64,000 nucleotides of DNA, from the NCBI GenBank assembly GCA_033182465.1, contig CP137319.1, forward strand, positions 124,001 to 188,000, written 5' to 3'. This DNA is from Sanghuangporus weigelae. Taxonomy: Eukaryota; Basidiomycota; Agaricomycetes; Hymenochaetales; Hymenochaetaceae. Positions within the stretch are counted from its first letter, which is position 1, and each line of letters starts with the position of its first letter. The notes under the pieces are model-generated. The model saw only the letters and a program-made list of their open reading frames with translations. It made no database searches and was not told the origin of the DNA. Shown here piece by piece: positions 1 through 64,000 of this stretch. The position numbers and the translations under genes are program-made.

Positions 1-58
1 ACATCGCGAAGATCGCGCTGCTTGACGACCAACTCTTTACGACTAACTCTCCCTTCAG

Positions 59-2427
<2,369 letters not shown>

Positions 2428-3438
2428 ACATTCTTTCCCTCCCTCCCTCCTCTTTCCTGACGATCGATCGCATCATTCTTGTGCGCGTAATGGTTTGTGT
2501 GGGCTCCTTTTTTTTTTCCGGCTTGGAAGCAACGCGACGCGACGCGATGCGATTCGGCGTTGCCGTGACTTTATCAGTCCCCGATCCCCAGTTCCCAGTG
2601 CTGTTCTAAGCTGTCTTTTCTTTTTAATCTTGCTTTTTGTGTTCCATCCATCCTCACACTCTTCTCCCCGAATCTTCTTTCTTTCCTAATTCTGTTCTCG
2701 CGGAACAATAACGATAACGATAACGATCTATACCTTTGTATAGCACCCACTTTTTTTTTTCTTTCAACCCACCTTCAGTGCGCATTTTTTTTTAAAAAAA
2801 CAGTTCAGTTCATGGCATGGCATGGCAGGTCAAGTCAAGTCAAGTCAATGTCGGGGTGGGGATTGTTTTGGTATGTATGGGTGCGATGGGGGGGAGAGAC
2901 TTCGTGTAGTGTAGTGTAGTGAAGGCGAGACGTGAATGACGAACGAAAGGAATGGAATATGTTGATCATCCATCCATCCATCCGTCTTCACATCACAATC
3001 TCCCTCTGCTTTACTTTCTAATCGCGAATGTGCGTATGTAGAGTATAAGTATAAGTTGCTTTGTATGATTTCAAGACAACAGTTACACGATTACTTTATG
3101 TCGGATTGTCATTACGGGACCGGACCGTCCTATATTTTGCTATGCTTCCATAACGAATAAAACAGCCAGATCGTGAAAGATGATGAAGAGAAAGAATAAA
3201 TTGCCAGTGCATGTACAGTACATATGTGGAGAATGGTGACACAGATGCCGTTTGATGATGATTGAAATTGGAGCGGGAAGAGATTTATGTAGACGAAAGC
3301 AGGGAATGGATGACAATGTGGAGAAAGAAGAAAGAAGGACTGGGGATGCGCTACCGGTCGGGAAAGAGTAAACATGCGAAAAGGTTAAGACGATACAAAG
3401 AAAATACGTGTACAACACATGCGAGGTACATCGCACAA
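2428..3438. other. Convergent intergenic region with short simple repeats
   Basis: Lies between the 3' ends of the PAK gene and TEL1, so it should hold both 3' UTRs and terminators. It is rich in T runs and small tandem repeats: AACGAT units near 2707-2727, GGCAT/AAGTC units near 2815-2846, GTAGT units near 2905-2920 and CATC units near 2968-2982. Long reading frames here lack homology to anything recognisable. No gene is supported. Confidence 0.6.
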
Positions 3439-6400
3439 TTAGCAGTGCGGACTCCACCCTGCGAACGACTCTCAACTCAGTACTGCACACCATACTAAAA
3501 AAAAAAAAAAGAGGAAACATACCGGCAAACATCAGCGCGAGATTCGCAACATCCGTCGCCTCCGCGATGAGTTCGTTAACCGTATACTCAACGCTCAGAG
3601 ACTTGTCCAGCTTCTTCGCGACGCTACTCAGCGCGCGATCCGCGGACTCGTCCTCCACACCGCTGTTCAGGTCGATGCCTAGGCCTGTGCCGAGACCGAA
3701 CTTGTCGGTATCGTTGTGATTGTTGTTGGAGGCGTTGGTGCCAGCCTGCGCTTTGCGAATCTTCATAGCGCTCATCGTCCTTGATTAAAAGCAGAAAGAA
3801 GTTTAGAGTCGGCATGTGAGAAGGGAGGGGGGGGGGGACAAACGCAAACGCACCAGGAATGCAATGGGTCGTATTTGAAGACTTCCAAGACGGTCTTGAT
3901 GACGCCGGAGCCATCACGAAGAACTCGGAGTGTCTCTTCGGCGCATCGACGGAAGACACCGTCTGTGCCGGACATACCAAAACCATCGACGATGTCGGCA
4001 GTAAGACGGAAGGGAACTCGCTCTGGAATAGGAAGCAGCTTTCCCTGATGGTCGTGGATTAGAAGGATAAATAGTAATAGGTACGAAAACCACATACTTG
4101 CTCAAACGCAATGCCCAGGTCGATGTGAACTACTTCTCCGGTCACTGTGTCTATGAGAATGTTCGACAGGTGCCGGTCACCGAGTCCCAGGATGTGCCCG
4201 ACGATTGAGTTGACTGCAACGCTACGAGAATACTTCAGGCGCATTTCGAACCACGCCTGGGGCTCTTTGCGTTGTTCAGAGAAGAAGTGCCTCATCACAG
4301 GTCGAAAACGTTGGCGGATTTGCGTGAACTCGTCGACAAGCGCTTGCTTAAATGCAGCACCGTCCAATGTCCGCTGTGCTTCGATTCTGCGCTGAGCCAG
4401 TCTACGATGGCATTCTTTAGACGTCAAATCCGTCCTGTTGTACCTGTATAAAACACAATCAGATTTTGATCGTTTCCCTCCAACCAGGAAGTTTACCTTT
4501 CATGGGCCGCTACCAGAAACTGAAGAGGACGCGTGTTTCCGACGAACTCAAGCAGTCCCGCCTGAGATGCCAAAGGGATGACTTTATATGAGCGAATGCT
4601 TAATTCTCGCTTGCGCGTCTGTTGATCACGATTCAGCACCTGATTACAGAGCTCAAAGACTTGCTCCATCACAGCATCTTGTCGGAGATCGTCGTTTCCT
4701 TCTCCCTTGAACTGAATTTCGGAATAGCGTGAGAGGAGGGTATCCCTTCGAAACCGACAAGATTCTCACCAGTTGTTTATACTTAATCCCATCGCTTCCA
4801 ATGCAATAACAAATCTTTGGCAAATTTATGCCTCCTGCGACATCAAAGCTATCCTGATAGCCGTGAATCCACACGCAGTTGTCATAACGCATGGTAGGGT
4901 CCAAAGGGGTATTCGCAGTAGTGACGGGTACGCGCAAGTCCTTTATGCGCAAAATGGACAGATTTCTGGGAATCATCAATTTGTCTGATTTCCTGCTCTT
5001 CCGATCCGTAATGACTGGGTCATTCTTAATCGGATATTTCGCCCATTCCAAGTATGCATTGCAGAGGTGCTTTACAAGTCGCGCTCTGGATGAACTATCT
5101 GGCGCTTCCAACAGTCTTTCGAATATACCGAAAGCTGCCTCGGCACGATCGGCTTGAGACCCATCCAAAACAACACCGCTTGATCGACGTCGACTTGACA
5201 TGGCCTCATCGTGTGAAGACTGGAGAGAGTACACCTGATAGAGACTGTGGAAAGGGTGTTCGCTACACATCCGAAGGAGGAGTGATTGTAATACGTTCTG
5301 ATTTGCGTTCGATGTATCCACAACGGAAAGACGAGCTGAAAGCTGATGAGCAAGGAAAACGAACTTCCTGGAAGGAACCCTGTTGATGGTTCCCTGAACA
5401 ATGGCGACGTCGTCCTTGAAGTTTGCGAACCACAGAGAACATAGTCGAATGACGGCGTCTATATCGAACGAGTCGGATGCCTGTAAACAGAGGGCTAACA
5501 TCTCGACTGCTTGGCGTAAATAATTGTCGCGAGCACCAATAAACTCCTTGAGCTGTGCGGAATCTTGAGCAAAGAGGGCTTCGGCTTTTCGCTGGTGACC
5601 GGTCAGTTCTTGCGCCTGTTTCTTGGTCTGTGCTCTCTGAATCTCTTGTTTTCTCTCCGCGATTTCCTGAGTCTTCCGTTCACGATAGACTTGAAGGCGT
5701 TTTATCTCCTCGGATGAAATCAATGCTTGATACTGTTGTTCGGCAAACAGTGCGCATTTGTAAAACACGTCCGCTCGAACGTCGCCGAGCGACAAGTTCT
5801 CCCTTTTGCCACCTACCAGAAGATCGATCGCGGGCAAGAAGTATTGGGAATGGATGAAAGCGGGCTTCTCCAAGCAAGCCTCTGTAGTCCATTCGCCCTA
5901 AAAGATGGTCAAACTGCATTCGCGTATATCTAAAGTCAAGACAACTTACCAATTTTGCCAAGGTCAATGCATCCTGGACTTTCCTAGTATCATCACCTTG
6001 GGATAAGTCTTGCCTTCGATGCTGGACCTCAGACTTTAAGCAATCAACTGCATATTTCCGCTCATGCTGAAGCCACAGAACATTCGCAAACTCTTGCTGG
6101 ACTTCGAAGCCAGGTGCTTCGTCGAGGTGCAAGGCGTTCATAATAGAGTTCAGAGCAACTTGGGTTTGGTTTGCATATCGTGCAGCTTCGGAGAGCTGTA
6201 GCAAACAATGTCTCTCCGCCTGGAACAGGGCTCGAGTCAAGTCGGACTGCAGATCTCCGATCTGTTCTTTCTGTTCTTTTTGCCGAGCCGAATGGAGCAG
6301 AGAGATACGCGTCGCAACAATTGACTCCAAATCTGAAAAGCTATATTCGCCTTTAGAGAATGCTTTGGATCTGAAGGCAAAAAGACAAATGACTCACTCG

Positions 6401-9400
6401 AAATTTTGCCACAAGGAGCAGAAATCACTCGATACGATATCATCCACAGTAACAGTACTTGAGAAAAGATTGTTTTGGAACGCAGAATCCCTCCACCGTC
6501 TAATCTGAGCGAGGCACATAAGGTTTTGTGTTACTTGACGAATTTCCGCTAGATTCTCGATTCCCAGGCCGCGCAGACGGCGTAATTCATCCGAAAGAGA
6601 TTTCAAGACAATGTCGTCGATAACGTTGGTATCTCTTTCACGGTGAATTGCTCGCAAAGCAACATAAAGCGTCGCACCAGGCACTTCTTTCAGCACGGGG
6701 TCCGGCAAATCCCACGTCTCAGTTCTCCATCCCAACTGATATTCTATGTCTCCTGACCTAGAGGAAGACTGCATCGATTGCATGACAGACATCGCAAGCT
6801 TGTTGAAACCAAATGAATGCAGTGATTCAACTATTCCATTATGACTTCTTGGACCTCCTCCACCCGCTTCGAAGCCAGCTCCGTGAAACTGGAAAGCCTT
6901 GTCCCATTGTTTTTCGTGGTGGAATCGTCGGATGAGGAAATCTTGAAGATCGAGCGTTTTGATTCCATAGAATCCATCCGGCTCGTCGATATGGCTGTAA
7001 ATGTCGAACAATATTTGTTCGGACAGTTTATCGTCCGCTTCTGACGCTTGCCTGTACTCTGCCGCTAACTCAAGGAATAGTAATGCTGTCGTATAAGCTC
7101 CGCATTTGATTGCGCTGCGACTCAACAACATGAAGTCAACGTCCAACCATCGATTGTACGCCAAATCGTCGTCTGTTACACCAGGGTCAAAGTGCCTCAG
7201 GTGCAGGATTAAGTTGATAACGGAGCGGTGGCATCGGTCAGTGATATCGGACTGAGCGAGTAGCCTGGTCAGATATCCAGATAGAACAACGTGTGCGTTC
7301 TCCCCTTGATCGGAAAGAAGAAGAGTATGCACGAGGACCGGAAACATTTGTGCAGCGAAATCAGTGTTGCCACTCAGGATATCCGACAAATGTGCGTAGA
7401 AACGGTCACCCCTGGAAAGCACTTCCGCTAGAAACGTCGTAATAATCGAAATCCACAAGGAGAAGTTCGATGCTGATTCATGAAACCGAGGTTGATTGAT
7501 TTCGGAAAGATCCCGTGAAACATCGTTGTTCTCTTTGACAGGACAAAAATCGAGGTATGAAATGTCTCCACGGTATTCAGCAGGCCAAGTTCCATATTCC
7601 ATGGCGTCCAGAGATTCATTGCCGGCGAGTAGGCGCAATGTACGATAAGCAACCTGTACAGCTTGAGCAGAATGATCCGTCAGGAGATCCAGAAGCGCCT
7701 GGACAATAGGCCGTTTCACCGATACAGCGTTCTTCTGCGTGCCGAGCTTGAGCTGCCTAGTCGCTATACTCCGTCCATACGTCTGGTCAACAGCTTGGTT
7801 ACGAATATGACCAGAGTTAGCGACAAGTAGGGAAGTGAAAGCATCGACCTCTTCAGGTACCAAATCTGCTGTTGGTATGCTATCCTTCAGTCTCCAGAAA
7901 ACCTGCCTTGCGAATTGATCTTTATCATACGATGCCGAACTGGACAGTTCTGAAAGCCGCCGTACGATCTTGAATTTATGGTACGACAGATATGGATCAT
8001 CCAGAATAGTAGACAACTCCTCGAAGCTCAGACTACCTCTTATTGAGAGGAGGCGGTCATTAAGCACTCCTGGCCATGCCGCTAGAGCAACAGCGATGCG
8101 TTTCCGGAGTATCTCGATTTCTGCCAAGGATATGATCTGATTCTCGATCCAAGTTTGCAGCCTTGAACCCAATTTCCTTACGGCATCGTCCTCCGAGAGC
8201 GAAAACTCACGAGCGATGGAGCAAATTCTGATGAGAATCTCGACCACATGTGGCGTGTCACGCTGTGTTTCTCGCAGATGGATGAATGCCCAGTCCAACA
8301 TGCCCTGAGCAATAGTCGCAAGATCTGGCTGGGCAAGTAGCATGATTGATCCGTTCATCAAGACGCGTAATAAGGTCGCATTCTTGAAATGGGAATATGC
8401 AAGGGAAATCCACATGCATAAGGAGATGAGCAAACGAAGTTGCTCGTTGATGAGTGGGCATTCCGCGATGGTCGCAAAGAAATATTGCATGACATGGTAC
8501 GTTGAGGCGGCCGAGTTTGCCGTTTCGACCTGATCACAAAGCCAATTCAGACCAGCCAGAACGACACTCGCGCTGAGCGACGGCACGTTCGGGACGTGCA
8601 TCTCGAATTCTCCGTGACCTCGGAATTGCATTAGAGCGCGGAAGGCGCGTACGCAGCGTTCTGGCTTGCGGAAGTTTTCGAAAGTCTTTACAATTGACCC
8701 TTCTCTATGACAATCTAGATCTCCGTTTGTCCGCAGAATTGAACAGACGATGCCATCCACATTTTGCGCAATCTGTTGTCGCAAATAGGCTGCTGAACCC
8801 AAGCTGGCAAATTTCGCTTCGAGTCTGTCGAACAGGCCAGAGACGTCGATATTGACGGAGCTAATCCCAGCATCTGGCCGGTCTATGCTAGGATTCTGGT
8901 TGTCATCTATCCAAAAAACGATTTGGTACCCGACTATGTCCGCGAAACACCGAAGGAGGCCATCAATTGGTGCTCTATTGATTAAGAGGCAATGCCGTGC
9001 AAAGGGTCCATGCCCATGCACAACATCATCCTCATCCTGTGGACTAGCCAACAGGTTCGTCGGAGAAAATGCCGCGAACGTCGCTTCCGCACGTTCCTTC
9101 CGATCCCGATAGCCCAACAAATGAGGTGGAAGAATGAAGAAGTCCTTGTCCGACATGCGAATTGAGTAAGCTATCTGCGAAGCATATGACTCGAAAAGAT
9201 CGGAGAATTGAACCAGGCCCATCTTATTCGCCGCAGCCCTGAGAACGCTTTCGATATGCTTGATGTAAAGCGAAGTGTGTAGACAGGTCTCGAGTAGATG
9301 CCAGTAGGCACCACGTCGGACGGCGGAGCTCGCGATCAATATGTTTCCCAGACAGACGAATCTCGTTAGCAAGTGTTCATAACTAGACTAGATGTCAGCA

Positions 9401-12400
9401 TTACGCGTACCCCATGAGAAACAGGACGCACTTGTCAAGCTTGATACAAAGCTGTTCACGAATGGTCGTGTAAACTTCCATAGGATCCTTTGATCGGATG
9501 TAAGCCGTCGAGAAAAGGCGAGCACAGGACAGTGCGACCGTAAAGCGCACTCGTATATCCTCATCTCTTGTCATGGATGGAAGGAGCTTATCGGGAAGCA
9601 GTTGATCATTCAAGGCGACTTCAGGATCCGATAGGTGTGATACAAAATTCTGCAAATGGTCCAATTCAAGATAATGGTTCCAAAAGCGGGCGAGCATGTC
9701 TCGCGTCTGCCATGAACATAGACTATCTTCTCTGAGGCTTTCAGCTAACCAACTGATAACGGCCTGGACTTTTGTGGAGATCTCTTCAGGAAATGAACTT
9801 TGAAGCCAGCTGGACGCGGTAGCATCCAATAGTCGAATCACGACGATATGGAAGCTGTCTGAGCATTTGTAATTGTACGACTGCAGAGGTTCCTCGATGT
9901 ATGTCAGGAGAGCGTCGACGTTAGATGGTGATAGACGAATATTGCCATTCCGGACATGCAAGAGAAAAGGCTCGAGTATTATCCCGAACTTCTCGACGTC
10001 CGTACAACTGCAGATTAGTTCGACCAAGGATCTATCTTTTACTACCTGACCGTCCGACCTCAACACCGGGGCCAACGCCAGACTATCGATACATATCTCG
10101 ACAATCCTTTTCATGCCATTGAAGTCATCTTTATTTCGGCCGCCGTCGACCAGCGGAGTATTTGCCGTGCGAATAGGACCGAAGCCATCTCTATCGTCAT
10201 CGACGACAGGAGTCAGGTGCCGATCAGATGCTCTGCTCTCCTCCGAAACGAACGTTCTGAGAATTTGCCTCATGCTTCTCAAGACTGAGGAAAGGGCATC
10301 CTGGACCTGTATGCCAAATTAAAATAAGCGTCTGATTCTCAGGATGACTTGGCATACTTACGTCTGAGCTGCGCCAGATGACGGACTGCAAGTGCCTCAC
10401 TGGCGGCGGTTTTGCTGGGCACCATGATCGATCCCCGCTATTGGTTACAGTGCGCCTGACACCTGTATATCTCCCGGGAGAAATGAAGGCTTCCCAACCA
10501 CTACTGGAACTCACTGCAAGATATTCTTGAGATAAAGGTGAGAAGCTCGAGAGAAGAGTAAATAGTTCTTCTAATGACCAGCCGAGATCAACGAGATGAG
10601 GTGCCAATAGGCCGATCAGCTTGCATGCTGCTAGGAGCGAACGTCGGTTGTTTGCAATCCCATTCAGGACCAGAGATGACTCGAAACATACGGCAAGAAC
10701 AGCAAAGTCCAGTGTACGTCGAACATTCTCGGCTGGAGGGCGAAGCGTTGCGTCGGAGCTTTCCTCCAATACTGGAATGATTGATTCAAGCATCTTAAGG
10801 AAGAAAGCAGATGCCTTTCGAATTCTGGCATCTGGCTGAGATAGATCACCTTTGTTCTCCGTAGAGCCTATTTTTGATGATTGAGACGGAAGCAATCGCG
10901 ACGTAGTCCGGTCATCGGGGAAGCGAGCATTGAGTAGAAATTCCTGAATGACTGCGGTGTCCATTTGTGACTGCATCATGTCTACAATGGCATGCTGCGG
11001 AAGAGGGATAGGGCAGAAAAGCTGGCTCGCTCGAGATATACCGCATGCACTTTCGAGCAAGTTGAGAGTATCCTGGACTGTGTGCTGTTCGAGGCGCAAA
11101 TTATTGACACCCGATGCCGATCTCGAGATACCACTCGAAACGTTCCAGTTCTCAATGAGCCAGCTGAGAACCTTGTCGTCGAGGTGCATTCGGTGCAATC
11201 GCGTGTCCTGGCTGGCGATTCTGATGCATCGTCCTAAAAAAGCGCAGACAGAGTCGTGAGGTGCAGCTGGACCTTGGACGTTGATGTCCTGGGCCATCGT
11301 CTCAATTTCGGCCAGTACTCGTGTCATTGGCAGCTTCGCGCACGCCAGGAGGACATGAGCAGTATGGCATGCCAAACGACATATGATAGGTGCACTTGTT
11401 CGTCGCATCGAATGGCTCCAGACAGCATCCCAACGACTAGCGATGGAATCTTCCGGCAGGCAACGGCTTGATGTGTCGGCATAAGCGATTGCTGCAAGAC
11501 AACAAAAAGTCCACGACTGTACGCTCGGTTCATCAGATGTAATCATATGCAGGAGACAATCTATTATCTCGAGCCGAATCTCCGGATACAACATCGGCCA
11601 GTGTCGTTCAGCAACGAAAGCAAGGCTCTGAAGAGCATAGACCTGCCCTCGAACTGACTTTGGTTTCTGAATTGCTTGAAGCAACAGCTTTATCGGGTTC
11701 TCGAGACGGGTTCGATTGTTCTCCGTCGCAGAGTGGGCAGATTCTGTCAACATATAAAGCTAAGCGAGCGTAAGCACATATGTATACATGAGAAATAGTG
11801 ACAATTCACGTACTTCTTTGATTACATCCACCGTCAGTTCCAGGATCACCCAGGAGGCTGCCTGACCCGCGCTGAAATTGAATCCATGCCTGAACGTATG
11901 AGCGACAAAAGGTTCATGAATGCCATGCGTGATCTCCATCCTAAGAGAGTCAAGATCGAGTTCATCAAATCCCCAGCGCGACGCATGGTCCGCTTGAAGG
12001 TGCTTCAGCAATCTGCTAAACCCCTCGGCCCTGTCAAATCGGTGATGATCTGCGTGTGCAACGTATGGGAAGAGAGTTTTCAGCACCATGAGAACGGCTT
12101 CCTTCATCGGACGACCCTTCGAGGACCAAAGCTGGAGGAGATTATCCCACATAGCCGTACCGAACTTGATCACCTCATCTCGCGCGTTTAATGCAACAGC
12201 GTCAAGCGTTGCTTGCACTGCACTGATTGCATCCAAGTGAGCAGAAGTCTCGACGGGATAGAACGTGAAAAACCGGGCAAGTCGGTTGAGGACCGCGCTC
12301 ACAAGGTATTTACGATCCGGTGCTAGCAATCTACATCGTGGAGATCGTAACAGAGTTGCGATCAAGGCAACAAATTCAATCTGCTCGGGCGATGCCGTTC

Positions 12401-13064
12401 GCGGAGCAGAAGGTCGGCTCGATCTACCAGCAGCTTGCGAAGCGATCTTTCTACGCTTTCGAGCAGGCGTTCCATCGTCTTCAGACAACGCTAAGCTGAC
12501 TTCGGCTTCGGACGTGATTTCCGGTTCGTCTTCCATTGTCGTATCCAGGTCTTCCTCGAGTACCACAGCAAAAGCGAAAGACAGCACAGGGAGCCATTTT
12601 TTAAAATCTGTCATCAAGTTGTCTCGATGGGAAGGGTGAGAAAAGACGACGCGTAGCGCCTTTACATAGTCAAGGGCCACTGGTGCAACGAGATGCCCGC
12701 CGTTTCTCATTGCCTGTAACAAATGTTTCACAAGCGGCCTTGCGACTTTGCTTGGCCATTTGGTTACGCTTCTCTCCGTCAGCCATCGCACTATCGCAGC
12801 TGCATCCTTCAATCTCCTCTCCGCTGCCGCAGTAGAACCGGTACCCTTCTTAAGTGTCGCTCTGAGCTCGGTCACGACGTTTGTGAACAAAGCTTGAAAG
12901 ACGACAAGCCATTCATTACCTTTCCCTTTTCCTTTCGAATCAAAATTGTCAACAGCAGAATCACGACTGAAAGTCTCGCGTAACGATATCAGTCCTTGTT
13001 GCCGCAGAGTCGCTTTGTCTGACTTGATGTTCTCCAAAACCGTCCTTAATGTCGGAGTGTTCAT
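3439..13064 (-). CDS. TEL1: Tel1/ATM checkpoint kinase (PIKK)
   Basis: ATM-family kinase that is recruited to DNA double-strand breaks through the MRN complex, phosphorylates checkpoint targets and maintains telomeres. Exons (minus): 13064-11814, 11759-10362, 10306-9432, 9382-6398, 6340-5950, 5897-4770, 4711-4497, 4443-4098, 4044-3854, 3779-3523, 3458-3439; total 9057 nt, 3018 aa, the usual Tel1 size. The N-terminus has a TAN-like helix ([20 protein letters not shown]), then a long helical-repeat and FAT region. The PIKK catalytic core shows [17 protein letters not shown], catalytic loop [12 protein letters not shown] and [10 protein letters not shown]. The FATC ends [19 protein letters not shown] plus WSPHC. 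The last exon encodes only six codons; without it the FATC loses its conserved Trp. Intron 6397-6341 uses the acceptor that keeps frame (LWQNFDFSDLESI). Divergent from RPS4. Confidence 0.97.
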
Positions 13065-13899
13065 GAAGAGAGCGCGTCTCTGGTGAAAGAAAAGAATTAC
13101 TCAGTAAATTGAGGGTCGAAAATCGCCATCCAGTGCGAGAAAACGCGCTTGTATGCGTTGTTGCAGTGGGAAAGATGAAAGAAAGCTCATACGAGTCATA
13201 ATCAAACGAAACGACGTTAGCATGATGAGAACAGACTTCCAAATCCGGCTTCGTTAATATCCTCGAAGAAGATCTGCGAGTTGCGAGTTAGAACGGATTC
13301 AACGGAACCAACTGTCATGCAAATGGAACTTGGCCTTGGAAGTAGAGTCTGCGTTTCGAAGCATAGCATGTAGTACTCATGAAAAAAACGTCTCGAGGAT
13401 ATATTCATCAAATGACAATACAACGTAACAAAACTGATATGAAAATGTACGGTGAAAAGGAAACCATACTGGAATCGTAGGATAAATGGGATCCAGCACT
13501 TCTCAATCACCTTCCGCCAGCACATCATTGACTCGTTGCACTGACGGACGGGTAGTTATAGGCCACCACCAGAACCGAGATCAGAGTAGTGCATTAATTG
13601 TTTGTCTGCTCGGGCAGAGATGGGCCAGGAAAAATGCTGATGAAAATGGAAAAAAAGATCGACAGATGCATAACTGATAATCTTATTGAAGTACATAGAC
13701 TATTGGGACAATGTGGTTGTAAGTACCATTGGACGTTGAAGAGACGAACGAATTTGAGTTTCGCTAAAATATTGTATTCTCACGGTCAGAAAAAGTAATG
13801 CATTCCCATCCGCCAGATGTGTGCTCGCAGGTTGTGTCCGCGATTCTGAACGTTGCACAGTCGTCCACCAAAAGCTCTTCCTCATCAAACTAGCCCATC
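13065..13899. promoter_or_regulatory. Shared divergent promoter region of TEL1 and RPS4
   Basis: Space of 835 bp between the TEL1 start (minus) and the RPS4 start (plus). It must contain both core promoters and 5' UTRs. No clear TATA box or conserved gene was seen, and the short reading frames inside look random. A 5'-UTR intron of either gene could lie here but cannot be proven from sequence alone. Confidence 0.5.
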
Positions 13900-15029
13900 A
13901 TGGTCAGTGTTTGCGCTCGTCTGCCTTTGTGCTTGCCCTTTGTGCTGTTCTCGGTGAAGAAGTTCGAAGAAATTGTCGTTGGATGGGATGGATGGTGTTG
14001 TACTAGGATGGATGGCATTCGGCATGTAGTCGGTGGTTGTATTTGAGGACGGCACAACGGGCTATTATACGGGCATGTTCAATACAAAGATGACGTTTAT
14101 GCTAACGATGTCTGTGTTGCGTAGGCGCGAGGACCGAAAAAGCACTTGAAGCGCCTTAACGCGCCCTCGGCATGGATGCTGGACAAGCTCAGCGGTACTT
14201 ACGTGCGTGAATCTCTCTTATCCCCCGGCCCCGGACTAAAGTCTTATCGTCTCTTTTCTAGGCTCCTCGTCCATCTGCCGGTCCGCACAAGCTGCGCGAA
14301 TCTCTCCCTCTTACCATCCTCCTCCGCAACCGCCTCAAATACGCGCTCACGGGCCGTGAAGTGACCGCTATCGTTATGCAACGTATTATTCGCGTGGACA
14401 ACAAAGTTCGCACTGATGAGACATACCCAACTGGTTTCATGGATGTCGTCAGCATTGAGAGGTCTGGCGAGCATTTCCGTCTGCTGTACGATGTCAAGGG
14501 CCGTTTCGCTATCCACCGTATCACTCCCGAGGAAGCGACTTATAAGCTCTTGAAAGTCAGGAAGCAGGCTGTTGGTGCGAAAGGTGTTCCTTACATTGTT
14601 ACTCACGACGGTCGGACGATTCGCTACCCCGATCCGCTCATCAAGGTCAACGACACTGTCAAGTTCGACCTCGAGCAGGGCAAGATCACAGACTTCGTCA
14701 AGTTCGATACTGGAAACATCGTGATGGTCACTGGTGGTCGTAACATGGGTCGCTGTGGTGTGATTACGCATCGTGAAAAGAACGATGGTTCGTACGACAT
14801 GGTACACGTCCGTGATGCGCTTGATCGTACTTTCGTTACTCGGTGCGTTACGAGTTTCCCGTACTATTGACTTCGTTGTCTAACAAGACCATTTAGTCTG
14901 AGCAACATCTTCGTCATCGGTGAGGGCATTAAGCCTTGGATTTCCCTTCCGAAGGGCAAGGGTACCAAGCTTACGATTTCCGAGGAGCGCGATCTGAGGA
15001 GGCGGCAGCGTGCGGACAGAGAAGCGTAG
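13900..15029 (+). CDS. RPS4: 40S ribosomal protein S4 (eS4)
   Basis: Structural protein of the small ribosomal subunit. Exons 13900-13902 (the ATG alone), 14125-14202, 14262-14842 and 14897-15029 give 264 aa, the expected eS4 length. The start reads [20 protein letters not shown], followed by the S4-like region, the eS4 core ([15 protein letters not shown]) and a KOW-like stretch ([17 protein letters not shown]), ending [10 protein letters not shown]. The first intron (222 nt) begins directly after the start codon and is about four times longer than the others, a layout common in fungal ribosomal protein genes and often linked to strong expression. No snoRNA with convincing C/D boxes was found inside it. 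Identification is certain. Confidence 0.98.
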
Positions 15030-16383
15030 TAGATGGTTTCTCGCGCACGCTATGGTTTTCACAGTTGCTACTCTTTGTAGGCCATGCATGTATGTTTCCT
15101 TCATCTGCAAATAAAAATGCATATGCTGGCTATACATCTAGTCTGACAGAGGTCTGCATCAATATCGGTCTTTCATTCTTCCATTTGAGCAGGCACTTAA
15201 AGTTTAGGAACACGACAGAAAATCAAACCCCACAACGTTTTAAGTTAAATCAACAGTTGTTACGGTCTTCTCCAGATCTTGCTAATTCGAAGCCACTACT
15301 TGCCATCTGCAATTTATCTGTCTTTCACTCTGCCTGCCAGGGTATAGGCCAATAAAGTAATGCAAGAATAAGCAAAAGAAAGGAACCTTTATAGCCGACC
15401 GATGAACGTACCATCAATCTTCTCGATGCCCTCGATTCGGTATTCGATCCGGAAGAGAAGGTGAAGAAATGCAATATAGGTGACCCCTCCTGTTTTCTTT
15501 CAGAGGCGATGCCGCGAAAGCTGCCATCAATACAGCTATGGAATTACTGTAATCTGCAAAGAATCAGGTGTCGTTCATGGAATGACAGTCATCCTGTGAG
15601 GTATACGATGATTTTGTGGAGTGTCTCGATATCAAATGCCTCATAACTCTAAACATTTGAAGGCGTATGTCCACTCGATCTGGGTGGAGCACACTTTGAT
15701 GACTATCGGCTTATGGAGAACAAGTTTCGAGTGTACCAGAAAGTGAAGATCGCTTTCCTGAGGCCATCAATGATCATTTCCATGAAAAATGGCCCGGACT
15801 CCTCTGGTAACTCCTCGTCTGCCTCGACATCATTCATAGGCCGAGGACGGAGGCAGATCAGTAACCATGAATTAAAATATAAAGGTCCATCCGTCTCAAT
15901 AGATCCAGTTTTAATACCATGCAACCTCATCTGAGAAAAATAATAGGATAGTATTAATTATTATGTGCTAAAATATTATAACATGATGAAAGATATAGAA
16001 GAGAGATTGATGTAAAGAAATAGAGACCCAGACGGAATGTATGTACGGAGAGGAGTATTTATAGGAGTAGAGCCCAAAGTAAACAGATAAGGAAAGAGAG
16101 AGAAAGAGACACAGAAAGAAAGAGAAAGAGACTCGGAGATAGAGACACGGAAACACACGGACTCGCAGACACATAGAGAAAGACGGAGAGAAAGATGGAC
16201 ACAGATAAGGACACACAGATACAGAGAAAGGAAAAGGGAGAGGTAGAGCCGAGGGTATATGGGCATCGAATTGACACATGGGTGGAAGATACGTGGAGCC
16301 GTCCTGATACCAGATCTCTGACTATTTGTCAGCCTTTCGTTAGCTTAATTTCATGAGAAAAGAACGTACCTCTTCGATCGGAG
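15030..16383. other. Intergenic region; possible gene remnant and a purine/pyrimidine-skewed tract
   Basis: Holds the RPS4 3' UTR and the 3' flank of membrane protein A. At 15703-15930 (minus) there is a 75-codon open frame with protein-like composition but no recognisable family and no convincing partner exons, so it may be a gene remnant. From about 16080 to 16260 the plus strand is nearly all A/G (GAGA, GACACAGA-type words), a C/T-rich strand in the direction of gene A's transcription. Three long overlapping minus-strand frames there are low-complexity artefacts. Confidence 0.5.
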
Positions 16384-19300
16384 TTACAGAGGAGATGGAG
16401 TTTGCGAGCCAGTAGCGGCACGAGGACGAGAGCGATATTTGAATGCTGTGAGGAAGAAAACGATTATTTTCTATCGTAATGCATGTGAGCCGTAGAAGAC
16501 GTACGAGAAATCCAGCGAGAACCTTTGTTAGATTCTTTTCGGGAAAATCGAGAACGCGAGGGTGAAGAGTCGGCTACCAAAGGTGAGACTGTCAGTGTTC
16601 CCGCCGCGTCGCTTCTGAACTATTGAGACCCACGCGTAGTAGTACTTGATCCAAAATCTGGAGTGCCTCGGGCAGGGGTGCGTGGCGACAGTGTGCCTTC
16701 AGCTATCAAAAGGGTAGAAGTTAGTTCCCGCAGCCCTTTATTTCACTTATTTGGGAAACTTACTCGACGACGAATTAGCGCTGTCATTTACGCTTGGTCT
16801 TCTTTCTGAGGAGCCTTCGGAGGTCTTACTTGCGAAGCGAAGAAATGCAGCTATCTTTTGCGGTGTCTTCATTTCAGGCGGGAGGATAGCCAGAAGATTA
16901 GTCTTTGTCTGCGAAAACAGTAAGCTCAGGCTCCTTGTACAAATGTCTTGAGAACTCACAGATCGGAGGCTGTCCCTCAACAAATTGGACATCTCTTCCT
17001 CTTCCTCTTGCCTCTCTATCTCAGCCCACTCATCAACCGAATAGTTCCCAGTCACCTCGTCCTCCTGTTCTACCACCTCGTCCTCTTGTTCTGTTTCATC
17101 CTCCTCCAAAATTAGCTCAAGTATCGGCTCGAACGGTTCTGGGCGGGGGTAAGGCATAGGCTTATTTTCCACAGAGTCATCATTGCCCTCATCAACCGGG
17201 GCTAGCAGATCAAAAGTGACATCCGGATCCTCTTGCGGAGCAGCATCGAATGATACTTCATCCTATATCAAAGGTGGAATAAGCATACAACTCAAATCAC
17301 TGGGAAACCATGACCTACATGAAACGTCGACCTGAAGCTCTCTTCAGAGGGTTCGGCCGGATAATCGTAGGAACGGTAGGACGATATGCTCATACTTGTT
17401 CCGAGAGGAAAAACTACATGCTCGTCTTCTTCAAACATACTGGATAGACCAGCGACGAGCAAAGAGTGATCGGAAGGAAGCGCCGTCAAGTCACCAGTTG
17501 CCTCCGTGTCGTTTCTCGGACGTCGGATCTCAGTTGCATCGGCTGCGGCTGTCATTGAGGGAGTCGAGGCCCCGAATATCTGGGCCAGTGAACGCGACGT
17601 TGCATGAGGAGTTTGGGTGCCCTCTTCTTCGGTTTGAGCAGCACGGGAGGATGCGATAAGGAGGCTAGAATCCTGGACGGTGTCTGCGAGCTGGGACCCA
17701 GAAACAGTCTATTAGTCTTCTCCTTAAGCACTACACAGTCAGAACTTACGATGTACGATTCGCCCTTCGGAGGAGAAAGGACCGAATAGTCAATTGCCCA
17801 CTCGTCCACAGTTGGCTCCAGCAGGGGAAATGACGCCGCATAGGGAAGAAGTGGATCTTTGTCTTCTTCGAGCAAGACATGTGGGCCAACGATGTTAATG
17901 GAGGTTGAAGAATAACAGGCGTCCGAATCGAATATGAGCTCTTCCACCTGATCGAAGGCAGAGAGAAGCGGTCAGATTCAAATCTAAATACTGGTGATGC
18001 AGGACCTACCTCGAGGCCCAAGCCATCCTCCGGAAGAGGTACGTCGGCAGAGTCAGTTGCCAACTCATCCTCTGATGGCTCTGGGAATGTTGCGAGAATT
18101 GGATCAATCGCGTTATCATACTCGGGTAAGGTCTTGATTGTCCACTGTCTCTCCTCATCGATCCCGGCATCGATCTCCTCGATGGCTAAGGCTGGCAGTT
18201 CGAAGGTGTCATCCAGACCCTCTCGGGGAGTGGCATTGATCGATAATGAATTCTGGATCGAAGATGGAATAAGCATGTAATGTAAATCACTGGATAATCA
18301 TGACGTACATCAGGCATTGACTTGAAGATCTCTCCGGATTGTTCGGGAGACCGATACGAGCATATGCTCGTACTCGTTCCTAGAGGAATAACAATATGCT
18401 CATCCTCTTCGACCTCAGAGAATAGACTAGCGACGTGCAAAGACCGATAGGTAGGAACCGCCGACATATCACCAGTTCCCTCTGAATCCTTGTTCGGACC
18501 ACCGATCTCAGCTGAGTCAACCGCAGCTTCATTTGAGGGTATCGAAGCCCCGAACATCTGGGTTATTGAAAGCGACGTATCAATCGTGTTATCATACTCG
18601 GGCGTTGTCTTGAACGTCCAGTGTGTCTCCTCATTGATTTCCTCATCGACCCCCTCATCAGTAGTAGCTGGCAGTTCGAAGGGGTCATCGAGGTCCTTTT
18701 GCGGAATGGCATCCATTGATAATTCATCCTGGATCCAAACGGAATAAGCATGCAACGTAGATCACTGGAAAATCATGACATACGTCAAACATTGACTTGA
18801 AGCTCTCTCCTGATTGTTCGGATTCGGGAGAACGGCACGAATATATACTCGTGCTTATTCCCATCGGGATTACTATATTCTCGTCCTCTCCGAATCCAGA
18901 GGTTAGACAGTCGACGTATATTGAGCCAAAGGTAGCGATCGGCGTCAAATCACCAGTTCCTTCCGTGTCGTTGCTCGGATCTTCGACCTCAGCTGCGTAG
19001 GCAACAAGTTCTGTAGAGAGAGTCGATACCTCAGGTACCTGATATAGCGACGCGCCCTCGCTCTGTTCCTCTCTGGCTTGGTCCGTACAGGCGTGGGCGA
19101 TAAGGATAGGATAGCGTATGTCGTGTGCAATCTAGAACCAGGAAAGGCGGTTAGTCTCTTCCCTACGTATTCCTTAGTTAGAACTCACAACGTCCGAAGT
19201 GTCTCCGGAAGATGGGAGGACCGGATCGTCGAATGCAACCTCGTCCGCAGTCGGCTCCGGTAATGGGACTGACGCCGCAAAGAGAAGCTTCGCATCCTCA

Positions 19301-22021
19301 TCTTCGTCGAGGCAGACTGGCCGGATGGCGACAGTGTGTAAACAGCAAGCGATGTCCACGGCGATAGAAGAGTCATGAAGAGTCGAGTCAAATACGAACT
19401 GTATCACCAAATTGGACAAAGCAAAGGCAGTCAGATTCGTTAAGAAACACTGACAAAACGTTACTTACCTCGAAGCCCGAATTGTCCTCTGGAAGAGGAA
19501 TGTCTGCGGGCTCAATCGCCGACTCGTCCGCTGATGGCTCTGGAAGTGGGACGAGAGTCGGTTCAAATGCATGATTATACTCTCCGAATGTTGCGAACGG
19601 ACCAGATGCGTAAGAAGAAAGACCAGTATCGAGGACAGTCGAGACGGCACATGTTTCATCCACGCTGTGTGCGTCATGCCTGGTGAAGATCTCAGACATC
19701 GCACCTGATGCGTCGCTTTCAGATCCGGTCTCTGAACGCTGAGTGTCCAAGGCTTCGGCGAGCTCATCATCGAGGGGTTCCGGAAGCGGAACAGAAGCAG
19801 GGTCAATCGCGAATGCCATCTTGCGATCAATTTCCAGCTCGTCTACTTCTGTGCCAGGCAAAGGATTGCTAGCAGGATTGTACATGTATATTTCCAGCGT
19901 CGTGGATAAATTGCTGGAGTGAGACGAAAGACCGGTATCGAGGATAGTCGAAGTGATAGATGTTTCATTCACATCGTGGGCGTTGTCGTGCGTAGTGAAG
20001 ACCTCAGACGTTGCACCTGATGCGTCGCTTTCAAATCTGGTCTTTGAGTGCTGGCTATCCGAGGCTTCGGCGAGCTCATCGTCAAGGAGCTCTGGGAGCG
20101 GAATGGAGTCCAGATCAATCAAGAAAGTAATCTTCGTCTTCGAGACATCCTGCTTGCCGTCTACTTCATCCTGATGCTGGAGAGAGGGATTGAAGAATGA
20201 GCTTTGGTCACCGGAAAGGACGTCCTTCAAAGAAGTCGAGGTGGACGCAAAACCAATCAAATCAGATAAACCAGAATTCTCAACGAGGTCCGGTGGCGAA
20301 GCATTTTCGATTATACAACACAGTTCATCGTCGTCACTGGGCAGTGGGATGAGTGCCGGATTGATTGCAAAGAGCTCAGAAGCTGCCAATGAATTTGTCG
20401 GAGTATGAAGGGGACTCTCATTATTGGACTAAATCCATCAATGGTCAGTCTTACACGATGAGAGATGACGAGGAAAAGTCCGGTCTCACCTTGTTATCGA
20501 CATTAGATGCTGTTTCCGATACTGTTTCTGCTGATTCACGCAAGGAAGCACAGTGAAGATTCGTGCCGACATCCTCATTGGAGACTGTGTTGGTAATTCC
20601 GTCGTCGACGCAAAGCAAGCCAGAACGAGTGTCCCAAGCTACCGTGAGATTATCAGAACCAGTCTGTTGCTGTTGCAGAAGAGTGGTGAATGCGACAAGG
20701 AGAGGCTGCATGAGATGAGCGTGAGAAGGAATTCTCTAGCAAAATATCAGACATACATTAGACGAATAGTCTTCCTGCTGTCTTGGTCCGATTCTGGCGC
20801 GACGGCGATGTTCCATCTCTTGAATAACACGAATAGAGCGCCTCAAGGTCGACAAGGAAACGGAAATGCCAGTGCCGCGAGTTGTATCGCCGATGTACAT
20901 AGGAGCAGTGAAGGCCGGGTCCACGCGAGTCGCTGTGATGGCTTGTTCGTACACCGTATCCGAATGAGCAGTGAAGGTCGGGTTCACGCGAATCGCTGCG
21001 ATGGCTTGTTCGTACATGTACACCATATTCGGGTGAGCAGTGTAGGTCGGGTTCACGCGAATCGCTGCGATGGCTTGTTCGCACACCATATCCGAATGAG
21101 CAGTGAAGGCCGGGTCCACGCGAGTCGCTGCGATGGCTTGCTCGTACATGTACACCATATTCGAGTGAGCAGTGAAGGTCGGATCCACGCGAGTCGCTGC
21201 GACGGTTTGTTCGCACACCATGTCCGAGCGAGCAGTGAAGGCCGGGTACACGCGAACCGTTGCGATGGCTTGTTCATACATGTACACGATATCCGAGTGA
21301 GCAGGGAAGGCCGGGTACACGCGAGTCGCTGCGATGGCTTGTTCGTACACCATTCCCGAGTAAGGCAGCCGAGCCTGCACGAAGTAACCATAAGTTTAAA
21401 ATCCACAAAGGCAAGAACATAACGTACCGCAGGCCGAGAAAAAGCAGAAAAGAAACTGTGATTGTTTCCGCCATTGGGTCTGGTGCCTGTCCCGAGAGCA
21501 GAGGTCGACCTCCGGCGCCTGATTTTGGGCGTCTCCCTTGCATGCGCAGACCCCATCCGAGCGAAAACGATAACAAAGCCGAGGATCATAGTTAAGAGCC
21601 AGACGACGATCCCAATATAAATTCGGATATCAACCTGTTGAGGATTCTGGACGATGAAAGTGTTCGCATAAGTATCCAGAGCCTTCGATGCCGGGGTAGG
21701 TGCCGGTGGACCATTGAGATCAACGTCGACGGTAGACCCAAGTGACAAGGTCAACAAAGAGGTTGGACCAGGAAAATATAGATGGTAACCGGAAGTAAAC
21801 ATGCATTTCTGGGAACCAATGAAACACGATGCTGTAGGGGTTGGAGGGGGAAGAGTCGGGGGAGACCAGAAGACGTTGACAACATTGTGGAGGAAGCGGG
21901 TGGAGGCAATCTGGAGACGATGGAGGTGCTGACTGGGAGTAATGAGAACATCTCCAGCCTGTGATGTGAAGAAGAGTAGATACTGAGTGACAAGAGCGAG
22001 TGCAGGAGCAAACCAATTCAT
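16384..22021 (-). CDS. Membrane protein A: signal/TM protein with long acidic, duplicated-exon tail
   Basis: Function unknown; the family is not recognised. Exons (minus): 22021-21428, 21374-20757, 20705-20490, 20428-19469, 19398-19189, 19131-18784, 18728-18309, 18252-18010, 17947-17750, 17690-17319, 17262-16960, 16908-16764, 16702-16646, 16588-16505, 16445-16384; 4830 nt, 1609 aa. Residues 1-24 look like a signal peptide; a short outside region has two Cys (SCFIGSQKC); a TM helix spans about 134-153, followed by RRRR, so the tail is predicted inside. Then come seven EQAIAATRV repeats and a long Asp/Glu-rich tail with recurring SVPLPEPxxDE motifs built from duplicated exons, ending in an Arg/Ser-rich segment. 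Paralogue of the gene at 32588. The start matches the paralogue's. If exon 13 is not spliced at 16645, the protein ends earlier at a stop at 16622-16620. Confidence 0.8.
20895..21365 (-). repeat. Coding tandem repeat: alternating 21- and 23-residue units in gene A exon 2
   Basis: Seven consecutive units, each containing a version of YEQAIAATRVxPAFTAHSD, alternate between 63 bp and 69 bp. The 69-bp form carries an extra YM before YEQ. They form a 132-bp higher-order unit repeated about 3.5 times. Paralogue B has a single related segment (PDIDMIYEQAIASENAV) in its exon 2, so the array expanded in A. Both unit lengths are multiples of three, which keeps the array open in several frames on both strands. 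Confidence 0.9.
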
Positions 22022-22095
22022 CTTTGCGTGCGTGCACAAAGATGGAGTTCGTGATGAGGAGGAGACTGGGAGAAGATGGGCGAGATTTATACAGC
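22022..22095 (-). promoter_or_regulatory. Core promoter and 5' UTR of gene A, conserved with gene B
   Basis: On the minus strand a TATA box (TATAAATCTC, plus positions 22082-22091) lies 70 bp before the ATG. It is followed by a C/T-rich leader with CCCAGTCTCCTCCTCA and then TTTGTGCAC, CGC and AAAG just before the start. The same elements occur in the same order and spacing upstream of paralogue B at 32514-32587. Confidence 0.8.
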
Positions 22096-22955
22096 TTTCA
22101 GAGAGTCAGCCAGCCTCATTCAGTCTCCGCTGGGCTGACTGGCTGGCTGACTGCCACCCAAATTTCTGTTGTGTTAGAACACAACATACACATTTCAGGT
22201 AATAGTCAGTTTCTGAATATTACCTGCACTACCACAAACCATTCTTGCGGCCGTTTACATGCCTTCTCATATTACAGAGTCTCGACCGGAAGAGAAAGCA
22301 AACAAATTTCCGGTGCGCAATACGACATGAAGTCCCATTGCACATAGTTATAGAATGAAAAGAAGATTTGAGCATTGCCACTGATGATCAAAGATCCACG
22401 TTCCGCTGCCGATCACCTGCAGACCGCAGTTATACAGGAATAGACACCATCGAAGCATCCTTCAGTTTTCAAAATTGATTTACATGCGCTTCAACTGTCG
22501 ATCCTTCGTAAACCGAGTCCATGCCGGCACGAATTGTCGCGACTGCTTGAAATCGGATGGATCCTCTAGTAAGAATGCACCTGTCTTATCGTTACCGTCG
22601 CGGTGAACATTGATATTCAATCATCTCTTCGTCAGGTTCTAAAACAGTGATGTCTTCTGTCCAAGTCGTTGATGGCAATAGGCAGTAGAGAAGTAATATA
22701 CTGTTACGGGTTGAATTATTGAATCGGAATATTGCGGGATCACGTGCATCGCGTTTCAGTGTGTTCAAGACACAGACACTCTCTTTTCTTGTCTGTGTTA
22801 TTCTCTGATCTTATCCTACGCTTGCAGTCTTCTAGCAAGGACCGTTGGGTTAATGCCGAAATTATAGTCCCTTCCGGGTTCGTTTGTGATCCGGACTTGC
22901 CTAGGGTGTACCAGGTATCTCCAGCAAAGGCTCACGTTTGTCCAGCATCCCAGAG
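22096..22955. other. Intergenic region between gene A and PSO2 (divergent)
   Basis: Upstream regions of membrane protein A (minus) and PSO2 (plus). Contains GGCTGACTGGCTGGCTGACT-type short repeats near 22120-22155. No conserved coding sequence, tRNA or repeat family was recognised. The 70-115-codon frames here are not supported. Confidence 0.5.
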
Positions 22956-25506
22956 ATGTCCAGGAAACGGAAGGAGCAACCTCAAACGAGCACTTTGCTG
23001 AATTTCTTCGCAGCTGGATCGAACGGGGATTTAGGCGCCTTCAGAAACAAGCGGAAGCCTGAGAGTCAAGAAGGTCGCCGTGAATCAAGTAGGAAAACAC
23101 CGCGTGCCATACAAGAAATCAAGAACGAGTCCGTAAACCGAGAATGGGGAGCCGGAGACATCGACATTATTGTCATCGAGTCTGATGATGAGAAGGAACA
23201 GGGAGCTGATGTCTCCAGTGACGTTGAAGTCATTCAAGACTATTCACCTCGACAGCAAGAGTCAGGGTCAGGAGAAAGCTTGCTGATTGAGAAAGAAAAG
23301 TCATCAAAGCATTCCACCAACACATTACAAGCTCTCCTGCGTCCTAGTGACAAGGAACCCGATGGTCCTGAGTGGGATGATTCGGCGCCAGATGAGTGGG
23401 AATTAGCTTTAGCAGATGAAGAACTAAGCGTTCTAGCGAACGATTTACCCGAGGAGAGCTACGAGGATTTGAACGTAGAGGCCGAGGACCCAGACGAACA
23501 ACCGGATGAGAACATCGACTCTTGCCCGATGTGCACGATGACATTCTTAGATCTGGATCCAATTGTGCGTTTTCATGACTCGTCTGTTTGGTTGTGTTAA
23601 GCTTTTGGTATATAGGAAATTCAGACGCACGTCAATAACTGCCTTGATGAACCTTCGTCCTCTGCACGATGTCCTGCTATCCGGAAACCTCTCCGGCCTT
23701 TAGCATCCTTTCCCATTTCCGCAGGATCTTCTGTCACAGCTGTCCCAAATCCAAAACCTGAACTCAAGCCTAAAGCTTCAAGTGCATTCTCGGTACTCAT
23801 GTCTGGAAACTCGCTGAGGGAACGTGCTGCATGGGAAGAGGCTCGAAAGGCCGAGGATAGAAACTTTCGTCCGACGAAGAACGAGAGACGCAAAGCGCCC
23901 TTTTATAAGGTCTTAACTGGTATGCCTATCGCGGTAGATGCTTTCCGGTATGGATCGATTCCAGGCGTAGAAGCTTATTTTTTGACGTGGGCCTTCCACC
24001 GCATTTACCTGGGCATTTTTCCTGATTTGACTGAAATTCTGTGGCCTTCAGGCATGCGCACTCGGATCATTATACCAACTTGTCGTCTAATTGGAAGAAC
24101 GGGCCCATCTATTGTTCAGGTAAGAGACCTACGTTGTCATATTCTAAGGGGTATTCAAATGCGCATTTAGAAACGACCGCGAATCTGATAGTCCATATGC
24201 TGTCTGTTGAAAGAAAATGGTTGCATCCGTTACCTATGAATACACCGGTCGAAATACCTAAGACGGGCGGCGTGAAAGTGACACTTATTGATGCGAACCA
24301 TTGTATGACCATTCGATCCTTCACATTGTAATATGCTCTGTTCTGAATACAGCTGTCTCAGGTCCCGGTTCCTGTTTATTTCTCTTCGAAGGTCAGCAGA
24401 CCATTAATGCCGGCGACAGTAATTACAGATCTCCTTTTGTCGGGACGTCGCGTATCTTTCGCTTCTTGCACTGCGGAGACTTTCGAGCGTGTCCTCAGCA
24501 GGTACTTCATCCAACAATAAAGGGCAAACGATTAGACACGGTGTACCTTGATACAACGTATCTCAATCCAAAATACTGTTTCCCTCCGCAACCTCTGGTA
24601 ACTACCGCGGTCGCAGAATTGGCTCGGAGAATCGTAATGGGCGAACCACTACGTGGCGACAATGATCAGGACGGTTCTGCAAATAAGGGATCGATCCACG
24701 GATGGATGAAATCTGACGAGGGCAAAGGAAAGCAGAAAGAGCAAGGAAAAGGTGATGTATTGGTTGTCGTAGGGTAAGTCTACGCATTCGTGTCTCTACA
24801 GATCGCTTCTCTAATATTCCAAATTACCAGAACATACTCTATCGGAAAAGAGCGAGTTGTCAAAGGTTTGCGATCCTACCTGACTTCACTTTGCATGACC
24901 CCCTGACTAGTAGCACTTCAATCCATTTTAGCCATCGCGAAAATCCTAGGGACGAGGGTTTACTGTGATGCACGCAAGAAGGCGATCTTGCATTGTCAAG
25001 ATGACCCCGAGCTTCACGCGTTGTTGACCGACAAGCCGCTCGAGGCAGGCGTGCATGTCGTTCCGCTCGGTCAAGTCGCTTCGGACAGGTTTAAAGAATA
25101 CATGGACCGATGGAAAGGACGATGGACACGCGCAGTTGCGTTTCGGCCTACCGGGTGGACGTACACTCCACCAGCTGGCTCAGATCCAATGCCATCCATT
25201 CAGCGTATCGTCTCCGCAGCCCAGTCTCGGAGTTTCGCATACCACCACCTCAAGCCCGCTCGCAATTCGACATCTCAGCTAATGCAATACGGTGTGCCCT
25301 ATTCGGAGCACTCGAGTTTTTCCGAACTCGCATGTTTCGCTCTGAGTATTGATTGTGGGAGAATCGTTGCTACTGTGAATGTTGGAAGTGCTACGTCAAG
25401 AGCGAAGATGACAAAATGGGTGGAGAGATGGGAGACGGAGAGAAAGCGGCGGAAGGAGGCTGGGTTGCCCGCTGTAGTCGAATACAGACATTTGGATTAC
25501 TGGTGA
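22956..25506 (+). CDS. PSO2: Pso2/Snm1 DNA interstrand-crosslink repair nuclease (metallo-beta-lactamase/beta-CASP)
   Basis: 5' exonuclease of the SNM1/Artemis family that processes interstrand crosslinks in the nucleus. Exons 22956-23564, 23616-23986, 24052-24119, 24171-24302, 24362-24773, 24831-24865 and 24932-25506 give 733 aa. The N-terminus is basic with TSTLLNFF, which resembles a PCNA-binding box but lacks the usual first Gln. An acidic region follows, then a UBZ4-type zinc finger split by intron 1 (CPMC, then HVNNC). The metallo-beta-lactamase core has FLTHAHSDHYTNL formed across intron 2, YCSETTANL, DANHCPGS and LDTTYL. The beta-CASP end has PYSEHSSFSEL and closes with YRHLDYW. The domain order and motifs are standard for Pso2. 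Divergent from gene A and convergent with the ZZ-domain gene. Confidence 0.95.
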
Positions 25507-25785
25507 ACCTTTGCATTTTCCATGACTCCGCGATATTGTATACTATTTGTAATATCATTTGTATTGAGAGAAACATATATATAGTACTTTTCACTGTGCC
25601 GCGAGGTCACAAAGAATATACATGCATCCGCTCGGAATAAACTCTATCTTATATTCTGCCATACGATTATACATTGTGGCAATAACGACCAAAGCAATAC
25701 GGGAAAACGAGAAGAATAACATGAATGATATGGATACAGATCTCACTGCAAGCTGGATATGACACTCGGCTAAAAAATACGAGCG

Positions 25786-28700
25786 CTACGAGTAATACAC
25801 AGGGTACTTGAGGACCGGAGGACTGCCATTCGGGTTGTCGAGTTCCGCGACAATCCTAGATAATTAAATATATGAGAATTGAACGAGCAAAAAACATACA
25901 TCTGAGGAGACAAACCTGAATATCTGCATATCAACCTGGAACGACAAGAATAGTCAGTAAGCTACCAACATTTGCGTCAATGACAGACGATGCTTACCGG
26001 TGCCTTGAAGACATAAAAGAAGTGTGTCGGGTTATGCGCATTGAGGCCCTCGCAAATATCGCACAGGTCCTTGGGGCAGTATACACAGCGGAACCACTCG
26101 CCCGATATGCGCTCCATACAATGGTCACATAGCGCCGCGTGATGATGAAGGGAGGAAAGGTAGGCTAAGATTCAAGATAGTTAGAAGATAAGATCAGTAA
26201 TGACTGAAGTTAAGATAAGACTGACCTTTGGGATGACTGGAATTCAAAATCTCCCCTGATCTCGGACCAGCGGGTTGTCTGTATCTAAAATGATAGCGGC
26301 ACATCAGTTTTGTACGCGGAAAGCGAGGACTGGCTCAGAGCGCACAGGATAGGAAGAATTGGGAACTGAGATTCTATGGGTCGGTCCACCGGTCGCGTAA
26401 GCTTGAAGAAAATATGCATTGGGTCATGAAGTAGGTACGATCGTGGTTCACAATTGGAACACTAGACACGAAAGATAACATGAGTAAGGAAGGGTACTTC
26501 TCTCAATGAAGTACTAAAGTAAAGTATACCAGATTATATGCCTGGTTGTTAACCGATGAACAGCACGCGCACTGATACCTCGTGCCAATGATACTCTGAT
26601 TACACCCCTTGCACAAAATATGGTGGTCCATCGAGCGTACTTCGCCATTACGTGACAACGCACGCGCGTGGGAGGAGGCACCGTTATGGCTCCGTCCGTT
26701 ACTACCGATGACAGTCACACCGTCCGCGTCATTCAAGGAATCAGCGAGAGAACGTTGAACATTTGGCGCGTCTCGGCCTTGCCAGAGTTGTCGGGCACGT
26801 CTGCTTGCAGTCTGTACTTTGTTGGAGTTCAGAGGGATCGGGATCTGGAGGATTCTTTGTTAGCTACGCAAGTATTCACAGCAAATATGACAGACCTTAA
26901 TCATGATGTGCGAAGAATTATGACCCCCATCGTCAGCATCCAAGTTTCCAGGAAGTCCAGCGGCCTCGCAGTTCTGGCAAATATCGACAGATTCGCATAT
27001 CGCACAGTGAAACCGCGCTCCGATAATATCCAACATGCAGCTATGTTGTCTCTATGATCAGTAATTCCTCCGAATGCAAAGACATGATAACGTACTGAGC
27101 GCATTTTACTCCAATGTGAACCAAAGCTAAAAAAAAAGGCAACATTTGTCAGGCAAACGAACAAAAAAAATGTAGAAGGGGTTGAACAACGTACATTCAT
27201 CCTCGCATACGTCATCCCCAAAAGGCGTCAGCAACTCCAAATCCGTCTCACTCCTACTCCTCAGTGCCTGTTGTTCATCCTCAACTAATCTCTTCTGAGG
27301 AACGTCGAGGAAAGCATGGCTTGGATGAATCTCATGCACCTGGCTGTAACACGCTCGACAAAGCACGAAATTCGCGCACGAAGCGCACTTATATCGTTGT
27401 CCATTCAACAACTTCGAGTTGCAAATGGTGCATTCACCGGTATCGTCTTGCTCGACATCCCGCCACCCGACCGCACTCCAGAGTTTTTCGAGATAGGCAT
27501 GCCGGAACTTGCCCTTTTGTCTAGGTGCGGCTCGTCGTAGTGCACTGAGTGTAAGTTGTTCATCCGAGGGGGAGGAAGGTTCATTTGGGTGAGTACTGGC
27601 TCTGTCCGACGCAGTGTTGCCTTGCAACGCGTGCATAACACCAGCTGTCTCGATACAGCTTGCGCAGAGCTCAAAGCCGCAGCTATCGCCAGCGAGCGTC
27701 GTTGAAGACGATGTTGAAGCGGGTAGAGCGCCATATGATTTCTGCGAAGGGGGTAGAGCTGGGAGTGGACGGGAAGAGGAGGGTTTGGTCGACTTGTTTG
27801 TTCGATGTTTCGTAGGAGGATAGGCATATCTGTCGCTGAATGGATCGATAGAAGATCCAGATTCGGAGGCGAAATCACCCCGAGCTTTGCCCTTCCCAAG
27901 TCCATTTATGTCCACGTTCATATCGATCTCGGCAAGTACACCTACGTCCACTCGGGGTGTCTTCTCTCCACACGTTGAGCACACATACCGGAAGGTATCA
28001 AGTTTGACGCCGCACGCCGAACAGTCCGTTAGTGCAGCAGGCGGTTGAGGTGTTTCAGTAACGAATTGGAGGACTTCTGGAGGTACATCATCCGCAATGT
28101 ATCCAGACGACCTTGGCAACGGGTCAGAATTCGCGGAGTTCATGGAAGGTTTTCTTGAAGAAGAGGACGCTGCGGAGGACGACGATGGCGAAGATTTCTG
28201 GGACTGCGGCTGCGGCTGCGGCTTGGGCATTTGGTTCTGGTTCTGGTTTTGCTTCTGCTGCGCCTGAGGATGGATAAGCGTCTCTTGTGACGCTAGCCAG
28301 CGCATATTTGCGGATTGCTCTGAGAAGCGCCGAATATCACCCTCTGAAATGCTCGCATCGTCATGGGCTGCTGAAGCGGCGGAAGACGAGCCGGATGTAT
28401 AAGTGTAGTAGAATTTGCCATTATCCTGCTGTAACGCGAGATCTCCATCGAATGGACTGTGTGCGTCAAAATCATCTTCGGGTATGCTGAGTGACGAGCC
28501 GCCGGAGACAGATTCCAAGGGTAAGATCCCATTGATATTATTGTGCGATTTTTGGTCCCGCAGCCACTGCGTGCTAAAGTCGGAGGAGTCAGATGAGCCG
28601 GATAGCTTGAGGCGTTCGAATACAGCTGATGGATCCGCAGGGTAGCGATCCATGAATGCATTTGTGTCCACTTCTGACCCACCAGCCGACACAGAATGGT

Positions 28701-29369
28701 AGTCTTCGACTTGTACGGTCGAACCGCTTCCGCTCCCGCTGCTCTTAACGACCGTCTTCGTGGGCTTCCGATTCACCATCAGCATCCCGCCCGTATCTCT
28801 CGAGCTCACAGTCACGCTATCATCATCTGGTTCCACTTGAGATTCGCTAGAGAAGGATAAAGATAAGGATGAACCGCTCCCGTTGCGATTCTTGTACTCG
28901 TCAAGGCTAACGAGGGACGATGTGTCTGACAGGCTAGGGCCGTCATAGTCGACTGTGACGAAGACTTTCAGTGTTATGCGCCTGCTTCCGAAGCTCCGAC
29001 CTGATAGAATAGATGCAGCGGAGGATACTGGGAGATCGTCGACGCCCGCCTGGAAGTAGTGTATGGCCTCTGTGAGGTCTACATCGCTTGTGATGTCGGT
29101 CACCTCGCCATCGTCGTCCTTGTATGCTATGGAGAAGGAGAATGCCTGAAGCGAGAATGACTGCTCTACCTACATTCTCTCCAATATCAAGATGTATTCA
29201 ATCAGCATGTAAAGTAATAGATACTCACCTTTGAGCGCAACAAATCATAGGAACAATTCCTTGCAGATGAGAAAGTGATACGTTTGTTGTACCTGTCGAA
29301 AGTTGCCTTTACGATGAGCGGCCTGTCTGGCCTTACTGACATTGTCGAGCCAACATCCGAGAAGGACAT
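25786..29369 (-). CDS. NBR1-like PB1 plus multiple ZZ zinc-finger protein
   Basis: Probably an adaptor or selective-autophagy-receptor relative. Exons (minus): 29369-29229, 29169-27195, 27126-27096, 27040-26896, 26844-26530, 26461-26346, 26284-26226, 26164-25998, 25935-25916, 25855-25786; 1012 aa. N-terminal PB1 domain (about residues 15-120) has a basic VKATFDRYNKRITF strand and an acidic OPCA-type loop YKDDDGEVTDITSDVDL. A long Ser/Asp/Gln-rich linker follows. Then come five ZZ-type fingers: CSACGVKLDTFRYVC (with a large insertion before CGFELCASC), CTICNSKLLNGQRYKC, CAHCMLDIIGARFHC, CKGCNQSIIGTRYQC and CDHCMERISGEWFRC. A possible Atg8-binding motif EDYHSV lies near residues 202-207. No NBR1 FW domain was seen. 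PB1 and ZZ calls are firm; the autophagy role is inference. Confidence 0.88.
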
Positions 29370-30660
29370 TATCGAGACACAGATTCAGTGTTATGCTGCG
29401 CACCGAGCATGTAAGCTTTCGTAATCCTGCGTTTCAGTTAGTGTTGACCGCAGCCGCAGCAGACCAGGAGCTCGCAGTCCGGTGCTGTGTGAATGATCGA
29501 CGTCCAGACGCCGATCGGGCACGCGCCATCCGCTCCGGCATAAACATTAATCTGCGCAATTGCCCGAATTCACTCGTCTTCCAACTTAAGCCTTTCAAAT
29601 GAATCTTAAGGATCTAATGAACATGACTACAGATCAACTTTGTCTTGAATTTACATCGTTTGTATATATATACCAGGAATAAAATCCTTGTGAAGGAAAT
29701 ATTCATCAATCCGACATACTGTATTTAACGCAAGGCAAGATACAGCAGATGTTGGTGATCAAGGTAGCTGACGGAGTCTGCGTATTTGAATTTTCCGGAC
29801 TCGATAGTGTGGTATATAAATCAGATAACTTGAAGGACTCCGAGACTGTAGGATCGAGAACTCGTATCCGTGCCGAAATTCTGACCATAGGCACGGCTGT
29901 ACATGTGGATTCATTAAACGTCTCTTCGTTTATATAGTTCTATCTTGCACATCTGCATTTGCCACAATGCATCACAAATCGTGTCTGTAGCAAAATAAAA
30001 CAAAAAAATCGGTCCATCTTCCAAAAAAGATCGAAGAACGAGAAAGCAAGGGCATCTCCGTATGTTGTAGGCGACGGAAAGCGGAAACGCGTTTATACGT
30101 TTATAGGAATCGACGGAGAGAATAATTGCACCGGTCTGGCACTACGTCACCTCACTCTTCTGGCAAGACCAAGGGTGAGCATTCGAAACGTAGTTAGCGA
30201 TGGAATGACATACTTCAGTGAAGCAACAATTGCCGTTATGTTTGCTTAACTCTCGCTCGTGCATAGAGTATGATTCCGAAGAAATAGAAGATTCGAAAAA
30301 AGGTGCCAGATGAGATTGAATGATTTAAAACAGAAAAAGATAAGAAAAGACAGAGAAAGAGGAAGACACAGAGACAGAGGAAGCAGGGACGGAAAAGAGG
30401 AACAGGAGGGGGGAGGGGGGAAATAAATTACGCCACATAATTATGATCGTACTTAGCAAAGTACATTTCATGTCCATTCACTTACCTTCCTCATACGCGA
30501 ATAAATAGAAAGGGATTGGGCGCATTTAGGCAACCGGACTGGTCACTCTGATAAATCACTGGCTGTCGTGAGGCAACCGCGGAGTTTCGGTAGCCATCTG
30601 GGGCTGGGTTGTTCCCAATAGATCCCACGTAAAGTTCAACGTCGAAACCATCTGGTTCAT
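29370..30660. other. Intergenic region, no gene seen
   Basis: Upstream flank of the ZZ-domain gene. The sequence is AT-rich with purine-rich stretches near 30350-30420. Frames of 60-95 codons at 29342, 29749 and 29959 have no recognisable domains and no plausible splice partners. Nothing further is supported. Confidence 0.5.
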
Positions 30661-30663
30661 CAT

Positions 30664-31970
30664 TCACGATTTCTTCAAAGGCCCGCTGGAAGAACTTCGG
30701 TCACCGCGTTTTCGGCTTCCAAAAGTTTTGCCTACTCCGCTCTTTTGCAGAGAAACATCTGACGATTCGCTCAACCGCACAGGAAACGGATAACAGCCTT
30801 TTGCATTCATAATCTCCTCAACCTCGCTTACACTTTGCTTCGACAGGATATTGGATACCTCGCGACCTGCTTCGGCTCGAACAATATCAGTTCCCTCCAA
30901 ATCCTTGGATACGGGAAGATCGGGCTCTAGGTAAACGAGGGAGAAGAGCGCATCTCCACTAACGTCTGGGTCAAAATGAGAGCTCTGGAGTCTTCTTCCT
31001 TCAGAAGCTTATGTGCGCACTGTAACCTCCATAACCATTCTGTCGGCTCCGTTTCGATGTTGTACTGCGGCATTCCCGGCAGCGTTTGAATAAATTTCCC
31101 TCCGACTTGAACGTCGCCTTGCGGCGATGTATCTTCGTCCATCAACTCTTCATCATCGATCTCAACAGATTGCTCGTCACCCAACGCCGCTCTACCGGAT
31201 TCGGCGGCCCTACGACCCAGTTCATCGATTGAAGTGCTAAAAAGCGAAAGAAAGTGTTTCGTAATGCGCGCATAATCATCGTCGAGCGTCCCGTCCGGAG
31301 GAGGTATATCAGCGAGTGACTGGCCCTTAACTTTGGCCGAAGTATCCTTATCCTACGCGTTTGGAATTGATGTATTGAGAGCTTTGATAAGATCATGCCA
31401 TTCAAGAGAATGGGCAACTTGACCATGCTTTTCAATAGCAGCTGGGGCGAGAATTAAAGTAGTCGCTATAAACGCAGAAATGATTTCCGAACGCCAGACT
31501 ATTTGGCGCAGGAACTTGATGGATTCTTCTCCCTGAATGAAAAGGTTTTCATCTCAAATTCGAGATTTACTTGAATGGTCCTGACAGTCGTCTGCAATCT
31601 TCGTAGCTCAGCTTCTGCGCGCTCAGTCTTCCAGACGCTCGCGCAATCTCTGAAGTGCAGACGTCTGAATGCCTCCGGAAACTTCCTGACCCCTTCGCAC
31701 GCCCTTCGATAGACGCGTTTCTCCGGTTCGGCTGAACAGTCCCTATCGTCCAACAGATCTGGAGCATTCAGTAGGACAGAAACGGTGAGCATGGTGTAAA
31801 ATAGACTCACCAGAGCGCAGCGAACCTTCCTCTCTTTGGATTTCACCCCCTGCTTCTCCTATGAAACTTGGATGGACGAGGAGGGTTTCATCTGTGGGCC
31901 GCGAATCGAGAACTGCACAGTAAGTAAGTGATCTGATCGGAGACGCTGACAAACAACCGGTGCGCAGCAA
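30664..31970 (-). pseudogene. Decayed multi-exon gene of unknown family
   Basis: Successive minus-strand segments read like one protein. LDSRPTDETLLVHPSFIG (about 31915 downwards) splices at GTGAGT to DLLDDRDCSAEPEKRVYRRA (31756-31573), then to GEESIKFLRQIVWRSEIISA (from 31535). This runs into a TAG before DKDTSAKVKGQSLADIPPP (about 31355). The next part (ELGRRAAESGRAALGDEQ, LPGMPQYNIETEP) then needs a one-base frame change near 30970 to continue as SGDALFSLVYLEPDLPVS and on to the basic end at 30664. No splice choice I tried removes both the stop and the frame change. The product is not recognised. Either it is a pseudogene or my exon joins are wrong. Confidence 0.4.
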
Positions 31971-32513
31971 CAGTAATATGTATCACTTTAAGAAATGTGA
32001 ATCCTAAGGCTTGAGAAGAGAATAATCTCCCTTCAACAGGATAGTGATGGTTAGTGGCAGAGGGTAGATCCGCGGCTCTTATATATCAGGACGTGATCAG
32101 TACGATCAGTATGACAACCGCAAGTGATGATCCACACACAGCAGAATGGTGATTGTCGATCATTAGTGGCAGTGCTAAAACCTTCTTGTGTAGAGACTCG
32201 GATTTTCAACTTGAACTCTACTACGTACAATCGTTTGCTCCTGCTCCGTATCGGTGCTACACAACTCTCTGCTCGGAACACGCCTTTTAATCTATCTGAA
32301 TAAATCTCCGTGACATCTGAATGCGTGCGAAAATGCCGCGAAAATGCTTTGTAGCTGGCAGCCTGAACCCTGGGCAGCTGGCATTCAGATATCGACTACC
32401 TCCCTAAAACGCGTACGTCGCGTTTGTTGTGCTCACTCAACAAAACAAAACAACACAACAAAACAATCGAATGACAGCAAGTCACGACCGCGTTTCATAC
32501 TCCGATAGACAGC

Positions 32514-32587
32514 AGTATAAATCTCCCCAGTCTCTCCCCAGTCTCCTCCTCACCACTTGATCTCCCTCTTTGTGCACCCGCGCAAAG
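32514..32587 (+). promoter_or_regulatory. Core promoter and 5' UTR of gene B, conserved with gene A
   Basis: TATA box TATAAATCTC begins at 32516, 72 bp before the ATG. The pyrimidine-rich leader contains CCCAGTCTCCTCCTCA and ends TTTGTGCACCCGCGCAAAG. The matching elements upstream of gene A have the same order and spacing, showing that the duplication that made A and B included the promoter. Confidence 0.8.
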
Positions 32588-35500
32588 ATGATCTGGTTTG
32601 CGCCTGTGTTCGTCTTTCTTGCGCAGGCGCTAGTCTTATTCAACGCGAATCTTTGCAGTACCCTTGATCTTGCCACCACCACCCAGACATTTCTCCCGCG
32701 TCTTCGACTTGCTTCGATCCACCTCCACGGCCTCATCTGCTCCTCCTCTTCCGAGGACATCATCATATATGCTCCCGCTACTTCTGAACCTGCACCCTGG
32801 TCTCCTCATGTCTCTGAGCTTGTAACTCACCCGGCCCTTGAGCCTGTGGAGTGCTCTCATCCCGCTTCTGAGCCTGTAGCTCCGGTCATAGTCGTCCCCT
32901 CGCCTTCCCGTACTGTCTCGTGCTTCGTCGGCAAGGACGTATGCGTTCTTTATTCCGACATCACACCCTCCTCTAATGGCACAAGTCCTTTGCCGACCCT
33001 GCAAACCGACGTCTCCGCCGACGTCGATGACCATGATCCGGCGCCGGCGGCCCCAGCACCAAAGGCTTTGAACGCGGACGCATTCGAAGCACAACGCCCG
33101 CAGCCCATCGATCTAACAGTGTATATAGGTCTCGCCATCTGTTGCTTCACTGCATTACTCGGTTCTCTCATCATTCTCCGTCGGGTCAAGTCTGCGCACA
33201 CAAAGAAAACGCCCCAACCCAGGTCCCGGAGGCCGTCGTATTCATCGAATACAGGTACCGTACAAGATGATGGAAACAGTCCTCTCTCCTTTTATGTCTC
33301 TGTTGAACCTGCGGTATGGCTTGTCTTAGCTGTCGAGTACTCCGATCTAATAGTGATTATATGCAGACTGAGTTTCCGGACATCGATATGATATACGAAC
33401 AAGCAATCGCATCGGAAAACGCTGTGCTGGCGTCCATTATTGCTGGCGAAGGCAACGTTGATGCTTTTTGCGGCACTGTCGTTCTTGTAAGTCTCGAATT
33501 ATTTACTTGTCAATATCGAAGCTGACTATCCTTTGTTATTCAGGAGATGGAAAGCAGCCGTGACGGCAACTCCGCGTCCGTGCAAAGGGAAAACGCCTCG
33601 GTTAATGTATGCGTAATGCTTATCTCCGAGGATTCTCATCTGACATTTACTGTGTATAGACTCCATTTGACTCGTCCGACGGCCTCCCGCAGGAACAACA
33701 CTCTGATAATCTCACGGTCGTCGAGCACACTCGCTCTGTATCACTCGGTATCGGAATCGGCACTTCTTACATCGTCTCCAACAAGGACGTCGACGATTCT
33801 CATGGTTCTTCCTCGAAAGAGTTCACAACAACGTCTAACGTCGAGTCCAAGGTGACACTGACTTTCTTCTCATCATCTTCCATAGTCCAATGCTAATCAT
33901 GAAACACTCGCTGAATCTAGTCTGGTTACGAAAGTCCCATTCATACTCTGGCAAATATACCTGCAGCTGGTACCGTCCCGTCTATCGACCCAGTACTCGT
34001 ACCCCTGCCTATCGAGGATGACGAACTGAACTGCAGAACGGAAATCACTCCGCTGCCTGCACTCGTTGAGAACTCTGGTTTGTCCGATTTGGCTGGTTTA
34101 GCGTCCGTCACGGCTTCTTTGAAGGATGGTGCAGGTGCCTTTTCGGTATGTGCTGCACTAATCCAATCCTTGGGATGACTAAACCTCATTCTTCTATTTC
34201 CTCCCTTAGGCTACAGTCAACGTCAAGCAGGATGCATCGCATATGAAGGTTACGTTCGCGATCGACCAGGCCTCCGTTCCGCTTCCCGAGCCTCTCGACG
34301 ATGAGCTCGCTGAAGCCTTGGACAGTCAGCACTCAGACGCCGCATCCGGACTCAACGCAAAAGCTTCAGCGTCTGAGGTCTCCACTATACCCGATAGCGT
34401 CAGCGACGTGAATGAGACGTCTGCCATCTCGACTGTCCCAGATATCGCTCTTTCGTCTCACGTGTTTGGTCCACCCGCAGCGTTCAAAGAGCATGAAAAT
34501 GCACTTGATCCCGCTCTGATCCCGTTACCAGAGCCGTCAGTGGACGAGTTGGGGATTGATCCAGTAGATGTTCCTCTTCCGGAGGACGATACGGGCCTCG
34601 AGGTAAGTAACGTTTTATCACTGTTTTTTTATGAGTTTGACTGAATGACTTCGCTCTGTTTAATTTGGTGGCACAGCTCACATTCGATTCGAATGCCTAT
34701 TCTTCGACCGCTGTTCACATCCCTGGAACATCCGCCCTTGACGAAGATGAAGAAATATATCTTCTGTATGCGGCATCGGTTCCCCTACCGGAGCCAACCG
34801 TGGACGAGTCGGGAATCGGCCATTCGGTCCTTTCCCCTCTGAAGGACGAAGCTGACATAGTAAGCTCTGATTGAGAAATGTTTCTTGAAGAGACTGACCA
34901 CCTTCTGTTTTCTAGATTGTACGCGGCATATACGGCTCGGGATCCCCTATCATAACTATGCCTAGCGAGGCTTCCGCTGTTTTGGCGATAGATGTGGCCG
35001 ACACAGCTGAGACGGAAGGTTTGAAAAATGATGAAGAGAGAAGGGAGGACTTGACGGCGCTTGTTCCCGAAAGTTCGCTGCTCGCTGGAACTCCTTCCCG
35101 TAAGTTTGAAGAGGACGAACGCATCGTCGTGCCTTTAGGGACGAGCGCGAGTATCTGGGCTCCTACCGCGGATGATTCATTCGAGCGGTCCGAGGACAGC
35201 TTCAGTGTAAGTCTTATTCTTATGTCTTTCATGATGCATTCTGATTTCGTCTTCGATGTGGGATTAATAGTCTATCAAAACGACTTCGCGAGAAGATCAG
35301 GACGATCCGTTCAAGATGTCAGCTCATGATTCGAATTACGTGAGTGTTCCTTACGTTACTACGATTCAACCAGCGGAATTTGATTTTATTATATTTGCAG
35401 TCAGTGCACAGTTCTCGTTCTGGCGACCCTCTCAGCACAAGGACGCCAATGAGACAAGTCAAGCCTTCCCGCCTCTTCAACCTTGCCATGAATCGCTCCG

Positions 35501-36333
35501 TTGAGAGCGGGAAAAAGGAAGTAGTATCGAGTCCTCTCAGTAAGTCTTCATAATAGGTAGAATATAACGCAATGAGAATTGACTTGTTTTCCCGTTAGAA
35601 CCTACTAGCTTGAGAAACGCCATCTCTGGGGACTCAGTGGTTGTTCCGTCTCAGTCAACTTCATGTATGTTCCAGATGGCTCGAATGTAACGTGACAGGA
35701 ATTGACTATGTTTCTACTGGTAGTGACAACTACTCCTTCGCGTTCTCGGTGGACTCCGAGACAAGTTGACGAAAATGCAAACTCACTTTCGCGTAGGTCC
35801 TCAAAAGATCATCCATGACACGATGGAGACTGACTGTTTTCATCCTACTAGCGAGACCTGCGTGGTCGCGGAGCGCTTATGTTCGTGGCTCACCAAGAGA
35901 CATTCGTGAGGTGAAGCCAACAAATACGGGTAAGTTCTTGGTTTCTCAATGTAAAAGGACGGACATTGACTGCTCTTGTCTTATAAATTGAAGCTACTCC
36001 CTCGAAGCGTACTCACGATTCACACAGAGGTGTTGATAATGACAACCGATCAAGCCGCAGTAAGTTCAGAGTGATTGTAGCTGGAGTACGTCGCGATGGA
36101 TATTGAACAATTCTGTCTTACAGAGAAAAATGCTCGAGGGAAGCGTGACACTGCCCGCGGCTCTCCGGGAGGTACACGTAGCGCCCCCCAGTCTGTCCCA
36201 CGTATGTTCTTCGAATGCCTCAAGAGTATTGTGATGTAAATTGACTGGTATTGATCCAACAGCGAACCAGTCTCGCTCACAGCCTACGCCTACTCGCGCT
36301 TCTGGGTCTTCGAAGCGATTCCCGACTTTCTAA
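32588..36333 (+). CDS. Membrane protein B: compact paralogue of membrane protein A
   Basis: Function unknown. Exons 32588-33313, 33367-33486, 33544-33606, 33660-33851, 33921-34145, 34210-34602, 34677-34859, 34916-35206, 35271-35339, 35401-35539, 35599-35664, 35724-35792, 35852-35929, 35994-36059, 36124-36201, 36263-36333; 2829 nt, 942 aa. Signal-peptide-like start MIWFAPVFVFLAQALVLF, outside region with a Cys pair (SCFVGKDVC), TM helix at about 176-197 followed by LRRVKSAHTKK, then an acidic tail with single copies of the modules that are duplicated in A (SVPLPEPLDDELAEAL, IPLPEPSVDE). The last six exons are small (66-78 nt) and all begin in phase 1, encoding an Arg/Ser/Pro-rich basic tail that ends KRFPTF. 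All exon lengths fit without a stop, so it appears intact. Confidence 0.82.
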
Positions 36334-36599
36334 TTGACGGATTGTCGCGTTTTGTCACTTATATGTCGTGCTGAAGTAGTCTTATTAGACACGAGTCAAA
36401 GGGCCCATGACCCGTGTCTGATTAGACTGAGTTGGCACGATGTATAGGAGCGATCGCAATAGGAAGAAACTCCATCAAGCTTCCATGTCTCCGTGTCTCT
36501 TTTCTTGATTCCGGACTGTTTGTCTCTATCTCTGGTGGGTCTCGTATCGTATCACCCTGGCTCTTTACGTTCCGGATCGCGGCTTGCACTATGCTCCTT
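36334..36599. other. 3' flank of gene B with an imperfect inverted repeat
   Basis: Just after the stop, TTAGACACGAGTC (about 36388) and GACCCGTGTCTGATTA (about 36410) form an imperfect hairpin around GGGCCC. It could be an RNA 3'-end structure; it could also be chance or a footprint of a small element. A related ATTAGACACGTC word occurs at about 41694. Confidence 0.35.
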
Positions 36600-37410
36600 T
36601 TCTTAAGCTATATATTCTAGCGATTATCTACCGCACCGTCTATCTTCTCATCATTACTTTCTATCTCTTTATCTTTCCCTCTATGCAAGACATCATTAGT
36701 ACAAAGTTTCTATCGTTATTTCGATATAGTACTTCACCGATTGTTTCTTTTGTTGCCACATCCTCCTGTCTTTCTACTTGATTCTTGCCTCCCCATCTCT
36801 ACACGTCGTTTCATCGCCCTTGGGCTCATGGGATACATTTTCTCATCATTATTCTCTACTTCTTTATCTTTCCTTCTATGCAAGGAATCATCAGAACGGA
36901 ACCTCCATCATTAATACTTCGCCGATTTTTTCTTTTGCTACCACATCTTCTTGTCTTTCCATTTGGTTCTTGCCTGCCCATCTCTACACATCATTCCATC
37001 ACCTCTGGGCTCGCGCCTTCTATTTTCTCGCAATTATTCTCTATTACTTTATCTTTCCTTCTATATGCATGCTAGCATAGAATCTCTATCATTCTTCCCA
37101 TTTAATATTTCATCGATTGTTTCTCTTGTTTCCACTCTTTGCGTCTCTCTTCCTGATGCTGGATTTCCCGTCTCTATATCTAGTTTAGTTTTACTCAGGC
37201 TCTTTACTCTTCGTACTGCGGCTTGGACTGTCTTCCTTTTCCTTGCGCATTACATGCTCGCGATTATCTCTCGTACCCTCCATTTTCTCATCATTATTGT
37301 CTACTCCTATATCCTCCCGTCTATCCAAGATAATACTAGCATAAAGCACCCCACCCCATCATTCCTACCATATAATACTCCATTGATTTTTTCTTTCGTT
37401 TCCACGTCTT
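36600..37410 (+). repeat. Degenerate tandem repeat of about 190 bp, T/C-rich
   Basis: The block with CTCATCATTA, TTCTCTACTTCTTTATC, TTTCCTTCTATGCAAG, CATCATTAG, CACCGATTGTTTCTTTTG, CCACATC, TTGTCTTTC and TTGATTCTTGCCTCCCCATC recurs starting near 36648, 36841, 37026 and 37286, with spacings of about 193, 185 and 260 bp. Copies differ by substitutions and small indels. The overlapping plus-strand frames across it are by-products of its T-rich composition. Confidence 0.75.
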
Positions 37411-38191
37411 TTTATCTATTTTCTTGGTTCATCCCGTCCGATTCTATCTGTAGTTCCGTCTCTACCCTGGCTCGTTTCTCTCTAAATTGCCGATCGGGCC
37501 GTGTTCTTTTTTCTTGTGTATTCCGTATTCCAGTGTGTATCTGCTAGGTCTTCTCTTTCTCATTGTCATTGTATGATGCCGGACAATAAAATTACGTAAA
37601 AAGTTATCACGACTTTATGATCGCGTGCACTCAGTCAGACTTCTATCAGTCAGACTTCTTCTTCAAGTTGGCCTTCCAAGGTGCGTCTGCGACGAAACAA
37701 CCAATTCAAGACCCTCTGGGATGGCTCATGATGTCACTAGGCTAGGAATGGAATAAAGTATTGGCTTTTGCCCTTTTCAAGCTATAAACGACCACCTGAT
37801 GGCGGTTTATTCTGGTTCCGAGAGTATCGAATGGTTCGAATCGGAATCCACGAGATGTTACAGTAAGTAATAGTTGGTCGGACGGGCCAGGTTGGTCCGA
37901 CCGCTTATCCCTCTCGAATTCACTAGTTTTGATCGTTCTTTCTCACAGCCCGCCGCGATGCAAATTTCTCATAATCGAATATCTATCATAACGCATGACG
38001 CGGTCATATGTTCCGATATCTGATCAAGAAGCATTATCTTTGATTATTGACGATGTCCATCGTCTTCCGAAGCTCTTCCCTCTTTTCCTTACGGTCCGTT
38101 CAGTCCGCCCCTCGAACTATAAGATCCACTTCTCGTAGAATGATCCCGGGACAACGAAGGACGCGTCTGAGGGTCTATATTCACCCTAAGC
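37411..38191. other. Upstream region of the GH31 gene, nothing clear
   Basis: Contains a perfect repeat CAGTCAGACTTCTATCAGTCAGACTTCT-type doublet near 37630-37660 and ordinary AT-rich sequence. A GGTTCGAATC word near 37833 resembles a tRNA T-loop but has no matching stem or A-box. No TATA box was placed with confidence near the GH31 start. Confidence 0.4.
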
Positions 38192-41100
38192 ATGAGGAAC
38201 GTCGTCTCATGTGCGTTGCTGGCGCTTCCAGGATTCCTGGCTCAATCAGCTCGAGCACGATTAGAATGGAACGGATGGAAAGCGTCGAATGATTCTAACT
38301 ATTTTCAGCCAAATTCCACGGGTTTCAAGCTCCAAAATGGTTTTGAGAGAGTGTTCATCCAGGTGCGCCAACGTAGCGGACACGTCCTGTTATAACACGT
38401 ACTGATTGCTCTGGTTTATCAGCCGTATGGCGAGCATGGTATCCGGGTTCGTGCAGGCATCATGCGTGATCCAACTGGATCCGAACCATCAGTCTTCCTC
38501 GATCCACCGCTAGAAGGTCCCGGAGGAAACGCCGGTCTATCTTTCGATACATTGGTCCCGTTCCGAGGGAATTCTTCCCTTCGGAACGGCAACATCCTTG
38601 CCTCGATCTCTAACGGGATCCTCTCCTTCTATCGAATCTCCACCTCTTCCAACGGTTCCGAGCGCCTCGACTTTTTGACGGGAGAATATACAGACACTAA
38701 GACACTCACTGCTCGGTTTTACAGACAGGATTTCAGAGCAAATAGTTTTGCTGCTGAGTATTCGTTCTCCAGTGACCCGGATGAGATGTTTTTCGGAGCA
38801 GGTCAGCAAGCGTGTTGCAAGGATAATACGGTCAACAAGAAAGGACAGGTTGTGGACTTGTTGAATTTTAATTCGCAAGTGACACTGCCGATTTATATGT
38901 CTAGTAAGGTGTGCAACAGTGTTACTTTACTACTTTGCTCGGGTACAGGTATTGAGTTCCGCACTCAGGGCTATCTCCAATTCTTCAACATGCCAAGTCA
39001 AGGGCGAATTGGTAAGTTCTAGCTTCCTTGACTAATATTGGACTGTCTTCTCGTCATTCAATCTTTTGAATTTTAGAATTCACTCCTTATCGTACTCGAT
39101 ATTTTGCCGACCAGGCTACGGTCGTTGATTATTACATGTGCGAAATTCAAGCACCTGATAGAGGAATACATTGCGGACCTTATACTCAGAACCACGGCCG
39201 AGCCTGGCGATTATGATGCCTTGCAGAAGCAATACACAGCTGTCACAGGTATCAATGCTCTCCATATCATTCTTCTCTGAGCTGAAATGCATTTTCCTAG
39301 GCCGACAACCAATGCCACCTGACTTCATCCTTGGCTACCAGCAATCAAAGCTGAGATATTGGAACGAAACTCAGGTCCTGGACGTAGCGCAACGGTTTCA
39401 TGATGAGCAAGTGAATGTATCGCTCATTGTCGTTGGTGCGCAGTTATTTTCTCGGTTTGTTTGGCCTTTCCTCATAACGGACTGATGGCTCTTAAAGATT
39501 TCTTTGCGTGGAAGTTTCAAGGAGATTGGCAAGCGATTCCTTACCCACATGAAAAAGTCGTCAAACTGACGATTTCTGCGTACTTCTCTTGCATAGGTCT
39601 TTTGATCCGACGTTCTTCCCAGACCCAAAAAGGATGGCAGAAAAAGTGAAGGCACTAACAGGCGCAGAGATGATGGTTTCCTTGTGGCCTAGTGTTGAAG
39701 ACCTCTCAGTCAATTATATTGAGATGCAAAAGAGAGGGTTGCTTGCAACTACACGTGACGGCACAGGTATTTCGGACTCATTCGCGGGCGTGTATACTCG
39801 CCTGATAGACTCGACGAATCCTGAGGCGAGGCAATTTTTGTGTGAGATTCTTGCACTGAGGACTTCGGACTGTAAGACTGATTTCGGGCTTGCTTGGCCT
39901 AGGGAAAAGGCTGAATGATAGCTACTTCTCCATCGGGATCCACAATTTCTGGATTGACCAAGCTGATGGTAAGACTTTATGGCTTCATTTCCATTATAAG
40001 ATCAATTGACTGAGGCAGTTGCGCTTGCGTAGGTGGAAGCCTTGGTGAACCGTTTGTCAATAGTGAGTATTGAACGAATACAAGTGTCGACTATGTAAAT
40101 GTCGCATCCTTCCTGTAGATGGGCAGGACCTGATCAACTCTCTCCCTTACGCGCGCACGTTCAGCCAATACTTCCTCGGAACTCAGGAGGGGTCAGGAAA
40201 GATGTATCCCTGGCTTCACCAACAAGCCATTGATGAGGGATTTTCGAATCTTACGGACTATAGTCTTACCTCTTCGCCATCAACGTTTGCATCTAGGCAG
40301 TGCCGATTCATGTCCTTAACGCGAAGCACGTTTCTTGGTGGCCAGCGATTCTGCTCATATCTGTGGAGCGGTGACACCAGCTCAAGGTTTGACGTTCTTC
40401 TCCAACAGGTCACTGCAGGCGTATCAGCGGGAGCGTCTGGCATCTCGTCCTGGACGCTTGATATTGGTGGGTTCACTGGACTGAACATCACAACAGATTT
40501 TGTAAGTTCGGGTGCGATTTAAGAGTGTGGTATTGGCTGAGCGAACTGACAGGGCAGGGAGCTGTTCGTCAAGTGGTTGAGCATGGGTGTGTTTTTACCT
40601 TATGTGAGTTTGTTTATGTAGAGGCGGTGCACTGTCATTTTAATCTCGCGTGTCCAAAGATGCGAGTACATGGGTGGGTCTCTCCTAACTAAAGGGATAG
40701 GACTTCCGCTCACTATACGATACATGTCCTAGCGATCGTGACTGCGATATTCTCCCAAATACTGTCCCGCCAATAGGGAATAATTGTCCAAATGAGGTGT
40801 TTCTTGTCTTTTCCTTTACGGATCTAGTACTGATTCCTATGGACTAGCCATGGTCATACGGAGAAGACAACTTTGAAATTATCAAGCAATATATCGCCTT
40901 GCGATACAGTCTTGTACCTTACGTCAAGCGTCTCTTCCAAATGTTACAAGAGTCGGGGAAAACCATCGTCCGTGCTCTGTATTATGATTTCTCTTCGGAC
41001 GAAACGATCATCAATGGCACGGCCCGAAACGATCCTGCCATCGTGCATCAGTACATGTTCGGTAAGTTGGAACTATGTGAAGGAAGATAGAAAACATTCT

Positions 41101-41428
41101 GCTCTAACCATGTCTTGCGTCGATTGGGACTCAGGTCCGAGACTCCTGGTCTCCCCAAATGGCATTCAAGGGGCGACGTCCAAGATGGTATATCTTCCCC
41201 AGCTCACTGACGAAATGCTTCGCCAAAACTTCACATGGACGCACTGGTAAATATTACACGCTATTCTCTATGATATGGAATGATTCGATGATATGCTACT
41301 CGCGTCGTAGGTGGAGCAGCAAAAGCTTTGGCGCAGGCGGGCAGACGATCAACATCTCCGCGCCGCTTAATCAGATCCCTGTGTTCTATCTCGGTAGTAA
41401 GGAGGATATATTGACAGGGAACATATGA
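38192..41428 (+). CDS. Glycoside hydrolase family 31 (alpha-glucosidase/xylosidase type), apparently frameshifted
   Basis: Predicted secreted glycosidase. Signal peptide MRNVVSCALLALPGFLAQSA, then an N-terminal galactose-mutarotase-like domain (FGAGQQACCKD) and a TIM barrel with the candidate nucleophile region NFWIDQADGG and acid/base region LWSGDTSSRFD, ending GSKEDILTGNI. Early exons are 38192-38362, 38423-38908, 38969-39011 and 39077-39248. In the last, VVDYY (to about 39134) and KFKHLIEEYIADL (from about 39142) are in different frames. The exon is one base out of phase with the next (GRQPMPPDF), consistent with loss of five bases. All downstream exons splice cleanly, including one GC-AG intron (39529-39596). 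So it is either a young pseudogene or carries a sequence error. Confidence 0.85.
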
Positions 41429-42365
41429 TCAGGATTCAGATTCCAAACACTAACCTGTAGCTCAATTGTTTGTTTGTTTTGGCGTCCGGCGTCGGTCATG
41501 TATGGTCGGAGTTGAAATTTCTCAACGCCGATTACAAGGGATTATATAATGTCATGTTTTCAGTACTCATTCGAGTTTCTTGCCTTCTTGTCTATGTCTG
41601 GTCCGATATTCGGTACGATGCCGAGTCAATATTTATTCATCGGAGGAAACTTCAATCTAGGGTCCGTCCAAAAATTGTCTGAAAATCATTGATTAGACAC
41701 GTCCGTCCCATGCCCCAGACACGTTTGCGTATTTGTTCTCCATTATGTTATGTCAGGACCAGATCCGTCTTCTTTTGCGCGAAACCACAATCACGAATTT
41801 CAATCTGGTCTTCGTTTGCAAGGCTCAGAAAGAGCTCGCTACGTGCTCTTTTGCGAACTCTGGGTAACAGTATATATCTCGTTAGTTCGAGAAGCATAAA
41901 AACGCCCGAATCTCTGGATGCAAAATGTCTCCAGACCCGGCGTCTTGACTTCATCGTGATGCCAGCAATCTCAACTGAAACGCGATCCGTTGCCTTGAAT
42001 CAGGCTGAAAGAATCTTAATATGACGAAATGTCCATATCATGTCATGAACGCCTTAGATAGGGCATTACATAACTTCTCGTCATTCGTACGGTACGTATG
42101 CTTTCTTGACACCAGGAAGAGGTTTCAAACAGATGCGACAGCCAAGCAGTATTTGCGTGTCATCACGAGTAAAATCACTCGTCAGGATGTTTTCACAGGT
42201 GGCTTTACAACAGGAAGAGCGCAACAATCAACGTCAACATTACCTCCTCTTCCAACACGATTAACTTGAAGGACGGGACATGCGAGCTACTTGTTTAAAA
42301 TCCAGATCCGCCCCTGTGTCTTAGTGATCCGATTCCGTCTCACTTTCCGCTCAAGAACAAACGAT
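41429..42365. other. Intergenic region between GH31 and the S10 pseudogene
   Basis: No recognisable coding sequence, although a 111-codon frame at 41689-42024 exists without domain similarity. The 5' half of the carboxypeptidase present in the intact copy (signal peptide, GGPGASS, GESYAG) was not found here, so the pseudogene appears truncated or its 5' part is fully eroded. Confidence 0.45.
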
Positions 42366-44026
42366 GTAACTCGTCAGGAAATTGAGGAAAGGGAGCTAAA
42401 GCGCGTGATTGGATCAAGCAGAAGACGGAGAAGTGAAAACAGCATTTGGATGGTCGCGCGAATGGCACTATCGACCCAATTCATGGATGTTTTTAAGTAA
42501 AGAGATTCAGCAGTACGTTTTGATCTTCTCGATTTCACACAGTGAGTCAGATTTCGTTGAGTCACTTTGTTCTATCATTCTGATTTGTCTCAGCAGATTT
42601 CTTTCCCAAATTTGGGTACCTATGGTCCATCCGATGTACAATGCGGATCACTTATAGGATGCGTATGCTGCTCTGATTGACTTTTTTTGCTATAGTTTAC
42701 AATATTCCGAATGCAAGATCACCTCCACTAGCTCTTGATCCGGCAACATTCTTCAACGGTACGTCATCTTTCTCATCTTCAAGTACTTTCAAAAAATTGT
42801 TCCTTTTTTGATTTGCAGTTTACTTGATGCTGATGCAGACGACCGAGCCTGCACGGCGTTGCATGCTTCATCAAGCAAAAATTTGGACATTGCAAATTGG
42901 GTACTCCTTCGGCTCTTCTTTGAATGCAAGTACGCGGAGTTTGTGTGTCATTACAACTTCCACGATTCATATTTGCCGGGATGGAATCGGGAACAAACGT
43001 CTTTGGTGATGCAAGTAAGCACTTTGGCTCGCCCCTTTTGAATTTCATGACCAACACGTGGTATCAGAGGCGTCGAGTGCGTGATGACTTTCACTCGATA
43101 GAATTACTGTTAATGGCTTCGAAGATTTTTCTCAGACTCGTCGCATTCTTTGACGAATTAGCCGCGAACGCAAGTGCGTGTGGTGTATCTGCTATCATTT
43201 ACTCTGGAAACGACGATTTTGTCCTCCCTCACTTTAGCAGCAGAAGTAAACCATCTTACTTCTCTTTATTAATGTTTCGCTCTGATAGTCTGGTTATTTA
43301 TAGTTCCGATCCAGGTATATCTCGCCGGGTTCCAACCATCAATGCTTCGTCTTTCTAATGAACTACCGGTGATAGAATACGATCTTTTGGTGGTATTCAG
43401 GGGTTCACATGCAAGCCGTCGACACCTTTTACAGATGATTCTGGCAATCCTGCGGGGATCGTGCATCGAGAACTCAATTGGGACGTATGCCCTCATTGCT
43501 GATTCAGGCCATGAGGTGCCCGAGTTCACGCTAGAAGCGGCGGTGTATTTATTTTCTATGCGGCCGCCAAGAAGTTAAATCCTCAGCCGACGTAGGTGAA
43601 TTGTGTATGTCCGTTGTTCCCGATCGCCAATTCATTGAATCGTGCTGTCCCTCAAGTACTTACCGATATTATCCCTCGGGTCCTACCTTCGTCTGATGAC
43701 CGCAGGCATTCCTTCTCTTCCGAGAGTTCATCCTCGGGAACAACTCCACGGGACTCGTCACCAACTCATCCGATGGCGAGAGCGGAGGAGGAGATGAGTA
43801 TTCCTCGCATCCCATGGGTGACATTCTCCCCGGCGATTCCGCGATCCTATTCGGGTCGGGCACGACAACATCGGTATTTGTGGCTCCGCCTGCGACGATT
43901 GCGTCGTGGGAGGCGTTCCTTACTTCTGTCCAGAGCGTGGATGCTGCTGCGGCTTCTGCGACTTTTGGTCCTGGGGCAAGTGGCGCTGTGGACCCGAGTA
44001 CGTCTTCTGCGGGAGCAAGAGGATAG
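42366..44026 (+). pseudogene. S10 serine carboxypeptidase pseudogene (3' part only)
   Basis: Matches the 3' half of the intact gene at 48834-52047 exon by exon. Examples are RQEIEERELKR (intact HQEVEERERRR), GRANGTIDP followed by a stop after GCF, ARSPPLALDPATFFN, DDRACTALHASSSKN, NVFGDAS, VAFFDELAANASACGVSAI, SGNDDF, and FREFILGNNSTGLVTNSSDG. Lesions include the TAA after GCF, an extra T near 43385 that shifts the GGIQGF exon, and a stop after SSAGARG that removes the hydrophobic C-terminal tail. The catalytic Ser half is absent. The micro-exons of 7 nt (43070-43076) and 11 nt (43304-43314) are still recognisable. Non-functional as a peptidase. Confidence 0.85.
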
Positions 44027-44945
44027 GTAGATGTATCGAGCATCTATTTGTCATGCAAAGTGTTTCCTGGATATTCTGAATCCCCAGTGCAGGCTATCTG
44101 AGATTCTTACAAACTCCAAGCCATGGTGTAATCTTTAGATGGAGCATCAGTAACCAGTATTGCTATTGCGAATCAATCACGATGACCATCACATGACTTT
44201 ATAGTCCCCGCCGGCATTGAAGTGTGCCTGTGTGTACCCTCGCAGTTGCTTCTCAGCTTAAAAGTGTAGATTGACTTATGTTTGCGTGCAGTTCCACTCG
44301 TTCGTTACTCACGCCACGATGATAGGTTCTCCACATTCTAGTAGTGCTAACTCGTGTAAAGATGAATTGAAAATTTCCGTCTCTGTCGGTAAAGTCGAGT
44401 CTTTTCTTCGCTTGGTGAAACTAGCTGTGCAGACTCGTTCATGTTCCAGAATGCTGTTCTGACGAGTGGGAGATCTAGAGGAGGCCGGGTTGAGTTTCTG
44501 CCTCGAATTACATTCGTTATCAGTGTCATTTCGGAAAATTTTCCCCTATCATAAGTATCACGGCAGCATGCTCAAACCCGTGCGTCCCATCGGAAGAGCA
44601 CCGACGATGGCTTTCTGTCATTGCGTAAGAAAAGGCAAGAAATCGAATTTGAAGCGGAGACTGAGCGTGGGAGCTGACCCAATGCAGCGATCATATCGGG
44701 ATTATCCGTTCCTGGAGATTTTCGTAAGAATATGAATCTCTTGTCCATTCCATTCGTCTGAACCTGCTCCTCATCTTCAAGTTCTTTTTGCCTGATGCCT
44801 GAGCGCTCGGACTTCCCACGCCTTCAGGGTGTTCCAGTATATATCAGAGCTGAAATCTTGTCTCGTCGAATGTCGGACCCCTTCTTTTCTCAGCTTCCAA
44901 CTCTCTGTGTCACTTAAACTTTGCTTGCGATTCTTCACGCTGCAT
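44027..44945. other. Intergenic region upstream of the M20 gene
   Basis: Contains an AT-rich stretch and a TATATAT word at about 44838, roughly 110 bp before the M20 start codon. Short frames at 44271 and 44466 have no recognisable domain. An upstream in-frame extension of the first M20 exon is open to 44829 but has no better start codon. Confidence 0.4.
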
Positions 44946-47553
44946 ATGGACCACCACACTCCTGGTTGTTTTGACGGATTTCTCTCCTTGTTTTCTCGAA
45001 AAGCTAAACTTGAATCTGTACTTGCCACCGGAGAAGAGAATGTATTTGCCAAAGCCATTGCAAACCAAGACCGAACGAAATCGAATGCTATCGGCGTATG
45101 TGCCCTTCGGTTTCTGAATCATGAGATTATAATACTAATAGCAGATTGGTATTCAAAGTCTAGCTGTCCTTTCTGTTGTTCGTATGTCTCTGGTACGGAT
45201 GCGAAGGATACTGCATCTTGGGCGCTCGACATGCCCGAAGAAATTGACCCGCCGCCTTATGCTGTTGCTTTTGGCGAATCTATCTACCGCCCAGATGTCA
45301 TGAATACTATCGAAAAGGAGGTAATGTCTTTGGACGACGAGTTACGCGATCTCAACCTCAAGATCCACGGTAGGCGCACTTCATTTGTATTTCCCAGCAG
45401 CCAAGTCTAAGCTTTGAACGCATAAATTATAGACCATCCGGAAATTGGTTTTCAAGAATTGTGCGTACTATTTAGTCGCACTTTGCATCAAATATATATT
45501 TGATCCCCTTTGCTTATCTGATCAGCTACGCGCATGATACCTTGACAGAGTTTATGCGCTCGCATGAATTCAAAGTCACTCCTCACCTCGCGGGTATCAA
45601 GACCGCTTGGAGAGCAGAATGGTCATATGGCAAGGGTGGGCGCACGCTCGGAGTCAACGCGGAAATGGATGCTTTACCCGGCATCGGGCACGCGTTAGTA
45701 ATTTGTCCCAGTAATTGGTGTGTTTAATCACCGTCACTGATATCATTTGACCTATTCTGTGTTTTTTCGGTGAATAGATGTGGACATAACCTGATAGCGG
45801 TATCAGGAGTTGCTGTGGCAATCGCAGCCAAGGCGGCTATGAAAGCACACCAGATACCAGGGAGAGTGGTTCTTCTTGGTACACCAGGTTCTTAAATTTT
45901 TTTTTTCTGTCGTTCTTGTCACAAGACCTTGACGTCAACTGACGGGTGTTCGTTGTGAAGCCGAGGAAGGTGGAGGCGGAAAAGTCTTGCTTCTCGAGCG
46001 CGGCGCTTACAAGGACATGGATCTTTGCGTCATGTCTCATCCCGGGCCTGGGTTGAAAAATTCGGCATTCTCAGGGCCATACCTGGCTATTCAACCTTTG
46101 GCCGTAGAATACTTCGGTCACACGTAGGTTATCAACATATTTTCCTTCATTTATACAGATTGATAGGTTTCATTCGATTTAGCGCTCATGCAGCGTATGC
46201 ACCTTGGGAAGGGCAGAACGCGTTAGACGCCGCGGTGCTCGCATATAATGGGATTTCGATGCTTCGCCAACAGATAAAGCCGGATTGTCGCGTGCATGGA
46301 ATCATTCAAGGCAGAGACTGGGCGGCCAACGGTAAGTTATTAAAAATTGAGCACCTTTTCTTTACAAAACCTTCACTCGTCTCCCGTCCTGTACGTCCAT
46401 CTAGATCGAACAGAGTATTGATTTCAGTTTCCTCAGTTATTCCGGACTATGCAAAAATGCAATGGATCGTTCGTGCTCCGTCATACACGGAGCTTACAGA
46501 GCTTCTGAAGCGCGTGCGAGCTTGCATCGAGTATGTTGTTCCCCCCCCCCCCCTCCTCCTCCCAATCTTTCATTTCGTTTACGAATCTGATATCTTCGGG
46601 CCACAGAGCGGCAGGTGTTGCGTCGGGCTGTAGAATTGAGATATCGGAAGGCATTGCGTACTACGAGCTGCGTCAGAATCCCGTCCTAGGTAATTGTATT
46701 TTCTTTCCTTCTTGAGACCTTACTCAACTACTTTTCTAATCACCCTGACTCATTTTCATTGAACACTCAAAGAACAGGAATTCTTCGCGACCGTCAAGGA
46801 GAGATACGATATGCGGTTCACTCCGCGGGAGATCAATGCATCAACGGATTTTGTAAGTCGTCCTTAGTTTCTATTAGGCACGCAACTGGCAGTCTAGGCC
46901 GAGCTACAACCAGACTCATGTCGATCCGCTAATGCCGGGAAGTTTACATGCTAACGCTAAACTTTACTTTTGTTGCAATCGATCCTTGAACCTTGTCCCC
47001 ACGTCATCGTGCGGAAAATCTTCACTTACGAAACTTAAACTATTTTCGCGTGGGTCTGGATGGATGGACCTGTGTAAATCAGGGAAACGTCACCTATGGT
47101 GAAGTTTAATATTTCTGCCTTGTCTGAATGTACTTCTTACTTTCGTGCTTGGTATCATTCCGTAGCGCTTCCCGCGATTCATCCATTATACGGTACGCTT
47201 CAAAGTTTACTCTTCATAATGTACCTGGACTTATGAAACTCGACTTCATTCACCCAGCAATCCCTACTCAACCTAATGGCGGTAATCATACCCCCGAATT
47301 CACGCAGTCCTCGCGTACACCGGAAGCTTATGCGGCTGCGATGCGCGTCGCGAAGGGTCTTGCTCTCGTCGGAATTCGTGTTCTCGATGATGCTACATTT
47401 TTCAAGCAAGTGAGTACTTCCTTCTTCCTTTTTATCAGTATCGAGATGTAATGCATGCTGAACTGGGTCTCTTCTTTCTCGCGAAAGGTACGAAAATCTT
47501 TCGAAGATGCGACGAAGAGAGCTCCCGAAAGAAGGAATGTGGACAGGTCGTAA
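44946..47553 (+). CDS. M20 family amidohydrolase (PM20D2-like dipeptidase)
   Basis: Zinc-type amidohydrolase of the M20D group, related to enzymes that cleave beta-alanyl or similar dipeptides and N-acyl amino acids. The core reads GESIYRPDVMNTI, LNLKIHDHPEIGFQEFYAHD, GVNAEMDALPGIGHACGHNL (metal and catalytic region, the last part joined across an intron), TPAEEGGGG (catalytic Glu), SHPGPG, GHTAHAAYAPWEGQNALDAA (dimerisation-domain signature) and NGGNHTPEF (a metal-ligand His), ending RNVDRS. All joins after residue about 60 keep frame. The exon before DTASWALD is uncertain: several donor and acceptor pairs near 45096-45209 are possible. Intron 45888-45960 has a weak donor (GTTCTT). It appears intact and lies between the two inverted S10 copies. 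Confidence 0.9.
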
Positions 47554-48833
47554 TTTCATGATATATTATGATTATTTTTAAACAAAGAATATCAGAAAAG
47601 CGCATTCTACATAAAGCAAGTTGGATGTCAGGTATCATGTATGCATTGACACAATACGTATGTACATTTCACATTGCATCTCCTTTCAAAACCTCAACGA
47701 TGCTCCTCCCTCTCCTCCGGTGCGATCTTTGAAGTAAATCCCATATCATTTGACAAAGAACATGTGCATAGCAGAGGAATTGGCATAGCCGAGTGCAAAA
47801 GAAGCACGGTAGAGTCTACCGAACGGGAACCAGGTTGCGAACTGTGATCGTAGTTTGATACCAAGCAGATCATTTGGTTTCTATCCATCCCGAGATAGCC
47901 AAGCAGGCATTCGAGTGGATCCAGGGTAAGGATTAGTCCATGTCAGATGCACCTGGCACGAACATAACCCAATAGAACATTTTCAACCATAATTCATCTT
48001 ATAGTGGGATCCCATCAGTAACAACTCGTCCCGACATTGAGTCGGGAGCAACATCTTCTTCTTACCAAGGCAAGTAGAGTTTATGTGGGTCATCGATTGA
48101 TGATCAGGGCTGGACGTATCAATACACCCTGGCTGAAGTAGAAACTGATCGTGTATTCTGTCTCGAGGAAAGTATGAAAACGTGAAAGATTCAAAAAGAG
48201 ATGGATCTGGGCGAGTCAAGAGTTCTTCGTATTATCACTGCTCTATCAATCGATTTAGGGCGGAAGGACCAGTACGTCTACTCCGCTAGCTATATTACGA
48301 TCGGTTTTCAAACCTAGTTCCTTTGAAAAACTCGTCCTTGCCACTAGGATAGAGCACACAGACCTGATTAGGCGGTACGTTGATATGGATCATCCCAAAC
48401 AAGATATTAAAGTAGCTGAGCACAAGGCGTTGCAAGCGTCTACCATGTGACCCGAGCGAAGATAAGATTATGTTTTGCGCTCATAGTTTCACGAAGAGAG
48501 GGGCGACGTTTATCCTCAGATAACTGAGCAGAGCACTCAAGGGCGACCGGGAAATATCAAATGAGCGCAACCAACCAACATTTTCGATTGCGCGACCGAT
48601 AGAGTATACAGGCCCCTCAGTAGCATCTGCCCGCGACATTGAAAACGGGTCGAGATACCGAAGCAGAAATGATGGATGATAAAGGCATCGAGAAGTTTAG
48701 AGCATGCGAGCTGTTCAATCTCTTGAAGTTGAGTCAATTTCAGACTGACTACTGTCCCAAATCAAATTTCAATGCATACAGGGCATGAGTCAGCCAGATT
48801 CATTCTAATTACCTGGGTATAGGAACCCCAAAT
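47554..48833. other. Convergent intergenic region, no gene seen
   Basis: Between the 3' ends of the M20 gene and the intact carboxypeptidase. No reading frame over 80 codons and no recognisable repeat family. The segments near 48060-48140 and 48640-48700 share words such as GACATTGA, GGGTC, GATGATC and AAGCAGAAA with weak similarity, possibly old duplicated sequence, but not enough to annotate. Confidence 0.4.
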
Positions 48834-51800
48834 TCAAAACATGCAGAATCCAGCCAGTGTCATGAAGACAACCTGAATGACCAAATTGATACGCAATACA
48901 CCGCCTGATCCTCTCGCTCCCGCAGAAGACGAACTCGGATCCACAGCCCCTGACGCAGAAGTCGCAGAAGTCGCGGCAGCATCCGCGTTCTGGACAGAAG
49001 CAAAGAACGCCTCCCACGACGCAATTGTCGCAGACGGAGCCACAAACATCGACGTTGCCGTCCCCAATCCGAATAGGATCGCGGACTCACCGGGCAGGAT
49101 GTCACCTACAAGGAGCAAAGGATCCTCGCCCCCGACGACAGTCTCACCATCGGACGAATTGGTGACCAGCCCTGTGGAGTTGTTTCCGAGGATGAATTCT
49201 CGGAAGAGGACAAATGCCTGAGGTTGTCAGACGAAAGGCAAGACCCAAGGGATAATGTCGGTAGGAGCGAGACCCGAAGCGGAACAGTAGCAGCGGGTAT
49301 AAATACATAGGCCAATAACGTCGGAGCAAGCAATGAATATTCGTCAGTCTTAGGCACACCTTGAAAAAACAAATGAACATACTGCTTCAGGTGTGAACTC
49401 GGGCACCTCATGGCCAGAATTAGCAATGAGCGCATACGTCCAATTCCGTTCTTGGTGCACGATCCCCGCAAAGTTGCCAGAATCATCTGTGAAAGGCGTC
49501 GACGGCTGGCGCGTGAACCCTTGAATGCCACCAAAGGTCGTGTTCTGTCAACCGGTAGTTTATTAGAATGACGAAGCACTGATAATGAGAATGACATATA
49601 CCTGGATTGTAACTGGAATCAATTTGGATATTAGAATGTTTTTTATCAATAAGAATAAGAGAAGCAAGTTGAGCTTACTTTCACTGCTAAAGTGCGGTAC
49701 GACCGTGTCGTCGTTTCCTGAGTATATGATTACAGATACTCCACGCGTACTTGCATTGGTAGCCAAGTCATCAAAGAATGCGACGGGTCTGGGGAGAATC
49801 CGGGAAGTAAATAACAATCATTCATTCTATAAGACGAAAGGCATCACACACTCGACGCCTGTGAAACCACACATTAGTCATGGCATCCGGAAGAAGTGAT
49901 TCAAGCTGCTTACTTGGATCGCCAAAGACGTTCGCACCCGGTCCTATTCCGGTAGACATGAATATGGTCCGCGTTGATTATGTAAGGCTCTTACACACCT
50001 GACCTGAAGGAAGAGTTGAACGGATAATTGATTTGTAGAGTCCAGTTCTTGCTCGTTGGGGCATGAAGCGCCGTACGCGTTCGGTTGTCTTCAATACCGA
50101 GAGCAAGGCTTGTTTATCTATGGTGGGATGATACGAAACAGAGACTTTACGACGTACCATTAAAGAAAGTTGTCGGATCAAGAGCCAGTGGAGGCGCTCT
50201 TGCGTCCGGTACGTCGTACGGCTAACATGAAATTTTAATTCATAACCGATTTCAAGTTGGCTGGAATGCCCCTCAGACGTACGTTGAATGGACCAAAGTC
50301 GTCCAGCGTAGGAATGACAGACTCCTGAGATAAATCTACAGCAGAAATCCGATTAGATAATAGGACATGAAACAACGTTCAAAGCAGCTCACTCCACGGC
50401 ACCGAGAAGTTCAACGCATAATCTTCCACTTCCGAACTGAGGAAACACCCGTAGAACGGGTCGATAGTCCCATTCGCGCGTCCCGTCAAGTCTCGCTTCC
50501 CCTTCTCGCTTCTCTTCTCTTTAATCCACTCTCGGCGTCTCCGTTCCCTTTCCTCGACTTCTTGATGAGTCGGTGGGACTTGTCGCTTCACTAAGCCCGT
50601 TTCAGGGCTTTCGACACCACGAGCGATGGCGAGCAAGTTCTTCCTGATGAGCGTTGGTGGACGACTTGCGAGTTGGAGTGCGCGAGCTTGTTCTGTCGGT
50701 TGTTGTGTCGGACCTACGGGTGGGAACTTGGATGTTTGTGGGTATGTAAGATTGAAGTCGTATCCACAGAGATGGGTCCTAGAACGCGAAAACAAACTTA
50801 TTATATTGGAGGTATCATGGCTAGGATAGAAGACGTACTGCTCTCTAAAGTACTCGTAAACTTCAGGGTCATATCCGATTAACTGCGGATACGTCTCGAT
50901 GACAGATAACTAAATCCAAGTTAGCTTGTCTCTGTATTACGATCAAGTACTCATATTTACCATAGGAAGTTCCTCGTACTCAGGTTCGGCGCCCATCGCT
51001 CCATTTCCTATCGCAATCTTCGACAAGTTGACAGGTGGGTTTGGGGTGGAGAAAATAGCTTTCGTGATGTATGGCTGAATGAACAGAAAATGAATTGCAT
51101 GTTCCGACTGACAGGAAGTAAAGGTTCATATCTCACAATGTATGTTCCAGCATAACTTTCTCCAGTGAGAAGCAGTGGCCGACTCGCGAGACTGGGAAAT
51201 ATCTTCACGAGGTTCCTCAAGAAGTTGAGCTTGTGGATAACATTGCGCTTAGTTACTTTTGATATAGGATTTGATTAAGTACTCACGAAATCTTCGCCCA
51301 TCTGATCCTCATCAACAACTGGGACGACGGTGAGCTGTTTACATTATGGAATCACTGAGGTATCACATACTATAACCGCCATTTGACTCCGCGGTTGAGA
51401 AGCCTGTACCACTGAACTGCAGATTAAGACGGTGAACAACTGTTGATCGCTTCAACTCACACAGGCTGGTCCACCCATATGTAATCTGCCAGCTTGTCCC
51501 AGCTGAAATTATTCGGAGCCATGCTTCCGGAATCCGTGACATGCAACGGACCATTTTCGAGAATCAATCCGAGCATACTCGACGCGCCGGGCCTGCAATA
51601 ATCAGATCAGCTGATCTTAGGCTATTTACAAAACGCAACACAAACCCTCCGTTCAACCAAAGTGCCCACGGCGCCGAAAGATTTTCATCAGCACCAGCCG
51701 TCAATGATCCATTCTTGCTCTCAAAGCCCCAGAAAAAGAGTGTGTCATTCGGGTGGTTCGTCCGGTTCACTGGGATATTCCCTGCCCAGTTGCGGCTTAA

Positions 51801-52047
51801 TGGGAAGGTAACATTCGGTAGCGAATCCTTCACAAGGAAATCTAGAGATGAGTTTTGATTAGCTGCTGCGGAAAACGCCGAAAGTAGAGGCTCTCTCACA
51901 GTCTTGCCATTCTGGACTGAAATCGCCTGCGGGTTTCCCGGGATAATCCTGTGGGAAAGAATTAGGTACCGTACTGGACCTCTGAGGACTGACAGAGCCC
52001 GCCAGAGCCAACAAGCCAAATAACAACGAGACGGACATCGACGGCAT
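48834..52047 (-). CDS. Serine carboxypeptidase, family S10, probably GPI-anchored
   Basis: Secreted exopeptidase that removes C-terminal residues. Exons (minus): 52047-51900, 51841-51646, 51592-51461, 51411-51371, 51318-51287, 51229-51137, 51074-50961, 50909-50839, 50778-50393, 50335-50283, 50221-50158, 50088-49999, 49943-49914, 49858-49852, 49788-49679, 49612-49602, 49544-49383, 49217-48834; 2124 nt, 707 aa. Signal peptide MPSMSVSLLFGLLALAGSVS, substrate-binding WLNGGPGASS, catalytic Ser in GESYAGTYI, catalytic Asp in YSGNDDTVV and His in NSGHEVP. A basic, Lys/Arg-rich insertion of about 60 residues (VEERERRRREWIKEK) interrupts the middle. The C-terminus SSAGARGSGG plus a hydrophobic tail suggests a GPI anchor. 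Exons of 7 and 11 nt are required to restore GDPSVEPVAFFDDL and ITIQNTTFGG. Confidence 0.93.
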
Positions 52048-52561
52048 GTCGAGGTCGGGAGACGTCTAGTCATAGATCGCAGTCGGTCGCTACTTTTATA
52101 TGATCAACGAGGCGGAATCATCACACCACACGGCCTGATTGATGCCTTCGTTTCCTTTTGTCCGCATGCTCTGAACCGGAAATAGACTGCTTCTCGCTTC
52201 GTGGAATTCTAATCATATCACAAGACGGAGCCAGATCGCGTAGAGACAAAGTTGGGACGGGAGTATTCTTACTTATAAAGAATTAATGCAGTGTCATGCA
52301 GCATGGTACAGATCTGGTAAGTAGTGTAGCAGACGATAAGAACAAGAAGACGGATGCCGCCAAAACTCGTAGGCCTAAAGGCGAATGTTGTCAGTTAGTT
52401 CAAGAGAGGCCTCTGACGATCAGCGTAATCAGCGCGATCAGCGCGGACAGAATCAAATTTGGAAAACGCTTAGTAAGCACCGCTAACGTTACTTTCACGT
52501 GATGCATCCCTCGACTTAACACACACAGCAGTGAGCTCCTTCTTACAAAATATTTCAGCGT
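52048..52561. promoter_or_regulatory. Divergent promoter region of the S10 peptidase and TFIP11
   Basis: On the minus strand TATAAAAG at plus positions 52093-52100 sits about 50 bp before the S10 start codon, a good core-promoter position. The TFIP11 side has no obvious TATA box. ATCAGCGTAATCAGCGCGATCAGCGC-type short repeats lie near 52418-52445. No extra gene is supported. Confidence 0.55.
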
Positions 52562-55500
52562 ATGGCTCGAAGAAAGCGCTATCTTGACGATGGAGATGAT
52601 TCAGACTCATCCGCTGGCTCTGAAGACGACTTTACTACCGACTTCGGCGTAAACGAGGATCCTGATGAACGTGCGGAGAGGGAGCTTCTCGAGAATCCAT
52701 ACGGTCGCAAAAGGCGCAGGAAAGTTAACGGAAAGGACGACGCTACCTATGGTGTTTTTGGTGAGGATAGTGAGGATGAAGGCTTTGGGGGACGGAAGAA
52801 GAAGCCGGAGAAGCGCAGCGATTGGACAAAGTACGTCAAGACAGGTCCATTGACAATAAAGTGAGTACTTATTGTAACTTTCCAGAGCCCCTGCCTTCGT
52901 CTCAAGCGACAACAAAGTTGACATCAGCGAGAAAGTCGATGAAGAAGTATCGCAAGCGGAACATGAAACCGCAGCCGATGATGAAGTTGAAGCTGAAGCT
53001 GAAGATGTTAGCATGGACGAGAGCGACGGTAGTGAGAGCGTGTCACCATCAGCTCCGCCTTCTCCGCGCGTCCGGCTGGAGGAAGATGAAGATGAGGATA
53101 GACCGTCACAAGGAGGCATAGGTTCCGCAAAATCAGCTGAACCTGGACCATCTACTCCTTCATTTACTTCCTCAGGCATTGGTTCCGCCAAAAATGGAAT
53201 AGGTGCAAGTAGAGGCGGTATTGGTTCTAACAAAGGCGGGATAGGCTCATCCCGAGCCGAACCAACCGTCGACGATTCTGTACGCTCAAGTCTACCTTCA
53301 TCTTTCGGTGCACCTCGGCCTCAGCGTGCTTTCGTGCGGGATGGTGTCGGCACCGGTTCTCCCTCAGGAACACGAGCAACCACTCCCCTTAACGCGACAG
53401 AGCATGTGCACTTTAGCAAAATATCTGGAACCTTTGGTGCCCGTATGCTATCGAAGATGGGTTGGCAAGCAGGCAAGGGTCTTGGTACAGAAGAGCAAGG
53501 TATCGCTACGCCTATCGAAGCGAAATTACGTCCGAAGGGGATGGGTATCGCCTTCAAGGGCTTCAAAGAGAAGACGGAGCAGAGTAAAGCAGAGGCGCGG
53601 AGAAGAGGAGAGGTAGTCAGCGATGATGAAGACGAGAAACCTTCGAAGCGGGGCAAGAAAAGCGGGGAAAAGGAGGAAAGGCCACCTAGGGAAGATGCCT
53701 GGAGGAAACCTAAAAAGTCGAAAGTCAAGGTCGAACACAAGACATACGAGGAGATTATCGCAGAGGCAGGTGGAGAACCTCTACCCGCTACAGCTGGCAT
53801 TGGGAAGATCATCGATGCTACTGGTGCCGAGGTATGTAGACCTTACAATCGAATATTAGCATACGCTAACTCGTTCCACAATGTAGCTTCGAGAAGTGTC
53901 ATCTTTGGCAGATGTGTCGCTTGCATCATGGACCCCATCAACAGATTCTATGCGATTACCAGAGATCCGACATAACCTTCGGCTGATCACTGAAGCCTGC
54001 AAAGTCGATCTGGAAGGTCTCGCTCGGGAAGCCAAGGTTTTGGAAGAGAGGAGGAAATGGATCGCAGCTGAAGACCCGAGGCTCAGACGGAAAGTGGAAG
54101 ATGAAGCGGAACGTAAGTCGATTCGTCATTTTTAGCGTTCCCGGCTGTTGCTGATAAGCAGTCAGTTATTCGAAGATTACAGGCTGTCCATCTTGTTGTG
54201 GATGATATCAACACCAGGGCGAAGGAGGCTGACAATTCTGACTACGAACCTTCACTTGAATTGTTTTCCAAGACTGTTGGGAAGCTATTATCCGAGTTTC
54301 CAAAGGAGTATGATCGCTATCGACTCGACGAAATTGTTGTAGCCGCGATTGTTCCTACGGTTTGTCTTTTCATGTACTTCTCTCCTTGTGATGGAATACT
54401 GACACACTGCTTCAGTTCCGGAAAATGGTGACATCTTGGAGACCTCTAGAAGAACCGGATGCATTCACTTCGACGCTACGTAAATGGCGAAACGCCTTGA
54501 AGATGTCGACTATTGATCCCGAGGCCGATATGCAAGTGGATGTTTTGGGTACACGGAGTGTTTCTTCAAGACCACTCCAATCGTATGTTTCGTATCTTCT
54601 ACTTTCTGCTGCGGATTCGCTAAATTTAGCTTATAGAGACGCGCCCATGACGCCTTACGAGAGCTTACTATGGAACGTTTGGTTACCTAGAGTTCGGTCT
54701 GCGATCAAGTGAGTTCGATAACTGCCTTGCAATCGGGACTGATCTAAATATTCTGTTAGTAATGACTGGTCTCCACTATATCCGGCACCGGCGGTAAAAC
54801 TCTACGAATCATGGTCGGACATCCTTCCCTTGTTCATCAAGGACAACATGCTCGACCAACTCATTCTTCCCAAGATTTCTGCTACAATTTCGAATTGGAG
54901 TGCGAAACGAAGCGAAGTCTCTTTGCAATCTATCGTGTTCCCTTGGTTGCCTCACATCGGTTTGCGAATGGAGACCTTCATTGACGAAGCGCGGAGGAAA
55001 GTTAGGAGCATGCTGCGTAGTTGGAACCCAAGCGATGGCGTGCCGAAGGACTACTTACCATGGAAAGAGGTATGGCTAGATCTTCTATTGCCTTAAAGAA
55101 AATGGCTCACAGTATGTCCAGGTCTTCAATGCGAAGGATTGGGAAGATATGCACCTAAAGTATATCGTACCAAAGCTCGGCGCTGTCTTACGAGACGAGT
55201 TCCGAATAAACCCGCGAAACCAGCAATTGGACCCTCTCAGAAACGCGCTCGCATGGTCGGGTATATTACGGCCAAGTATCATAGGCCAGCTTCTGGAGAC
55301 GGAGTTCTTCCCCAAGTGGCTCGACGTGCTGTATATTTGGCTCATCCAACCTACTGCGAGCTTTGAGGAGGTTGCTCAGTGGTATCAGTTCTGGAAAACG
55401 ACTTTCCCGGAAGACGTGAGGACTATTCCTGCTGTGGAGCAGGGATTCACTAGAGGGTTGCAAATGATCAATCAAGCGTTGGAGCTTGGTCCGGAGGCAC

Positions 55501-55853
55501 CGACGAAGCTACCCAAGCCAGATCATTCCCGTCGTCCAGAATCCAGTGCCAAAGCCGACGTTGCATCAAAAGAAAAGAAAGACATTGCTCGGACGCTTCC
55601 AAGCCGAACACAGGAAATTACCTTCCGGGAAATCGTCGAGGAATTCGTGGCGTCGCACAACCTCCTATTCATGCCTGCTGGAAAGGTACACGAAAAGTCA
55701 CGCATGCCTTTGTTCCGCGTTGCGAAGAGCTTAGACGGGAAAGGTGGATTATTGGTGTATCTTTTGGATGATGCGGTTTGGGTAACTGAAGGAGCCGATG
55801 TTCGTGCGATTACGTTGGAGGATATGGTACTGAGGGCGACCAAGGGCCGATGA
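52562..55853 (+). CDS. NTR1: G-patch spliceosome-disassembly factor (TFIP11/Ntr1/Spp382)
   Basis: Activates the helicase Prp43 to take apart spent spliceosomes. The N-terminal acidic TIP_N-type region (DDGDDSDSSAGSEDDFTTDF, YGVFGEDSED) is followed by a low-complexity stretch with GIGSAKN, GIGASRG, GIGSNKG and GIGSSR repeats. The G-patch reads FGARMLSKMGWQAGKGLGTE. The GCFC-type helical region follows, containing ESLLWNVWLPRVRSAI, WLPHIGLRM, and FNAKDWEDMHLKYIVPKLG, and the protein ends with VWVTEGADVRAITLEDMV. Verified joins are 52830/52886, 53831/53887 and 54112/54166, and several more short introns occur up to 55121. The domain order matches the fungal family. It starts at the ATG preceding ARRKRYLDDG. 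Confidence 0.93.
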
Positions 55854-56036
55854 ACCTGGTATGCATATACATTAGCATAATGCACGGTGTTTTGTAATTG
55901 TCTACAACGAATGTTGAGTCGCTAAACGGCATAATAACTGATTTTGTTGTTATGGAGGACGCGTGACGTCACGTGTCGCCACGGCCAAAGATCTATCCTA
56001 TCTAGACTGACTTGCGCGCTGAACGAACACTACTTT

Positions 56037-57851
56037 ATGATGCAAGTTACTATCGACGCCCGCAATCTAAGACGTTCGTATATATGATTCTTACTCAAAT
56101 TCCACCAGTTGAATATCCATGTAGCGTTTACACGAGCACTAACATGCATATCAAAATACGGAGATGAGATGATGATCCACGCTGGCGCGGATGGACTCAG
56201 CCTTTCCGCACTGAACCTCGCGAAGACCGCATATTGCAGCTTCACGTATCGGCGAAGCTTCTTCCAGAAATACTCGGCGCCGAGGGCAACTCAATCAAGC
56301 AGTGGAACGGCTGGTCCGTCGAGGACTAATGGCCATGCGTCGACGGAAGGGAGAGAACTGAACCTGAAATGCCAGATACAGACAAAGGTGCGATGACAGT
56401 CCCATGTTAAGTTCCAGCACACTCGTGATAAATGTAGGGATACAGCCTCTGTTATCCATTCTGAAGCATCGCAACACGGACAAGACAGCAGAGAAGTGCG
56501 ATCTAATCATCATTGACGGGGTTGAGGTGCCTGAGGACGAACTACGAGAGAACGAAGACTCGTTCGAGAGTCGGCTTATCGTCCGGCTTCACTGCAGACA
56601 CGGCATCGTAAAAACACATCGATTACTACTCAATACTCCTGCGAGTGACGAAGCCCCGATGATACCTAACAGCGAAGATGAGAGCCGGATCATCGTCCAG
56701 GCAAGATCGATGAAGGAAATTATTGAGCATTTCCCGAATTCGAAGAGTATGAGGAGTGATCCAGAGCTTGTTTGGAGTTTTGATGATTATGAAGTGGATG
56801 TAAAGAGTATGGAGAAAGGTATTGATGCCAAAGGTGAGTCGTAACCTAGCCTTTCTTCTAAAACCAAGTGACGAAGAAAGTTTCATTATTTCAGGCAAAT
56901 CACAACTCGCTACCGAATTGAAACTTGGCGCAGATGAATTCGACTATTATAACGTACCAACCGCCCCTCTCACTCTCGGTTTCTTTCTACGAGAGTTTAA
57001 TGTGATTATTTGTCAATTTATTCTTGGATAACTGATCACCGACTATTCTTCAGGCCACGGTTACGCTTGCAGATGCCTTGAGCGTTCCGATCGACTTTCG
57101 GTTCACATCATCGGTGCAGCCTATATGTATGACCGCCGAGTCGGACGGGTGTAATATGTTGTTTATCATAGCCACCAACCCTGCTCGTGGTCAAGACAGC
57201 GCACAGAGGCAAGGAGTAAGGAAGAGTCAGCCTTACGGAACAGCTAACGGAGTTGCTGTCCGTTCCGCGTCTGGTATTCCCGCGGCCCGCAAAAGGTCGC
57301 TCGAAGTCGATGCCGCTAGTGGACAAGGGTCTATGCGAGTCCGACCCGCTGCTCCACCAGACCCGGCCAGCCAGCGCAGAGGCCGCAACTCTCAGCATGA
57401 TATTAACTTCGACACAGGTGGCGATGCAGACATGAATGATTTGTATGACAACGGTCCCGAGCAATCACAACCGCTCTTCCTCGCTTCTCAGCTTTCTGCT
57501 GCGCAGGTCGAAGCACTCCGCGAATCCGGATTAGGAATCGAAAGTATGAATGCAGAAGAGTTTGCAGCAATGCTCGACGGTGAAGGAGAAGAAGTTGGTC
57601 TTGGTGCTTCACCTCCGGCGCGTACGAATACAAGACGAGGGGGAAGTGCAGAGAGTCAGGTTGAAAGCGGAAGCGGAAGCATGAGAGATGAGCTTGAGCA
57701 TGACGAGCTGAATGAAGATATTGAAATGGGTCCAACGCAGCTTGGGAAGGGAAATACTCCGTTATCAGAGAAGGTAAGATGATCTCGTCTCCATAGCTCG
57801 TTCACTCATGCTTATATTCACTAGGCTTTCCGACCGCTCTTTGAAGACTAA
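56037..57851 (+). CDS. RAD9: Rad9, subunit of the 9-1-1 DNA-damage checkpoint clamp
   Basis: With Rad1 and Hus1 it forms the clamp loaded at damaged DNA to activate ATR/Rad3. Exons 56037-56073, 56125-56387, 56446-56833, 56895-57001, 57054-57773 and 57825-57851 give 513 aa. Two PCNA-like lobes are seen: FTRALTCISKYGDEMMIHAG, then LLSILKHRNTDKTAEKCDL, SRLIVRLHCRHGIVKTHRLL, ELKLGADEFDYYNV and FLREFNATVTLADALSVPI. A flexible acidic and basic tail of about 200 residues follows (residues from roughly 310), carrying phosphorylation-type Ser/Thr clusters, and ends FRPLFED. Intron 2 uses the second of two AG acceptors (GATACAG) to hold frame. A second ATG at 56040 would remove one residue. Same strand as TFIP11, 183 bp downstream. 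Confidence 0.93.
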
Positions 57852-58807
57852 TCTTCCATAGACCAAAAGGATTCATCAGACTCTCTTATATGCCATTCTT
57901 TTGAATTTCCTTCTGCGGGTGCATGTTCTCTTGATGAATGCATTATCTCAGTACGTTGTACCGATACACCATGCTATGTGTCAGTCGAAGTTCATTCTTT
58001 ATTGTTACTGTCATGTTATGCTGAACACTTTCAACTCAGGATCTGTTCGCCTGCCACAAGGTCTTCCCTTTACACCTAGAGACGCGTGCATAACACATAC
58101 TATTCCCAACTCAACGATGCTCTCAGAACTAGACTTTCGGGGATCTTCGCTGATACGCTGTCTACATTTGTCTGGTAGCAACTCTGTAGCAACAAACCTA
58201 CGAGCGCCACTATCTACGGCTGCCGGCTTCGAAAGGGGCAATCCTTATCGTTAAATTGGCTTTGTGCTTCTTCATTCATTTCGCCACAAGGGCATCGCCC
58301 CTTACTTGGAGCAAGATAACTTAGCTTCCGGCACGCTCTTGGCAGAAGGAATATTGAAAGCAATTTTGGGGGCGACTCCTGTTGATTGGCGATGGTTCCG
58401 TGGTGAAAATTGTCTTCTGGGCTACCTACTGCATAACCACAGTGTATAAAATGAAACGTGAGCTGAACTCTGAAGAATGCGAACTCTTGATAAGAAGGGC
58501 ATGTACTTTTAAAACAATGATCAAAACCGGGTAATGGACAGTCTTTCCAAAATGACGATCGCAAGGTTATCGTCGGTCTCCGGCGACCGTTACTGAAAGT
58601 CATGGTAAGTCACTCATTCCCGAATCAACTGTAATTCCAGAAATTCTAAGCTTGGCCTTCTGGGGTCATCGACCTTCTCTTTCTCCTTTTCGTCTGGGCT
58701 AACGTCACCATATAGCATTTCAATCATATAAAGGAGTACCACTCTGGACGGCTCTGTTCTCCTTGCCAAGTCTCTGTCTCTAAGTTCAATCCTGAAGACT
58801 TGCGAAC
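57852..58807. other. Intergenic region with the aspartic protease promoter
   Basis: The RAD9 3' flank and the upstream region of the protease. TATAAAG at 58727-58733 lies 81 bp before the protease ATG. Open frames on both strands at 57901-58254 and 58214-58603 have no recognisable domain and are treated as chance. Confidence 0.5.
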
Positions 58808-60335
58808 ATGTCGTCCACTCCGAAGGCGCTATCTGCGTCTATGACTGCGCATCTCAATCTTAAACATGATAAATCCAAGCACAAGTGTCTTGCCAACCAG
58901 ATTTGCGCTCTAGACAAGCTTCGTATCGAGAAACACCTTCAAGGCAAATGTCCCTTCGGACCCGCTGCTCATCATAATGAGGCTTTCAAGACCGCACTAG
59001 TGTCAACAAAACCTTTCTCCAATGATACCACGACTGTCGACGTTACTAACGCCGTCGTCACCTACACCATGGACGTTGGTGTCGGAGCGAATGACGACAA
59101 GTATACGCTTCTGTAAGTCAATGCTCACCTATTAGAATTTTTCTTCACTGAACCTATACAGAATCGATACCGGCTCATCCAATACATTTGTAAGTGTTTC
59201 ATGCGAGCGGAAACGCGAAGGGAGCTAAGTATCTGTGCAGGTGGGATCGGACAAGACATATAAGGAGACTTCGACGTCTCAGAATACCGGAAACAACGTC
59301 AGGGTTACTTACGGCTCCGGATCTTTCAGAGGCAAGCAATATCTGGATCGCGTTGCTCTCGGTCCCAGTCTCGTTATCGATCACCAAGGAATAGGCATCA
59401 CGACCAAAGACGAGGCACAGGTGCGCCACACTTCTAGCATTCTGCGGCAAAAAATTGTCTAATGTCAGATTTCAGGGATTCGACGGCGTGGATGGCATCT
59501 TGGGCATCGGACCAGTCGAGCTCACAGTAGGCACCGTCTCAGACGACCAGCCTGTGCCGACTGTTACAGATAACCTCTATGAACAAAAGCTTATCCCTAA
59601 GAACTCGATCGGTATCAGTTATATCCCAACCATCGGTAGTGGCGGAGACCTCAGCGGAGAGCTCACATTCGGTGGCGAAGACCAAAGCAAGTTCGTGGAC
59701 GGGATTTCCTACTTCCCGATTACTTCGACAGCCCCATCCAGCAGCTACTGGGGAATTGATCAAACCGTTTCCTATGGCCCTGCTGGCTCTGATCCGTCCT
59801 CCGGTTCAAAGGGCTTTACGACTATTCTAGATAACAAAGCAGGTATTCTCGATACTGGCACGACACTGCTCTATCTTGCCAGCGATGCCTTTGCGGCCTA
59901 CCAAAAAGCTACAGGCGCAAAACTCGACAGCACCACGGGCTTGCTCAAGATCACCTCCGCGCAGTACGAGAAATTGGGTTCCCTGTATTTCACTTTCGGC
60001 ACAACAACCAAGAAGACATTTGAGCTGGTCCCCGATGCTCAAATCTGGCCGCGTGAGCTAAATACTACCATCGGAGGCGATACAGACTCCATCTATCTCG
60101 TCGCTGCAGACAGTGGTTCCGCGAGCGGTTCGGGCCTGGATTTCATCAATGGATTCGTGTGGCGTAAGTGCCCGTTCATACTTATTCCAGGCTGATTGAT
60201 TCATTTCTCCGCTGCGCAGTGCAACGCTTCTATACTGTGTACGATACGGAGAACTCACAAATTGGCATTGCGAGCACACAGTACACGCAGGCGACCTCGA
60301 ACTTTGGTGGTTCCAGTGCTGCATCAAAATCTTAA
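58808..60335 (+). CDS. Pepsin-like aspartic protease (A1), without an evident signal peptide
   Basis: Aspartic endopeptidase related to fungal polyporopepsins. Exons 58808-59112, 59162-59189, 59241-59420, 59476-60163 and 60220-60335 give 438 aa. Both catalytic motifs are present: IDTGSSNTFVG (joined over two introns) and ILDTGTTLLYL; the flap reads VTYGSGSFRG. GFDGVDGILGIGP and the C-terminal YTVYDTENSQIGIA are typical. The N-terminus MSSTPKALSASMTAHLNLKH is hydrophilic and lacks the secretion signal and usual propeptide seen in secreted relatives. No upstream exon with a signal peptide was found within the region back to RAD9. It may be intracellular or carry a rearranged 5' end. Confidence 0.9.
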
Positions 60336-60617
60336 AAAAGTGATCCTTCGCATAAGTACAATGGATAGCATATTTATGTATTTATTGCATACATGGACCT
60401 GATCTATATTTATTTTCAAAATCTTGGCTTGTTCTGGTCCACGCAACTCTGGATCTCGTCCTCGCTAAGCATTCAAAGGTGCTCCATACTTCTGTTACCA
60501 TTAGACTTGTACTTTCCTCACTTGAAATCATGTTCTTTGATGATGGCTGTCCGACTAGATCAAAGAAAGATCGACGGAGGAAGAGTGCATACTAGCATAA
60601 GATTCACATAGTATCCT

Positions 60618-61813
60618 CTACCATCTGGATTGCCTCCTCAAATGAACTCGCCGAGGCGGAACCGGTACGCTAGCGGAGTCCACCGTCGCAGCCCTTGTTG
60701 GTGCTCTTGAACAAATTGACGCCCTATCTCCAGAATATGTCCGTTGCGTATCCGTACCCCAAGTCGAAATTCCAAACGTAGAATGCACGAGCGCACCCAA
60801 TGCGCTCTCTCCAGTGTCCACTCGCGGTCGTCGATTGCGTTGCTCAAGTTCATCAATTTCATTCTCGTTCTTCTCCCTCTCTTCCTTTCTCTCTTGTTCC
60901 TCCTCGAGTCTTTCACCGCCTCCCTCCGCCTGCATTTCGACGACCCCTGCGCCCAGCACGAAGCACGCGACTGCATTGGCAATGAGCAGCCCGCTCATCA
61001 GAACTGCCGCCACTTTCGCTTCCCAACCATACTTGGCCGTATTCTCCTCCAGCCAGGTGAACGCACATACGGCAACAAAGAACACAAGTGCGGCTGCGCC
61101 TCCCCATAGAGACGGCGTCGAATAGAGGTAATAAAAGAGCCGAGTCCGCGTCACCAGGAACTGAAACAGTTGTAAATGTATTGAATCTTCAGTTGATCCG
61201 CTGATGTGCAGAGCTTACCTCAAGGCGAGCCGGAGTAATGTTAATTCTGCACAACAAGCCGAAGACGATGGACAGAATGCTTCCGAAGATGGATGCGGAC
61301 ACAGACGCGTGCGTCATGCGACGGAGGTCGCCTACAATAAGGAGATTACAACTCGAGCTGGATATCCAGAATCAGACGTCAAGACTTCTGGGCATCAGGA
61401 AAGAACATACGCTAACAGCAAACCTGACTGCGGAAAAAATCGCTGTGAAAATCATCAACAAATTGAGGCGAGAGAAGCGAGCATACCACAATGATAATAT
61501 TTTCGATCTTGAACATGAGTACAGCATACATTCGCTTCCAGTCTCGCTGCCTTTCGTATCTATAGAGCTCACCCATAAGCAAAGCCAATCGCTCTGAAGT
61601 TCTGTCAATCACGTACCTTCTTTGAGTATCCGAAGAAGCGTATCCAAGCATGAGAAGTTTGGGAATTCTGGTCAAGTCATACGAGCGCTTCTTCCGTTTC
61701 TGAGGACGTGATGAAGGTCTATCTGCTGGTGCCGCCTCAAGATTCTCATCGTCAAACTCAGCGGCAGTAGGGCTTGTTTGCAAACGCAAGTTGAGAAGGT
61801 TTCTTGGAGCCAT
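60618..61813 (-). CDS. Multi-pass membrane protein of unknown function
   Basis: Not recognised. Exons (minus): 61813-61617, 61559-61487, 61427-61411, 61357-61219, 61160-60618; 969 nt, 322 aa. The cytosolic-looking N-terminus (DRPSSRPQKRKKRSYDLTR) is followed by about four hydrophobic segments: ENIIIVSGLLLA..LLIV, VSASIFGSILSIVFGLLC, SLWGGAAALVFFVAVCAFTW and AAVLMSGLLIANAVACFVLG. A highly charged coiled-coil-like stretch (ERLEEEQERKEEREKNENE) and an Arg-rich tail follow. The 17-nt third exon is needed to keep the frame. Divergent from the next membrane protein. Confidence 0.75.
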
Positions 61814-62541
61814 GGACTGAAAGAGATCGAGGCTGGAGGAGAACTACAATCCAATAAAAACTTGCGAGATATGCTTCATGAATCGTTGAATCCGTGTACA
61901 GCCACTATATGATGCGCCCTACATTGGCTGTTGCTGCCGTACTCGTTGCGGACCTGACTGGTTGTTGGATCAATGTTGACCCTGGAACGGCATCAGCTGC
62001 TCCCATCATACTTTCCTGTTTCGGGTCACCTAACATTGATCTTTCGCAACCTTCTCTCGCTTCCTTGGCAATGGCATACTTAAGTAAATACCCTCTCGAC
62101 TTCCCTCAATCGATTCTGTAGTTCTTCAGAACCCATAGCGCTGGATCTACCGGCAACATCGTCGTCACCGTCGTAAACGTTAAGGTGTAGTCCCAGAGAA
62201 TTACCATTGCCTTCTTCACTGGCCCTTCGAGAAGCGCCCATCCCGTCAGAGGCACCCCTCACTGTGCATTGATATGCATGGCCATTGTTCACGGATCTAA
62301 CGCACAACGGTAAGTGAAGTTTTAATTTCAAACCGACCTTATGCCCTTTTATCGGATTGCATTGAATGTGAAACGCGCCGCGTTCCCGTTGAGCGGTGGT
62401 GTTGCTGATTGACGCTCGCTCATGTTCCTCTTTCAACCATGGGGGTCGTCCTAATCTTCCTAGCTCACAAGGCATCCTCTTTTCCCGACTCATTCTTTTC
62501 ATACCTCACTTTTCTCTTGCTTCACTAACTAACTTACCAAT
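61814..62541. promoter_or_regulatory. Divergent promoter region of two membrane-protein genes
   Basis: Space of 728 bp between two head-to-head genes, presumably carrying both promoters. The leader before 62542 is C/T-rich (TTTTCATACC, CACTTTTCTCTTGCTTCACTAACTAAC), as is common at fungal transcription starts. Frames at 61894-62121 and 62080-62502 lack domain similarity. Confidence 0.45.
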
Positions 62542-63908
62542 ATGGTTGAACCTCTTCAACAGTCTGACTTGAAGCCAGGAAAGGCACCATCAGATCTACC
62601 AACTCCTGATTCATCCTCACGATCAGAAAAGCATTCCACGGCAGTTCAAGTACAAGCAGAATCTGAGTCTGATCAAGACGACGATTGTGAAGAAGATAAG
62701 GCACCCTACGTTGTGAAGATGTTTCGCGCCGTCCTGGGATGGATGACACCGTACGAACAAATGGTATTCCTGCGTCGGAAGCGGGACTTGAAGCGCTGGG
62801 AGCTCTTTCGTGACGCACTCATGCGGAGATGGTCTAATTTGAACGTCATCGTAAGATTGTGTAATTTCCTCCCGGGAGTAAATTAAGCTTATGACCTCTG
62901 TAGTGTGGTTTGATCATGAGGTACGAGCATTTCTTCTTATCTGTTTTACGTCAGGAACTAAATCCCGATATGCAGCGCTGTCTCGACAATCGTCTTCGCG
63001 GATTTTCCTCTTTCAAAAGCATCCTTTACCCTCGGTATAATCTCGCTCCTTAGCAGTCTTATCGCCATAGGATTTGGTGTTGGACTCATTTATGTACTCG
63101 GCGATGTGAGAGGCAGCTCGATCGCGGTACGTTGTATCTCCAGACCGAGTGTATTCTATGTTTGATACCCGTGCCCGTTCAGCTGGTCGACGATCGCTAC
63201 CCAAGGCTACACCTCTTCGCTTTGTCAATTCCTGAAGTATGGGCGTTTGTCAGCTTCGGTGCTTTCTTCTCAGGATTAAGTGTCATCGTCTGGGAGGCAG
63301 ACAATAAAGGTTGGGTGGTCAAGGTGCGCTTGTTGTCAAGTGTTTCGCATCATATGTATTTCTCGTTGCAAATGCTCACACTTGGTCTGTCGGTGTAGGC
63401 TGGTGTAACAGTGGCAGCCGTTGCGCTCGTCGGTCATCTCGTCGCTTTCGGATTCCTCTTCCGCGAGCAAGACACGACAGCATTCCTCATTCCGGATGAG
63501 CAGATTTTTCCCTCCGACGAACAGAAAGCTGAAAGAAGAGAGTCACCTTCACCTTCGCACTCTCGACAGCAGTCCACGAATGACTTGTCGACGCTGAAGG
63601 GCCATGCTTTGAAAGGCAAAGCAACACGCCTGGATGGCATCACAACTTCTTCGCCTTATTCGAAGAATGGGCGACGACCCGTAATGCCTTCTCGTAACAT
63701 CATGTCATCGGAGACGCTCGTCGAAAGCCCAAACGCGCGACAGACGAGTTTTCGTGCATCGCCTGTTCGAGCGAGCACAGTTCCTGTGGCTTCCACCGCG
63801 CCTCCACGAAACAGTAGCGTAACAATTAAGCTTGCGTCACAAGAGTCTATTCCTGGACCTGCAGGACACGTTGTGTTGGTGCCGTCTGGATATGTTGAAA
63901 ATCTTTAA
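62542..63908 (+). CDS. Four-TM membrane protein of unknown function
   Basis: Not recognised. Exons 62542-62850, 62904-62920, 62976-63126, 63183-63323 and 63399-63908; 1128 nt, 375 aa. The acidic N-terminus (SESDQDDDCEEDKAP) precedes a conserved-looking segment VVKMFRAVLGWMTPYEQMVF. Hydrophobic helices are CGLIMSAVSTIVFADF, LGIISLLSSLIAIGFGVGLI, PEVWAFVSFGAFFSGLSVIV and AGVTVAAVALVGHLVAFGFL. A Ser-rich cytosolic tail of about 150 residues follows. A very short exon (17 nt) occurs here as in the divergent neighbour, and both are small multi-pass proteins, but no sequence similarity between them was established. Confidence 0.78.
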
Positions 63909-64000
63909 AATGTTGGAAAATATTTTATCGGCTACTGTAATAATGTGATATCTTGACATTGTACCTGTACATAAGCATGTGTGTAAGTGATTCAGTAACG

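Follow-up and report, generated by a model that had tools for sequence, protein, structure and literature searches.

A locally expanded family of putative membrane-tethered proteins with a shared regulatory block in Sanghuangporus weigelae

Two related genes, here called A and B, lie on opposite strands of a 64,000-nucleotide stretch of the genome of the basidiomycete Sanghuangporus weigelae (the window, C2:124001-188000; the genome comprises 33.87 Mb in 13 contigs). The preliminary description of this DNA presented them as an inverted, head-to-head pair from an unrecognised membrane-protein family. The locus raises the question of whether the pair is a unit in its own right, and of what the encoded proteins might do. 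Judged by their sequences, A and B belong to a locally expanded fungal family and are not a pair. The family, its shared regulatory block, the constraint on its coding sequence and the variation in motif number can all be read from the DNA, while the function, possibly that of a docking scaffold, is a more tentative matter. Positions given below without a contig name are those of the window.

Genes A and B and their neighbours

The two gene models are as follows.

22021 (ATG) to 16384 (stop), minus strand: gene A, 15 modelled exons, 1608 aa
32588 (ATG) to 36333 (stop), plus strand: gene B, 16 modelled exons, 942 aa

In both genes the junctions are of the GT..AG type and the reading frame has no internal stop, the splice sites being predictions from genomic DNA alone. 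The exon chain of B was built by hand and a dynamic-programming model gave the same result, which is a consistency check rather than independent proof, because the codon and splice scores were partly trained on B itself. The chain of A comes from the same dynamic-programming model with an end limit imposed, as it otherwise overran the stop codon. The exon phases of A and B agree, being 0 through the long-exon part and then 1 at the short C-terminal exons, and blastp aligns the two proteins in segments with E values of 1.6e-55, 1.3e-52, 8e-34 and 1e-16, far beyond chance. The preliminary description was exact in its coordinates, opposite strands, spacing of about 10.5 kb and intervening genes, and the paralogy that it proposed is borne out by these alignments (E down to 1.6e-55) and by the matching phases.

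The start codons of A and B are 10,567 bases apart, in divergent placement. The interval contains a DRMBL-domain gene of the PSO2/SNM1 type and a ZZ-domain gene (27127-29169), the latter also showing a PB1 match slightly under the cut-off, a layout that resembles NBR1-type autophagy receptors. The ORFs at 26656-27057 and 30927-31352 have no Pfam match at E 0.01. A functional head-to-head promoter shared by A and B was rejected in view of this distance and of the genes that intervene. CT-rich tracts occur 3' of both A (16000-16320) and B (36460-37200), that of B containing a tandem repeat with a 185-nt unit in 1.8 copies, and the 3' flanks of B and C, a further member introduced below, can be aligned.

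Five close members

A search of the same genome with exon 1 of B (242 aa) returned at least six rows, five of which represent genes A–E and the remaining one, on contig C7, a chance-level match (E 0.15). Identity to B exon 1 is 57% for C (C2:243145), 46% for both D (C2:253714) and E (C2:274580-275251), and 37% for A, where the match is restricted to residues 102-235. With the leader DNA as the query, the genome matches listed, which give a lower bound, represent the same five genes and no others. All five are on contig C2. Divergent orientation is not a property of the family, because the strands are mixed, minus for A and E and plus for B, C and D.

The exon 1 of B is closest to that of C, which lies 86.6 kb away, while that of A is remote from both (36–37%); with the exception of D and E, exon 1 identities among the members are 30–57%. 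In the tail the A–B and B–C identities are at similar levels, 40% and 39%, respectively. All five genes are open across 13–16 modelled exons. The head-to-head arrangement thus stands as geometry, but as a description of the family it is misleading, since at least five genes are close members and both exon 1 and the promoter of B are closest to those of C. Genes D and E are carried by an inverted duplication:

C2:252563-257470 and C2:271547-276410, arms inverted: duplication with D and E, about 4.9 kb

The arms, separated by about 14 kb, align in two blocks, one of 4091 bases (97.9% identity) and one of 784 bases (99.7%).

Distant relatives

Beyond the close members there are six distant loci, one of them frame-broken, spread over contigs C2, C6 and C8. 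The tail module encoded by exon 6 of B finds, in addition to A–C, C2:76808 (E 9.9e-6) and C8:450085 (9e-4); its match at C8:495047 (E 0.77) is not significant alone. The tail module at C8:450k in turn matches C8:494990 (4.9e-8), C2:76751 (2.4e-6), B (6.7e-5) and A (8.5e-5). With exon 1 of the member at C2:75.36k as the query, eight rows from six loci were returned, namely C2:75.36k itself, C2:3680.6k, C8:496k, C6:1774k, C6:1777k and C8:451k. The match at C8:496k reads across one TAG, that at C6:1777k covers residues 127-236 only, and the copy at C2:3680.6k, the frame-broken one, needs two frames.

In the distant first exons about three hydrophobic segments can be made out by eye. Their likeness to exon 1 of B is weak (tblastn E 0.001, 34%), so that a single superfamily for the close and distant loci would rest mainly on the tail module, whose statistical support comes from the matches on C2 and C8 given above. 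Beside the distant member C2:75.36k, the region C2:77.1-97.4k contains many duplicated stretches, including a short tandem array.

Protein architecture and tail motifs

Proteins A–E have a common layout: a hydrophobic signal-like start, an ectodomain of 115–157 aa, a transmembrane peak and a tail of 472–1454 aa, the tail lengths of C, D and E being uncertain because their protein ends were placed at guessed points. In all five, one strong transmembrane hydropathy peak past the N-terminus is followed by Arg/Lys-rich sequence; A has a second, weaker peak (1.74) at residues 808–826, within the tail. The tails of A, B and C carry net charges of -170, -42 and -41, respectively, and those of D and E +15 and +14. 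The last 150–200 residues of B and C are basic, and a shorter basic stretch is found near the C-terminus of A. A C-x6-C pair is present in A, B and C, while D and E carry Ser or Pro at the first Cys.

The numbers of the short motifs vary between the paralogues. The xPLPx motif occurs 7, 5, 3, 0 and 0 times in A, B, C, D and E, respectively, the IPLGxS motif 3, 1, 1, 1 and 1 times, and the YEQAI-type motif 7, 1, 1, 1 and 1 times. From residue 201 on, shuffled sequences of A and B contain on average 0.04 and 0.02 xPLPx motifs, compared with the observed 7 and 5, and the highest count among 2000 shuffles is 2 for either protein. Juxtamembrane YE[QI]AI and IPLGxS are common to all five proteins. 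The signal-like start, transmembrane segment, Cys pair and acidic tail that the preliminary description noted are indeed shared by A and B; the Cys pair and the acidity, and likewise the PLPEP motif, do not define the family, because all three fail in D and E.

The motifs of the YEQAI type in A come from an array in its second exon, some of them in varied form, e.g., CEQTV:

20903..21353, minus strand: in-frame tandem array in exon 2 of A, 132-nt unit in 3.4 copies (TRF)

The length of A is partly due to in-frame expansion, through this array and repeated tail blocks. A 295-aa ORF opposite the repeat was set aside, as it seems to be a side effect of a unit length that is a multiple of three. 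In exons 2 and 4 of A (20757-21374 and 19469-20428), stretches similar to two of the introns of B read, by eye, as coding, an apparent case of intron exonisation.

Known families and predicted structure

Profile searches (hmmscan, E up to 1) against 24736 Pfam models covered B, D, and 404 and 793 of the 1608 residues of A, along with four distant first exons. For B, D, the 793-aa tail part of A and the four distant first exons, matches were below cut-off or absent. The only match above cut-off, PF14204 (Ribosomal_L18_c; E 1.7e-5, 25.8 bits with a cut-off of 23) in the first 404 aa of A, is taken as a repeat artefact, as it comprises 17 residues (profile positions 4–20 of 56) inside the tandem repeat. 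A search of the PDB with B gave a single match at chance level (E 0.66), a pattern scan of viral contigs for relatives gave 33 matches of which none was confirmed, and no description of such a family appeared among the papers listed in literature searches. The family can therefore still be called unrecognised, as in the preliminary description, there being no credible match for B, D and parts of A in Pfam or for B in the PDB.

An AlphaFold2 model of exon 1 of B has a mean pLDDT of 44.5, with the transmembrane region alone near 75, and that of the tail module has a mean pLDDT of 56.5 and almost no structure. These values are weak evidence of disorder, because the alignments contained only five and four rows, respectively. 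A and B may have the receptor- or scaffold-like role that was suggested for them at the outset; the low-confidence model, in which the ectodomain is not folded, would weigh slightly against a ligand-binding receptor.

Promoter, leader and start codon

The upstream regions of the family contain three kinds of conserved features, listed here for A and B.

32513..32606, plus strand: TATA box, leader and first codons of B, from alignment with A, C, D and E
22003..22092, minus strand: TATA box, leader and first codons of A, from alignment
32569..32590, plus strand: imperfect palindrome and predicted RNA hairpin ending at the start codon of B, from pattern and folding
22019..22040, minus strand: imperfect palindrome at the start codon of A, one mismatch to the pattern, from pattern and folding
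32151..32171, minus strand: distal conserved element of B, 417–437 nt upstream of the ATG
22376..22396, plus strand: distal conserved element of A, 355–375 nt upstream of the ATG

The TATA-leader segment of B is identical to that of C at 94 of 94 positions and 83–88% identical to those of A, D and E; between A and B the figure is 83% over about 90 nt, in agreement with the common promoter reported earlier. Allowing up to two mismatches, the palindrome pattern occurs at five sites in 33.9 Mb, all of them at A–E, and the reversed control at none. The distal element also has five sites in the genome, all at A–E and 355–437 nt upstream, with no site for its control. Since both patterns were written from A–E themselves, the absence of other genomic sites is the informative part of these counts.

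Folding, which covered A, B and D (C has the sequence of B there), gives -17 kcal/mol for 58 nt of B (z -4.2) and -15.7 kcal/mol for 56 nt of A (z -3.1), in each case with 2 of 200 shuffles as good; the leader of D has a z of -3.9, with none of 200 shuffles as good and a shorter stem. The predicted 10-bp stem of A includes the AUG. The palindrome could equally well act as a DNA-binding site or as an RNA hairpin, because the stem of D is shorter and no compensatory change is seen. No Rfam family matches within the window at the gathering thresholds.

Around the ATG of B, from -160 to +20, B and C share the same base at 156 of the 158 sites that can be aligned once 22 gap columns are excluded, compared with 47–63% from -400 to -160 and 55–88% beyond +20. 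D is 80–89% identical to B and C inside this block, and A reaches 84% from -40 to +20 and 60–69% from -160 to -40. The edge of the block is sharp for B and C only, because C and D stay high further upstream (74–80% from -280 to -160). The block may be maintained by selection, gene conversion or both, and the raised identity that D and A also show there argues in part for selection. A–E are probably co-regulated, and would then be co-expressed.

Constraint on the coding sequence

Eleven comparisons of segments from A, B, C and D all give a Nei-Gojobori omega of 0.21–0.61, the values being rough and the synonymous sites in several comparisons near saturation. Exon by exon, B and C are saturated at synonymous sites in three of nine exons, the two exons compared as exon 9 differ in length, and exon 2 has an omega of 0.99. 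For D and E the omega is 0.55, from very few changes. These ratios indicate that the amino-acid sequence of the family is under constraint.

Possible function

The reading preferred here, with a probability of roughly 40%, is that A–E serve as docking scaffolds, tethered to the membrane and regulated together, with a different number of motifs in different members. Each would be a type-I single-pass protein of the plasma membrane, in which a signal-like N-terminus, a short ectodomain with no predicted fold, a transmembrane segment and basic residues precede a long tail, also with no predicted fold. The tail motifs xPLPEPxxDE and IPLGxSxSI and the juxtamembrane YE[QI]AI would recruit cytosolic partners, so that the paralogues would offer different numbers of docking sites, permitting multivalent docking. 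Speaking for this reading are the five close members, the leader palindrome and distal element found at no other genes, the near-identity of the block in B and C, the omega values of 0.21–0.61, the strong transmembrane peak in all five proteins, the motif counts, the low pLDDT values and the recurrence of the tail module in distant loci. Against it stand D and E, which have neither the PLPEP array nor the acidity, the three or so hydrophobic segments of the distant relatives, the weak second peak in the tail of A, the few rows behind the pLDDT values, and the near-saturated synonymous sites with the omega of 0.99 for exon 2 of B and C; moreover, we know of no partner domain for the PLPEP, IPLGxS or YE[QI]AI motifs. 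It is nevertheless ranked above the three alternatives that follow.

A cell-wall stress sensor of the Mid2/Wsc kind, whose O-mannosylated Ser/Thr/Pro ectodomain touches the wall and whose tail signals to the Rho pathway, would have the same topology. The ectodomains of 115–157 aa, with 19–21% Ser+Thr and 12–14% Pro in A–E, and the acidic tails of A, B and C are in line with it. However, the Ser/Thr content is modest, the length and Cys pattern of the ectodomain vary, and no WSC or Mid2-like domain was matched in B, D and the 404- and 793-aa parts of A at E up to 1. Such a sensor is considered unlikely.

To the same low degree, A–E might be young, loosely constrained duplicates of marginal function, their promoters alike through gene conversion rather than selection. 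Local duplications are frequent in this part of C2, omega is 0.5–0.6 in several segments, one distant copy is frame-broken, and the near-identity of B and C is confined to the promoter-leader block. Yet all five genes remain open over their modelled exons, D and, close to the ATG, A likewise show raised identity in the block, and the distal element lies at a similar distance in all five.

A family for self/non-self recognition or cell fusion, with clustered, diverging paralogues and variable surface parts, would suit the expansion on C2, the low exon 1 identities and the recent D/E duplication, but is improbable. Omega is below 1 in all 11 segment comparisons, so that positive selection is not apparent at the resolution used, and the family is not linked to the STE3 matches on C10 and C7. 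The latter are 14 exon matches in the genome, 12 above cut-off, as would suit a fungus with several STE3 genes, and linkage of the C2 family to mating receptors was rejected accordingly; B, D and the scanned parts of A have no STE3 match in Pfam.

The docking-scaffold reading can be extended, quite speculatively, to a surface system in which a near-invariant regulatory block of distal element, TATA box and leader with start-codon hairpin, kept partly by gene conversion, is combined with diversifying ectodomains and tail-motif numbers. It would yield co-expressed platforms of graded valency, possibly with hairpin-controlled translation and possibly serving hyphal recognition.

Comparison with known systems

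In the parts scanned the family has no Pfam model, and the leader together with the IPLGxS and YEQAI-type motifs provides a usable signature. Its members form a natural series, the same kind of anchor with 0, 3, 5 or 7 xPLPx motifs, in which the effect of motif valency can be tested. The promoter elements and the start-codon palindrome, both specific to the family, form an unusual regulatory feature that is open to testing as well.

LAT, an animal transmembrane adaptor, has a single transmembrane segment and a long disordered tail with several docking motifs. The combination of one transmembrane segment and a long multi-motif tail in A–E resembles it by analogy only, no homology being claimed, and the ectodomain of A–E is larger and the motifs are different.

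Adaptors of the Opy2/Fus1 type are single-pass proteins with a small outside part, whose long inner portion serves as a docking platform for signalling proteins. A–E have the same proportions and might dock partners in a comparable manner, but unlike Opy2 they have no Cys-rich ectodomain (2–5 Cys) and no Opy2 Pfam match in the parts scanned (E up to 1).

The wall-stress sensors Mid2/Mtl1 and Wsc consist of a signal peptide, a short Ser/Thr/Pro ectodomain, one transmembrane segment and a cytoplasmic tail. A–E share with them the signal-like start, the short Ser/Thr/Pro-containing ectodomain and the one strong transmembrane segment, and differ in that no Pfam match to a WSC or Mid2-like domain occurs in the scanned parts, in the far longer tail (472–1454 aa) and, in A–C, in the repeated motifs that it carries.
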